Below, one piece after another: positions 1 through 64,000 of a stretch of 64,000 nt of DNA (position 1 is the first letter of the stretch; each line of letters begins with the position of its first letter). Source of the DNA: Caenorhabditis remanei (taxonomy: Eukaryota; Nematoda; Chromadorea; Rhabditida; Rhabditidae). The position numbers were made by a program, and so were the translations under genes. The stretch spans positions 15,746,587-15,810,586 of the forward strand of contig NC_071333.1 of assembly GCF_010183535.1 (NCBI RefSeq). Reading direction: 5' to 3'. Below the pieces are notes generated by a model. The model was not told the DNA's origin, made no database searches, and saw only the letters and a program-made list of their open reading frames with translations.

Positions 1-33
1 ACATAGAAAGTTAAAACTCAATTCGAAACTGTC

Positions 34-1736
34 TCAATCATCTATTGTAATTACCTCATCAGGTCTAAACCTCTTCAGTTGACGTCTTTCAGCGGCAATT
101 GCTTCTTCTCTTTCCCGTTGGATTCGTTTTTGGCGGGATATCTCTCCAGCTCTTCGGACTGTCTCGAGGAGGTGTTTTCTCGACTTATCCTCTCCCTGAA
201 AATCAATTCAATCATTTTCTTTTACATATTTTGAAGTATGTTACTTCTCTGATTGCCATCTCCACAGTGGTCAGCATTTCGATTCGTATTCCATCGATTT
301 GGAGGAGGGCTCTTGGATTGTTCTTGATCTGCTCGAGAATCGCATCCTGAAAGTACGGAATTAGATTTTCCAAGGATCTACAGTTTTAGATAAACTTACG
401 AAATCTTTTAGTGGCTTCTCAGTGATTAGCATCTTCTCCAATAGATGAATCAATTGGAATGGGCGGTCAGTTCGGTGCAGAGTGTCGATGTAGCGGATCT
501 CCTGTTTGATTTGCGATTTGTCCATTCCCAGATATCCTTTTTCGTCTGCATGCAACCCCAAAAACAACTCTAGAAGTTTTTCGATTCGAGGGATGACTCG
601 ATCGCTGAAAACACTCAGTTGAAACTCAGTAATATCACATAAGGAATACTCACAGATATCTATACATTTGGTCCTCGTTACCAATATGAACCATAATGCA
701 CTTGTCCTGGGAATCCTTTCCGTTTTTTTGCTTGAGTGCTGCTCCCGGATTGATGAGCAGTGTGAAGTAACCAAACAAATCCAAAAAATTGGGGAACAGT
801 AGATATTTCTTTGTGAAGATATCTTCTGTTTCTTCGAAATCGAAGTTCTCCTCAAATTCTTTCTCGACCTGAAATTTCAGCTCATTAAATCATCATCTTC
901 AGAGTGGAAAACACCAACCTTTGCGAAGCGCGGATCGTTGGTTTCCGTGATTGCGCATGTGTTCAATTTGAAACACAGAGTTTCAGATTTGCTGTAAGAT
1001 TTTTGATTCGTTATGAAAAATGACTTGTCCACTTACTATGTTTCAATTTGCCGTTCGTAGACTTCCACAAGGCGGAAGAGAAGAAGACGTTCAGCCATTT
1101 GTTGACTCATGTTGAGTCCTTCTTCGAAATCTTGATGCATGCAGCGGATGTCGGATATTGTTACTGTAAAATTTTTGCATTACGAGATCTTTGAAGTGTT
1201 TCGGAGCACAAAGGTGATTCTCCATGTGTTTATTCTTCATCTTTCGGTATCCTTCCGCGCGGGACTACGAGCGAGGGACTTTCACAAGAGATATCTAGAG
1301 GTCTAGAAATGAACATATGCTCAAAACTAGAGAACATACTATTTCGAATACGCAGCGTCCATTTCTGCAATTAGAATCCGATAGATTCTGTTAGTTTTTG
1401 TGTTATCGCTCGATTTAGTTATGGCTTTAGAAATATTATTTAACCCAAGTTAACTACAGTCACCGTACTCCCTAACACTTACGTATTCCCTTGTATGGTT
1501 GAGCAATGTTGGTTCCGGAGGCGCTTTGGTAATCATGCATCACAAACTCAGCAACTGCGTGCAACAACGAGGGATTCTGAAAAAATATTTGATTTTTTAA
1601 ATGTATTTCTCTTTTTAGGCAAACATACGTTCTCATCCTTGCGGACGGCGTCATAGAGACTTGCAAGTCCCGGTGTTCCCGCGAGTCTTTTTATGATCTC
1701 TTTTTCAACATCCTTGTAGCTCCTATCAATTGGCAT
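34..1736 (-). CDS. Family A paralog 1: degenerate Ulp/C48-like protein, 8 exons, 361 aa
   Basis: Exons by splice consensus and phase: 1736-1629, 1576-1483, 1163-1037, 991-919, 868-654, 604-400, 346-245, 195-34, total 1086 nt, stop TGA. The start MPIDRSY lies 24 nt after a TTTTCAG that probably receives a spliced leader. Residues 156-174 (KKYLLFP...GYFTLLIN), 191-198 (CIMVHIGN) and 246-262 (DTLHRTDRPFQLIHLLE) line up in order and spacing with the His, Asp and Q..NDCG blocks of Ulp1-type (C48) desumoylases, but carry Tyr/Phe, Gly and Arg where His, Asp and Cys would be. If the fold call is right this is a pseudoprotease; that is inference. The C-terminus is basic (residues about 310-350) and ends in TIDD. 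The exon structure is certain enough; the function is unknown. The gene is nearly identical, introns included, to the copy at 6334-8243. Confidence 0.8.
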
Positions 1737-2032
1737 TTTTGTTGTAAGAGGGTGAAGTTTCTGAAAACAGGAAATGATAAGAAAGAAAAGAATAACTGGG
1801 TTAATGTGAGATATATATGTGTTCAAGATCAAAAGAAAGAACTTTTATGAAGAAAAAGTGGAGAGGAAGCAGTTGTGGACCGTTCTAATCGGAGGGCCCC
1901 TCGCTTTTGTCTGAGTTTCGCTTCTAATCATATTCTCTCGCCACGAGTCTCCTCCTCGTAGACCACCCAAGAAGAAAAATGCGGAGTGTCGTACTGCGCT
2001 TTTCTTTGCCTGCGTATCTACTCTCTGAGCAT
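1737..2032 (-). promoter_or_regulatory. Upstream block shared by paralogs 1-3
   Basis: The sequence just upstream of paralog 1 recurs upstream of paralog 2 (8244-8535) and paralog 3 (14705-15000) with the same order of short motifs: GGGCCCCTCGC (or GGGCCGTTCGC), CTCTCTCGCCACGAG, and AGTACGACACTCCGC read on the gene strand. A TTTTCAG near 1761 (and equivalents) is a likely trans-splice acceptor. Conservation may reflect recent duplication alone. No factor-binding site can be assigned. Confidence 0.45.
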
Positions 2033-2115
2033 TCTATGTTTTTGGCCGAGTATCGAACAGACAGATGATGTTTTGAAATATGGAAATTTAAAAAACGTGT
2101 CATAAATAAAACAGT

Positions 2116-2319
2116 GTATGTTGCATGCTTGTCAAATGACGGGACGGCCCGCCGCCCCGGCCCGTCAGCCCCGTGTTGTCAGGGATATACAACTCAGTAC
2201 AACTTCAATCAAATTTAAAAAAAAAATTGAAAAAAAAAATAAAATAAAAATCCCTCCGAAAAGGCAGGCCTGACGGGCCGGGACGAGCTGGCCCGGCCCT
2301 TGACAAGTATGGTATATTG
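2116..2319. mobile_element. GC-rich foldback MITE with 8-bp target duplication
   Basis: A 188-bp insertion (2124-2311) with imperfect inverted ends (CATGCTTGTCA at left; TTGACAAGTATG at right) and GC-rich arms built of GGCCCGG. It is flanked by GTATGTTG and GTATATTG, an 8-bp repeat with one mismatch. The matching position in duplication copy 2 (8615-8622) holds a single GTATGTTG, so the occupied and empty sites can be compared directly. An 8-bp duplication fits a hAT-type element. Confidence 0.7.
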
Positions 2320-3559
2320 TTTGAGGACCAGTGTCTACAAAATAAAAAATGGAATACTCAAATAGCAGACAAATGATCACGCTAGAGACAAAAAAAAGAG
2401 AAATCCAAAAATTCGAAAAGGCATTTCGAGTATTCCAGAGGGATAAACTGAAACAACGACGTCAGAAGAGTCAGAAAGACTCAATCCGGTGAGTGAAATA
2501 TTCTGGAAAAAGTAGGAATGGAAGAATCTCATATCATGCTAAAGTCATTTACTTGATTAATGGGAAAAATCAGAAAAAGTGAAGAACAGTACGTGCGGTA
2601 AAATGAACGTAAGAAAAAAATTGTCAATCGTAATAGTAGGCCGTTTTCATTTTTTGTCATCTATGCGTCATCCCGCTCTTATTCACTGTCAGTGTAAAAC
2701 TTTTCAATACAAAAGAAACAACATTTCGTCTGAGCGGTCTCCCTGTCGTAAGAACATGATGAAAAAGATTGCATTTTTTGAACCTGTGGGAAAAATGGAA
2801 GAGTGAAAAAAAGAAAAGGAAGGAAATCCTCAAAATTTGATCATTGCTCTTTGAGCAGGGAGCGGTAAATTAGGGGGTGTGGAATGTAAAACGGAAAGAC
2901 AAAGTAAAACGGAAAGACAAAAATGAGAAATGTTTCCGAATTTTACGTAAAATAATACACATATTCGCGATTCGGATTAACTAATTCAAAGGGTTTTAAA
3001 AAGAGAGCTCCACAATTTCGAATGAGAAAACAAAAAAAAAGGAAAACAGAATAAATTATGTTTCATTGACCTCTTACATATAAAAATTGAGTAAAACATC
3101 AATTTAATATCGACCCAAGCGTGTACTCATGTACTCATTAGACAATCATGTTTGTTATGCGGAAATGTCATGATATAGCAAAGACACGGGTGAAAAAAGA
3201 GAGTTCAATTGTTTGATGGCACGTCTCCTGAAATGTTGTGAATAGTATAGCACGTTATCATCTGCACATCAAAACAACACACCTTTCCACTCACAGGTCT
3301 GTGTGTCCCAATTTCCACCCCACCGGCGAACCAGCTTAACTCCCTTCTCTTTAAATAGGGAACTAATCATTGAGTATGACACGTTGATAGAAACAGATAG
3401 AAAACATGTTAATTGCCGTATCAGGTAGAATGGATAAAAAATCTAATGGAGAGTTGAGTTGAATTTTATCACACCTGTATCAAACTTCGGTCAATGTTTC
3501 ACTAAAAATTTTCTTTTTTTTTCTGAGCTATTCTGAAATTAAAATAAAAACAACAATTT

Positions 3560-3890
3560 GTGGGCGGAACTCAAAAACATTTCTCTTTTTGCCTTCTCAG
3601 TTTTCGTGATTTCACACCCCATAATAAATCGCTCCTTGCTCGAAGTGTAAAGGTCGTATTTCGAGGATTTCCTTCTTCTTCTTCTTCTTTTTTCACTTTT
3701 CCCTTTTCTCACAGATTCAGAAGAATGCAATCATTTTTAGTCACTTTCGTACCACACAGAGACGGCACCAACAAAATTATTTGAAATTTTTTAAATGAAA
3801 CAATTTACAATGACATTGAATAAGAGCAGAACAACGGATATGTGACAAAGAATGAAAACGGTTGTCTATTTTAAACTTTATGATAAAATA
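3560..3890. repeat. Direct repeat with 9720-9975
   Basis: Both regions share CACCCCATAATAAA, AAAGGTCGTATTTCGAGGAT and the CTT/TTC tract that follows. Frame is not conserved between them, so neither is coding. The rest of 3261-3560 shows only low-complexity AT sequence and the phrase GGTCTGTGTGTCC, which recurs near 5480, 11095 and 12130. Confidence 0.55.
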
Positions 3891-3899
3891 TATTGTTGT

Positions 3900-4660
3900 C
3901 TCCGAATTTGCATAAAACTCGTAAACATTACGTTTCTTTCTTTTTGCTCAGTTTTACTTTTCACAGGTCATAATTAGTTATAATCCGCATCAAGCAGACT
4001 GCTAACCTTTCGGATATTTTCGACTCTTTTTGCAAGACTCCACAAGAGATCAAAAGACGCGTTACGACATTGAAAATGTTTTCCTATTCTTTCTCCGAGA
4101 GACCATTTTTTTCAAAAAAATAAAATGTCTGTTTTCAATAACTCCCTTTCTTATAATATTATCATCATCGCTACAAATAATCGATAGGCAAAGCAAGTAC
4201 CAATGAGTACACGAGATTGGCTGATGAAACAGTCAAGGAAATTATTACAGACGCAGAAGCTGAAAGAAGAGAGACTTCGAGAACAACTGAAAGGCCGACG
4301 GTAACAGAAAATTTTGGTTTGGCAGCGGGCAACAAAATAGTATTACAAAAGAGAGGTCGAGAAGAAAAAGCGCCATAGGGCAAAGACAACGGAAGAAGTT
4401 ACATCAATGCGCATAATGTTCCTTGAATTTACAGTTGAAACTGTGGCAAAATTTTTTTGAAGACTACCACCAATTTTTTGCGGACTACCACTCAACTGTT
4501 TGTGCGGCATCTTCTCGTATCGATATGATCTGAAAGTGTTTTTTTCTGAGAGGCTTCCTTATTCGGGAAGATCGTACAGAATTTTTATATCAAGTTTTAA
4601 GAAATGTTTGTATGGATTGTTTTAAGGGCAGTTTCTATCACAAGTGTTGCATTGACTAGC
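3900..4660 (+). repeat. Inverted duplicated segment, left copy, with decayed exon-like ORF
   Basis: This segment matches 16080-16905 in reverse orientation across its whole length (for example CTCCGAATTTGCATAAAACT at 3900 against its complement at 16880-16900). On the + strand 4181-4375 reads as a lysine/glutamate-rich peptide beginning IGKASTNEYTRLADETVKEI and ending at TAG. The other copy has the same frame without indels. The peptide is not recognised. Confidence 0.7.
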
Positions 4661-5200
4661 CTCCAGTGTAGTTTTCCTCTTAATTCTACGTTTCAAAAAC
4701 GGTTCAAAGAATTTGGTATGCCATGTACTCAGTATGCTTATACCTTTGAGAAAAATTATTCCCCACTTGATATTTCATAAAGATGTTTTTCGTTTTTCCG
4801 AAAGTTATAATCTGAAAAATATTCGAAGTCAAATCACAGCATTTTTGTGCAAAGTGCACTCATTAATTTATCAATTCATATTTTCTGAATATAAAATATG
4901 CTCGGGTGAGGAAAGGAAAACAGTTGGAAAAAAACAATTGGAATTTTGTTTTCCTTTCGAATATCATTAGAAATTAAAACAATTTCAAAATGTAAAAACA
5001 GTCACTCAAATAAACTACAGGGTTGGAAAGAACCGGTACGTGTCTCCTGATGACCACCCTTGTTCCCATATATGAAATTTTTTTTAAATTTTTTCTGGTT
5101 AAAAATGTGAAAGTTACCTATGTGAGGTTGCTCCTGTGTGTGAAAAAAGTGACCCAGGCTGCTCCACGAGCCAGTTATAAAACCAACAGAAAAAGAAAAA
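4661..5200. other. Gene-free AT-rich stretch
   Basis: No exon with acceptable splice sites and no inverted repeat was found here. Confidence 0.4.
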
Positions 5201-5205
5201 ACAAT

Positions 5206-5283
5206 TCTATCAGAGGGAATCGAACCCCAGACCCTCTGATTACTATTCCCGCACTCTACCACTGAACCATTCAACCGATGATT
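5206..5283 (-). tRNA. tRNA-like sequence, probably a tRNA-derived relic
   Basis: The minus strand contains an A-box-like GTTCAGTGGTAGAGTGC followed about 20 bp later by a near-perfect B box GGGTTCGATTCCC. The T-arm region can pair, and ATCAGAGGG/CCCTCTGAT forms a 9-bp stem, but the acceptor stem does not close and no clean anticodon arm is present. It is therefore unlikely to be a working tRNA; a tRNA pseudogene or SINE head fits better. Confidence 0.35.
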
Positions 5284-6333
5284 GTTGAAGGTTTGAAACT
5301 TCAAGTTAATTGAATCTGGCGAAAATCTCAAAAAATCAACTGTGACCGCGAGTTCACGGGGAAAATATCTTCAATTTTTCAGACCTAAATTTCTCGAACT
5401 GTGAGGGTCCATAGCAAAAACAACAAAAAAAGATGAATTAATAACGTGTTTTCAGCTTTCCAATGATATAGTTCTCGGTCTGTGTGTCCCGATGTCCACC
5501 CCACATGCGCATCGATAGAATGAAGTAACAATCTAAAACATTGGTTGTTTAATTGAGTGTACTCACATGAGTAAGAAATATTTTTCGTCATTTTCATGAA
5601 AATTGAGAAAAATCTGAAATGCAGTCAAAGTTAGATCACAACAGTTGTGTGGGATGCATTTATTAAAATATCAATGTTTTTGAAACATACAAAACCAAAG
5701 AGTATACTCGGATAGAAGAACAGACAGAAATGAAATACTGCCCAATGACACGAAAAAGTTGTGTACCAGAAATAATGGGGATAGATCATCAGGAAACAAA
5801 TTGACATGGTTTCAAGATATGAAAAACAGACTTGAATAAACTACAGGATTGGAAAAAAGATAGATGGGATACTTACAATATTACAAAAATTGTGTGGAAG
5901 GGTACAACTGATCATTAAGGACACAGAAAAAGTAGAAACAAGCTAATTGGAATTGATGGAGTGTAGTCGAAGATTAGAAAAACAAAATAAATGATAATTA
6001 GAATGTATTAAGGGAAGAAAACATGATTTGAGGTAAGAAAATAAATGTTAATAACAATTGAGGTAGAGTTTGGAATGGTCATTGAGATTAGATTTTCAGA
6101 ATAGTTGGCGGGGTGGGGAATAAGACGATTGAGTGTAGAGCTGTGGGTAATTCATGGGTTTTACATGTCATTCTGGACATTGAGATATCATTGAGAACAG
6201 GCAAGATGAATTATTTTTCGAATAGGCAAACTACAACGGCGGAATAAGGAGAATTGGAACAAAAATCGATTGGAGAAGCGGGAATTTGGGAATGAAAGTA
6301 ACATACAAAGTTAAAACTCAATTTGAAACTGTC

Positions 6334-8243
6334 TCAATCATCTATTGTAATTACCTCATCAGGTCTAAACCTCTTCAGTTGACGTCTTTCAGCGGCAATT
6401 GCTTCTTCTCTTTCCCGTTGGATTCGTTTTTGGCGGGATATCTCTCCAGCTCTTCGGACTGTCTCGAGGAGGTGTTTTCTCGACTTATCCTCTCCCTGAA
6501 AATCAATTCAATCATTTTCTTTTACATATTTTAAAGTATGTTACCTCTCTGATCGCTAATTCCACAGTGGTCAGCATTTCGATTCGTATTCCATCAATTT
6601 GATGGAGGGTTCGGGGATTTTTCTTGATTTCTTCAAGAATGGCTTCCTGAAAATGTAGTGATTTTTATTTTCCTGAGATCCACAATTTAAAAAAAACTTA
6701 CAAAATCGTTTAGTGGTTTTTCCGTTACCAGGAACTTCTCCAATAGATGGATCACTTGGTACGGGCGGTCAGTTCGGTGCAGAGTGTCGAAGTAGCGGAT
6801 CTCCTGTTTGATTTGCGATTTGTCCATTCCCAGATATCCTTTTTCGTCTGCATGCAGCCCCAAAAACAAGTCTAGAAGTTTTTCGATTCGAGGGATGACT
6901 CGATCGCTGAAAACACTCAGTTGAAACTCAGTAATATCACATAAGGAATACTCACAGATATCTATACATTTGGTCCTCGTTACCAATATGAACCATAATG
7001 GACTTGTCCTGGGAATCCTTTCCGTTTTTTTGCTTGAGTGCTGCTCCCGGATTGATGACCAGTGTGACGTAGCCAAACAAATCCAAAAAATTCGGGAAGA
7101 TCAGATATTTCTTTGTGAAGATATCTTCTGTTTCTTCGAAATCGAAGTTTTCCTCAAATTCAGTTTCGACCTGAAACTTCAACTCATTAAAGCATAATCT
7201 TCAGAGTGGAAAACACTAACCTTTGCGAAGCGCGGATCGTTGGTTTCCGTGATTGAGCATGTGTTCAATTTGAAACACAGAGTTTCAGCTTTGCTGTAAA
7301 ATTTTTGATTTTTAATGAAAAATAATTTTTCCACTTACTATGTTTCGATTTGGCGTTCGTAGACTTCCACAAGGCGGAAGAGAAGAAGACGTTCAGCCAT
7401 CTGTTGACTCATGTTGAGTCCTTCTTCAAAATCTTGATGCATGCAGCGGATGTCGGATATTGTTACTGTAAAATTTTTAGATTGCGATATTTTTGAAGTG
7501 TTTCTGAGCACAATGGTGATTCTCCATTTGTATATTCTTCATCTTTCATGTTGATTCTCCATTTGAATATTCTTCATCTTTCCGGTATCCGTAAGTGTTT
7601 CTAAACACACAGGTGACATTTCTTGTGTGTATCACTTACCCCACGGTACCGGCCCCCGCGTGACCACTGGCGAGAGACTTTCACTAGCGATATCTACAGA
7701 TCTAGAAATGAACTTATGCTCCAAACTATACAAAAAACTATTTTGACTACGCAGTGTCCATTTCTACTATCAAAATCCATTAGCTTCTGTTAATTTTTAA
7801 GTTTTGCTAGGACTAGGTACATGCTAAATCAAGTTGATTAGAACAGCCTATGCAGGACTTGACGATGTTCATAAGTCATTTGAATCCTTTTCTCAAGACA
7901 GTATAAGGCATATAGGGGAACCTAATTGTGGCTTTGAAAATAGTATTTAACCCGAGCTTGCTATAGTTAAAGTACTTCCAAATACTTACGTATTCCCTCG
8001 TATGGTTGAGCAATGTTGGTTCCGGAGGCGCTTTTGTAATCATGCATCACAAACTCGGCAACTGCGTGCAACAACGAGGGATTCTGAAAAAATATTTGAT
8101 TTTTAAAATGTATTTCTCTTTTTAGGCAAACATACGTTCTCATCCTTGCGGACGGCGTCATAGAGACTTGCAAGTCCCGGTGTTCCCGCGAGTCTTTTTA
8201 TGATTTCTTTTTCCACATCCGTGTAGCTCCTATCAATTGGCAT
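6334..8243 (-). CDS. Family A paralog 2: degenerate Ulp/C48-like protein, 8 exons, 361 aa
   Basis: Exons 8243-8136, 8083-7990, 7465-7339, 7293-7221, 7170-6956, 6906-6702, 6646-6545, 6495-6334, with every exon length equal to paralog 1 and the frame open throughout. It starts MPIDRSYTDVEKEI and ends VITIDD. The core block reads KKYLIFP...GYVTLVINPG followed by SIMVHIGN, so the positions matching the Ulp/C48 catalytic His and Asp are Tyr and Gly, and the Cys position (TDRPYQVIHL) is Arg. Differences from paralog 1 are scattered substitutions plus an intron-2 expansion near 7540-7620, where a short stretch beginning GATTCTCCATTTG is repeated. It lies on the same strand as its relatives, about 4.6 kb away on each side, each with its own upstream block, so separate promoters are likely. 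It appears intact and recently duplicated. Confidence 0.8.
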
Positions 8244-8535
8244 TTTTGATGTAAGAGATTGAAGCTTCTGAAAGAGGAAATAATGAGAAAGAAAAGAATA
8301 ACAGGGTTAATGTGAGATATATATGTGTTCAAGATCAAAAGAAAGAACTGTTATGAAGAAAAAGAGGAGAGGAGACAATTGTGGACCGTTCTAAGCGGAG
8401 GGCCCCTCGCTATTGTCTGAGTTTCGCTTCTAATCATACTCTCTCGCCACGAGTCTCCTCCTCGTAGACCACCCAAGAAGAAAAATGCGGAGTGTCGTAC
8501 TGCGCTTTTCTTTGCCTGCGTATCTACTCTCTAGC
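8244..8535 (-). promoter_or_regulatory. Upstream block of paralog 2
   Basis: Direct copy of the 1737-2032 block immediately 5' of paralog 2, colinear with few substitutions. It contains the same CTCTCTCGCCACGAG core. Its position next to the start codon suggests it carries the promoter and outron; this is inference. Confidence 0.4.
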
Positions 8536-9719
8536 TTTTTGACCGACAATCGAACAGAAACATGATGTTTTGAAACAGAGAAAATGTTAAAAAACGTGTC
8601 ATGAATGAAATAGTGTATGTTGTTTGATGAAAAGTGTCTACAAAATCAAAAGTGGAATACTCAAATAGCAGACAAATGATCAAGCTAGAGACTCAAAAAA
8701 AAAAGAATTCCGAAAATTCGGAAAAGTATTTCGAGTATTCCCGAGGGATAAACTGAAAAAACAACAGGTGAAGATTCAAATAATACTCTCACGAAAATCT
8801 CACGAAATTTGCCTGATTAATGGGAAAGATAAGAAATAGAAAAAATAGTATGTGCGGTAAACTAACTGTAAAAAAATTGTCAGTTGTAATGGTACGCTGT
8901 TTTCATTCTTTGTCATCTATGCGTCATCCTGCTCTTATTCACTGTCAGTGTAAAACTTTTCAATACAAAAGAAACAACATTTCGTCTGAGCGGTCTCCTT
9001 GTCGTACGAACATGATGAAAAATATTGCTTTTTTTGAACCTGTGGGAAAAATGGATGAGTGAAAAAAAAAAGAAAAGGAAGGAAATCTTCAAAATTTGAT
9101 CATTGCTCTTTGATCAGGGAACTCCAGTAAAATGGAAAGAGGACAAAAAAGTTTCCGAATTTTACGTAAAATAATACACATATTCGCGATTCGGATTAAC
9201 TAATTCAAAGGGTTTTAAAAAGAGAGCTCCACAATTTCGAATGAGAAAACAAAAAAAAAGAAAACAGAATAAATTATGTTTCATTGACCTCTTACATATA
9301 AAAATTGAGTAAACCATCAATTTAATATCGAACCCTAGCGTGTACTCATGTACTCATTAGACAATCATGTTTTTTATGCGTAAATGTCATGATATAGCAA
9401 AGACCCGGGTGAAAAAAGAGAGTTCAATTGTTTGATGACACGTCTCCTGAAATGTTGTGAATAGTATGTTTTCAAAAAAAAATTGCCATTTTACAGTAAA
9501 GCGTAACGGAACGATCTGTGTATGGTATCTCGATCACATATAATTCATTTTTGGCTCATACTATGCAAGTTTGTGTCTCCATCTCCTCACCTATACCTTC
9601 AAAATCTTGGTAGAAGTATCATTCATTGTCGTTTAAGTAAATTCAGGTTGTAGATAATATTTTAATAGTGAGCTCCGTTTTCGAAAGCCTTTCTATATGT
9701 TAATCCAATAAAGGAATTT

Positions 9720-9975
9720 TTGTATAAGTTTACTTTCGTCTTTCCAGTTTACTTGATTCCATACCCCATAATAAACTGCTTCCTGCTCGAAAAACAAAGG
9801 TCGTATTTCGAGGATTTCCTTCTTCTTCTATTTTTTCTTTTTTCTCTTTTTCCCACAGGTTTGGAAAAATATAATCATTTTTGGTCCTTTTCCTACCACA
9901 CAGAGACCGCACTAACAAAATTGTTTTCTTTTATTTCGAAACATTTTACACTGATAGTGAATAAAAGCAGATGAC
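9720..9975. repeat. Direct repeat with 3560-3890
   Basis: Second copy of the CACCCCATAATAAA...TCGTATTTCGAGGAT segment. The interval 9476-9720 before it contains nothing recognisable. Confidence 0.5.
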
Positions 9976-10124
9976 GCATAATTTGTGTGCCATTTGAGTA
10001 TTTCTCTTCTGATTTAGTAGACACTTGCCATCAAACAATATACCAATTCAAGATCATTTTTGTTATTTTTTAATATTTCAGAACATCATTTTTTGTCTGT
10101 TCGACAAGCCAAGAGATTCAATGA

Positions 10125-10320
10125 GAGTATACACACAGGCTAAGAAAAGCGCAGTACGACACCTCACGTTTTTTCTTCTTGGGTGGTCTACGAGGAGAAG
10201 TCTTGTGGCGAGAGAGTATGATTAGAAACGAAACTCAGACAAAAGCGAGGGGCCCTCCGATTTGGACGGTCCATTACTGCTTCCTCTACGCTATCTTCGC
10301 AGAATAAATCTTTCTTTCGA
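10125..10320 (+). promoter_or_regulatory. Orphan inverted copy of the family A upstream block
   Basis: The block found upstream of paralogs 1-3 is present here in the opposite orientation (CTCGTGGCGAGAGAG and GGGGCCCTCC are readable on + reversed), but no family A exon follows on the plus strand. It is either the remains of an inverted paralog or a mobilised regulatory segment. Confidence 0.5.
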
Positions 10321-10654
10321 TCCTAAAAAAACATAAACACTCTCTCATTGACCCCGTTATTCGTTTTTCTCTTATGAATTCGTGCCTGAAGTCTACCCTC
10401 TTCCCGGGCAATGGATATAAAACTCAACACAATGATCTGGAGGATGATAAAGAGAAAAAATATATATAATAATGTTTTTTTATAATAATGTTTTGTTTAT
10501 TTGGATTGAATTTGACTTAATTAAAGTTGTATCTGCTATCAGATTTTTTTTCGGCGATGTCACGCCATTTCTTGCACACTGAAACAGCACACCTTTCCAC
10601 ACACGAGTTTGTGTGCCCTGATAACCACTCACTCTCCCGACCGCATACCTTCTC

Positions 10655-11465
10655 TGAGTCTGTCTGTGTGTCTTGATGTCCGCATCAGTTTCACCTCCTA
10701 CTTTTTGGAAACATTTTATAGAATTCGATGTGATATGCGCTCGCATAATCTGATCATATCGATGAGGATGTCAGAGTGGATCCCTCAAAGATTTCTGAAT
10801 GTTAGTCAGAAACTCAAATTTTCAGGTTACAGGATTGGCCCGAAGGTTCTTTTCCTTTATGGTTTTTCTGTTGTTGTACCAATTGGTTGCCCGTGAAGTC
10901 GTTATCATTTTGTTCAATCAATGGTGGTCGGAGATATCGGCCCGACCTCGTGGCTCTTTCTATGCAACCTATTTTTCGGTAGACTATTTCTTGTGATTGT
11001 GAGGAGGCCCACGTTTTCGGCCAACATTTTTGGACACCTGTCGACAAATCCTGCTCCGATGTCTTGCAACACACCTTTCCATACACCGGTCAGTGCGTCC
11101 TGATGTCTGCTATCTTTCCGGCAACACACCTACTTGTGAGTCTGTCTGTGTGTCTTGATGTCCGCACCAGTTTCACCCCCTTCTTGTGCTCACATTAGAC
11201 GGATTATACCAATGAGGATGTCAGATTGGACTCCTCAAAGATTTCTGGATGTTAGTCAGAAAATTCAATTTCCACGTCACAGCATTGGCCCTAAGGTTAA
11301 TTTCCTTTATGGTTTCCTGTTGTTGTACCAATTGGTTACCAAGAAATCATTATCATTTTTTCAACCATTGGTGGTCGAAGGCATCGTTGGTCGGAGATAT
11401 CGTGACTCTTTCTCTGCGACCTCTTTCTTTATTGGACTATTTTCTTGGGAACGCGAGGAAGACCA
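10655..11465. repeat. Tandem duplication, about 480-bp period, two copies
   Basis: 10655-11010 and 11135-11465 are direct copies: both contain CCTCAAAGATTTCTG, TTGTTGTACCAATTGGTT and a closing GGACTATTT/AGACTATTT phrase. A third partial copy is at 11788-11855. Reading frames differ between copies and none continues across, so I see no gene. The remaining part of 10330-12110 shows no supported coding exon. Confidence 0.65.
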
Positions 11466-11787
11466 TTTTAACACAACATGGGACAGTTAGTAATATCATT
11501 ATAGCATTTTCTACTGACAAAAGCCGAAATCTGATATCACCTTGTCTGGTATCGTATCCGGAATCGCTTTATAGAGTCTTTATAAATTTGATGTCACCGT
11601 CCGCTATGAATTGTAAGTAGATTTCGAAGGTGGTAGCTGAAAGTTTTTTTTTCTTTTGAATTGGCCCGCTGATTCTTTTTATTTGTGATTTTTTGCTATT
11701 CTTCAGTTTTGTTGCATGTGACATCATTAACATATTCTTCAACACCTGGTGAGATTTTCATTGCACGGATACATCGACTCGACAGAA

Positions 11788-11855
11788 ACTCTTTCTCTGC
11801 CACCTCTTTGTTTGGTGGACTATTTTTTGTGATGAGGAGGACCACTTTTTGGGCC
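11788..11855. repeat. Partial third copy of the 10655-11465 tandem unit
   Basis: Contains CTCTTTCTCTGCCACCTCTT and TGGACTATTTTTTGTGATGA, matching the ends of the two longer copies. Confidence 0.5.
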
Positions 11856-12925
11856 GCTCTGTGTGTGTGTCTACTTTCTAATCGGTTGTCTCCTTCCTCC
11901 GATCTCCGATGGCGTATGGGAGCAGTATGGTTGAGAGAATCGGACAATACGTCATTGGCTTATGTACATACCACCACTTTCCATAATACCCGTGGAGGAC
12001 CATTTTTGGTCCGCTGTGTCACTAGTGTCTACTTTCCTCTGGCTTGCGTGTAGTCTCTCGTTTTCTCTGAGGACACTCTCACCATTTTACCCGAACCTAG
12101 TCGCACCAACACACCTATCCACACACCGGTCTGTGAGTCCCGATGTCCACCCAACATGTGCACCTATGTAACAATCTCAAAATTGTGAACTTAATCCAGT
12201 GTTATAACATCTGTCAAAAATCACTATCTTCGTTTTTCTGAAAGTTAAAAAAATCTGAAATAAATTCAAAAATAAATCAGAACAGTTGTGTGCGGGGTGC
12301 ATTTATTAGAAACTCAATGTTTGTGATGAATGCATATATAAAATAGAATACTCGGATAGAAAAAGAACAGACAGAAATGAAATACTGCCCAATGACACGA
12401 AAGAGTTGTGTACCAGAAATAATGGGGATAGATCATCAGGAAAAAATAGACATGGGTTCAAGATATTAAAGGGTTGAAAAAATGGTGAAAAGGTACTTAC
12501 AATAATAAAAAGAATAGATACAACTCATCAGTAAGGGCATAGAAAGGTAGAAACAGGGTAATTGGAGCTGGTGCATTATAATAAATGGGAAGAAAAACAA
12601 AACAACTGATAGCTAGTGTGTGTTAAAGGAGGAAAACATGATTTGAGATACGGAAACAAGGGTTGAGGCAAAAATAACAGTTAAGGTAGAGATTGGAATG
12701 GTCATTGAGAGTAGATTTGCAAAATAGTGCAGCGAGTTAGGGAATGAAAAGATTGAGTGTAGAGATGTGAGTACTACAGAATTGTCAAATGTCATAAGTA
12801 TATTAAAAAGGCGGAAAAAGGAAATTGGAACAAAAATCAATCGAAGGAGCCAAAATTCGGAAATGGAATTACATATCAAGAGTTGCGGAGAAACATATAA
12901 AGTTAACACTAGATTTTGAACTGTT

Positions 12926-14704
12926 TTAATCTTCAATCGTGAAAACCTCATTTGGTTTGAACCGCTTACTGAGAGGACGACCTTCACTGTCCGTTTGGGG
13001 AACTCCAGCGGCAATGGCCTCTTCTCTCTCCAACTGAGCTCGTCTTTGACGGTAGAACTCGCCTGCTCTCTGGGCCTTTCCCAGGAGGTGCTTTCTCGGC
13101 TCATCATCTCCCTGAAAATTGATTCAATCATTTTCTTTTACATATTTTGAAGTATGTTACCTCTTTGATTGCTATCTCAATACTGCTCAGCATCTGAAAT
13201 CGGATTGCATCGATTTGGAAGGCGGTTCTGCTATTTGTCTTGATTTCTTTGAGAATGGTATCCTGAAAACTAGTTTTTCTAAAACACACAGGCTTAGATA
13301 AACTTACGAAATCACTAAGTGGATGGTGCGTTTCCAGCATCTTTTCCATCAAATGTATCATTTGATATGGTCGATCGTTGCGATGGAGAGTGTCCGTGTA
13401 TCGAAGGAGATTTATGATTCGAGACTTATCTAGCTCCAGATACCCCTTCTCTTCCGCATACAACCCCAGAAACAGCTCAAGCAGCTTCTCGATTCGAGGT
13501 ACCACGCGTTCCCTTCAAACATTCGTTGAAACTCAGTGCTTAAATAGTAAATACTCACATGTATCTCATCATGAAATCTCGATTTCCAATGTGCACCATA
13601 ACGCACTCCTTCGAATTGTACCGAGACTTCTTCTTATTCTTCTTTTTGATGGCCGCTCCGGGATTGATAACCAACGTGACGTAGCCATATCGCTCATAAT
13701 AGTTGGGGAAGAGAAGGTACTTCTTTGTGAAGATATCCTCTGTTTCTTCGAAATCGAAGATCTCCTCGAATTGACTCTCGACCTGAAATTTCAGCTCATT
13801 AAATCATTGTCTTCAGAGTGGGAAAACTAACCTTTGAGAAGGGCGAACTGCTTGTTTCGTTCATTGCGCAGGTGTTCAATTTGAAGCACAGAGTTTTTGG
13901 TTTACTGTAAGATTTATATTTTTTATGAAAAATGACTTGTCCACTTACAATGTTTCGATTTGGCGTTCGTAGACTTCCACGAGGCGGAAGAGAAGAATAC
14001 GTTCAGCCATTTGTTGACTCATGTTGAGTCCTTCTTCGAAATCTTGACGCATGCAGCGGATGTCGGATATCGTCACTGTAAATTTTTAAGTTTGCGTAAT
14101 TATTGAAGTGTTTCTGATACAAAAGTGATTTTCGCTGTGTGTGTGTGTGTGTGTGTTTACCGGTCCGCGCGGGACCACTGGCGATGGACTCTCACTAGGG
14201 ATATTTACCGATCTAGAAATGAATTTATGCTCAAAACGAGAGTAAATACTGTTCACGCAGTGTCTATTTCTGCTATCAGAATCCTTAGATCCTGTTAGTC
14301 TTCGAATTACAGCTTGACAAATTGCGGCGGTTTTGCATTTTTCTTCTCCTTTTAACACAAAAATATGAAAAAAAAGCGAAAAATAGAAATCGAGCCGTAA
14401 CAGTACTCGTTAAGCCTCTCTCCCTCAGTAACAGTACTCCCTAGCACTTACACATTCCTTCGTATGGCTGAGCAATGTTTTTTCCGGATGCGCACTGGTA
14501 TTCATGCATCACAAACTCGGCGACTGCGTGCAACAACGATTGACTCTAAAAAACGATTAGATTGTTTCATGTATTTCTCTTTCTCGGCAAACGTACATTC
14601 TCGAACTTGCGAACGGTGTTATAGAGACCTGCAAGATCCGGTTTTGACGAGAGTCTTCTTACGATCTCCTTTTCCACATCTGTGTAGCTCCTGTCGAGGG
14701 GCAT
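12926..14704 (-). CDS. Family A paralog 3: degenerate Ulp/C48-like protein, 8 exons, 372 aa
   Basis: Exons 14704-14597, 14545-14452, 14075-13949, 13904-13832, 13782-13559, 13512-13308, 13262-13161, 13111-12926, total 1119 nt, stop TAA. Intron positions and phases match paralogs 1 and 2. Exon 5 is 9 nt longer, adding a lysine-rich KKKNKKKSR loop between the two core strands, and the last exon is 24 nt longer. The core reads KKYLLFP...YGYVTLVINPG, then CVMVHIGN, then LHRNDRPYQMIHLMEK; the three positions expected to be catalytic in Ulp/C48 enzymes are again Tyr, Gly and Arg. Protein divergence from paralogs 1 and 2 is visibly larger than between those two, so this is an older duplicate. No frame break is seen. 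Confidence 0.78.
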
Positions 14705-15000
14705 TTTTTTGTTGTAAGAGGATGAAGCTTCTGAAAACAGGAAATCATAAGAAAGAAACGTGTCAATGTGAGATGTTTATGTTTTTTGTAGGATCGAAAG
14801 AAATAACTGTTATGCGGAGAAAGCGGGGAGGAGGCAGTAGTGGACGATCCCAATCGGTGGGCCGTTCGCTTTTGCCTGAGTTTCTTTCTTAATCACACTC
14901 TCTCGCCACGAGACTCCTCCTCATGGGCCACCCAAAACAACACATGCGGAGTCTCGTACTGTGCTTTTCTTAGCCTGCGTGTATACTCTCTACGTATTGG
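14705..15000 (-). promoter_or_regulatory. Upstream block of paralog 3
   Basis: Diverged direct copy of the block upstream of paralogs 1 and 2, retaining the CTCTCTCGCCACGAG core and TTTTGCCTGAGTTTC. A CTGAAAACAGG (reverse of CCTGTTTTCAG) about 25 bp from the ATG is a likely trans-splice acceptor. Confidence 0.4.
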
Positions 15001-15425
15001 AATTTTTTGGCTTATTATTGGACAGACAGATGTTATTTTGAAATATAGAAAAAACAGAAATGTTCATGAATTGAACAGTGTCTGTTGTTTTGATGACAAG
15101 TGTCTACCAAATCAAATGAAAATGTGCAAATGGAAAACAAATTATCTAACTAAAAATACTGAAAAGAATACAAGAATTTGACAAAAATTTTTTCAGTATT
15201 TTAACTAGATGACTTATATCATGATAAATTGAATTATCTGATTAATGGGAAAGATGATTTAAAAAAAACAAGAGTGCTACGCGGTGAATTAAACGTAAGA
15301 AAAAGCTTGTCAGTTGTTGCAGTAGGAAGTTTCCATTCTTTGTCATATATGCATTATTTTGCTCGTATTCACTGTCAGTGCAAAACTTTTCAATACAAAA
15401 AAAACAGACTAAAAAAAGTATAACT

Positions 15426-16079
15426 GATCCAGAAATGACACCATGCAAATTTGCTTGCCATTTCCTAAGTCATTAGTTCGAAATCTCGGTGGGAGCATAT
15501 CACTTATTGTCATTTAAAAAAATTGAGCCTGTAGTTGATGTTATTACAGACATTTTTTTATTACTTGTAGCACTTTCCTGAAACACCTTATTTACTATCT
15601 TTCCGGTGATCTAACGACTATTTTGATGATGCATGTTTCATTGTCAAACTTTTCTTTTCATAGTACTCATTTATTGCCCGGCCCCTCAAATATCCCTCAA
15701 GAAACGCGGAAGACGATCGATTGCTCTCTCTTCTCTTTTTTTTCTGTTTTTTGGTAATACACGTGTGCATAGACATTTTCTGCGCGGACCACTCGTCGCT
15801 GGCCGCGGTCTTTCTTTATTCCTCCCACTGTTATAAACTATTTCGTCGTCTCTCGGGTCTCCGTCCACATTGGTGGCAAAATGGTGAGCGTGTGCGCGTG
15901 GTGCTGTGAGCGGTTTTGAGTGATTGGACGGACCATCGTCTTATGAGTACACAAAAACTCTCCCGAACGCGCAGACCCGCCCGGCCTCTCCGTCTACCGT
16001 ACCCCTCTAATTGTGACGTAGAATTGAGAGGATGACTACAGTGGAGGCTAATGTTGTCAGAGATCATATTGGAGATGCT
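15426..16079. other. Gene-free stretch upstream of the inverted segment
   Basis: No exon model is supported. A GC-richer part (15760-16000) contains CTGCGCGGACC and TCTCCCGAACGCGCAGACC, possibly regulatory. No clear repeat partner was found. Confidence 0.35.
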
Positions 16080-16905
16080 TCGAAATGGAACACGTGCGAT
16101 AAAAACTGCACCTTAAACAATCCATACAGTAACTTCTTAAAACATGATATTAAAATTGTGACTGATCTTCACAAATAAGGAAGTCCCGCACGAAAAAACA
16201 GCTTCAAATCATTGAGAAGATGCCGCACAAACAGTTGAATGGTAGACCGCATTTCAAAGGTTTTTGCAACAGTTTCTACCATAAATTCGAGGAAAATTAG
16301 GAACATCGATATCTGTAACTTCTTTCGTTTGCTTTGCCCGATGGCTCTCTTTTTTCTCGACCTCTTTTCTGTAATACTATTCTGTTGTCCGCTGCCGAAC
16401 CGAAATTCCCTGTTACCGTTGGCCTTTCAGTTGTTCTCGAAGTCTTTCTTCCTTCAGCTTCTGCGTCTGTAATAATTTTCTTGACTGTTTCAGCAGCCAA
16501 TCTCGTGCACTTTTTGGTACTCGCTTTGCCTATGGATAGTGGCAAAAAGTGTCGAGAAAGTTGTGAAATACGTCATTTCCCAAAAGGCATACTTTCACCC
16601 TCCGTCTACCATAAGCCACAGCACTATTCGGGAGAAAAATGATAATTTCATAAGAGCTATTCGAAACAGACATTTTATTATCTGAAAAAAAGTCCCTCGG
16701 TAAAAGAATTGAAATAGAATTCGGAGAGTCGTAACGCGCGTCTTTTGATCTTTTGGTGAATCTCGTGAAAAGAGTCGAAAATATCCGAAAGGTGAGCAGT
16801 CTGGTTGGTGCGGATTATAACTAATTATGGCTTGTGAAAAGTAAAGCTGAGCGAAGGAAAAGTGAAAAGGGCGACGTTTACGAGTTTTATGCAAATTCGG
16901 AGACA
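16080..16905 (-). repeat. Inverted duplicated segment, right copy
   Basis: Reverse-complement partner of 3900-4660. The minus strand around 16545-16300 carries the same peptide reading frame (MPLSIGKASTKKCTRLAAET...) as the left copy, extended past its stop. The two copies bracket family A paralogs 2 and 3. Confidence 0.7.
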
Positions 16906-17930
16906 ACCTTTATTTCATCGTGAAGTTCAAAATAGATTTCTTCATGAAACTTCTCTAACTTCAAACATCATAAAACACGAAAAATTAATTTTGTAAGAAA
17001 TATCTTCTGTCAATGCTTTTCTGTCAAAAAATGTTCCGGCGGGGATGAATGAAATGGGTAATAGTCGGATAATACAAGACAGTAGTGTGGACCAAATATT
17101 GATGCAGTCTCCTGGAATATTTGAGACGACGTCGGATATTTGATTAGTTTGATTAGTTTGGTGTTGTTCACGGCTTTCAGTTCTCATCAGTAAACGCGGT
17201 TCCTTTTGATTTGGCATCTTTCTAATCCTATTTTGGATTAAAGCTGACGGATGACATGACAATATAATTAGTCAATGCCCTGAAAATTTAGTTTTCCAGG
17301 TATTTGACTTTATCGATAATACCCTACATTATGAATTGTCCGTCAGATGTCACAGTATCTCATTTCTCAAATCTTCTTCATCTCCTGTGTGGTCTCGGCC
17401 TAACTTATGAAGTCGCTGTCAAGTTCAATTGTAGGTGTCATCTTTCAGAAATTCTCTGTAATTTCGGTTGTATTACAGAAAATTGGAACATTTTGAATAT
17501 ACAGGAAGGCTCTATCTACAAATATTGAAAGTTTATTAACAAAATGTTTGGTTCCGGTGTCGAATAATTATCGGGATGATTGAGGGAAATGACTTTTCGC
17601 TGAAAATAAGTATCATGGGGATTCAGAAAATAGATTTGGGGGAAATGGTATGACACAATGTTACACAGGTGATGCTGTCAACAACAATGTGGTACTTCGT
17701 ACGATTGGGAGAATTAAAACGGGGGCTCTGAGGTGAGTGGGCAATTAACATAAAATGGAATGGTACCAACCATAGATTAGATAGGATACATAGAATACAG
17801 TGATAAAATTTTCAAAAATACAGAAAAGAATATATAGTGATTTGGAAAGAGCTAGAAGAATATTGGTTTGTTACTGTTAAAAAGAGAGTAGACAGAGTGG
17901 CGAACACGTCTGGAGCAGACAATTCCCATT
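16906..17930. other. 3' flank of paralog 4, no gene seen
   Basis: Unlike the 3' flanks of paralogs 2 and 3 this stretch has no visible duplicate elsewhere in the window. Short open frames lack splice support. Confidence 0.35.
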
Positions 17931-20031
17931 TCATTCATTTGGCTGTTCCTGGTTTCCCGAATCTTTCTGCTCATTTGAAACCCCGGCAGGTGGTCCATGA
18001 ATCGCTTCGTACCGGATGATCGCCAATCTCTTCTCGTAGAGATGCTTGGCCACCTCGTCCGTGCCCTAAAACTTGTATTGTTTGTACTAATAAGATAAAA
18101 GGATAACAAACCTCTCTGATTTCCGCACAGATATCCAGAGACATGTTCTCTCTGATTTTCGCCATCTCAGCTAGGGTTTTCTCCATGTCGACGCCAATGC
18201 TGTCAACGGCTTCGTTCTGAACAAAAATGGATTTTTCAGCTCAGTTTTTCAAGCTCAGTTTAATATAAACCTTACCCAGTTACGAATGGAAAACTCCGGA
18301 CTCAGAATCTTCTTGAACATATGAAGAAATTCGATCGGGCGCTCTGCCTTTTGCATTGGTGGCAGAAATTTATTGACCACATCTATCTTCTCAAATAGGA
18401 GCCGGTCGTATCCCTCCTCTGACGCATACAGTTCCGTGAAAAGGTTCAGAAGCTTCAGGATGTTTGGAACGACAACGTTTCTGGAAATCAATCAGGTTCA
18501 ACGAATAAAAAATTGGTTTTTGAAATTCAATCGTCCCAAAAATTCACTTTTTTTCTGTTTCCTAACTCCCACAGTAGCAAAACTCACTCATAGTTATTCA
18601 TCGAGTTGTTGGTTCCAATATGAACCATTGTGCAGCGTCCATCACGGTATGGCACTTCCATTTTCATAGCTCCCAACGCATTATGAATGAGCGTGCAGTA
18701 AAAATGTCCATCGTAATGAGCAGGGAAGAGAATGTAGTTCTTTGGAAAGATGTCTTCCGGCTGGATTTTGCTGACCAGCTGATTGAAGTTCTCAATGAGC
18801 TGAAAATAGAAATCGTTAGGAATATTTGAGATATTAAACTGTACGAACATGAAGAAAGTTGTTGGCGGTGGAGTTGGTTAGATGAATGCCGCATGTGTTG
18901 AGATCGAAGCAAATTGTTTCATACTGACTGAAAAAGGCATTATTTACTTATCGACTATAAATGTTCATATCTTACTTCATACTCTTCTGCCAGTTCAAAA
19001 TTTCTGCCATTCCGTAGCGAACCATATCATCGCGAATGGTATAAATGATCTGCTCCTCGTAAAACAAGTCTCTTCCAAGGGTTCTGATGTCACTCATGTA
19101 GACTGAAAAATATGAAAATTAGAAGTTTCACAAGTCAATATTTAGATTATTTCAATCTATATCAAGATTCCCTAGCAATATGTTTTTGCAGTAACAATTA
19201 TAAGTGACTAAACAGTACCACCAAGATTACTGTATGGTGGAGCCGAAAGTTGATTTCAAGGTGGAGCCGAAAGTCCTATCACCTCAAAACGTTTAAGGTA
19301 TGCAGATTCAAACTAGAACATTATTTTTGTAACTGACTACTTTTTTGTACAATTGTTCCCTGGAGAGTTATGGATCAGCAAAGTGACCTTCGTTCTGGCC
19401 ACTGAAATTTATTGGTGTGTCTAGATTGATCGGCTGTAACTTCTAAGCGAGTTTCCGTACGACAAAAATGTTATTAAAGAAAATGAAGAATTAGCCATAA
19501 TCTCCGCCCCACAAATTTCAGAATCAGGTGACTATCACCTCAATAATGACACAATCTCAAATTTCGCGATTTTTTCTTTTTTTAGACTATGTTGGGGAAA
19601 GTTGAATTTCAAAAAAGTTTTCTTGATGATTTTGAATGAAACTTGATTATATTCAACCTTAAATGTTTCAGTTATCTTTGATAAAAAGATTATCCAATTC
19701 GGTCATTTTTCAGCTGAGATACACTCAAAAGAAGAGAAGAATTTTCTCCGATTGGCGGGAAGAAACACTTACTATCTCCTTCCAAGGTTCCGAGAAGATT
19801 GAATTCTGAAGTCTTTTTGAATTCCAGCATTTTTACACTTCCGGTGGCGTACAAAAAATTTGGATTCTAAAATCAACATGTTTTAAATACTCTTAAACGG
19901 CGTCTATGAGAACTTACTGTTTCTGTCTTGCGAAGGCCTTCATACATATATTGGCATCCCGGCAACGGTTCGAGTCGGCGCATGATCTCCACCTCGACAG
20001 GATCATATTCTTCGTCCGGCTCTGATGACAT
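17931..20031 (-). CDS. Family A paralog 4: most divergent Ulp/C48-like member, 8 exons, 356 aa
   Basis: Exons 20031-19918, 19866-19773, 19102-18976, 18927-18849, 18799-18588, 18480-18276, 18216-18112, 18065-17931, total 1071 nt, stop TGA. Exons 2, 3 and 6 have the same lengths (94, 127, 205 nt) as in the other paralogs although the sequence has diverged strongly, which shows common origin. Residues 160-178 (YILFPAHYDGHFYCTLIHN) keep a GHF that matches the Ulp/C48 histidine; residues 194-201 read CTMVHIGT, so the Asp position is Gly, and the Cys block reads MQKAERPIEFLHM with no Cys. The start chosen (MSSEPDEE) is supported by acidic N-terminal context; an in-frame ATG 36 nt upstream (20067) is an alternative. 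Intron 2 (670 bp, 19772-19103) shows nothing recognisable. Confidence 0.75.
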
Positions 20032-22203
20032 TCTCAGTAGAAGTTCCTGTAAGAAGTCCTCTTTCAATCAATACATTTATACATATGTATAAAACGCCAA
20101 TGCTGAATGCGCACGGAAACGAGAGAAAGCGGGTCCAAAGAGGGATCAAAAAGCAGTAAGAAAATATGATGCCATGTGCGCATGTCTCGCGATATCTCTG
20201 AATACAGTACACTCTATTGCCTACAGTATGATTTCCTTGATATATCCGTCGGTCTGTCACGAAAACAACGATAATTGGTATTAAATTGTGAAAAACAGTC
20301 TAGAGGCACCATGTTATGAAGAAATCGGAATAGGGAAAAATTTTATTTGAATCGAGTACACCCTGCAGGTAAAGCATTCTGTATGGCTGGTCGAAAAAGT
20401 GCAATGGAAGAAAATGGACTTGACAACCACGGCCAGGCTCCACAGCGCCACGACGAAAACGAGAAACGCAGACAACGAGTTAGAAACGTGTTTTCCCTTC
20501 GAGCCGAGATGGAATGAATCACGCTTTTCGATTGAAAAAAGACACATTCATACGATGTTTCTTTCATCGGGAAGACTGTTGTACAGTTTTTCAATCAGAT
20601 TTTACATTGTAAAGTTTAGAAGACGGAAAATGATTGAAACCGAGTGAAACGGGGAATGAAAATTGTATTTCGCTCTCCGGGAAGCTTCGAAATGATAAAA
20701 AAGCAAAGTTTACAGGATTCATATTTTCAGATAATGTCTGTTGGTAGGAAATGCAGGTGTCATCAATATGGAGCGAACTATTTTCACTTTTTCCTGGAAA
20801 AATTGAAGACGGATGGAATCTGAAGCTTTCTGAAAAATGTTGAAAAATCTCATAGACCATTCCATTCTATATCTGGAACTGCAAAAGTTTCAACTTTCAC
20901 ATGAATTTCGGGACTTTCTCAAGGAAATTGCCCAGTTATTTTCTCAAAAACCAATTTTCTCCCCTCTTTACTGCTCTATCAACATTTTTCCATTCCCATA
21001 AGTTTCCCACCCGCTATCAACTTAATCAACCCCTCGACGTTTTTTTTGTATGTGTGTGTCTATGTGTATTAGTAGATTGACCCCCTCCTCGAAGAAAGTC
21101 CCTCGGGCCAACATTGTGTTGAGGAGAAGAGGTCAATCGGCCTCACCAGTTGGTGTTCCTAACCTCTCTCCACATCAAACACTCTCTCATCGACAATATT
21201 GTTGGTTTGAAAACACTCAGAAGAGCACAGGAATTGGAAAAGAAATTGGGAAAGATAGATAACACAATCAGTTCTATGATGACATAAGCAAATCGTTCCA
21301 CAATCTGTAGAGAGAGAGATTCAAAAAATTGTGGTGGGAAAGTTTGATAGATCATTAAAATTTACGAAAATGTGATTTATCATAACTTTCCATAGCTAAT
21401 ACATAGTCGGACCAACTCTTTTTTAGGTTGAGATTCTTGTGAGAGCAATATTCCACATTTTTTGAAGAATCTACAAAACCTAAACCAAGAGTAAGTATAT
21501 TTCAGCAGAGGATAGCCCATTTTCAAATTTTAATGGTGAAAGTTTTGTTCATAGCGAATTCATCACTTTATCTACCAACATGCTCCAGTTACCCAGTTCT
21601 CATGACCCGACCGTTTACGGTTTCCCTAGCTGAAGTTTTTGGTAAGCACATCTGAAGTTTGTTTTCAGTTTTTTGTTTTCATACACCCCTTTCCTTTCGA
21701 TAACAGTCTTTCTTATACTGGGTCACACTGCCCCCCCCCCTCTAAACGCCTTTCCTCATCTTTGCTCTTCATATTCGTACAGCAATTAATTTGGCTCGCC
21801 TTTCCCCCCTTCGCCCTCGCCCACCACCCTATTCATTTTTTTGGGTCGATACTCTGTGTCTCCCTCCCTCTCGTAATGCAAAACGTATTCGACGGCGCAT
21901 CGATCTGCAAGAAGACAGGACGGAGTGATGAGAGGAGGTGGTTTTCTGTCATTGTATGCGGAGGAGGGGGTACGACCGAGCCACAAAATAACTAGGAGAC
22001 ACGCTAGGAAACGAGGCACTTTGGGCCGGGCAGGACGGCCCCTCCGCGCGCGCGCGCACACACACCCTCCGGTCGATTCGGAGCGCGCACAGATGGATCG
22101 CCCGGGAAAGAACACGTCAGCATTGGACCCTCCTCACAATAGTCCCCTCCCCCTATTCCATCGTCAGTACGCATTCGTCATTCTTATTTATCCTCCTGGT
22201 CGG
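20032..22203. other. Gene-free leader between paralog 4 and the microRNA array; candidate pri-miRNA promoter
   Basis: No coding exons are supported. From 21720 the sequence becomes pyrimidine-rich, and 22020-22130 is GC-rich (GGGCCGGGCAGGACGGCCCC) with a CG/CA alternating run at about 22047-22068. The nearest plus-strand transcript downstream is the microRNA array, so its promoter probably lies here; that is inference from position only. Confidence 0.4.
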
Positions 22204-22282
22204 ATCGGACCTCCACTGGTTTTTGCTGCGGTAATATTTCTCAGAATCAATATCACCGGGTGAAAATCAGGGCAGGTCCGAT
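22204..22282 (+). ncRNA. mir-35 family hairpin 1, type A
   Basis: 5' arm ATCGGACCTCCACTGG pairs with 3' arm ending GGGCAGGTCCGAT. Predicted mature 3p starts at 22253 (UCACCGGGUGAAAAUCAG). Confidence 0.9.
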
Positions 22283-22320
22283 TCCAGCCATTTCCCCTTA
22301 TTCCCCTATTATCTGGTCGG

Positions 22321-22398
22321 ATCGGACCTCCACTGGTTTTCGCTTCGGTGATATTTCAAGAACGATTATCACCGGGTGAAAATCAGGGCAGGTCCGAT
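22321..22398 (+). ncRNA. mir-35 family hairpin 2, type A
   Basis: Same arms as hairpin 1; loop TTTCAAGAACGAT. Mature 3p starts at 22369 (UCACCGGGUGAAAAUCAG). Confidence 0.9.
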
Positions 22399-22415
22399 TC
22401 CCCATTCCCGGCTGG

Positions 22416-22493
22416 ATTGGACCTTTGCTGGTTTTCGCCGCGGTCATATTTCAAGAAAGACTATCACCGGGCGAACATCGGTGCAGGTCCAAT
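22416..22493 (+). ncRNA. mir-35 family hairpin 3, type B
   Basis: ATTGGACCTTTGCTGG pairs with ATCGGTGCAGGTCCAAT. Mature 3p starts at 22464 (UCACCGGGCGAACAUCGG); C at position 9 where relatives have U. Confidence 0.9.
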
Positions 22494-22511
22494 CCTGCTA
22501 CTTTATTCCCT

Positions 22512-22615
22512 GACGACGGGAACCGTGCTGGTTTCGACCTCGGTAATAGGTCCATATATGAGAAGAACCTATCACCGGGTGGAAACTGGTACGGGTCCCC
22601 GAGTCAGTCTATTTC
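22512..22615 (+). ncRNA. mir-35 family hairpin 4, type C
   Basis: GACGACGGGAACCGTGCTGG pairs with CTGGTACGGGTCCCCGAGTC. Mature 3p starts at 22572 (UCACCGGGUGGAAACUGG), closest to C. elegans miR-35 itself; the 5' arm GUGCUGGUUUCG resembles the miR-35 passenger strand. Confidence 0.9.
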
Positions 22616-22677
22616 GAAAAGGACCTGTATTCACTACTACCTACTTATATTCTCTATTACCCCTGTCCTCTGGTCGG

Positions 22678-22755
22678 ATCGGCCCTTCACTGGTTTTCGC
22701 CGCGGTCATATTTCAAGTATGATTATCACCGGGTGAAAATCAGAGCAGGGCCGAT
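22678..22755 (+). ncRNA. mir-35 family hairpin 5, type A variant
   Basis: Stem base changed on both arms: ATCGGCCC opposite GGGCCGAT, against ATCGGACC/GGTCCGAT in hairpins 1 and 2. Mature 3p starts at 22726 (UCACCGGGUGAAAAUCAG). Confidence 0.9.
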
Positions 22756-22840
22756 CCAACCGATTTCCCAAACCCTCTCCCTTTGTCTCTCTATTCCTCT
22801 TATTCCTCCTATTCACCTAACGTACTCTATTCCCAGCTGG

Positions 22841-22918
22841 ATTGGACCTCTGCTGGTTTTCACCTCGGTTATATTTCAAGCACGATTATCACCGGGTGAA
22901 CATCGGTGCAGGTCCAAT
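22841..22918 (+). ncRNA. mir-35 family hairpin 6, type B
   Basis: ATTGGACCTCTGCTGG pairs with ATCGGTGCAGGTCCAAT. Mature 3p starts at 22889 (UCACCGGGUGAACAUCGG), similar in its first 13 nt to miR-37. Confidence 0.9.
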
Positions 22919-22935
22919 CCTGCTCCATTACAATC

Positions 22936-23027
22936 GACGACGGGAACAGTGCTGATGCCGACCTTGGTAATAGGACTAAACTGTGACGAGCTATCACCGG
23001 GTGGGCATTGGTTCTGGTCCCTTAGTC
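22936..23027 (+). ncRNA. mir-35 family hairpin 7, type C variant
   Basis: Arms GTGCTGATGCCGACC and GGTGGGCATTGGTTC replace the GGTTTC/GAAACC pair of type C by ATGCC/GGCAT, keeping pairing. Mature 3p starts at 22994 (UCACCGGGUGGGCAUUGG). Confidence 0.9.
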
Positions 23028-23090
23028 ATCCTGTTGTGATAAGGACCTATATTCCCTGCTACCTACTCATACTTTTCACTCCTCGGTCGG

Positions 23091-23168
23091 ATCGGACCTC
23101 CACTGGTTTTAGCTTCGGTGATATTTCAAGAATGATTATCACCGGGTGAAAATCAGGGCAGGTCCGAT
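23091..23168 (+). ncRNA. mir-35 family hairpin 8, type A
   Basis: ATCGGACC/GGTCCGAT stem. Mature 3p starts at 23139 (UCACCGGGUGAAAAUCAG). Confidence 0.9.
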
Positions 23169-23205
23169 CCCACCGATTTCGCCCATTCCCCATATGCCCA
23201 GCTGG

Positions 23206-23277
23206 ATTGGACCTTTGCTGGTTTTCACCTCGGTTATATTTCTAGTATCACCGGGTGAACATCGGTGCAGGTCCAAT
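23206..23277 (+). ncRNA. mir-35 family hairpin 9, type B, short loop
   Basis: ATTGGACC/GGTCCAAT stem with about 6 nt missing from the loop, giving 72 nt. Mature 3p starts at 23248 (UCACCGGGUGAACAUCGG). Confidence 0.88.
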
Positions 23278-23295
23278 CCTGCCCTTTTACTCCCT

Positions 23296-23382
23296 GACGA
23301 CGGGAACCGTGCTGGTTTCGACTTTGGTAATAAACCAAAAGAATGCTATCACCGGGTGGAAACTGGTACGGGTCCCCGAGTC
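23296..23382 (+). ncRNA. mir-35 family hairpin 10, type C
   Basis: GACGACGGGAACC pairs with GGGTCCCCGAGTC. Mature 3p starts at 23349 (UCACCGGGUGGAAACUGG). Confidence 0.9.
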
Positions 23383-23446
23383 GTGCTATTCTGGAAAAAC
23401 CTATATTCACTACTGTCTACTTATTTTCTCTATTCACTCAGGTCGG

Positions 23447-23524
23447 ATCGGCCCTCCACTGGTTTCCGCCTCGGTCATATTTCAAGTATGATTATCACCG
23501 GGTGAAAATCAGAGCAGGGCCGAT
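23447..23524 (+). ncRNA. mir-35 family hairpin 11, type A variant
   Basis: Same double change as hairpin 5 (ATCGGCCC/GGGCCGAT). Mature 3p starts at 23495 (UCACCGGGUGAAAAUCAG). Confidence 0.9.
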
Positions 23525-23610
23525 TCCACCGGTTTCCCCTCTCCCCACTCCACTTGTTCTCTTTATTTCTCTTATTCTTCCTATTCTTCTAACCTACTCT
23601 ATTCCCAGCT

Positions 23611-23682
23611 GGACCTTTGCTGGTTTTCACCTCGGTTATATTTCAATTATGATTATCATCGGGTGAGCATCGGTGTAGGTCC
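23611..23682 (+). ncRNA. mir-35 family hairpin 12, type B, decayed
   Basis: The 5' arm has lost the ATTGG stem base (AGCTGGACC directly) and the 3p at 23656 reads UCAUCGGGUGAGCAUCGG, a change inside the seed. Pairing is weaker; processing is doubtful. Confidence 0.6.
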
Positions 23683-23702
23683 AATCCTGCTCCATTGCAC
23701 TT

Positions 23703-23794
23703 GACGACGGGAACCGTGCTGATGTTGACCTCGGTGATAGGACTGAACCGTTACAAGCTATCACCGGGTGAACATTGGTACTGGTCCCTTAGTC
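23703..23794 (+). ncRNA. mir-35 family hairpin 13, type C variant
   Basis: Arms GTGCTGATGTTGACC and GGTGAACATTGGTAC: a third paired version of the same stem positions. Mature 3p starts at 23761 (UCACCGGGUGAACAUUGG). Confidence 0.9.
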
Positions 23795-23857
23795 ATGATA
23801 TTGCGATAAGGATCTATATTCTCTGCTACCTATTCATATTCTCAACTCCTCGGTCGG

Positions 23858-23935
23858 ATCGGACCTACACTGGTTTTCGCTGCGGTGATACTTCGAGAAT
23901 GATTATCACCGGGTGAAAATCAGGGCAGGTCCGAT
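23858..23935 (+). ncRNA. mir-35 family hairpin 14, type A
   Basis: ATCGGACC/GGTCCGAT stem. Mature 3p starts at 23906 (UCACCGGGUGAAAAUCAG). Confidence 0.9.
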
Positions 23936-23980
23936 CCAACCAATTTACCAATCCCTTCCCCTCCCTCTATTCCCGGCTGG

Positions 23981-24055
23981 ATTGGACCTTTGCTGGTTTT
24001 CACCTCGGTTATACTTCAAGTATGATTAACACCGGGTGAATCGGTGCAGTCCAAT
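23981..24055 (+). ncRNA. mir-35 family hairpin 15, type B, decayed
   Basis: The 3' arm reads TTAACACCGGGTGAATCGG: the first mature base is changed from U to A and three bases are missing further on; the stem base has also lost one G (CAGTCCAAT). Confidence 0.6.
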
Positions 24056-24073
24056 TCTGCAACTTTACTCCCT

Positions 24074-24166
24074 GACGACGGGAACCGTGCTGGTTTCGAC
24101 TTCGGTAATAGTCAATATATAAGAAATACCTATCACCGGGTGGAAACTGGTGCGGGTCCCCGAGTC
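24074..24166 (+). ncRNA. mir-35 family hairpin 16, type C
   Basis: GACGACGGGAACC/GGGTCCCCGAGTC stem. Mature 3p starts at 24133 (UCACCGGGUGGAAACUGG). Confidence 0.9.
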
Positions 24167-24250
24167 AGTCTATTCTGAAGAAAACCTCGGACCTACACTA
24201 CTCACTGTTACCTACCAATATTCTCTATTCCCTCCACCCTCCTCGGTGGG

Positions 24251-24328
24251 ATCGGACCTACACTGGTTTTTGCTTCGGTGATATTTCAAGAATGATTATC
24301 ACCGGGTGAAAATCAGGGCAGGTCCGAT
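24251..24328 (+). ncRNA. mir-35 family hairpin 17, type A
   Basis: ATCGGACC/GGTCCGAT stem. Mature 3p starts at 24299 (UCACCGGGUGAAAAUCAG). Confidence 0.9.
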
Positions 24329-24364
24329 CTCGCCGATTCCCCTATTTCCCCTATTCCCTGCTGG

Positions 24365-24442
24365 CTTGGACCTTTGCTGGTTTTCGCCTCGGTTATATTT
24401 CTAGAAAGACTATCACCGGGTGAACATTGGTGCAGGTCCAAT
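24365..24442 (+). ncRNA. mir-35 family hairpin 18, type B
   Basis: CTTGGACC opposite GGTCCAAT with a slightly altered stem base. Mature 3p starts at 24413 (UCACCGGGUGAACAUUGG). Confidence 0.88.
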
Positions 24443-24460
24443 CCTCCTACTTTATTCCCT

Positions 24461-24547
24461 GACGACGGAAACCGTGCTGGTTTCGACCTCGGTAATAGAC
24501 CAGCAGAAAGCTATCACCGGTTGGAAACTGGTACGGGTCCCCGAGTC
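24461..24547 (+). ncRNA. mir-35 family hairpin 19, type C, seed-edge change
   Basis: GACGACGGAAACC/GGGTCCCCGAGTC stem. The 3p at 24514 reads UCACCGGUUGGAAACUGG, changing mature position 8 from G to U. Confidence 0.82.
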
Positions 24548-24630
24548 AGTCGATTCTGATAAGGACCTTTATTCACTACTACTTGTTCACTATATTCGCT
24601 TTCTAAGCTATTCCCCAGATTGGATCGGCA

Positions 24631-24704
24631 CCTCGGCAGCTTCTTCTCACCGGTGATATATCCCTCTAGTTGATTATCTCCAATTGATTATCAAACTGCC
24701 AAGG
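24631..24704 (+). ncRNA. Possible diverged hairpin 20 of the array
   Basis: CCTCGGCAG at 24631 can pair with CTGCCAAGG at 24696-24704. The 3' side begins GATTATCAAACTGCC, sharing GATTATCA with the family but with a different seed. Size and place fit a microRNA precursor; the middle of the stem is weak. Confidence 0.35.
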
Positions 24705-24731
24705 CCCGGCTCTCTCTCTGCTCTCTGTGAC

Positions 24732-24809
24732 GAGAGCCACGCCAATTCTTACCGCGGTAATAGAACTGCATAGTTTCTATCACCGGGTGAAAATTCGGCT
24801 CGGATCTCT
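24732..24809 (+). ncRNA. mir-36: mir-36-like hairpin closing the array
   Basis: 5' arm GAGAGCCACGCCAATTCTT pairs with AAAATTCGGCTCGGATCTC. The 3p at 24780 reads UCACCGGGUGAAAAUUCG, identical to C. elegans miR-36 over these 18 nt, and CGCCAAUU in the 5' arm also recalls the mir-36 precursor. It does not belong to the A/B/C types, so it is probably the ancestral, unamplified member. The symbol is by resemblance; orthology is not proved. Confidence 0.85.
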
Positions 24810-24829
24810 TAACAGACATTTTAAAACCC

Positions 24830-25931
24830 TTTTCAGGAGGGTGGTACTAAACAAATTAACGATGGTTGAACTACATATAGGTGACTAATGGGAAAGAGAA
24901 AGAAAACTTGGAAATGAATATCCGGAATGGAAACTATGATTTGCAGCTAAAACCATAAACAGTATTATTATTGTACAAGTCCGCGCTTCCTCTGGAATTG
25001 ATTCTGACGTTCTTTTCTAAAATTAAGGGTCCGTCGCTTACAAGTCTGAGAAGTTGTTTTTCTATTGTTATTCGACGGCAAGCATCAATCCCCCTTTTTC
25101 AAACGTTTGGCGTCATCGTCTGCCAAAATAATTCATATTCATTTATTGTGGTCTACTCCGACCCCTCACCCAACCATTAATTTTACGAGAAGCAACGGGC
25201 ATTGGTTTTCTAGGACCTTCTGTCTTAGACAGATGAAGGTGAGCCCTCTCCTCACAGCAAAATCTGCGCATAGGACAAGCGAGAGAGCATTGAGCGACGG
25301 GAGGTCATAGAGAAAATAAATTTTGGTCCGAAATATGAAACGTTGAAATATAGAGCGTGTCCTACATTTTTACATAAGCTAATGTGTTTTCTACCGGTTT
25401 ACCATTTGCTATATTGAAGAGCGAATTTGAACTTTTGGTGGTTTTTCCTGACTGTCAATGGTATGATCAACAAAATTGACTTAGATTCACACCTCTCAGT
25501 CTCCCACACCTCTACTAATCGCCCTCTATTGTTCTCATCAGCCGTTTTTTGGTCCGTTTGCAAATACGAGGAAGCAGATGGTAGGATAGGTAAGAGGGCC
25601 GTATGCCGAAAGGAAACTCCCCCTCAATACCCCTCTTACGACACAAAGACGATCTGCAGTAAGAGGGGGATACGGTATGATAGCACACACAGAGATCCAT
25701 AACTGGGTGCAATCTAGGAAGACGGGGGTTTGGAGAACAATGCATGTACAATACGTCATATAAGATAGAGAGATTCTTATCTACATTTTTCTCTCTCAAC
25801 CCAACGTGGTAGGTCTTATACTATGGACGGAGAATCAATATTTGGAGAGAATAGGTGCTAATACAAGAACTGTGTATTTGCGGTCTATGGAGAATCATAT
25901 AATTCAAGAGTCTGATTCCACCGTATCTCTG
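24830..25931. other. Gene-free stretch after the microRNA array
   Basis: No supported exon. A perfect 10-bp stem (CCCCTCTTAC/GTAAGAGGGG) at 25630-25668 sits inside two TAAGAGGG..GTAT phrases; it could be a small structured RNA or just a decayed repeat. Confidence 0.35.
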
Positions 25932-26408
25932 TCAGCAGAAATTTCGTGTTGGGTGTCTTCCACCTGAAAACGACTTCAGAAGTTTGAAAACATACTTTCT
26001 TGAATAATTGGCTTGGCACTTGGCAATAAAGACAATATTTCAACACTAAAAATATCGAAGTTGTTGGGATCCGGGTCTGTATAGCGTTCCGGGTTGGCTG
26101 GCAGAGGAATTACTAAATTCGTGACGGCAAATCTGGAAACATGGTTTTGTTAGATTTACAGTTTTTTAGGTGTTGAACGCTTCGACACCAAATCAATTTT
26201 GTTGAAGTTACAAAGACTCATATCGACAGTTCACACAACTTTGGATTCCGTTTTTCCTTCGATTCGCCGGGATGATGCGAGTGACAATTGGCTTATTGAC
26301 GTTAGCAAGTAACCTGTTTCAGCAAGATCAAAACAATATAAAATTACCAACACATTAATTCGTAGACAATTTTTTCATCATCATAGTGAGTCAACAGGCC
26401 TTCACTAT
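25932..26408 (-). CDS. Unrecognised partial gene, four 3' exons
   Basis: Four short blocks join in phase: 26408-26348, 26313-26212, 26132-25996, 25963-25932. They read from DSEGLLTHYDDEKIVYELM through NVNKPIVTRIIPANRRKNG and VTNLVIPLPANPERYTDPD to PSAKPIIQE, then a short tail ending NFC and a stop. Splice sites are consensus (TTTTTCAG, TTTCCAG, GTATGT), but the first intron would be only 34 bp, very short for Caenorhabditis. No start exon could be found between 26409 and 26800. It could be a decayed gene or one with a distant first exon. Product unknown; codon use and composition look coding. It is convergent with the microRNA array. Confidence 0.45.
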
Positions 26409-27280
26409 CTGAAAAATCTTGAATCCAATGTTTTCAGAAAAGGTTTCATACAGGGAAAAATGTTGCAATGGCGCCCCAATAACAATGAAAACCGGGGGTG
26501 TTTGAATAGTAGTTTTTATGGTGGTGGCGCCAAACGGGATTTTAAAACGTGTTTTGCATAATGCTGAGTTGAAAAAAAGCAAATAAAAACAGAAAATTTT
26601 GGAACAGCGATTTAATCGGTTTTCTGAAGAAAACAAAAAGAATTTTTAACAGCATTTTTTTGAAAAAGTTTTTTTGAAACCTCATATCTTGATTGTCGTG
26701 AAAGCTGGGCAACTTTTTCAGATCAACGAAATATTCTTCAAATATCTCTCAATATTTTGTCAATTAGGAACTTTTTGCTATCTCTACCCGGAACCAAGAT
26801 ATAGCGTTTTGAACTAACATCTCTGGGAACGCCGTGTTTTTTGGTCGGATGGTTATCAAAAAGACATATATTAGACTAAAAACTGAGTTTTCATTAGTTC
26901 CCCTATGGAATCATTTTGTTTAAACTTCATAAATTTTATAGAGAGTGCCCGGGGTTTGAAATTCAAACAATTTTTCAACTAAATTTTGAATGAAATTTTG
27001 AAATTTTTAGACGAATTTTTGACTATAGTTCAGAATTCAATCAAAAACTTGTTCATCAAGAAATTGGAATTTCTGAGGAAAAATTAAGAAAATTAATTTC
27101 GGTAAAAATAGGTACTATTTTTGAATCCAGGCCGACCGGCCAGGCCAAAATTTGACAAGTTTGATGGTTTTTTTCTCACATTGTTTATGCAGACGTGCAG
27201 AAAATGATCGAGATTTCTGTTTTGAATTTCATGAATATCGTTAGAATTTTCAACCACAAATTTCTGTCAAATTACGTCTT
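26409..27280. other. AT-rich intergenic stretch with a GC-rich repeat fragment
   Basis: 27125-27165 contains AGGCCGACCGGCCAGGCC next to TTTGACAAG, matching the ends of the GC-rich foldback family (see 2116-2319). Nothing else recognisable. Confidence 0.4.
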
Positions 27281-27800
27281 TTTTTGGGGGTATTTGAGTT
27301 TAGAACTCGGAAGAATAGAACTGCGACAAAATAAAACTGTGAAAATATAGAACTGACTAAAATAGAACCGAACAAAGTGGAACTACGAAAAAATGGAACT
27401 GCTACAAAATAGAACTGTTACAAAATAGAACTCTAGTTCGAATGGAGCGCGCTTGCATTTACTTGCAAAAATTCCATTTATTTTTGACTTTTCTTAAATA
27501 AATTCATTTTTTTCATCGAATAATTGTTCAAATTGAAAAAAAAAGTCGTTCTGATTCTTCTAAAAAGAAAAAATGCAAACGCGCTCCATTCGAACTAGAG
27601 TTCTATTTTGTAACAGTTCTATTTTGTAGCAGTTCCATTGTGTTCAGTTCTATTTTGTTGAGTTCTGTTTTGTAGCAGTTCTAACTTTCACTGTTCCACT
27701 TTGTAACAGTTCTATTTTTTCCTGTTCTATATTTTCACAGTTTTATTTTGTCGCAGTTCTATTCTTCCGAGTTCTAAACTCAAATACCCCCCTTTTTTTC
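27281..27800. mobile_element. Foldback element with reiterated arms
   Basis: Arms 27281-27460 and 27571-27800 are inverted copies with a 110-bp loop. The outer ends are GGGGGTATTTGAGTTTAGAA and its complement. Within each arm, TAGAACTG(T/C)(G/T)ACAAAA is repeated about every 16-17 bp, so the arms are themselves tandem arrays. No coding capacity; a non-autonomous foldback element. Confidence 0.8.
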
Positions 27801-29185
27801 ATATTTGGAGGTCAATCACTGGTAAATGTTTTTGAATTTGATATCTTAACAACTTTTCTACACTGCTATTTCTTGAATACTTTATTTTTGGAAGATACTT
27901 TAGTTTTTGAGTACGCGTTCCTTTTTTGAACGAGTCAGACATGATCTTCGGGATAAGAGTGTCTAACCTCTTGCAAACTTTCTTTTCTCCCGTAATTTTT
28001 TCTCGAGTTATCGAAGAGTTTTATTTATTTCTATTAGTTTGTCAGTATCTTCCCAATAACCATCCAGTTCTTTTTTTCGAATAGAGTCTAAAGGTCACTT
28101 TCCACCTGTTCCTTTCTTCTGTTCTCATGACATCAGGTGTACGTCGAACAGCCGCTCAACGCAACCCTTACGATGAGCAATCGGGGTACTTGGCGGGGTC
28201 ATAAAAATATACAGTAATCCTCTGGGGGATACGGTAATTGCGCAATATTGAACAGGCTACTCAGGTCTTGTCTTCCAGATAAAATTTATGACACCACTTG
28301 GCATTTCTAGAGAGCTATCTGAATGACTTAAAAATATTTTATGTGTATGCCATTTTTCTGTGCCTCTTCATCTAAATTTCCATTCCAAATGTTCCATTCC
28401 GTCTTCCATTAGATACAAAAACGTCCGTTTCTGAAAAAAGTGGTCGTCGACAAGATGAGAACGTAGATTTGTCTCAAAGCAAGAGCACAATGCACGATGA
28501 CGAAGAGAAAAGAGAAGCAGATGAAGAGAAAGAAGAGAGAAGGGCAACTCGCAGCACACATTGCAATTTCGGAAAAACAACGTATACTTTTCTATTCATC
28601 TGCTGGCTGCTGCCAGAATGTTTATATTACTCTCCTGTTTATTCCAAACGATTTCTCTGTTTATTCCGACGTTTCATTCTGATGAGACGTCATAATGCTG
28701 ATATTCTTTCGTACAAGCAATTAGAGCGGTGCTACTATCAGCTTCGGTTATATACATTCCCACAACATATAACCAGGCTCATAGTAGTTCTGATCTTTTT
28801 TGCTGACATTCACCATTATTTTCCAAAGGTAGAAATCCCACCCAGTCTGAAATGTGACAATCGAAAGAACAGATCTAAAACATGTAAAACAGTGTAAAGT
28901 TACATTTTTTATTACACCTTTTCGTTGAGTGTTAGTCGGCGGGAGTTCCGAAAAATGACATCATTATAAGCAAATCAGATTTAATAAAATTTATTTAATT
29001 GGGCAGAAGAAAACCCCCATGTTCCACAGACTTTCTACGTAAACCCCAAAGTAGACAATTTTTCAAACAATTTTCATATGGAATAAACTTCGAGAGAAAA
29101 CAAAATTATAGGAAAGTCAGAATAGTTAAACCACTCATTTATCGGCACCACTAGAACTTTGATCACATAACTCTCGAAACTGGCA
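27801..29185. other. Intergenic stretch, no gene supported
   Basis: A short codon-like open stretch at 28127-28203 (starting MTSGVRRTAAQRNPYDEQSG) is noted in the findings but has no partner exon. The 142-codon open frame at 28469-28897 has hydrophobic/aromatic composition typical of chance AT-rich frames. Confidence 0.3.
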
Positions 29186-30576
29186 TTACCGCATACTGGT
29201 AGTCACGGGATGCGAGAATTCTCTCATAACCTTCACTTTAGACACCGCCGAATGAGATTGGGCATCAAAATGAATGAAATTAGTGAGCTTTCTCGGCAAC
29301 AACTTTTCCACATGTTTCATGAGTTCCCGATGTCGGATAGTGTGAATGAAGAATGAGACAATTTTCTGAGAGATGGAGAATGAGAGATTAGTGGGTTGTT
29401 GTAAAGTACATACCTTGAGAAGAATGAACATAAAATAGAAACTGGCATCCATCCCGCCAAATATTCCAAAGTACCACCATACTTCTGGTACCAAGACTAA
29501 AAAGAAGGAAGCTAGAGTGATGTATGCTAGAAATCCGAAATCTTATATTTGAAAAAATTTGTGGCGTAAACCTACCAACTGTTTTTGTCAAATGTCTCAT
29601 TCCCTTACTAAGAACAGCATTCGAGTTTCCATATCTCTGAAACTTCTGAAAATTGGTTGGCTGACATTACAAGTACTCCGACGGGACAAAAGCTCTTACC
29701 AGTTTCATGCGAATATAAATGAAGAAATAGATGAGAGTCGGGATAAAAACACATAACATTCTTTGGAACGATAAGTAGATACGGTATTGAGGAAGTACGA
29801 CCTTGAAATTTATTAGTGTTGATTTTTGGTTAAAATGGTTATAACAAATGAAATCTACCAGGAAGTTGAAGCAAATCTCATCAACAAATTTTGGAGGCAG
29901 AAATGTCAAAGCCAACAGGTGGGCACTGTAACCAATCAATGATGCAGCAATTGGTGCTGAAAAATTTCTGTCTCAATTATGATCTCACTTTATAGATAAA
30001 TACCTGAGATTAGAATTACAGTATACCCTGGTCCACATTTGTTGTATCTAACAGGGAATAAGACGGCAAAAAGTCTGTCAAGGGCGATTGCGAGACTGAA
30101 GAAGTTATCCATCTGAAAAAGAATAGCCTGAATCTCAAAATTTGAAAATTTCTAACCTGAATACATATCTGATAGGATGCTATAATAACTTGCCGGTTGC
30201 AGGCAGCTTGACTGATATAGAAAACCTCTGAAATCTATTTTAAGTGGAATTTTCTTAAAAACGATTGGCTCACCATTGAACCAAACAAGAAAACGATAAA
30301 TTCCCATAGCTAAGAACTGTCCGCCACAGATTGTGTCACTCAGTGATAACGCAATTATAACAATGAGCTCTTTTTGGTTTCTACTGGTTGTTTTCAACAG
30401 ATACAATGCCAGCGGAATGTTCATAAACAATGTTGTGGCTCCTGAAACTAATAAGCTACTATTAGTAATTATCATCACCAAATTATCTTACCAAAGATCA
30501 CATAGATATATGTGATAACAAATAGATCTTCATTCCGCACATAACCTGCAGGAGGCAATTGCTGGTCTTCGTTCAT
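29186..30576 (-). CDS. Serpentine chemoreceptor-like 7TM GPCR, 8 exons, 350 aa
   Basis: Exons 30576-30492, 30441-30274, 30227-30157, 30112-30004, 29956-29700, 29645-29576, 29526-29414, 29365-29186, 1053 nt. Hydrophobic segments are spaced as a seven-helix receptor: TM1 around LFVITYIYVIFGATTLFMNI, TM2 LIVIIALSLSDTICGGQFLA, TM3 IASYQICIQMDNFFSLAIAL followed by the DRLFAVLFPVRY motif (nematode form of DRY plus the loop), TM4 VILISAPIAASLIG, TM5 in exon 5 (FQRMLCVFIPTLIYFFIYI), TM6 AYITLASFFLVLVPEVWW, TM7 MDASFYFMFILLK. The basic C-tail is 60 aa. The DRLFAVLFP motif suggests the Srsx/Srbc side of the nematode chemoreceptors; the class is not certain. All frames are open, so it appears functional, probably acting in sensory neuron membranes. 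An in-frame small intron may exist inside exon 5. Confidence 0.8.
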
Positions 30577-31672
30577 TGTCAACCTAGAAAATGAATGCTT
30601 GATGAAATTTACCAACTTATAGGAGCAAAGCAGTTCAAGCAGAGTGAATGAGTTCTGGGAGAATTGTCTAGTTTAATAACCACTCAGATTATGTGTATTC
30701 TGATTTTTGTTATCAAGTTATAAAATTCATTAGATATCAAGCAATCAATCCAAATACTAAGAAGAAAAAATAATGACGTAAAGCGAAAACAATTGAGAAA
30801 AGGAATTCTGGAGAAAGGAACTTTTCGAACTCGCACACCTTCATGTGAATCAAAAATGGGGGAAGTCGATGTCCAGAAAGTTATGACAAAAATCATATCT
30901 AATATATTTCATCCATTTAACCTATAACTTGCACCAAGTAACAACACAAAATGTCTGGACACGTGCTCTCAGACGTATTTTGTCTAAAATGGATTATTTT
31001 TAATGTTACAATCAGTTCAAGAGCGAGAGCAGAGGTAAGAGCAACATGATTGACGTAAAGTAAATTAACATTTTATTAGTCACTCTTTTTCTCCAATATT
31101 CGGTGATCATTTGGAGCAGATTTGTTGCAAAAACTCTTACATCATGTCAAAATGGTCTGGGGGCGTCTTGTCAGTTTCTGTCAGGACGGACAAACTAATC
31201 AGTTATGCAACCTTCACTTTCTGTTGTGGTTCAATTGCTATGTCTGGAACTTTTGCATTTCCGTGTTTTGTTGGGTAGCGAAAAACTGATTGGTCAGAAA
31301 AGCAGAACATACAAACAACTATAGAGAAAGAATCCGAGTCATACAGATTTTATCAATTATGCAAAAGTCGAAGAATTATGTGAGCCGAAGCTACTGGTGT
31401 GATCATATGAAAGTTTTCCTCAGAGGGAAAAGTAAGATCACAAAGTGCACCGTTTTTGCTAAGAAACGGAGTACAGAAACGGAGTTCATCTTGAGTCGGG
31501 ATCCTTCCCTAGGCAAAAGAATAACGATAAATCAATTGATTTCAATTTAACGGGAAATAGTTTCCCGAGCTGCGACCATCCAGAAAATTTATGTACAGCA
31601 AAAAAGGTACAAACAAGCTTCCCGTTCAATTACAAAATCTAACTGACTAACGCTATCTTCATTGTCGTGACA
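30577..31672. other. Intergenic stretch upstream of the receptor
   Basis: No supported exons or inverted repeats. It probably includes the receptor promoter. Confidence 0.3.
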
Positions 31673-31893
31673 TACCAAAAAAACCTGCAATAGAGGCGCG
31701 CCTTATTTGGAGCATCCTATCACGGCTGTCGTCAAAAATAGATAAGTTTCTTCAACTGAAGAAATATTATGTGAATATTAAGCTATGTTTTTACAGTTAA
31801 AAACTTTTTGATATTTCTTTTGCGAACCGAGATATAGCGCTGCGACTGGACACCGCTAGGTGTGCCCCTATTACAAGTTTTACGGTATTCTCC
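31673..31893. mobile_element. MITE with ends related to ACCGTAAAACTTGTAATAGG
   Basis: Left part ACCTGCAATAGAGGCGCGCC and right part CCCCTATTACAAGTTTTACG are inverted relatives, separated by about 170 bp. Related ends occur in the intron at 36883-37154. Confidence 0.6.
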
Positions 31894-32406
31894 AAGCTTA
31901 GAACACCGTAAAATTCAATCAAACCTAAGGCACACATTTTACTCATTTCTATATACACATTTTACTCATTTCCAGTATAGCAAAACGGTCTAACAGTAAG
32001 AACAATTGAAAGAAAGCTTACTTTCTTTGAAAATGGAATAGCCTTCAATCTGTTCGGCGCACTGTTTGAAGCATCCATCTTTTCTCATTGACCAAAATCG
32101 TTCGTCTTTTCTGATTCGACTACTGTCAAAATCTATCAATACAAAAACCGAAGAAGTAGTGGAAGAACACGAGTGCCGTCCTCAATAGGCGATGAAATGC
32201 CAGGAAAATGGAACATTCTTTTTGCAGCTGTTAGTTAGCTCTCCTGTAGAATATCTGTCTCTTTTTGTGCTACTACACTGGCAGAAACTTCATAGAAAGC
32301 ATGGCACCAACAACAGCTGGGTTTCAACTTATTTTTGTTGTGTTCATTCATAGGCGACGATGTGATGAAATAGACTGAAGAACAAGTACTCGCAAACAAT
32401 ACTAAT

Positions 32407-33490
32407 TTAAAGGTCGAGCATTTCTAATATCGTTGGGAAATTGGAAATAACTAAAGTTTCAGAAGTGCTTCGCTTGTTTTCGAATGACAGTGTTTGAAAC
32501 GAAAACCGGTTTTTATCAAGAAGGGAATGACACGAAGCGGTAATGGTTTTCAGTTCACAGCTCTCAGAGCTTTCAGAATGAGACATATCCAATATATTAC
32601 ATACGGTTTGTGTATTCACATCTGAAATTTACTCTTGAACTCTGAAGTCAATTTTATATCTTCCTATTCAAAACTTACGTTCTCCCTCTAGTTGAATACT
32701 GCTCCGTCGTTTATTCGCCTCCTTCATCATCTAAACTAGCGCACAAGCTCGAAACTCCTCTCAGATTCTTTTCGCGGAAAATTCTTCAACGCTGTAACAC
32801 ACCTTATTGTTCCTACTCGGATCGCCTCTCCCAACTTGACCTCTTTTCTATGCGCCACCGTAGGCTCAAAGCGCAATTACTTCTCTTATACAATCTCATA
32901 ATCGGCGCCTCAAATTTTCCTAGTCTTGAGACCCATGCCAGGTTAAGTTCCTCCTCCCGTCGCCCAATGTCTCTTATCTGTATAAATCCTAATTGCTCTA
33001 ATTTTTTCTCAACTGTAATACCTATTTGGAATGCCTTAACTATTAATGTCCCTCATTTCCTTTGCCCATCGGAATTTAAGTCTCTTCTTGTGAATAACAT
33101 TGCACGATTCTAATTTTTTTTTCTTTTTTCTCCTTCCCCCTTGCCCAACACCTATTTTATAATTCCTTATTTCCCGGTTTCCTTTTCTCAGGTTTAGTCT
33201 CGTGAGGGACTTTACCTGACCTCCAGTGACATTTACTGTATATTTAAATAGTTAAATAAAATATCAATATCAAGCTCTGTACACCGTGAGAAACTGAAAA
33301 CCTATCACACTCAACGGATCTGACCTTATTTGAATCTGGCGTTCGCGAAAGACAAGACATTTTTTACAAAACCAAGTTCAAATATGTTACTCATCGGGCC
33401 TAGAAGAGGTTCTGCGGTCTTGTCACTGATATTTCAATAAATCTTCAATTTTTACATACAATACATGAGCTAGTCTGTGAACCTATTCAT
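32407..33490 (-). CDS. Unrecognised small protein, 3 exons, 91 aa
   Basis: Exons 33490-33483 (ATGAATAG), 33425-33373 and 32621-32407 join in phase to 276 nt ending TAA. The start ATG lies 9 nt after a TTTTCAG, fitting a trans-spliced leader. The protein begins MNSDKTAEPLLGPMSNIFEL, is rich in Ser/Thr/Glu, and ends TLVISNFPTILEMLDL; no signal peptide or membrane segment. Codon third positions look coding in exon 3. Intron 2 (751 bp) contains an antisense non-LTR retrotransposon fragment. Intron 1 uses a weak GTTCAC donor. No family recognised. Transcript evidence would be needed to be sure; the exact phase agreement of three exons is the main support. Confidence 0.5.
32679..33260 (+). pseudogene. 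5'-truncated non-LTR retrotransposon (reverse transcriptase C-terminus)
   Basis: 32679-33113 reads as the final part of a non-LTR reverse transcriptase: VLPLVEYCSVVYSPPSS, LETPLRFFSRKILQRC, RLSQLDLFSMRHRRLKAQLL, then the stop. LVEYCS..W/YSP and the SL..L..RR...L pattern are typical of CR1/jockey/RTE-like proteins. The upstream part, including the YADD core and endonuclease, is absent, so it is a dead 5'-truncated insertion. About 150 bp of pyrimidine-rich 3' UTR follow, ending near AAATAGTTAAATAAAATATC. Confidence 0.8.
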
Positions 33491-33639
33491 AGTGTCAAAC
33501 TGAAAATATCATTCGAATTTTATTTGCAGGAGCACGAAGATTTCAAACTTGAAAAGATTTCAACAACTACCGTAACCCTAGGGGTATGCTTTTATTAGCA
33601 AATCTAACTAAATGAAGGAGTTAAACCTGAATGATATCT

Positions 33640-33905
33640 CACATCATACTTGCAACGGGCCGGACCGACCCGGTCGGCTTGGTTTTCAGTACAAAAACTC
33701 AATAATTTGAATTTTTCGAAACTTGTTTGCGAAAAAAGTCGAGTTTTCAACAATATTTTTAAATATCGATGAAAACTCGAGCGTAAAGAGACTCTTTTTG
33801 ATGAAAATTTTAGGAATTTTCCAAACATTTTGTGAGAAAATCGCGCACATTTCTTGGCTCCAGGCCGACCGGGGCCGGGCCGAGATTTTTCAAATCTGCT
33901 TACAT
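33640..33905. mobile_element. GC-rich foldback MITE, second copy
   Basis: CATACTTGCAACGGGCCGG at the left and GGCCGGGCCGAGATTTTTC near the right belong to the same family as the element at 2116-2319. About 260 bp, no coding sequence. Confidence 0.6.
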
Positions 33906-35805
33906 CAATTTCGCATCATGTTATAGTAGTGGTTTCTGTGAAAACCTAACAGTTGAGAGTCCCTTCATTTAATTTTCAAGAATTTAATTTGCTGTTTGCT
34001 CGTAAACGTGTGTTTCTAAACGAAATTCATTCGAATTCCCACTTTTTCTCATTTTGCAACAACTGGAATGATGATGATCTATCAATAATTCATGAGAGAT
34101 GTCAATGCAACCACACAATTTATTTCAATTTTTCGATTATCTCCAGCCCCACTCTCATTTTTTTTTCGTCGTTTCCTCTTTCCTCGCTTTTGTTTCTCCG
34201 CTCACTTCCGTTGATTTTTTCAATGTGTATGTGTGTGTGTGCCCTCGTCTTTCCCCATTCTCTGCAAACCCCCTTGGTTGTGTTCCATTTCATTTTCAAT
34301 TTTCATTTTTCAATTTTCACGACAACGAGAAATCTTTGAAATGTATGTGACAGATACAACATTTCCCCTTTTTGGGTTCTCAGATGAATTACCCCTTGAC
34401 TCCGCCCCCATTCGGCTCTCGTGTGCATTTTTTGCCATTTTCCCTGGTGCCGCAGTTCCCGATGTTGAAGTCAAACGGAAAGAGGCGAGGTATAATTATC
34501 CTCGACTTTCTTCCATCCTCCTTCCCCTCTTATTCTGCCGGCTTTTCGCGGCACATTGGTTTTTATCGTTGGTTCGCAAAATTTACGACTTCTACTCGAT
34601 TGAAACCGCATTTCGTCCTTCGCTTGCCCAATTTTCTATTTTCTTTGATGAAACGGTGAGAGCAAGTTGAGAATGGAAAAAAGAACCAACTAAAACGTTT
34701 GATTTATTTGTCGTCTTAACCCAAATGATTTACAACTGACCATATAAATTCTGAAAAGAAAACTCACGCGCTCGGGAAAACCACATTATTATTGAACGAG
34801 GGGAAACGCCGCACAAACTTTTTTGCTACCTAGAAACAATTCTCCACGACCGTTTCTTTTGGGAAAATATAATATTATAGGATTTCAGTTTCAATACTCT
34901 GTTTTATGTTAGCATACAAGGTTTTATTCACGTGCTCTCTTCTAGTACTACATCTTTGAAGTACTACGGTAGTGGTCTATTTTCTTCTCTCCGTTTTTTT
35001 CTCATCAAGAGTATTATCCGACTAAACAATCCTCAATGCTATAATACATCTTTTCTCTTTCTTCTTAATACAATAAAAGAAAGAAACGGATAATATAATG
35101 ACCAAATAACATTTCTATAATTTTTTATTCACCATATTCTGACTGAAAATTATATTCCTTTTCTTCTGTTTTCCTAATACCTTCTTCTTTCAATTTCTCC
35201 CTCCTCCAATCTCATTCTACATTTTCTATTCAAATTTATTGTTGTTGATACTACTCCGCGTTGTTTTTGATGTTCTTTCCAGAACATGTGATCTCGGGGC
35301 AAAGAGAATTGATATTTCATAATCTCGCTCTCTCTATTCTCTATGTTAGGTGGAAATGAGAAGCACCTGCCCGTTTCTTGCTTTTGGTGAAAAACAACTA
35401 ACCTTCATTTGGCTTTACTAAATGAAGTAGGAACGTTAGTTATTTATTTCTCTGGAGAATTGTTTTTTTTTCTATAGATTCTCCTAAAGAGCGTCGCTTG
35501 TATCTGCTTCATTAAGGTTTTTGCACTTCTCGGAATTGTTATTGGATTTGCATCTCGATTGTTCTCAAAATGACTTTTTCTTGTGCGTAACGAGAGTCTA
35601 GTTGTCCTTCTTGTTTCAAGGTCTTAGAATGTTCCATTTGTGGAGTTTTATTCGGGTGATTATTTATGTATAATATTGAATTCGAAATTCATGTGGCTTT
35701 CCGGTGGCAGATTTCTAATTCTATAAGAAAGGTGGATAAGTAGTCTTATTTTTTTTCAAAATTTACATTTGATGGGACTATATGACGTCATAACCAAAAC
35801 TTTCA
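33906..35805. other. Pyrimidine-rich gene-free stretch
   Basis: Long C/T-rich tracts (34140-34340, 35150-35250) and (TG)n at 34228-34240. Several open frames here are artefacts of the skewed composition and have no acceptor/donor support. Confidence 0.35.
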
Positions 35806-36055
35806 TTTCCAAAATTGCAAAATCTTGACCCGGCCCGGCCCGGTTAGCCCGGATTCAAAAAATGTGCACAACTTTTTTACGAAATTTTTGATATTTTAAT
35901 CAAAAATAGTCAGCAATCCTTTGTACGCTCGAGTTCTATTGGTGTTCAAAAACATAGTGAGAACTTTGACCTTTTAGCTGAAAAAGACAAAAATTAAAAT
36001 TTTCAAAGTTTTGTACTGAGAAGACCAGGGCCGGCCCGTTGCAAGTCTGCTTATT
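35806..36055. mobile_element. GC-rich foldback MITE, third copy
   Basis: AATCTTGACCCGGCCCGGCC at left and GGCCGGCCCGTTGCAAGTCT at right, inverted relative to each other and to the copy at 33640. Confidence 0.6.
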
Positions 36056-36703
36056 TCTAGACCCAGAATTTTGATCGCCTGCATTACTTCCTTGAAACAT
36101 TATGTTATAATGTAATTCATTTTGCTGAGAGAAAAAACCATTATTTTGTCTTTCTCTGTTAGTCCAACCCCGATGTTCCCCCGCATCAGCGTCACAAATT
36201 TTCATACGCTTCCTACGCAAAGAAAGCGCAAGAAAAAAATGGCTCCCGGAAAAAAAAATAATTGGCACACAGACACACCCTTTTCTCCTCAATTTGCCTT
36301 TTCTCCTCAATTTCTTCTTTCGTTCGGTTCGCTTTGCTTCAATCTTTTCTTACATTAAGTTCTTCTTCCGAGTACGTCGTCGTCAAACATCGATTTTCTT
36401 CCTCATTTTTTTCGTGGCTTAAGAGTGCCCAGAGGTGCTCATGGCTCACTTTTGTTTGTGTCCTTTTTCTATATGGAGCTGCCTGGCCCCCTTTCCAGGC
36501 CGACGGCGGGGCGTTGAGTCCCTCCGCGTTCGGCGTTGTTGCTCTCTTCATTTCCATTTTCTTTTTGTCGGCGGGCGGAGCGGCTCTTCTTACCTTTCCT
36601 CCACCTCTTCCTAGATGTCATTCGTTTTTGTTTATTTACTCTTCTTCATGCCTTCTCTTTTTCTATTTCTGTTTTAAGCACAACCTTTCTTCCAGACTAC
36701 ATT

Positions 36704-39700
36704 ATGTCAGAAACTACGGTAGACGAGGATAAAGACAAAGAGTTGGTGAGATTCCGGAGATGGATCGCAATGACTCCAGATGGAAAATGGAGAGAATACA
36801 GAGGAACTTGTGATACCGTCAGCGTTGGAGACGGACATGACCTTGTTGGTAAGTCTGGTCATGTGAAAAACAGATTTGAGTTTACCGTAAGACCTGCAAT
36901 AGAGACGCACCTAGCGGTTCATCTCGATTCCCAAAACAAATATCGAAAAGTTTGTAACTGACAAAATACAGCTTAATATTCTTTAAATGTTTTTTTAGTT
37001 GAAACAATTTTCATATCTTTAAAGACAACCAAGATAGGGGTGCGCCTATATTACTGGTTTTGTGGTAAAAAGAAAATAATAAGGAAGAAATAGTCCATTA
37101 TCACTTTGTATACCAATCAAAAAATTTAAAGCCTTTATCACTGGTTTTACGGTATTCTATTCCAGATCTTGTTGACAAAATGATGTGGGCACGTATTCAA
37201 CACTTCTCACAAATGCTGAGAGGATGGAGAACTATGCACACCAACTTGACACCAAGTAATGCTGGACGGATCTTCAGTGAGATGATGGCATCGATCGAGT
37301 CGTTGGAGAAATTTGAGCGAGACAACTTTTCGGATATCAACAGGTAAGGACATCAGTATTTTATACAAAGCGTCAAATTAAAAGTTTTTATAGCTGGACA
37401 GCGCCAAATGATCGAAGTGCCTTCCCTCGCTACCTTTCTGATCTGCCAGTGTTAGATGGGACCACTGAACCACAACCTGCTCTTTCGGAAGATGAACTGA
37501 AATTGAAGGAAATATTTGGAGATTTTGTGCCAAAGATTTTGAAAAAAGTGTGAGTTGCTTGGAATGGTTGGAACATTTTTTTCTAATATGCAGTACCGCT
37601 CGAAAAAAGTGACAAGCCTTGAATGTTTTCAGTGGAAAATGACAACTTTGACACTGTATTTCTGCGTCACCTGATTACCCTTTTTTCATATGAGCTGAAC
37701 CCAGCAAAAATAGCACATCATTTTTGTAGTTGACCATTGTTTCGTAGAGTCCCTACCATGAAAGTTACAGGTAATCAAGCATGACTAATTTCCGTCCGTT
37801 TTAGCGAAATTTTGGAGCTTTTCATTTTGACAGCCTGTAACTTTCAAGATAATCCCCCAAAAAATGATAAACTACAAAAATTATGTGCTTTTTTGCTCTG
37901 TCTAACCCATACAAAATTAAGTTTATAGGGCAATCAGGTGACATCGAAATACACTGTCAAAGTTGGTCATTTTCCACTGAAAACAGCCAAAGTTGGTACC
38001 GTTTTGAGAGGTACTGTCAGAGAAAAGATATAAAAATTCACTTTCCAGATTGGAAGAACTCCGACAAGAATCTCAACAGAACGGGCAGAAGCTCCTTGCG
38101 CTCGGAGGACCTAATGAACCTACTATCCAAAATAAGACTACACAAACTGTCACTGACGTTGTACCCGTTCTACCTAACCCACCAAATCACCATCCAAAGA
38201 GAACTTGTTTCGGAGTCGGAGTATCTTTCGATGAGAACGGACAATACAGAATAACTGGAATGAACACTGTCTTTCCAGAGTTGGCACCAGTAACTGAAAC
38301 GCCGGTGGCTCCTCAAAATGTCCCAGTTTCCTCTCTCGCCGTTTCCAGACAAGGGCCAAGTCTTAAAGACCAATTTTTTGCTGTTTTAGTTGCTCCAAAT
38401 GAGCATGGTGGTGTAACATCTGTTGGATACACACCGGTATACCTTCCGCCAATTACAAGTGAGAATATCTTCATTCCCATGTCAGCAGTCGAGTCTCAGC
38501 CAGATGTACCAAATCGCAAAAAACGGTAAAACTCATTTTTTTTCTGATTTTTTTTTGAAAAATAGGTTTTTTAGCAACAGACACCCTCGTGGGACACCAG
38601 GCGCTCTGAGACCTCAACCAGTAACTCCGTCTAGTTCAACACCTATCAGCGGTCAGAGTGACTCGGGTTTTAGTACAACATCCGACCAATGTAATACGTC
38701 GTCTCGTTCAAGTTCACCTGCCGTTACTCCTTCAGAGACTGAAACTCCGAAAGCAGAGGTCCCTATCAAATCAGATATTACTAGAGATGATTCTATGGAA
38801 ACTGAGAATGATTTCGTGAACGTAGAAGCCGTTGAGACTACTTCTTGCTCAAATGCAACCGTGCCACCTGCAATTAAACGTTTAATCCCGAAGGAAGATG
38901 AGAAGCAGCTGCCTGTTTTGGCTATTGTCCCACTTGCATCATATGCATCCATTGTGGCAAAACAAACTAATTCCATTTCCACACTGCCACCTGACAGGTA
39001 CTAGTGGTTCAAAATATGCATAAACAGCTCTGATTGACAAACGACACTAGTAATTTATATTTTCTATATTTAGAGCAACAACATCGTCGGTTACAAGTGT
39101 CTCCTCTCTCCACGTTGTCATGGAAGACAATCTTGTGGAGGAAGGCAGCGACCAGCACGAAACATCGATGACGTTGTCAGAGGAGAGCGATGTTGAAAAT
39201 GCTAATCTGAAAGTGTAAGAATGGGGATGAAGAATAGAATGTGTGGGGGGATTATGAAGTTATAATACACTTCTGAGATTTTTTTTGTAGAAAGGGATCA
39301 GCGATTCTTTTATTTCTTGTTGAATCTTCCCCTAGAATACTTTTTCAGGGATACATCGGACGATGAATGGGTCGTTGTTAAGACTAAGAATGCAATTATT
39401 CCTATCCAACCGGAACCAGTTCTCGTTGAAACCCCAATATTATCTGCAGCTCCGCAAGTTGTCCAACAGGAAGGCCCAAGCTCTTTGTCGGAGTAAATTT
39501 CCCAATGTTAAGTGCTAACCGATTAATTAATTTCAGAATTGCTAATAGTTGGGATGACTTCGAAGTTGATGAAGAAAAAGAGCGGGAGATGGAAAGAAGA
39601 AGATTGAAGAAACAGAAACAACGAGCTGCAAGAAGTCAACGTCAGAAGGAAATAAGACGATTGAGAGTTGAGGAGGCTACAAATTCTGAATCTTCATCTT

Positions 39701-41436
39701 CTTCTTCTGCAGGTACCTGATATACCGTAAAAACTGTATTAGAGCGACATGTCGCTCTATTTTTCGAACAGGTTTTTGTTGTTGTTCTACTAGAGGCTGC
39801 CGTTTTATTTTTCGAACAAAGTTTTAAAAAATTTTCATAAACTTTATTGTCAAGAAACAAAAAATAACAGAAAAAAACATGAAAAATTAATGAAAAAACA
39901 ACGAAAATACCCAAAAAAAAAACAAAGAAAAAGTCGAAAATACACACCACGGCCGCTTCTGTCTGCCGAGGGTGTCGGTCTATTAGAGACTGCGGCTCTA
40001 TTAAAGGTGCCGCTCTAATAATACAGTTTTTACGGTATTATAAAATTGTTCTGTTTATCTCATTTCTCTTTTTTATCAGAACCCATAGAAAATGAAGATG
40101 AACCAGTTCAAGTAGCTACAAGTGAGCCACGCGTCAAAGCCACTGTCAGTAGTATAATGGACTATATCATACGAGATGCAGTTGCCGAATTCCAAAATAC
40201 ACAAGCTATTGAGAAAGCTGAAATGGAGAGAAGAGCTGCTGAAAATGCCCCTGCTGATCCTTATAGCACTGGAAAATACAGTGATGGAGATATCATAAAG
40301 GAGGAGGAGGATGATGAACGCAACTATAGAACACTTGAGGCAAAAGATTTATATTTCAAGGAAGCCACCAATCATGCTAAATTGGCGTTTCGAATTTTGT
40401 GGTTTGACAATAAGAAGAAGTTGGAGAAGGTATGTTTTCACTATTTCACTTTTCCATTCATTTCATATTTATTCCAGTTACGAATCACTGATAACCAACG
40501 CAAAGATATTCAATCTAGAATTGATAAAATCCGCATTATGAGAGACCGTGTGGATATGGCAGGAAGATTTGTAGTTTACCGAACTAGTCGCCCAAAGATA
40601 ACTCCTGTTATGGAAGAAAATATCATAAACGTTGCCAACAATCTAGTCGACTTGGAAAGACGTATGTTGCATTCTTTCTCTCATTTGATAGATTCATAAA
40701 TTACAATCTTATCTTTTGTGTAGAGTTGTAAATCTTACGGTTCTCACAAAAGATTGTGAAATCATTGAAAAACTGTCAAAGAATAGTCTTGATACGTGAT
40801 TGATGTTCATTCTTGACATTTCAGATAGCATAGATAGCGATATGGAAATGGCAAGAAGTATGCGGGATATAATAGGAAACCTTTCCAAAAAGTTCACCTA
40901 TAAGAGTTAGTTTTTTCAGCATCTTTTTATAATATAAGTATATGAATTTTCAGATTACGTCTACAGTATTCTCTGTCTTCCATTAAACTTGATTCCAAAA
41001 CTACGAAGCGGCGATTCTCGAATTGGGGCTTACAAGCATATGGAAATTCTTCTCCGACTTTACATGACACGTGTGGAAAAGTGTTATGAAGATCTCTGTG
41101 ATTTATATGAATTCAATATTGTGAAGGTTAAAGCGAATCGGAACAGTAGAACATAATTATTTTTCATCATTTGGCAACTGGTCGGGCGATTTCTCTTTAA
41201 TTGATCTTTCTCTCCTCAATTTTTATATTTTATTGTTTCAATTTATTTGGTTCTTTCTCTTTCCCTCATTTTGAATATATATTGCATCTTTTTTACTTCT
41301 TTTTTTCACTACATTTTAGACCTTGGATAAACATGTCATTTACCTCCCTCTCGCTTCAAAACACAGGAAACGCGGCGGCACGATTGAAAAAGTTGAAAGG
41401 TTATCAGTGAAGTTCTTATCAATGGCGGGGGTTTAG
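36704..41436 (+). CDS. Unrecognised nematode protein, 13 exons, 914 aa
   Basis: Exons 36704-36848, 37166-37343, 37394-37549, 38049-38525, 38575-38997, 39074-39214, 39349-39492, 39537-39712, 40080-40429, 40478-40661, 40825-40905, 40954-41126, 41320-41436; all phases agree (2745 nt). The ATG follows CTTCCAG by 8 nt (trans-splice site). N-terminal 160 residues look folded (FRRWIAMTPDGKWREY, MMWARIQHFSQMLRGWRTM). The middle is disordered, rich in Pro, Ser, Thr and Glu, with a very basic/acidic helix near residue 600 (EEKEREMERRRLKKQKQRAA) that may form a coiled coil. The C-terminal 300 residues are again ordered and helical (YIIRDAVAEFQNTQAIEKAE, YMTRVEKCYEDLCDLYEF). An alternative end is a stop at 41154-41156 if the last intron is retained. 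No signal peptide. Function unknown; likely a nuclear or scaffold protein by composition only. Three introns hold MITEs. Confidence 0.8.
36883..37154. mobile_element. MITE in intron 1 of the 914-aa gene
   Basis: Left end TACCGTAAGACCTGCAATAG, right end ACTGGTTTTACGGTA; internal GGGGTGCGCCTA recalls the element at 31673-31893. About 270 bp and non-coding. Confidence 0.6.
37591..38016. mobile_element. Tc1/mariner-like MITE in intron 3 of the 914-aa gene
   Basis: Ends CAGTACCGCTCGAAAA and TTTTGAGAGGTACTG are inverted; about 100 bp inside each end the arms still pair (TTTTCAGTGGAAAATGAC against GTCATTTTCCACTGAAAA). A CAGT end is common in Tc1/mariner elements. No transposase remains in its 426 bp. 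Confidence 0.7.
39723..40037. mobile_element. MITE in intron 8 of the 914-aa gene
   Basis: Inverted ends TACCGTAAAAACTGTATTAG and CTAATAATACAGTTTTTACG; 315 bp. Same family as 56129-56396 (ACTGT.TTA...GCCG). Confidence 0.75.
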
Positions 41437-42253
41437 GAACATTAAGAGTATAATAACTGGTTTTTTGAGACGAGACCGACAAGTCTTAAAAGATGTATTA
41501 AACGATTATCTATCTTTAAATCGGTAATTCAAATCTATGAATGAGTTTTGTAATGGAGTCGACATTTTATATTTTACATTTTCGAACAGATTCAATTTCG
41601 AATGGCTACATTTTAAAACCCAAATGTTAACAACGCTCATAAAACAGTATGATTAATTGAAACATGAGAGATCAAGGTTACTTTTACTCGGCTAGACTGA
41701 TTACCGGTCAAGCAGAATACATACACACGCACATGTTTACCGCAGAACGCAACAAGTAACACACCAGTTACTTCATTCACCGAATTTCTAATCTGAAAAG
41801 TTAATGAAACTGACTGAAACCCTAACATGATGTGAAGTGACGAACACAATTGTCAACACAATTTTGCATGTTTTAATTCGATCAAGACACGCGTAACACG
41901 ATTAAAACAAAATAAACGCTTTTGACTCTGCCATTATCACTAATATAATCCTTTTTTCCTCCCGTTTCCTCTTCTTAATCCGTTGAGGGAATTCAGATTT
42001 CAGTTTGACGGTTTGATTTCGGAAATAAATTCTATTGTACTTGTATCGTATCAAGTTACATTTCTGCTTCCTTTCCCCCCCACCGGAAAAATTTTAATGG
42101 CTGCTTATGAAAATGCAATAAATTTTTATTTCTTCACATGATAAGAAGTTTAATGCTTTAATGATTCAATAAAATTAGTTAGAAGCAATCGGGAAAGAAA
42201 TTAAAGCGGGGGGGTGAAGAGGTGGACAGTAGGAACGGAGATGTTGTTTCAAA
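41437..42253. other. Convergent intergenic region and 3' UTRs
   Basis: Lies between the ends of two convergent genes. AATAAA is present on the minus strand at 42130-42125, about 125 bp after the stop of the 113-aa gene. The candidate signal for the plus gene is ATTAAA near 41497. No other feature. Confidence 0.45.
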
Positions 42254-42726
42254 CTATTCTGTAAATTGATGGTTTGAGAAAATATCGAAAAAATGTTTTT
42301 GTTTTTCGGAAAGTGAACAAGTGATGTCATAACAAAAGTGTGTTTTTAACTAATCTAAATTTTTATCAATATATTATTTTTTCACTTACGTTGTTGTGGG
42401 ATACCGTTGTTTCTTCCTCGAATCGCTGCCAACTCCATCAGAGAATCTTCGATTGAATTCAACAACTCCGCTCTACTCATCTGGGAGCTATCCGCTTTTT
42501 CCACCAACCGACTGATGACTTCACATTGATCTGGGGTGAGGTTCTGCCATGGAGTTTCCAGCATACGATCCGCCTCGGTGTCAATTTCATTTACATGGTG
42601 GATATTGGCAGCCGGCTGGGAAGGTGCTGGTTGCTGGTCGTGTTCCATGTGTTCCATATCCTCCTCAACAACAAGATCGTCTTCGATGTCCGATCCCATA
42701 AGGAATGCTTGATCTTCGTGCGACAT
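42254..42726 (-). CDS. Small acidic protein, 2 exons, 113 aa
   Basis: Exon 1 42726-42390 codes for 112 residues; exon 2 contributes only AA plus TAG (42258-42254) after a consensus GTAAGTG...TTTACAG intron, giving ...GIPQQQ and stop. The N-terminal half is acidic (GSDIEDDLVVEEDMEHMEH), followed by a Pro/Gln linker and a helical segment PDQCEVISRLVEKADSSQMS with a second helix ending in AAIRGR. No signal peptide or membrane segment, so cytoplasmic or nuclear. Not recognised. Reading on without the splice would give QQRK and a stop, so either way the product is about the same length. Confidence 0.7.
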
Positions 42727-44640
42727 GATAGCGAATGATAGTATCTGATTAGATGCCAGACAGAAGAATATAAGTTTGAAAATAGAAGTGAACGCGGAAA
42801 GAATTGTGTTGTCTATCTGCCGGCAGCCTTTCTGGTTAGAGCAGAAGAGGCGCCGCCCACTTTCCCTTCCTCGCCTACATTCGTCTGTGTCTCTAGTCTA
42901 GAGATGTTTCTTTCTATGGGGGTTTCCACCACCGCTTATCTTCAATTATCATTATCAATTTTAACATGTTGCTGACAGAGGCGAGAAATAAAAGAAATAA
43001 AAGAAGACAACATTCGAGATTATCATAAATCTTCCACAATTTATTATAGATAAAAAGAGAAATCTTGAAATAGAAGAATACAATCGGAAAGACACCATGA
43101 TTTATCACTCCTTTTGATAGGAGTCTACTTGATAAATACAAGTTAGTTGTTCTTTATCGTTGGGAGTGTCTGGCTAGTGATCGGATACAAAGACGCCGGT
43201 GATCGACCTAATTTGATTTGAAGTGAAAGAGAATTCGACAATTTCCGGAAGCGATTCTCATGAAATCATTGGACATTCGATTTCTCTATGCGTTAAGCAT
43301 TTTTTTTTTAAAGAGATGAAATGTTGAGTAAGAAATTTTGAATTTTGGTACTGGGTAGTTGAACTTTGATGTTTAGGCTTTCCAAGTATTTAGTCTGATA
43401 TGTTTTTTTTCTAAACGTTTCAAAATGTAGACACGAAATGACTAAAAATTGGATACAAGGAATTCTTCGAATTTCAGAAAATGTCACCAGACTTAATTGC
43501 CATCACATTTCCTAGTAATTAGTGTGTCCGAGTACATTACTTCCAGTCATGTGTTCCATATTTGAAAACTACCTGTTTACTACATTGAACCAGGACCGAA
43601 AACACGTACAATAACATTTTTGAATTCCCTAACAGTATCCATGGGGAGAAACACGTGTTGTTTTCGCGGCTAACTGCTAACATTATTTTTCGTATGACGA
43701 CTCTCTTTGCATGCACACGGGATGTTGATCAAAGGAAAATTTGAATAATACAAAGCAAGTAGCGTAAATCAATCACATCTTTTATGATGATGTTGAAAGT
43801 AGAACTGACAGCTCAGTTCTCGAAACACTCCAAAAACATTTTTTTCAAATGACGAATGTGGAAAACGAGGGACATGGCACCATTCTGTATCTAATTGGCA
43901 GCAGTTCTTCTGAATGGAAAAAAATGTAGAAATTGGCATCATTTTGTCTTCGTGGCAGGCATTTGCGATTTTTTGGCAAAATGATGAATTTTTGAAATAT
44001 GGAGCTGAATGAAGAGAATAACATTGGTCTTTCCCAGATTTAATGGTACTTTTCAAGACAACAGCCGACATATTCAAAATCTGCACACTCATGTTTATTG
44101 TGAAACAGATACGGACACCGGGTATGAAGTATATTGCCAAGGGAACAATTTCGCCATATGCCGACTGAAACCTTGAATAAAAAACTAACATGAGAAGAGA
44201 CAAGTATTTGAAAACTAGTCGTCATTTCAGATTCCAGCACAGAAGTATCCCACAAGAAGACGATAGTGAAGACAACTGCAGAATTATGATGTGATTATAT
44301 ATTCTACAAACACATAATTGGCATTTTGTCCAAACATTTCTCCGATTGAAGCTGCAATGTATTTACCTTTGATTTTCACAAGATATCGTCCTGAAAAACA
44401 CATTCAAAAATCATATTTTGAATCTGTGAACGTAGTTTCCAAACCTATCTAAAAGTGGAACGTTTTCCAGAAAAGTCTAATTTCCGCTAGTTATACGTTT
44501 TTATTGGTATAAATCATACTTTACTTTCATTCTCCGAACAGAAATTCAAAACTTTCTAATCTTTTTGTTTATAATAAACATACCCCTTTGAGTCGAGGGA
44601 TATGTTTTGTTTCGCACCTCTCCCCCTATTCGACCTCCCT
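42727..44640. other. Intergenic stretch with possible coding relic
   Basis: On the minus strand 44390-43770 there are fragments such as RYLVKIKGKYIAASIGEMFG and YGEIVPLAIYFIPGVRICF, in different frames and separated by stops, without usable introns. This may be a decayed gene. Otherwise AT-rich and featureless. Confidence 0.3.
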
Positions 44641-45260
44641 TTCGGAAAATCGGAAAAGCGCCTTTAGGTTGGAAACACCGCGGTGTCCTTTTTTGAGACG
44701 TTGGTTGAGTAACATTTGAATAGACTTCTGTTTATGTAATTTAGGTATTGGAAGAGATCAAGGGAAGAAATGTGGACGGGGTTTCTTACAAGGGAAATCA
44801 TTGGAGAAGCGACTTTCAAACGATTTTTAAATTTGGTCATAGACACTTTCGACTACGTGGAGTCCATTTCTGCAGTCAAAACATGCTAAATGTCTCTGCG
44901 AACCGAGTTATGTGCTCTTAAACTTTTAATATCGTCAAGCATTTCCACTTGGAATTCCAAATCACCCGATTATACGTCACCCCTCGGTTCCATTTTCCCA
45001 GCGGTTCACCTGTGCTCGCACGTTGGAAAAATGAGAACATCTTGCATATACAATTTGCCGATTTGGAGTTCCATGTGAAAAAGCCTTACCATATGAAAAG
45101 TTTGAGTGCTCAGAACTCGGCTCGCAGAGACACTAAGCCGGTTTTGACTGCAGAAATGGACTTCCCGTAGTCAAAAGTGCCGTTTGAAAGCCGCGTCTTC
45201 AAAAAATTCCCTTGTTGAAAAAGTGTAGCTAAAAAAAATAAAAGGAAGTGAGGTTGCTAC
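44640..45260. mobile_element. Foldback element (44.6-45.3 kb)
   Basis: Inverted arms: ATTTCTGCAGTCAAAACATG with CCGAGTTATGTGCTCTTAAA (44860-44930) against TTTGAGTGCTCAGAACTCGG and TTTTGACTGCAGAAATGG (45100-45165). Part of the right arm recurs at 61750-61840 (CCGATTTGGAATTTCATGTG). Open frames across it are by-products. Confidence 0.65.
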
Positions 45261-45549
45261 AATAAAGCGTGACAACGGAATACAAAAACCAGAAAGGGTA
45301 CATTTCGGAACTCAGATGGCAACTTTGGTTTATTTTAATAGAATCAATCCGTGAGCTGCAGAAGTTTTTATGTTAAGTACAGATACCGGTTGAAATTATG
45401 AGGAAAATGTGCTGCAGAGCCAGATGTAATTTTGTTTTTAGATTTTCTGATGTCCTGACGATATGAGCTGATAAAGACATAAAGGTGTATCCAGTTTACG
45501 ATTTTAACCAATTTTTGGTCTACCGATGCCTAACTTTCTGTTTTCTCCT

Positions 45550-45770
45550 TGAAACCAGAATTGCAACGGGCCAATTAAAAATTTTTTACCGGCCCAGCCC
45601 GAGTCTTACTAGTTAGCACAAAAATTTGAAATTTTGAAATTTTGAAAAATTTTTGATTTTAAAAGTCGAGTTTTCTACTACTTTTTCAAAAATTTTGTGA
45701 AAAAATTGTGCATATTTTTGAATCCGGGCCGGGCCGAGATTCAGCAAGTCTGCTTGAAACTCTACTATCA
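45550..45770. mobile_element. GC-rich foldback MITE, fourth copy
   Basis: ATTGCAACGGGCC at left, CCGGGCCGGGCCGAGATTCA and AAGTCTGCTTG at right; same family as 2116, 33640 and 35806. Confidence 0.55.
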
Positions 45771-47019
45771 AAACTTGCGAGAAAATTTCAAAATAGTGAG
45801 GTTCGGATGGAAAAAGCCACGAAAGCAACCCACGGAGTTCTTTTTCGTCAATTATTCTAATCCCTCCTTGATTTATTTGAAATTTTCCTCCAATCTATTA
45901 ATTACCTGTTCGCTCGACTATTTCTTTCATCAAACTGTTTCAAGAACACATGTAATTCGAAAATGCACCGTCAGCATTTATTCTTTTTACAACTGATAGA
46001 GAGTAATTCTCACCACAAAATTCGTCTACACTTTCTTTTCCACCTTTCTTCGTTAGTAGAACCTCAACATAACATTTCCCAAATATTCTTCTCAAAATGC
46101 TCTTTCCACTAATTTTGTTGAGATTTGATTCTGCGAGTTTACATATGCATCGTGCAATCAGAAAAATTATACTTTCTCCCGCGTGAGAATTTTCCCATTC
46201 ACATTCACATTACTAGTCACGTTTTTTTTTTGAATATTGAAAAGTTCAAGTTTTCAAACTTACATTTTATTTCAGATTTGAAATTATTGTTTTTTCGCTG
46301 CAAACTGAAAATCTGTAGTCGTTCGCCCTAAAATTCAGTCAAAAAACAATTAGTCACCTCCAATAATTGTATTCCCATTTGTCTTGCTTCTCAGAACGCC
46401 TACTGAGAGCAGTAACTCCTAATTTATAAGATAACTCTCTCTCTCATTTTTGAATTCGAAAATTGCTTGATGACACAGCTCCAAAAGGTCATCCATGAAA
46501 CTCCTCCCCTTAATGGTGTGTCATGACGGTTTGGTGTCGAGAGGACACTTCTCCGCTCTGTCTACTCATTCCCACACATTTGAATAGAGAAGAGTGCAAA
46601 TCAAGTGGACATTCGTATGGTTGTTTGAAAACTTTTTTCATTGAAATATGTTAGGAAGACACTTTTGTGTTTTCTGCGTTCATAAGAAAACCTGACATGT
46701 TTATTGTAACGTTCTCAAGATAATACTTTTTTCTAAACACCTGATTCTTTTAATCAATTCCAAATCACAAATGTAAGTTCCCACGTTCTCTCCTCTCTCT
46801 GACATTGATAGTGTTTACAATACCTTTTCTCGCCCTCAACTGCCATCAGTGTCGTTTTTTTTTGCAGAAGTTCACGCGCACCCTTCTCTCTCACTTTTCC
46901 CTTTACCTAAAATTGAAATACAACATTCACTTTCTTTTTCTTTCTCTTCTCTTTTCCTTCCCGCAGCCGTTTTTTTATCAATTATATCAGATGATAATTT
47001 CAATTTCTTTTCAGCAATC
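45771..47019. other. Gene-free stretch, upstream of the 358-aa gene
   Basis: AT-rich then pyrimidine-rich (46780-47015), the latter probably the outron of the next gene. No exon supported. Confidence 0.4.
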
Positions 47020-48255
47020 ATGACGCCAAAGACCAAACGAAACCGTCGTGTCTGCTTCTCGAAAGTCAATGAGTACCGCGAATTCGGAAACACTGATTAC
47101 GACTCTACCTCCTCTTCATCCGGTAGTGATATGGAAAAGAAAATCTTGGATACTGCATTCATCCAGAAACCGGAGAGATCATCGTCCGCTGAATCAGTGG
47201 CTTCTTATTCGATCGACGGTAATGAGAACTCGGGGCTTGGTCTTGACGTGGCATTGCTAGGAAAGCCAACTGGGAGCAAGAAGAGAAGTAAGAAGAGCAC
47301 TTCCAAGAGGAGCCATGCCAACGACTCCATGTTAGCTCACGATGGAAGAGCGGAGCCGTGGACTGTCTCCCCGAGAGCAAAGTTCCCAAGAATGTCAAGT
47401 CCGAAACTCTGGGCCACCGCCGTTCGTTTGTTGAAGATGAGAGCGGAGAAACGTTGGTTGGCAAAGGCTTCGGAGAGGGTTCACCGCAAGTCGACAATGA
47501 GTCAAGGAATCAGTTGGAAGAAGCCAACCGCTCTCAAGTGAGTTGTACACCTAGCATCAGTAGTTTAAAAAAAATTTATTTAGTTAATTTGAAACCTAGA
47601 ACCTAGAATAGAAAACTCATCACAACTAATTTTTCAGAGAGATCCGCCAAGACTGGCGATTCCCGGACGAGATGGAGTCTGAAGGGGATAACCTGGCCGA
47701 TAACGAAATGGCGCCGCCCTCTTCTCCCATGAAGAAAAAGAAGCGTCTTCTAACAAGACGTGAACGCTTCATGAAAGAAGTCGCTCAACGAAACCGCAAA
47801 GAGAAGAAGAGAGTCGAGGAGCTCCGGAGACTTCAATTCAAAGAGAAACTTTCTCAGTTCATCGAGAAAGTGAAACAGGGAAAAGTTGTCAAATCAATTT
47901 TCGGCCAAGGTTAGTTTCCCTATCACTTTTGCCTAATCTATTGAAATAATCATTGTGAAACATTGCAGACAACGAGGAGGCTGACGAAAATAAGAAGTTT
48001 TTGGACTTCGCCGTCAAGAGATCCTCCTTCGTCAAGGAGAACAAGGCGGATCCAAAGAAAGTGGACTTCAAGGTCAGAGCTGGAATCAACCGCCGTCTCA
48101 AGAGCCACACCATCGGAGGAGAAGTTCGTTTGGCTTATGAGATCGTATTGGAGAACTACGATTCAGCGCTCGGACTCCACTTCACCTACTTGTTTCTCCA
48201 CAAGAAGGATAAACGTTTTCTGGAATTGGAGAAGATGTTCCTGCTAAACTATTAA
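47020..48255 (+). CDS. Basic disordered protein with conserved C-terminal domain, 3 exons, 358 aa
   Basis: Exons 47020-47537, 47638-47909, 47969-48255 (1077 nt, TAA). The ATG sits 5 nt after TTCTTTTCAG (trans-splice acceptor). Residues 7-14 (RNRRVCFS) contain an RVxF-type motif that in other proteins docks phosphatase PP1; here it is only a sequence match. A Ser-rich stretch and a Lys/Arg-rich stretch (SKKRSKKSTSKRS) follow; residues about 205-260 are a very basic helix (KKKKRLLTRRERF ... RRLQFKEKL). The C-terminal 90 residues (VDFKVRAGINRRL ... ENYDSALGLHFTYLFLHKKD) look folded and resemble the end of the convergent neighbour at 49627-50300. A second open frame at 47292-47600 fails the exon-2 phase test and is rejected. 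AATAAA at 48304-48309. Likely nuclear by composition. Family not recognised. Confidence 0.8.
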
Positions 48256-49173
48256 ATATCATTGTTTCAGATCCTCATGAATTTTAATGTACGGTGATCT
48301 TCTAATAAACAATGATCTCCTACTATATATGTTCTTTCGATTTCAATGTTCAGAGGGGAAGTGGAGGGGGAGAGGAGAGAAAAGGAAGAGGCGGCCATGT
48401 ATGCGCGCACATCAAACAAAAAGAATGCCACGTCATAAAATTTGAAAGGGAGGCATTGGGTGAGTGAGCGTTTTTCACTTTCTCTTTCACTTTTTTTGAA
48501 TTTATGGTGCAAAGTGAGAAATTTGAAGAAGATCTTTTCTAGAGAGTGAAATGTCATGTAGGCCCATCACCATTAGTTTGCTTGGCCTTTTTTTTGATAC
48601 CTAGAAAAGAAATTGAGCAAATTTATGTAGTTGCTCAAACAAATTATCTTTCTCACTAACATTACTCATTATTACGAGTATTCGGTCTTATTAGACTCCG
48701 ACTCCTACTACCTATTTTTAAACGTGGGAGAGGGGGGTCACCTCTCGTTTTCTTTATACTCTCTGCCACGTGGAAAACATCTGTGGCACCCCGGGGTGAA
48801 ATGCAGAGACCGCCAGAGAACACCCGAAGTCAACTAATCCCTCCAGTAGTATATTCCATTGGAGACAAACATAAAGATATAAGAAAGACCGGACAGTCAA
48901 AAAGCGGCTCCCGCCCGACGATTTAAAAGAAGAGGTCAATTCGAGGAGAGGTGAGAAGGCGTTGTTTTTTGAGACATCTTACGTAATCCCTGGGACCGAC
49001 GGTGTTCGAACGAGGGGTTTCCGATGGCTAGGTCTGTTTTAGGGACAAACTGTCTCTGGGATACGGTAGCATGTCTCGAGGATGCGGTAGCATACTTGAA
49101 CAAGGTTTGAGAACAATAGTTCATGAGATGATTTTTGATTAAGCAGATTAAAAATATTAATAAAACGGTATCA
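48256..49173. other. 3' region and intergenic spacer
   Basis: Poly(A) signal at 48304-48309. The rest shows no exon. 48760-48920 is GC-richer with no recognised repeat. Confidence 0.4.
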
Positions 49174-49585
49174 AAGGTGGACTAAGGTCAATTTTTATTT
49201 TTTTAGAGAAAAGTGTATATGTGTCTGTCTGTGAATTTGTTTTCATGTCGAAAAATGGTCTAATTCGGTCCAAAACCGCTGAGAGCGAACAGCGAATTTT
49301 TTTGTGGCCATGGAACATTCTAGAAATTTCACTTCGAAAAGTTCAGTTCTTCAGGTTTTTCGTCTTTTTCTACCGTCTATCTAGTTCCTTACAAGTTTTG
49401 TCGTTTACCAACAAACTCATTAGAAAAAAACACTACAAAAAACGAAAAAATTTGAAAAAATCAGAATAACCCAAATCGAATTCGGAAGCCGCAACGGAAA
49501 AAAACCGTTTTTTCGATATGCACATGAACGTACAGACACATATACATTACTCTATAAAAAATGAGAGTTGACCTTAATACACCTT
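49174..49585. mobile_element. MITE with AAGGTG..AAGGTCAA ends
   Basis: Left AAGGTGGACTAAGGTCAATT and GTGTATATGTGTCTGT; right ACAGACACATATACATTAC and GACCTTAATACACCTT. The two sides are inverted over about 90 bp. Non-coding, 412 bp. Confidence 0.75.
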
Positions 49586-49626
49586 CAATGGATTACAATA
49601 TGTATACATAGAAAAAAGAAAGTTGC

Positions 49627-50300
49627 CTAGATACCATAAAGGCACCAGCGTTCGTGTTGTTGGAGTTGCGGGCTGCCCTCAAAAAGGGAGAGATAGTAGA
49701 AATCAGGTCCTAGAATTGAATCATACATCCCCAGCAAAGTTTCATATCCGATAACGATTTCTTCATCCTGGCAAGTGTCAATTCTGGATTGGACGAATGT
49801 GATAACCAGGATATCGGTGTCTTCTGGATCCCAACTCAAATCTTGCACGAATTCGATGCGCCTCCGGTCAAAAAAGGACAGTGATTCGAATTCTGGAAAA
49901 TAAAATTGCAAATAGTGAGTGGAAAACGAGAACAATACTAGACATGTAGGTAGATGAAGAAAAACTTGCCTCTAGTTGTCAAAATCTCTTCCGTTCCTTC
50001 TTTCAAAATTTGGAGTCTATTGTTAATGTGGTTCCTACATTTCCTCTTTAAGCTCTCCTTATCTATTCTTTCTTCTTCTTCATCCTCGTCATTGGAGTCG
50101 CCTAGAGACTCCCAAAGTGCAATTTCTTCCGGGGATAAACGTCTCGGTTCAGCTGGTTTTTGATTTTCTTCAGCAGTTGGTTTCTCAAAAACCCATTTGT
50201 TGTTTTCCTGCTCCTCTTTTTCTCTTCTTGCCATTTCTTGTTTGTGAAGTTCGGAAAAATCAGTTGGTAGCTTGGAAATTGGTAGGGGTTCAGATGACAT
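49627..50300 (-). CDS. Acidic protein sharing the C-terminal motif of its neighbour, 2 exons, 198 aa
   Basis: Exons 50300-49970 and 49892-49627 (597 nt, TAG). The only splice that keeps frame uses a GC donor (GAG|GCAAGT) with a TTTTCCAG acceptor, a known minor class. The N-terminal half is charged and disordered (HKQEMARREKEEQENNKW; SNDEDEEEERIDKESL). The C-terminal part, residues about 112-198, contains YETLLGMYDSILGPDFYYLS and ends ERWCLYGI. The pattern YDS.LG..F.YL.L....E is shared with the 358-aa gene at 47020-48255 (ENYDSALGLHFTYLFL ... LEKMFLLNY), which faces it across 1.4 kb. This suggests an old duplicated domain. No recognised family, no signal peptide. Confidence 0.75.
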
Positions 50301-53300
50301 TGTAACTGGAAGTTACTGAAAGAAAATGTAAAAATTGAAAGTTTTAAACAAACAGTCAAAAAGAAACAAAACTATCATTTCTGTGTCAAAATGAAGAAGC
50401 GCACCTTTCTCTGCCATCTCTTCTTTTTTTCTCACATATATTTGTAAAAGAACGGAAAATCAGAACATACCGAATAGAAAAAAGACTGAGAGAGATAGAC
50501 GACGAAAAAAAAAGAAGTGAACTTTGTCAGAGGACAAAAACGAAGAGATAGAAGAACTTGTCCATCGTAAAAAACCGATTTTCAACGTCGTCTCCAACAT
50601 TGCGCAGTTCGATATGGTGGAAAGATTGAATGTTTGGTGTAAGAAAGAAAGACTATGTGTTGAGAGGAAAAAAAAGAAGAAATATTGCGGACGTCAACGT
50701 TTTTTCTCTAATCACTAGTTCAAAAAAAGTGGATGCGAAGTATAAAAGAAAGATTAATGTAAGCTACATGCAGCCAGCAGCCAGCTATCTCACATAATGC
50801 CCCGAGAGGGAATTTGAGTAATCTCTTCGAAAATAGGCTCGAGATACATAGTATAACGAGAAGAAGAAAAATGTAGTGTTGATAAACTCAAGAATTCTAT
50901 GTTCTAGAATCTAGAATTCAAATTAATAAATTGAAAATTCACTTGCACTTTTAAATTAAAAAATATGACTATGACTAAACGATGTCACGAAAACCGAACA
51001 AGAGGGCAAAAAAATGGTGGAAATGAGAAGAGAAAAAAAAAGAAGAAAAGGGAACAAATATCCAATGAGGGACACAAGCCAACGGAACATTTTCATTTTC
51101 TCGCCGACTTTCTTTTTCGCTATTTTAGACCCTCCAAGATGGATCTTGTGACATTTACGAATGACAAGTGTGATGACTCCGTTTTTTGGAAGAAGCTTGA
51201 TTGGTTACTCAAAATGAAGATGAAAATAAGGAAACCTAGAATTAAAAGAAGGGGAAGTGAAAAAATTGTTTTTTGGGAAATTTTTTGCAGTAATCAAAAT
51301 CATTGTTTGGCAGCTAGCCACAAAATGATCATCTCAATAAATATTGTTTTCCTCACTTCATATTGAAGATAAAATATCTCTATATCTCTGGCAGTTACAG
51401 TATACTCTTGTTCTAAAATGTGAGAAGTTAGTCTTCAAAACTAGTAAAATATCCAGTTCAGTTGTTCTATAATATTACATACTCTGACCGCATATATTGT
51501 AAGTGAGAAGCAACAAAAAAGTGGTTAAATATATGTGGGTAAAAACTCGAAAGGAGAGGTGAGAGTAATGAGAGGGGTTTTGTCACTTGGGAAACCAAAA
51601 AGAAAAAGAAGATAAGTTGTAGTTCGAGATTTGCATGAGTAGTTGTGAACAACAATCGCAAAGTTCAAAAAATTAATTCTACATGAGTGAACAGATCAGC
51701 TAACCTAGAAGAAGCTAGTATTATCAAAACATTTGCACAGCGAGAGTATATTAGAATCTAGTTAGAAATTGAGTATGAGTATGTGATACAAGAAGCAAAA
51801 GCTTCAGTTTCAAGCTAAAATACGACATAGAGACTGACCATTTGTCAAAATGTTACTACACCTTCAGACACTCCTCGAAGGTAGTCATTTTTATCTCATA
51901 GCCATCTGGATGAACAGGGAAAGTTACATTTTTGTGGCAGATCCACTTTTTAAAAGGTTTATTTCCCAGAGATGGTTGGACACAAACTGAATGTTGAAAC
52001 CTTTCGCTTTTGAAGGTTAGTACATGTATAGTCAAACGGTTCGACTAAAACCACAAACCGTTTGGAAACAAGCGTTTCATTATCAAGGCAATCAAATTGT
52101 CGAAAAAAAAAGTTCTGGGGTACTTCGTCTGCTGGAAAATCATAATGTCGCTGTAATTATATGTTTTTTGATAACAGAGAAAAGAGAAACGCCGAGAAAG
52201 CATTCTCCATTGATAAGAGACGTGCAGGACGCGTTTGTTTGAAAAAGTTACAGTCTTGCTACTATACATAGACATTTTTAACAAAACTACACTTGTAGAC
52301 TTTTGAAGTTTACATAGATTACGATATATCCTGAGGAATACAGTCTCTGCTTTTTTTCAAATTTTATGTTAAAAGAATAAAATGCTCCAGTTATCTAGAA
52401 TCACGAGTCGGGAATGCTTTTTTCCAATTTGTCTCGCTCCGTATCAGTTTTACAGCCATACTTGGAAATGAATTTCTTTTCAGTCAATTTTTTATTTTAT
52501 GACGATGTTTTATCGCACCATTGTTCGGTTTTGCGAAGAAAAGAGAAAACAGGGTTTAGAATTCCAGGTATCAATGAAATTGTGTACACAGATCTTGTCG
52601 GGTGGTTAGATTTCGAGTCGATCGGAGGTTCAAGGCGCATTGCTGACTTCTCGGACTCCTCATATGCAACGTTAAAGATCTGAAAACAAATTTTCGAGAA
52701 AATTTAAAAAAAAAATAGGTTGAAGATTGTTTCCGAAGGATATATTTTCTGAATTTAGTATTACATCACTAATTTGACCGAAGCTCATAAAACAATAAAA
52801 ATTTAGAAATCGAAGAAGATCTGAACTCATAAAATGGCAAGTGTCTATAGCGGCTTTCACATGATTTCTAAATTGTCTCTTGATTTGGTGTTCTATTTTA
52901 TTTATGGTTTTGTACTATGTACCAGGTGTTTGTCCTTTCTATTCTTTTTTTGTATTTCTCAGTTTCAGTCCTTCCACTTTTTATGTTCTTCAGCAGATAT
53001 TGAACAGCTGGGATCTTTGTTTTTCAACCTAGTTGTGGGCGGTCCGTCGGGTCAATTGAGCACAGATGTTTTGTACAGGCTGTCTTTTCGGGGCTGGTGA
53101 TCATATGTTCATTCTTTCATTTTTTCCCTGCCCCTACCCTTTGGGATCATCCCAAACAAATCTTATTCCAGCCTTCACAATACCACTCCACAAGTTATTT
53201 TTGATTTGATTAACAATGAGTTGTAAAACTTAAATTATTTATCTTCACAGCATTCTCCTATTCTTCTGTTGAAAGCATTCTCTGTTTTCATACCACTTGT

Positions 53301-53535
53301 AGAGCAAATTAGGTCAGATTCAGTGCAGTTCGTGGAAAATTTTGCTAATTTTCTGGTCGACCACCCCTAACCGATCGGAATCCTCGAGCAAACTTATAAG
53401 TTTTGTTTTTGTAGTGTTTTTTTGTTTGTGTTCGATCGATTTGAGGTCTCGTCTAGTTCCAAGTTTTGTTTGTTTTCACGGGTCCCCTCTTCCAAATGGG
53501 AAAGGTCATCCTCAAATCCATGTTCAAATCCGTTA
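50301..53535. other. Long gene-free interval
   Basis: No exon with both splice sites was found on either strand. A stretch at 52530-52683 (+) reads TGFRIPGINEIVYTDLVGWL and looks somewhat codon-like but has no partner. AT-rich, with several A/G-rich runs (50990-51060). Confidence 0.35.
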
Positions 53536-53625
53536 CTGGAGACTTGTCAAAAATCAGGCCGGCCTGGCTCGGCCCATCGGCCCGGCTCGGCGCGGATTCA
53601 AAAATAGGTACTCATTTTTAACAAC
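53536..53625. repeat. Fragment of the GC-rich foldback family
   Basis: GAGACTTGTCAAAAATCAGG followed by CCGGCCTGGCTCGGCCC and CGGCCCGGCTCGGCGCGGAT; one arm only is clear. Confidence 0.5.
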
Positions 53626-54169
53626 AGGTTCTGAAAATTTTAGAAAATTCACAGTAAATGTGCTTCCATTATTATACCTATTTATCTTTTGACTGAATTC
53701 AGAATATTTAGTCAAAAACTCGATTTTTTTCATTAAAATTTTTGAAAAAAAACTCAAAAAATTCTAGCTTTGCGGATTCTGTGTTTATAATCAGTTTATC
53801 GAAGAAACAAGCGTAGTTCTTAACAATTTGCATTAAAAACTCATTCAACACCATGATCGGAACAAAACAGCTGGTGAAATTAGACATATTCAACACAACA
53901 AAATATTTTCGTGAAAATCCCAGAGAAATCCTCGAAAAATCTTCTTGAAATCCGGTCACTCCCCCACCATCTAGGGTTTAGTGTAAAAGAGCAGGTGTTA
54001 TTGGTATTTTTGTGGCTAGACGAGCTTTACCGTCGTTGACTTCCTGGAGCCAATTTCGGTAGACCCCCGTGTTGACTTCCACTGTCACCAATCTGAAAAA
54101 GGTTTTTTTTGGTATCTTTCTGATGTTTGATCATTTGATTTTTTTCCTTACGACTACTCATAATTGTTT

Positions 54170-54590
54170 TCCCCTTGGAAGCTACTGGAAATATAGAAGT
54201 TTTCGAAAACGTTAGAGATGGAGAGAAGCAGATCCAATAGAGGATTTAGTCAGTACAGTAAGAGCGGAGAAGCAAAGACATGGATGGTTTTTTTTCTTTC
54301 AAATCATGGGCGGAACTTTGATAAATATTAGTCACGGGTTTGTTCAATCTGAAATGCGCATTCAGATTAATAAAAAGAAGAAATGTCGGTTGTTGTTTCA
54401 TTTCCGTTCATCTCTTTTGATCTGGGCACTATCAATGATGATTTTTTCATGTTGTACCAGGTGCTTGAGCCTTTCCCTTTATCTTATCCTTCATTTCAAC
54501 CCCCACACATCCGTTTTCAATTCCTCGATATTAAAAATCTACGATTTTAGTTATTCGTCGGGCGATTGTTATGGTTAGACCAGAAAAAAA
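54170..54590. repeat. Segmental duplicate of 56050-56650
   Basis: Shares GAGATGGAG, TTAGTCAGTACAGTAAGAGC / TTAGTACAGTGAGCG and TTTTGATAAATATTAGTCA in the same order with 56050-56650. This copy lacks the MITE found at 56129-56396. Confidence 0.6.
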
Positions 54591-54622
54591 AAACGGTTAG
54601 TACATCCATTGTCAGGAAAATA

Positions 54623-54766
54623 ATGATCAGTTTGGTAGTGTCAGCTTTTCTTTTTTCTCTGATATATGAGCACGCAAGCGCCGACCCTAGCACGGATACC
54701 GAGATTTATGCTATTGGTGGCGCTGAGAACAAAAAATATGTTTCTGAAGGAATCTACGCGACGTAG
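54623..54766 (+). CDS. Possible small secreted peptide, 47 aa
   Basis: A single-exon frame begins MISLVVSAFLFSLIYEHASA, a good signal peptide with cleavage after ASA, and continues as a 27-residue mature peptide (DPSTDTEIYAIGGAENKK ... EGIYAT) with no Cys. The ATG lies 8 nt after ATTGTCAG, a usable trans-splice acceptor. A chance frame is quite possible at this size. A processed neuropeptide or antimicrobial role cannot be assigned; the only dibasic site is KK near the end. Confidence 0.35.
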   Translation: MISLVVSAFLFSLIYEHASADPSTDTEIYAIGGAENKKYVSEGIYAT

Positions 54767-56049
54767 TAGCTCTCTCTCTCTCGCTCAAATCGCCCAGTGA
54801 AAATAGTTCATCTCTAGCGTACCCTTATTCGGAACATCTCTCGCAAATCGACCAATTCGGCATTTTTTGGGGGCTTTTCCATACTGTTGACTGTTTTTCG
54901 TATAAATAGTTCTATAAAAACTCACATAGTAGTAGGACGGCTTCCAGAGAAAGTTTTCTTCCAAATTCTTTGTCTATTATGGTGCAGATAGTAATTTCTT
55001 CCATAATTTCTGAAATTTCCAACTTTATGCATTTTGCTGTCCAGCCCTGTTATTTGGAAGGAGAATGTTTCCCGTGGAAAAGAAGATGGAGTAACAGCTG
55101 TCTCATGTCTTCAGCTCCTCATTATTCCTCAAGATGATTGATATCGTCGTTAGTCTGAAATTAGATTACTTGAATGTCAAGAATGTCAGTGGTATCTCAG
55201 CGTTGGCGTTGAAACTAGACGTTGCTCTCATTATTTAGAGCCCACGTAAACTGGCAAGGGGTGCTCTCATTCTCTTCCAGTGGTAACTCGTTTAATCTTT
55301 TTCTCGTTGCCCAATGATGAAAAAAAAACTCACCAGTGTTTTGATTCTGGAGGAATATCTGCCTTCCGAGACTATTCCTTATTCGTTCAATTGCTAGAAT
55401 TCAGATTCTCGTTCCAAGTGGTACAAAAAGTTTTGATCATAGTACGCTCTGCTCATCTCGTATTAATGGATATTAACAAGATCTCGCCTGGAAATTAATC
55501 CTCAAAGTTTCGAGCCTTCGCATTGTTCACTTTTATGGAATGCCGAATGTTTCCTTGATTTTTGTGATTCCTGTTTGTTCATCATGTGTAAATTCTGAAA
55601 TTGATACTACGTTACAATAAGTTCAACGAATGATCCCTTTGTAGTTTTTTTTTATCGATTGCTCACCAACCTTTTGGTTCAGTGTATTTCAGCTTTCTCT
55701 TCAAACGGTTTGGTATTTTTTCCTAACTGTACAAAATCGTCAGAAGCTAGTCAAACCATCCTTGACAGTTACACATATTAAAAAAAACTCACCATTTAAA
55801 GTTTCCCTATATTAGGACTAATTTTCAAAATTCTTGTCCTTTTGAGAGGAATGTATTCAGTGCTAGGCTTTTTTTGCAGTGTTTCTTGTACATTGAATTT
55901 TTGATATTCTGTAGTTTTGATTCCATTTCTTTGTCTCCTTCTCTTTTTCTACGGGTTCATCAATTAAGAACTGAAAATAAGATTTTATTAGAATTTTCAC
56001 TTTTGAACATTGATTTGCCTCTTTTTTTCTAGTTTTCGACGATTCATAG
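54767..56049. other. Gene-free stretch
   Basis: No supported exon, no inverted repeat found. Confidence 0.35.
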
Positions 56050-56650
56050 TTGTTTCTCCTGGTAGAATCCACTAGAATCATGGAAAATTTTGAATTTGAT
56101 AGAGATGGAGGGAAAGAGAGACTTAATGTACCGGAAATACTGTGTTATAACGGCATGCCGTTATATTTTTCAACTGCTTCCGAGAGAAAATGTGTGGTTA
56201 CAGAAACTCACTAAAATTAAACAAAAATACTTTTTTTACGTTCTATTTGCTGATCAAGAAGTAACAAATCTCGCTGCTTTTAACCAGAACCAAGAAAAAA
56301 ACACCAGGACAATCATATTTATGAACTGAGTGGGGTGCCGTCATTATACAGGTGCCGTTCTATTACAGGTGCCGTTATAATACAGTATTCACGGTATCCT
56401 AGTTAGTACAGTGAGCGTGAAGAAGTAGAGAAACGGATAGTCTTTTTTTATTTGAAGGCAGAGTTTTGATAAATATTAGTCATGAGTTCGTTCATTCTGA
56501 CGTCCAGCAACATGAAACGAAAAAAAAACATGTTTTTCATCGATGACTTCTCTTTAAGCAGAGATGTTCAATGATTTTTACATCAAAAACCGGAGTGGAG
56601 CTTTTAATAATTTCTCACATCCTGTTTTTTTTGCACTCTAGTCTAGTGGT
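56050..56650. repeat. Segmental duplicate of 54170-54590 interrupted by a MITE
   Basis: Colinear with the upstream copy apart from the 268-bp insertion between GAGACTTAATG and TCCTAGTTAG. Confidence 0.6.
56129..56396. mobile_element. MITE, same family as 39723-40037
   Basis: Inverted ends TACCGGAAATACTGTGTTAT and ATAATACAGTATTCACGGTA; the internal repeated phrase AGGTGCCGTT near the right end also occurs in the other copy as AGGTGCCGCT. Confidence 0.75.
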
Positions 56651-57087
56651 ATACGATTTTGGCAATAAGACTCATAACTTAGAAAAAAAACATACCAAAT
56701 CGTGTTTCCAGTAGTTGACTCGAGTAACTACTGTTTCCAGACTTTCCTGATTCATTGAAAGTGGTTGCTCCTAGGCGAGTTATTATAGTTACTTTTTTTT
56801 TGAATTCTTTATCTTCATATCTTCTTCAAGTTCCATGCTGGCTTCTGTTGTGAAGGATCTGAAATTTATTCTTTATCGAAATACAGTGAGAAAATATCCC
56901 ATTTATTTTTTTGCAAACTTCTATTTTTATGTTTTTTCGCTTCGCCCAGGCGCTCAACAGTTACACTTTTTTGTCCATCCACTATCGAAGCTCCAGTCAT
57001 CTCTCCTCCTTCTCCATTATTTCTTTGTAGTAAACGTTGTTTATAAGTATTTTCGTTCATTTCAGACTCGTTGAAATCAGACAAAGA

Positions 57088-58254
57088 ATGCCAGTTCTTT
57101 TGCTTCTGATGATCTTCTGCATTGGATCAACCAATTCTCTTCCTCGTCCTACCGGCGCCGAATTTCTCAAGAATTTGTCGTTTGAGTTTAAAGTGAATGA
57201 GATTGCTGACTTTTCGCCACAGCTCGAGGATCTTCTTCGGAACGGTTAGTCATAGTTTTTGAGTTAATAATTAGAAGCTTAGCCTGAGAAAACGTCCCAG
57301 AGGGACTACATAGGTATTGTATTTGAGAGAACAACGTGAAGAGGCATTTTTATTAGTCCTGTTATTGAGAAGATGCTAGTCTAACCACGTTTATAGTTAA
57401 AATCGTTATATTTCAGCCGAATACTACCACAAGAACCTTTCCGTGATCCAATCCTGTGACCAACCAGTGGAGTTCGATTTTGGAAGATGTAATAAGACTT
57501 TCTTCCGCCACAAGCACGGAGACACCAACCTCACTCTCTACTTGGACGAGCAAGGAATCTTGTTTCTGAAGAACACCCTCGAAAACCCATGCTTCGAACA
57601 AGATGATAGTAAGGAGTGAGTTGTGAAAAGCTATCAAAGTATATGAAATTTATGGTTCTGTTTAGGATTACCTTCCTCGTCTATTCCTCGCACCAGACAT
57701 TGTGCAGATTCGACTTCAAGCTCGTCAGTTACCACCCAAGGTCAGTTTCAGATAACAGTTGGTTCTAAATAAACTAGCATGCAACATTTCCTTCTTTCAG
57801 CTATCTCAACGAATATTTCACGCTGATGAAGACACCAATCAAAAACTGGTATTACTACCAGAGAGCTCACTCCCCGCCTGAGCTTCTGAGCAGCCGGTTC
57901 TCCAGCACAACGTTCATAATTATGGGGATTTTTGTTGGCCTCGTCGTCGTCTGTTTCTTCTCAATGCTCATCGGCAAGTGTTTGACCTCGGATGGGCTTG
58001 GAGAGGACGAGAAGGACGCCGATGTCCACGAACTGGAGAACTTGGACGAGCCAGCTTTCCACTCAATTGGATTCATCGATGATGACATGGTCACAAGAGA
58101 CGTTGAGCCAGCTGAAGTCTACTCGTACCCATACCAGAACAAACTCCGTCCAGCCCTTCCTAATAGTTTCCGGCTGATCCAGAACTGCCAAAGCACTGAC
58201 GGAAGCTGTGACTGCGATGAAAGCAGTAATGGAATAATCTTGACTCGTTTCTGA
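57088..58254 (+). CDS. Single-pass type I membrane protein, 4 exons, 294 aa
   Basis: Exons 57088-57244, 57417-57615, 57666-57740, 57801-58254 (885 nt, TGA). The ATG is 23 nt after CATTTCAG. Residues 1-18 (MPVLLLLMIFCIGSTNSL) are a signal peptide. The ectodomain (about 19-180) has four cysteines outside the leader (SCDQPVEF, GRCNKTFF, NPCFEQ, TLCRFD), likely two disulfides, and N-glycosylation sites (NLS, NKT, NLT). A membrane helix spans FIIMGIFVGLVVVCFFSMLI, followed by an acidic cytoplasmic tail with YSYPYQNKL and a Cys-rich end (SCDCDES). Poly(A) signal AATAAA at 58584-58589. Not recognised as a named family; probably a cell-surface protein. Confidence 0.8.
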
Positions 58255-59886
58255 ATGGGTCAACAAACAAGATTTCAGCTTTTTATCATCACTTTATACA
58301 TGACTGCCTTTCTCTAGTCTAAAATTGTTACTTTTTTTGTTTGAAAAGTCAGATTTTTTTATCACTAGCTGACCTATCTTACTTCCTATCCTGTATTTCC
58401 CACTCTCTATTCAAATATTCAACTTCCTATCATTTATTCGCTCATATCTTCTTACTCTGCATATTTTTTTATCTTTCCGTCATCACACTAATTTCAAAAA
58501 TACTCTAATTCTCCAATATATCAAATTCTGGTAACTCTTAACTGCGTTTATTGCAAATACTGCCACTCTTCACCCTGTGTACAAATAAATCGATTCAATA
58601 GTGAACTTTTCTATTTCAGTAGTTTTTCTCCGTTTTTCTGACTCGTGAAAACGACAGTTTTAATGATTTGAAGTTAAAAAACTTACTCGTTTTATTCAGG
58701 TTATTAGTAATTGTTTCCAATCGATGAGTATAGTTAGAATAGAAGGCGACGAACGGACCACAATAAACACACTGCCTGCGGGAGGACACGGAAACAATTT
58801 CTTTGTTGTGTAACTCCTCCTGAATCTTTATACTATTTCCTGTCTCTTCTGTGTGTAGACTTTTGAATTGTCCCCTTGCATCCCTGGTGTGTGTACTTTC
58901 TTTCTTTTTTCTTCTCTCTCAGAACATTCTGGATGGCAAGACGGTTTGGTTATCGGAACAGTGAAAATGTCGAGTTTCCTTTTCAATCAGTGATTATGAT
59001 GTTGAGAAGAAAGAGTAGTGGAAGTGCTCTCTTTCATTTTTCAGATTGAAGTGTGATAACGGTGTTGAGTGTCAAAATTTGCTACAGAACTTGTTTGTTT
59101 TTTTCTCGGAAAAACTCCTGGATTGCATTAATCTCTCGAGATTACATCAGTGTGGTGAAATCGGATGAAAGGAACGAATACAACTAAAAGATTGAGAAGC
59201 GAGATAAACAGACTCACACCTCCCTGTTTTTTTCTGCTCAGAAAAACGTGAGTATTTTCTTTTCTTCGTCTTTCAAACAAAGAAAATTCAAATCGCAGTC
59301 GTCTTGTGGTCGATTGGAGGGCGACCACCCATATTGGAACAGTCTAACCTTTCAAGGTTGAGAGATGAGTAGACGAAGACAAACTGGCAAACATTTGAAT
59401 TCCACTCGTAGTTCTTTTTTTCCGAAACGTAAAAGTCCTCTTTGATACATGTCATTACTCTCTTTCAAAAACGCTCTTGCTGAACTAAATGAAATTGACT
59501 TTTCGTCGTTTCACATAAATTCTACAGCCTTTCCTTCACAGCCTTCATAGCCTTTCATCCAGTATTCTCTCACAAATTCAGCGGTGCCGTCTATTTTTCA
59601 TTAAGAGTCTTTTCTCTGCTCCTCTACTCAATAGTTTCCGGCTCGTGTGGCTTAGCGGCTGCTCTTTCTCTTGTGCTTACTCTTTCTTTCAAGTCATTCC
59701 CTTCTTTTGACGGCGTTCGATTAAACGAGTTTTCTTTCTTTTTTGACAAGAATGAGTGAAGACAGAAGAGTTTTTCTTTTCTTTGTGAGGCATCTCAAAA
59801 TTGACTCAAATTTGAGTTTTCCATCGAATCTAACGATTTTCAGTCTCCGTGTCTGTGTCAGTGGTGTCAATCGAGTCACAACTAAA
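58255..59886. other. Intergenic region and promoter of the 399-aa gene
   Basis: 3' UTR with AATAAA at 58584-58589, then AT-rich sequence without exons. GATTTTCAG just before 59845 is a likely trans-splice acceptor for the next gene. Confidence 0.45.
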
Positions 59887-62800
59887 ATGCAAGACTCGGT
59901 AATTAGCTAACGATGACATTTGCTAATCAGATTCGCTTCAGGCTCCAAGAACTGTTAAAGCTGCACAACGCAAAACGCTTAACGACGACTGGCTCAAAAG
60001 AGTCCTGAGGAACAGATTGTCTCAGCTTTCCGCCCAAGAACTATGTTCTGTCGATCGACCATCCTCTTCATCAGTTTCTCCCGCATCGTCAGCTTCATCT
60101 TCTTCGGGAGAAGCGTCTCCTGTTCTGGAAGATACGTCTAATGCCGTGGAAAGTAAGTTTTTTTTTCAAAATGATGTTGATTTCTCGATGAAATCTCGCG
60201 ATGCACTACTTCTCGCTGGTAGTAGTGGAAATTTTGCAGGCTCAGTAGCTTCAAAACCATCAGAAAACGTGGTTTCAGGAAAACCACGATCTTCTAAGGG
60301 AGCATTGGAACCTGAGGAACCTTCCAATGACGGTCAAGGAATTGGAGGTATGCTGAGAGAATCAGAAAGTTTTCACTTAACCGGAGATACTCATTCAAGT
60401 ACGGAAAATGCCGAAGAAATGTCTAATGCAAAAAAAAAAGTGGGGGTTTTTTTCTCAAAATGATATAGGTTTCTCTATAAAATCTCGGGATGTACTAAAC
60501 GCCATATCAGTAGTACTTAGAATTTTTGCAGGCTCAATGACTTCGAAAGAATCAGAAGACGTAGACGTTGAAAAACCGGGATCTTCTCAGAGCACATTGG
60601 AGCCAGAGGAACCTTCCAATGACGGTCAAGCCACTAAAGGTATGCTGAGAGAATCAGAACGTTTTCACTAATCGGAGGTACTTGTTCAGAATCAACAGTC
60701 TGCCACGTCCAGACTCCAAGTCCGGAAAGCAACATCGCTGACGAAAGGGAAAATCAAAATCAAGGTAATCACTTTTTCTCAAAATAAGACTTCTCTTGAG
60801 ATGAGGACACCGCTATTTCAAAAATTGAACTTTTGCATACAAATAAGTGGGAAACTTGGAGGAAAAAGACAATTGTCACTGATTCGTATGTACAGAAACT
60901 TGTCTAAAACTAGTGAAAAAAGGAACATCTAATGAATTTTTAGTCTTTCAAAACGTTCACCAGGGAGCAGTCTGTGTCACTTTCAAACAGAAAGTTTGAT
61001 TAATTAAAGAAAATTTAGTTTTTGTGAAAGCGGTGTCTTTTTTCAACCCAAAAATCGCACATCAAAGGTGTCAATCATCATTTTACAGTAATCGAGCCCG
61101 CTCCACCCGCAATCAATCTTGAAACAGTGAGAGACGCGACAGTTAGTTCCGAAACTAATGATGGTAGGTGTGCGCTACATTCAACACTTTGATATCACTC
61201 ATTTCCTCACTGATAAAAGTTTGTCATTTGACTTCTCTTTGTTTTACAGCATCTGGAGAAGAAAGTGGCTTTGTTCAAGCCGCCGAGGAAATGGGACAGT
61301 CTACTAGTTCTCTGGAAGCTGCACCTGAAGGTTAGTATACATTTGTTTTTCGAGAATGATATTATTGTTGGCTCTTTTTTCAGATGCTCCACCTACTCCA
61401 ACGGCAGAATCGGCTGAGGCGGTCAACAATGAAGTTGTGGAGGTCATTGAAAAACCAGTCGAAGTCTTTGGTGAGATCTGTGGTTTGATAAACAATGAAA
61501 AGATTTAAACTTCAGAATATCATGACGGACCTCGCACCAGGTCAAGAAGCCAGATGGAAGCTGCACGTCTGGCACGGAATCCAGTTCCACCAGCTCCTCA
61601 AGGAAACAGTACGTTGCATTGTTTGAAAAACTGTACAGTAATATCTAAAAACGTCTGGAAACTCCTGAGATAAGTGAAAAACGACAGCATTTCAAAAAAT
61701 GTGACTGACAGAAATTTTGTTTTTTTTTTATATATAACCGCGCGGTGGCGTACATGCGGCCGATTTGGAATTTCATGTGAAAAATTTTAATCATGTGAAA
61801 AGTTTGAGAGCTTGGCTCGCAAGATATTCGCGTCTACAAAGACTGTCGGGTTTCCAAAGACTTTCTTTGTGAGAACCGCATACTGTCGTTATTCAATTGT
61901 GCTAGTCAAAATCAGTTTTTTCACGTGTTAGAGTTTGTAACACGTGTTGTATTCCAGATAAGGAAGCACCTCAGGGACAGAACCTACCCGAACCAGTCCA
62001 GGAGCCTGTTCGATATCAAATCGTGCTCGGGGACGTCACTAGATGTGAGTTGAACTGTTTTAATTTTTTCTGACCGGAATGATAAGTTTCAGACTTCGCC
62101 GAAAGTGGGAGGAGAATTTTGGAAGCGGGATGGAAGTCCTTCGATCTTCCCTCCCAGCTCCTCAACCAGGAAGAACAAGTGGAGGAGCGACTGGAAGAGA
62201 TTCAAGAAGAAGACGAGGGAGAGGCACCAGGACAAGAACGTGGCGCAGAAGAGCATCAAGAGCTCGAACCGGAGTTGAGAAGATCCCAACGGAAGAGAAG
62301 GAAGCGAACACTTTCGCTCCCTCTCGAGGAACCGAAAAAACCAAGAGAAAACTGTGAGTTATTTCGCAAGAACATTTCAAGGTTTCGCAAGTTTGGAATC
62401 GTCCCGACCGTTTACAGTGTGTTAAGGAAAACCTGATTAGACATATTCCAAATTTTTGCTTTGTGCTCGTCACTAGCTGTTGAGAAAAATCGGTTCAAAT
62501 TTTCACCCCTGTAGTCAAGGGTAAAAGTATGGAATCGCCCCCCACTCCATTATTGCCCCCCATCCGTCGGAATCACCCCCCAATCCATGTTAATTTTTGG
62601 ATGGGGGTAAATTCCATACGATGAGGTAGGGGGGGGGGAAATTGTGTACTGCGAACAGTATATTTTGTCGCCCCACCAGTTGAAATGGGGGGCTTTTCCG
62701 AACTCTTCGGTATACTTCAACATTCGCCCCCCTAGTCGGTCTCCCCCCACTAGATCCGTCTAGATTCCCCCCCCCCCCCTCCAGGGGGCTGATTCTATAC

Positions 62801-63938
62801 TCTAAGTTAAAGCAAGCTCCTGGGTGTTCCTGTTTTAAGGTATTCGCTACTTCCAGGGTGCTGAGCAAGCAGGTGCGTGCAGAGCAAGCTTCTAGGGATG
62901 ATCAGCAAGTGGGGGGCTATTATAGAATCTAGATTCATTCCCCCTCTCCCAAAGGGGGCTGATTCTAGACTCTAGATTGAAGCAAGCTCCAGGGCATCCC
63001 TGTTTTAAGGAGATCACTACTTCCAGGGTGCTGAGCAAGCTTCTAGAGATGATCAGCTAGGTGGGGGCTATTATAGAATCTAGATTACCTCCCACTCTTT
63101 CACGGGGGCTGATTCTCGACTCTAAGTTAAAGCAAGCTCCTGGGTGTTCCTGTTTTAAGGTAACAACTACTTCCAGGGTGCTGAGCAAGCGGGTGCGTGC
63201 AGAGCAAGCTTCTAGGGATGATCAGCTAGGTGGGGAGCTATTATAGACTCTAGATTCGCACCCCTTCTCCCACGGGGGCTGATTTTAGACTCTAGGTTTA
63301 CCCCCCTCCCCCTAATTGTTCTTACGGTGGTACGCATTTGTTCCTCATCGGCATTCAATTTCCATAGCATTAACACATCCACATTCGAGAAACGGGGCTA
63401 TTTTCGAGTGACAGAGTGAAACCGGCGTGCGTATTGCTTTGGATATTTTAAGAGAAATAACTTTCCTCAGATTGCGCGAAGGCAAAGTAAAGTAGAACAA
63501 GGGATAAGTTCACGTTGTCATAAAATCTTTTTTGATTTTGTGCTTTTACGCTACTATGAAAAAAAGGAAATAGGAAAGGGGGGGGGGGGAATTTCCTACT
63601 CTTCCAGGGGGGGGGAATTCCCGACATCGATGGGGGGAGAAAATATACTGTTACCGTAGTCAAGCCCTGTAAAAGTCCAAAAATGGTTTGCAAAACCGGT
63701 GGTAAAGACGGTTTTTCTCATAGACAAGTTGCGAGCACAAAAAAAAAAGTTGAGACATGTCTAATCAAATTGTCCTTCCTGTCTGATAGCAAATTGGAAC
63801 GATTCCAAACTTGCGACTCCCTGAGATTCCCTTGTCAGTTTATTTTGTAACTTAGAACGTTCGTTTCCTTCCATTGTAGCTTTTGCAACCATCTCATAGA
63901 TAAAAAATACAAATTTCGCAATCCTTGTTATTCCAGAG
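59887..63938 (+). CDS. Modular low-complexity protein of phase-1 exons, 12 exons, 399 aa
   Basis: Exons 59887-59898, 59942-60152, 60240-60347, 60532-60639, 60690-60764, 61089-61163, 61250-61330, 61384-61470, 61516-61608, 61958-62044, 62093-62353, 63937-63938. Every intron after the first is in phase 1. The first coding exon has only 4 codons (MQDS). Residues 5-40 are basic (RKTLNDDWLKRVLRNRL); a Ser-rich stretch follows. Exons 3 and 4 are both 108 nt and similar (LEPEEPSNDGQ in each), a tandem exon duplication. The middle is acidic with Pro; exon 9 carries GPRTRSRSQMEAARLARN; exon 11 has a long Glu-rich helix and a basic, nuclear-signal-like RRSQRKRRKR. The stop TAG would be split (T|AG) across the last intron; if that intron is retained, the frame runs to a stop at 62434-62436. 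Probably nuclear. Family not recognised. Confidence 0.7.
62386..63822. mobile_element. 1.4-kb inverted-repeat element in the last intron of the 399-aa gene
   Basis: Ends CGCAAGTTTGGAATCGT and ACGATTCCAAACTTGCG are perfect inverses. Homology of the arms continues for about 200 bp inward (GATTAGACAT / ATGTCTAATC; GTAGTCAAGGG / CGTAGTCAAGCCC; C-runs against G-runs). The centre contains G/C homopolymers and a satellite array. No transposase frame; non-autonomous. Confidence 0.75.
62780..63300. repeat. Satellite array, about 165-bp unit, three copies plus a fragment
   Basis: Each unit contains GGGGGCTGATTCTAGACTCT, AAGCAAGCTCC, GGGTGCTGAGCAAGC, GATGATCAGC and GCTATTATAGA. Units start near 62782, 62946 and 63105, with a partial unit at 63277. 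Confidence 0.8.
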
Positions 63939-64000
63939 TCTTCTCACATTTTGTCTAATTGACTTCTTGTCCCCCACGGTCCAGACAGCAGCCCTGCCAC

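What the first reader, a model, noticed from the sequence alone, without database searches (positions are those of the whole stretch)
22204..24809. A mir-35 microRNA cluster amplified to about 20 hairpins
At least 20 plus-strand fold-backs of precursor size carry the UCACCGGGU start that defines the mir-35 family, against eight family genes in C. elegans. The array is one contiguous 2.6-kb block, with seven A, six B and six C hairpins and one mir-36-like. Because the family doses early embryonic development, a large copy-number change is biologically notable. The hairpins and motif are seen directly; the family identity is from knowledge of C. elegans mir-35 to mir-42.
Basis: partly seen in the sequence, partly recalled or inferred. 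Interest (0 to 1): 0.93.

Follow-up and report, generated by a model that had tools for sequence, protein, structure and literature searches.

The report
X-linked array of twenty mir-35 hairpins
The X chromosome of a worm genome whose chromosome lengths match Caenorhabditis remanei carries, in one 2.6-kb block, 20 predicted hairpins of a microRNA family that worm embryos need, on top of seven on chromosome II; they likely raise the embryo's supply of it, and since females have two X chromosomes and males one, that supply could differ between the sexes.

Summary
In detail: 20 plus-strand hairpins (7 A, 6 B, 6 C, 1 D) of the mir-35 family lie between about 22190 and 24820. 18 of 20 keep the seed CACCGGG; all 20 fold better than every shuffle tried; the stems covary; mature arms are more conserved than spacers. 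Copies differ by 12-26% per triplet, so the block is not an assembly stutter. It is one leading A hairpin, six A-B-C triplets and a terminal D.

All six chromosome lengths equal those of C. remanei PX506, and the window lies on X. The seven-hairpin autosomal cluster is still present on chromosome II, so this is an extra X-linked locus, not the C. elegans-type cluster grown larger. I count at least 27 family hairpins.

Family expansion as such is in print (17 members in C. remanei, 27 in C. brenneri; PMC4640506). My paper searches showed no report of the X linkage or the triplet structure.

Seed sites follow the stop codons of 3 of 3 egl-1-like genes and of nhl-2; the xol-1 candidate has none. 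Most likely function: extra early-embryonic miR-35 supply. A sex-dosed role (XX two, X0 one) is the bold, unproven reading. No expression data were available.

The parts
22192..24816 (+). whole array: leading A, six A-B-C triplets, terminal D
22192..22288 (+). hairpin X01, type A, 3p guide start 22253
   Evidence: R1 89.4 bits; z -5.2
22309..22404 (+). hairpin X02, type A (unit U1), guide start 22369
   Evidence: R1 93.8 bits; z -8.3
22403..22501 (+). hairpin X03, type B (U1), guide start 22464, UCACCGGGCG
   Evidence: RF00685 64.1 bits; z -6.4; not listed separately, where it overlaps X02 by a base or so
22504..22607 (+). hairpin X04, type C (U1), guide start 22572
   Evidence: R1 82.2 bits; z -6.6
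22666..22761 (+). hairpin X05, type A (U2), guide start 22726
   Evidence: R1 91.4 bits; z -7.6
22829..22924 (+). hairpin X06, type B (U2), guide start 22889
   Evidence: R1 91.5 bits; z -7.6
22928..23029 (+). hairpin X07, type C (U2), guide start 22994
   Evidence: R1 73.8 bits; z -4.2; RF00685 47.2 bits, just under the cut-off
23079..23174 (+). hairpin X08, type A (U3), guide start 23139
   Evidence: R1 94.8 bits; z -7.2
23194..23283 (+). hairpin X09, type B (U3), guide start 23248
   Evidence: R1 81.9 bits; z -6.5
23288..23384 (+). hairpin X10, type C (U3), guide start 23349
   Evidence: R1 81.5 bits; z -3.8
23435..23530 (+). hairpin X11, type A (U4), guide start 23495
   Evidence: R1 89.4 bits; z -7.0
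23596..23691 (+). hairpin X12, type B (U4), guide start 23656, altered seed CAUCGGG
   Evidence: R1 78.6 bits; z -5.4
23695..23796 (+). hairpin X13, type C (U4), guide start 23761
   Evidence: R1 78.1 bits; z -6.9
23846..23941 (+). hairpin X14, type A (U5), guide start 23906
   Evidence: R1 93.3 bits; z -8.2
23969..24061 (+). hairpin X15, type B (U5), guide start 24029, ACACCGGG with short deletions in the 3p arm
   Evidence: R1 71.2 bits; z -4.0; RF00685 37.1 bits, under the cut-off
24066..24168 (+). hairpin X16, type C (U5), guide start 24133
   Evidence: R1 79.9 bits; z -5.2
24239..24334 (+). hairpin X17, type A (U6), guide start 24299
   Evidence: R1 94.0 bits; z -8.5
24353..24448 (+). hairpin X18, type B (U6), guide start 24413
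   Evidence: R1 92.3 bits; z -4.3
24453..24549 (+). hairpin X19, type C (U6), guide start 24514, altered seed position 8 (CACCGGU)
   Evidence: R1 75.8 bits; z -3.9
24611..24718 (+). possible decayed 21st hairpin without the seed
   Evidence: RF00685 21.9 bits, E 0.52; R1 14.5 bits, E 0.37; z -0.6
24718..24816 (+). hairpin X20, type D (mir-36-like), guide start 24780
   Evidence: R1 64.0 bits; z -4.3

Best explanation
Window 22192-24816, on the X chromosome of a genome whose six chromosome lengths equal those of Caenorhabditis remanei PX506, holds 20 predicted mir-35-family microRNA hairpins in one plus-strand tandem block, which likely serves as an extra source of early-embryonic miR-35 beside the seven-hairpin cluster on chromosome II. 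INFERRED: the block is transcribed as one or a few long primary transcripts; Drosha and Dicer release 3p guides beginning UCACCGGG; these share targets with the autosomal members and repress egl-1 and other mRNAs in early embryos; unequal exchange between triplets set the copy number; selection kept the guides because embryos need much miR-35. Because the germline tends to silence X in C. elegans, the block would be expected to act mainly after fertilisation or in late oogenesis, and at up to twofold higher dose in XX than X0 embryos until dosage compensation starts.
For: Folding z -3.8 to -8.5 in 20 of 20. Covariation over 27 hairpins (20 X, 7 II): 15 of 22 stem pairs change on both sides; 59 such cells against 14.8 in shuffles (0 of 500 reach it) and 6 to 17 in the slid controls. 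Triplet alignment: differences 8.7% in mature, 12.4% star, 22.9% loop, 29.6% spacer; variable columns 13 of 64 mature against 30 of 48 ungapped spacer, Fisher p 1.1e-5; 95 gapped spacer columns were left out of that test. Two unit lineages, U2+U4 with 100/100 support. X linkage: six contig lengths equal Table 1 of PMC10461856. Seven chromosome II hairpins, all seven above the Rfam cut-off. CCCGGTGA 24, 57 and 43 bases after the stop in 3 of 3 EGL-1-family genes, CCCGGTG 82 bases after the nhl-2 stop; 12, 12, 23 and 18 of 5000 shuffles of each 300-base flank hold such a site. In C. [quoted passage not shown]
Against: No small-RNA reads were available; processing is unproven for every copy. Two of 20 copies have a changed 2-8 seed, a third has a changed first base and arm deletions, and a further one is at most a remnant, so some may be dead. 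When the whole 2651-base block is folded at once only 15 of 20 hairpins keep their own pairing, and the minus strand folds almost as well (-987 against -1017 kcal/mol). Mature versus star conservation does not differ significantly (p 0.33) and mature versus loop only weakly (p 0.04). Relatedness of tandem copies inflates covariation counts. Two of the three egl-1-like genes (X and II) are 79.6% alike over 1071 bases, so their sites are not independent. In C. [quoted passage not shown] No sense-strand site was found in the xol-1 candidate.
Confidence: 0.72

Rival explanations
1. The array is an X-dosed sex signal: XX embryos make up to twice as much zygotic miR-35 as X0 embryos before dosage compensation, and this helps to hold down male-promoting mRNAs in XX animals.
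For: X location. In C. [quoted passage not shown] FOX-1 is a precedent for an X-linked dose-dependent repressor (PMC7787662, start of abstract and passages).
Against: No seed site on the sense strand of the xol-1 candidate (L070 4400-8100). No site in the her-1-like loci, though only about 140 and 390 bases beyond the last matched exon were covered. X-linked microRNAs are dosage compensated in C. elegans (PMC8825453, passage). The family acts partly by maternal effect and all eight C. elegans genes are autosomal. [quoted passage not shown] elegans.
Confidence: 0.13
2. Demand from a true-female germline: in C. elegans, mothers with feminised germlines make the embryo depend more on mir-35-41; C. 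remanei mothers are true females, so extra mir-35 copies may have been favoured in male-female species to protect embryos, X0 ones above all.
For: Maternal germline feminisation (fog-2, fem-3 and others) enhances lethality of mir-35-41 deletion, with X0 embryos hit harder (PMC6404603, passages). C. brenneri, another outcrosser, is stated to have 27 members.
Against: The selfing C. briggsae is stated to have 17 members, as many as C. remanei in the same sentence. No comparison across species could be run here.
Confidence: 0.12
3. Neutral birth and death: tandem copies arise by unequal exchange and drift; seven autosomal genes do the work and the X array adds little.
For: Three of 20 copies with changed start or seed, one remnant, variable unit length 354-413 bases; eight genes suffice in C. 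elegans.
Against: Mature arms vary much less than spacers, 18 of 20 seeds are intact after 12-26% unit divergence, and stems covary.
Confidence: 0.15
4. Assembly artefact: the repeat is inflated by misassembly.
For: Tandem repeats are prone to it; no read data were available to test it here.
Against: Units differ pairwise by 12.2-25.9%, with different lengths and spacers, so copies cannot be stuttered reads of one unit; unplaced contigs showed no further hairpin copies in the searches run.
Confidence: 0.03

Closest known systems
C. elegans mir-35-41 and mir-42 (mir-35 family)
   Same: Seed CACCGGG at the start of the 3p arm, hairpins in a tight same-strand cluster.
   Different: Eight genes in two loci, all on chromosome II in C. 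elegans; here 20 on X in A-B-C triplets plus seven on chromosome II.
Expanded mir-35 families of C. remanei, C. briggsae and C. brenneri as already reported
   Same: More members than C. elegans; 17, 17 and 27 stated (PMC4640506, passage). C. remanei names mir-35b, mir-35c-2 and mir-35i are in use (PMC4255771, passages).
   Different: At least 27 in this assembly; the location and unit structure are given in none of the passages I saw. Which named genes lie in this array could not be tested.
Zebrafish miR-430 cluster
   Same: An embryonic microRNA family in tandem triplets of variants a, b and c (PMC10417697, abstract and passages) on chromosome 4, which carries the sex locus in wild strains (PMC11075544, passages).
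   Different: Unrelated by sequence as far as known (recalled, not tested); more than 50 copies, repeated internal promoters, zygotic only; here six triplets and no evidence on promoters.
Xenopus miR-427
   Same: A high-copy microRNA family held to clear maternal mRNA (mentioned in PMC10417697, passage).
   Different: Not compared by sequence or structure here.

Membership tests
mir-35 family (Rfam mir-36, RF00685) | Guide seed CACCGGG (positions 2-8) in the 3p arm | tested here: met
   18 of 20; 19 of 20 for positions 2-7
mir-35 family (Rfam mir-36, RF00685) | Precursor hairpin scoring above the family's curated cut-off | tested here: met
   18 of 20 above 48 bits; 17 of 20; the two misses are X07 47.2 and X15 37.1 bits
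mir-35 family (Rfam mir-36, RF00685) | Stable stem-loop with the guide paired in the stem | tested here: met
   20 of 20 with z -3.8 or lower, 17-21 of 22 guide bases paired; but 15 of 20 when the block is folded whole
mir-35 family (Rfam mir-36, RF00685) | Processed 21-23 nt guide loaded in Argonaute | not testable with these tools
   no small-RNA reads available
mir-35 family (Rfam mir-36, RF00685) | Expression in oocytes and early embryos | not testable with these tools
   known for C. elegans; no C. remanei data here
mir-35 family (Rfam mir-36, RF00685) | Seed sites in known targets | tested here: met
   3 of 3 EGL-1-family genes and nhl-2; sup-26 not tested
X signal element | X-linked | tested here: met
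   contig C6 length equals chromosome X
X signal element | Represses xol-1 | tested here: not met
   no seed match on the sense strand of the xol-1 candidate; so I do not file it as one
X signal element | Dose-dependent effect on sexual fate in early embryos | not testable with these tools
   needs sexed embryos

The most novel reading that the evidence does not exclude
C. remanei has moved most of an essential embryonic microRNA family (20 of at least 27 hairpins) onto its X chromosome, so that XX embryos start with twice the zygotic miR-35 dose of X0 embryos: a microRNA-based, female-biased X-dose signal, built as A-B-C triplets in parallel with the triplet miR-430 array on the zebrafish sex chromosome.
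Probability: 0.13. Interest if true: 0.85.

Novelty: new variant of a known kind. Interest (0 to 1): 0.55.

Why it matters
The mir-35 family is essential in C. elegans and tied to sex determination and embryo viability there. An X-linked array with two to three times the hairpins of the autosomal cluster gives a natural experiment on microRNA dosage: in a male-female species, most predicted guide genes for an embryo-essential seed are present in two doses in one sex and one in the other. It also offers a second, independent case beside zebrafish miR-430 of early-embryonic microRNAs amplified as tandem triplets on a chromosome linked to sex.

Tried and rejected
Direct repression of xol-1 or her-1: no seed match on the sense strand of the xol-1 candidate; her-1-like loci also without a site, but their 3' regions were covered only in part.

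A shared promoter with the chromosome II cluster: that cluster has TATAAAAG upstream, the region upstream of the array has no TATAA(A/T); the best short matches are 9-10 bases with E 0.89 or worse. One TATAAA/TATATA-type match (24116) lies in the array. No promoter is claimed.

Source of the X hairpins on chromosome II: identities 0.47-0.70; 14 of 20 are closest to II2, but the tree leaves this open (18 of 24 inner branches weak) and joins long branches.

Further family members: exact hits of TATCACCGGGTNNANA outside X array and II cluster, 8 of 8 fetched; with one-mismatch hits 19 of 70 such places fetched, none scored with model R1; 51 not examined. The backwards control pattern gave far more hits (711), so such matches are mostly chance. 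No mir-42-like hairpin was met in this; the count of 27 is a lower bound.

Neighbour genes: 19 open frames scanned against Pfam gave one weak hit; one PDB search of a frame gave none; the protein search returned only the window's own protein. Conserved gene order with C. elegans could not be tested.

Literature: 10 searches. The papers for de Wit 2009, Shi 2013, McJunkin and Ambros 2017, Alvarez-Saavedra and Horvitz 2010 and the PX506 assembly are not held; their content where used is taken from papers that cite them or recalled. Supplementary files could not be read.
Full report
WHERE IT IS. The window is G000:C6:15746587-15810586. The six large contigs C1-C6 have lengths 17,247,545; 19,935,723; 17,877,849; 25,790,997; 22,502,457 and 21,501,900. 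These equal, to the base, chromosomes I, II, III, IV, V and X of Caenorhabditis remanei PX506 in Table 1 of PMC10461856 (section 6 read). The window is therefore read as chromosome X, 15.75-15.81 Mb; by the same table that is near the border of the central domain and the right arm (16.07 Mb). A weak match to the Xol-1 family lies on the same contig (25.6 bits against a cut-off of 25); that xol-1 is X-linked in C. elegans is recalled.

WHAT IS THERE. Twenty plus-strand hairpins, with 3p starts from 22253 to 24780. All 20 fold with z between -3.8 and -8.5 and below every one of 200 shuffles; 5 of 1439 random stretches of the window fold as well as -34 kcal/mol. The seed CACCGGG is kept in 18 of 20 and CACCGG in 19 of 20. 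RF00685 scores 17 of 20 above its cut-off in the window and 18 of 20 in the genome search. A model built from the 20 X and seven II hairpins lists 19 of 20 array hairpins on the plus strand; X03, which overlaps X02 by about a base, is the one not listed, and scores 64.1 bits with RF00685. Plus-strand scores exceed the minus-strand ones.

HOW IT IS BUILT. Order: A, then ABC six times, then a possible decayed hairpin, then D. The six units are 354-413 bases long. U2 and U4 form one lineage with 100/100 support and share a longer A-B spacer; U1, U3, U5 and U6 form the other. Units differ pairwise by 12.2-25.9%: mature 8.7%, star 12.4%, loop 22.9%, spacer 29.6% with 41% of spacer cells gapped. Variable columns: seed region (1-8) 3 of 24, rest of guide 10 of 40, star 21 of 75, loop 16 of 40, lower stem and flank 37 of 95, spacer 30 of 48. 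Guide versus spacer p 1.1e-5, versus lower stem 0.015, versus loop 0.043, versus star 0.33. The 12-26% is larger than the about 5% substitution from the C. remanei/C. latens ancestor given in PMC10461856 (passage); I infer that the triplets are older than that split.

STRUCTURE UNDER SELECTION. On a MAFFT alignment of 27 hairpins, 15 of 22 consensus pairs have sequences with both sides changed and pairing kept; 59 such cells against 14.8 +/- 3.4 in shuffles, 6-17 in slid controls; 93.6% of cells paired against 83.0% and 32-51%. The structure came from the same alignment, and tandem copies are related, so this is strong but not a probability. Against: in one fold of the whole block, 15 of 20 hairpins keep their own pairing and five pair with neighbours.

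THE REST OF THE FAMILY. Chromosome II holds seven hairpins at 8346748-8347602 on the minus strand, all seven over the cut-off, in an order and with guide sequences that recall mir-35 to mir-41 (recalled). An eighth seed-like site there folds weakly (z -1.9; R1 15.7 bits, E 0.19). With the whole-genome searches run and 19 of 70 other one-mismatch places checked, no further hairpin was found. The total is at least 27, 20 of them on X.

TARGETS. The genome has three EGL-1-family genes, on V, X and II. Each has CCCGGTGA 24-57 bases after its stop codon; the X and II genes are close relatives. The nhl-2 gene was recognised by 51 of 51 residues identical to PDB chain 8suc_A, whose printed name is that of the NHL ring-finger b-box family; CCCGGTG lies 82 bases after its stop. 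In C. elegans the nhl-2 site can be deleted without loss of viability or fecundity (PMC7252230, whole text), so egl-1 is the better-supported target. The xol-1 candidate has no site on its sense strand. sup-26 was not located.

HOW IT MOST LIKELY WORKS. I take it as a dose amplifier: many near-identical guides with one seed, in one block, feeding the same Argonaute pool as the autosomal cluster. In C. [quoted passage not shown] The X location adds a twist that is predicted, not shown: up to 2:1 between XX and X0 before compensation. The literature cuts both ways: the family prevents male gene expression in XX embryos and is both maternal and zygotic (PMC6404603), but X-linked microRNAs are dosage compensated (PMC8825453). 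A further thought from the same paper: embryos of mothers with feminised germlines depend more on mir-35-41, X0 ones most; C. remanei mothers are true females. The 17 members stated for selfing C. briggsae speak against a simple link to mating system.

WHAT IS KNOWN. Expansion in other Caenorhabditis is in print: PMC4640506 states 17 members in C. briggsae and C. remanei and 27 in C. brenneri (passage); the reference it prints for this is a paper on lin-4 and lin-14 (reference list part), which I did not read. PMC4255771 names C. remanei mir-35b, mir-35c-2 and mir-35i and reports unusual polymorphism in some (passages); whether these lie in this array was not testable. None of ten paper searches (listed in Tried and rejected) showed a report of an X-linked or triplet mir-35 array, but the key nematode microRNA papers are not held. 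The closest architecture is zebrafish miR-430: a-b-c triplets (PMC10417697), more than 50 genes, on the chromosome with the wild-strain sex locus (PMC11075544).

VERDICT. A real, old, conserved array; ordinary in kind as a microRNA cluster, new in its place and build as far as I could search. Interest 0.55.

Noticed in passing
window 28706-28810 (+): A strong precursor-like hairpin (-33.7 kcal/mol, z -6.6) that the mir-35 model hits at 34.8 bits, E 2.6e-6; where family guides read TATCACCGGG it reads TATAACCAGG. Single copy in the genome search. Perhaps a relative with a changed seed.
   Followed up: partly
L009 4627-4726 (-), chromosome II: A weak eighth hairpin-like site after the seven autosomal ones (TCACCGAGTAG; z -1.9, -2.4; R1 E 0.19).
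   Followed up: partly
window 361-876, 6687-7100, 13128-13514 (-): Three similar open frames on one strand; the first has a sub-threshold Hen1_N match (16.3 bits, cut-off 27).
   Followed up: no
G000 C5:5678798, C6:20204513, C2:13482071: Three EGL-1-family genes in this genome, each with a miR-35 seed site shortly after the stop.
   Followed up: yes
G000 C5:2987793-2993121 and C6:1277787-1282868: Two HER-1-like genes, one on V and one on X.
   Followed up: partly
window 27314-27763: AGTTCTATTTTGTAAC-type tandem repeats on both sides of a short gap, the two blocks reading as reverse complements of each other.
   Followed up: no
window 62877-63190: A 150-base unit repeated twice in tandem, 84% alike.
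   Followed up: no
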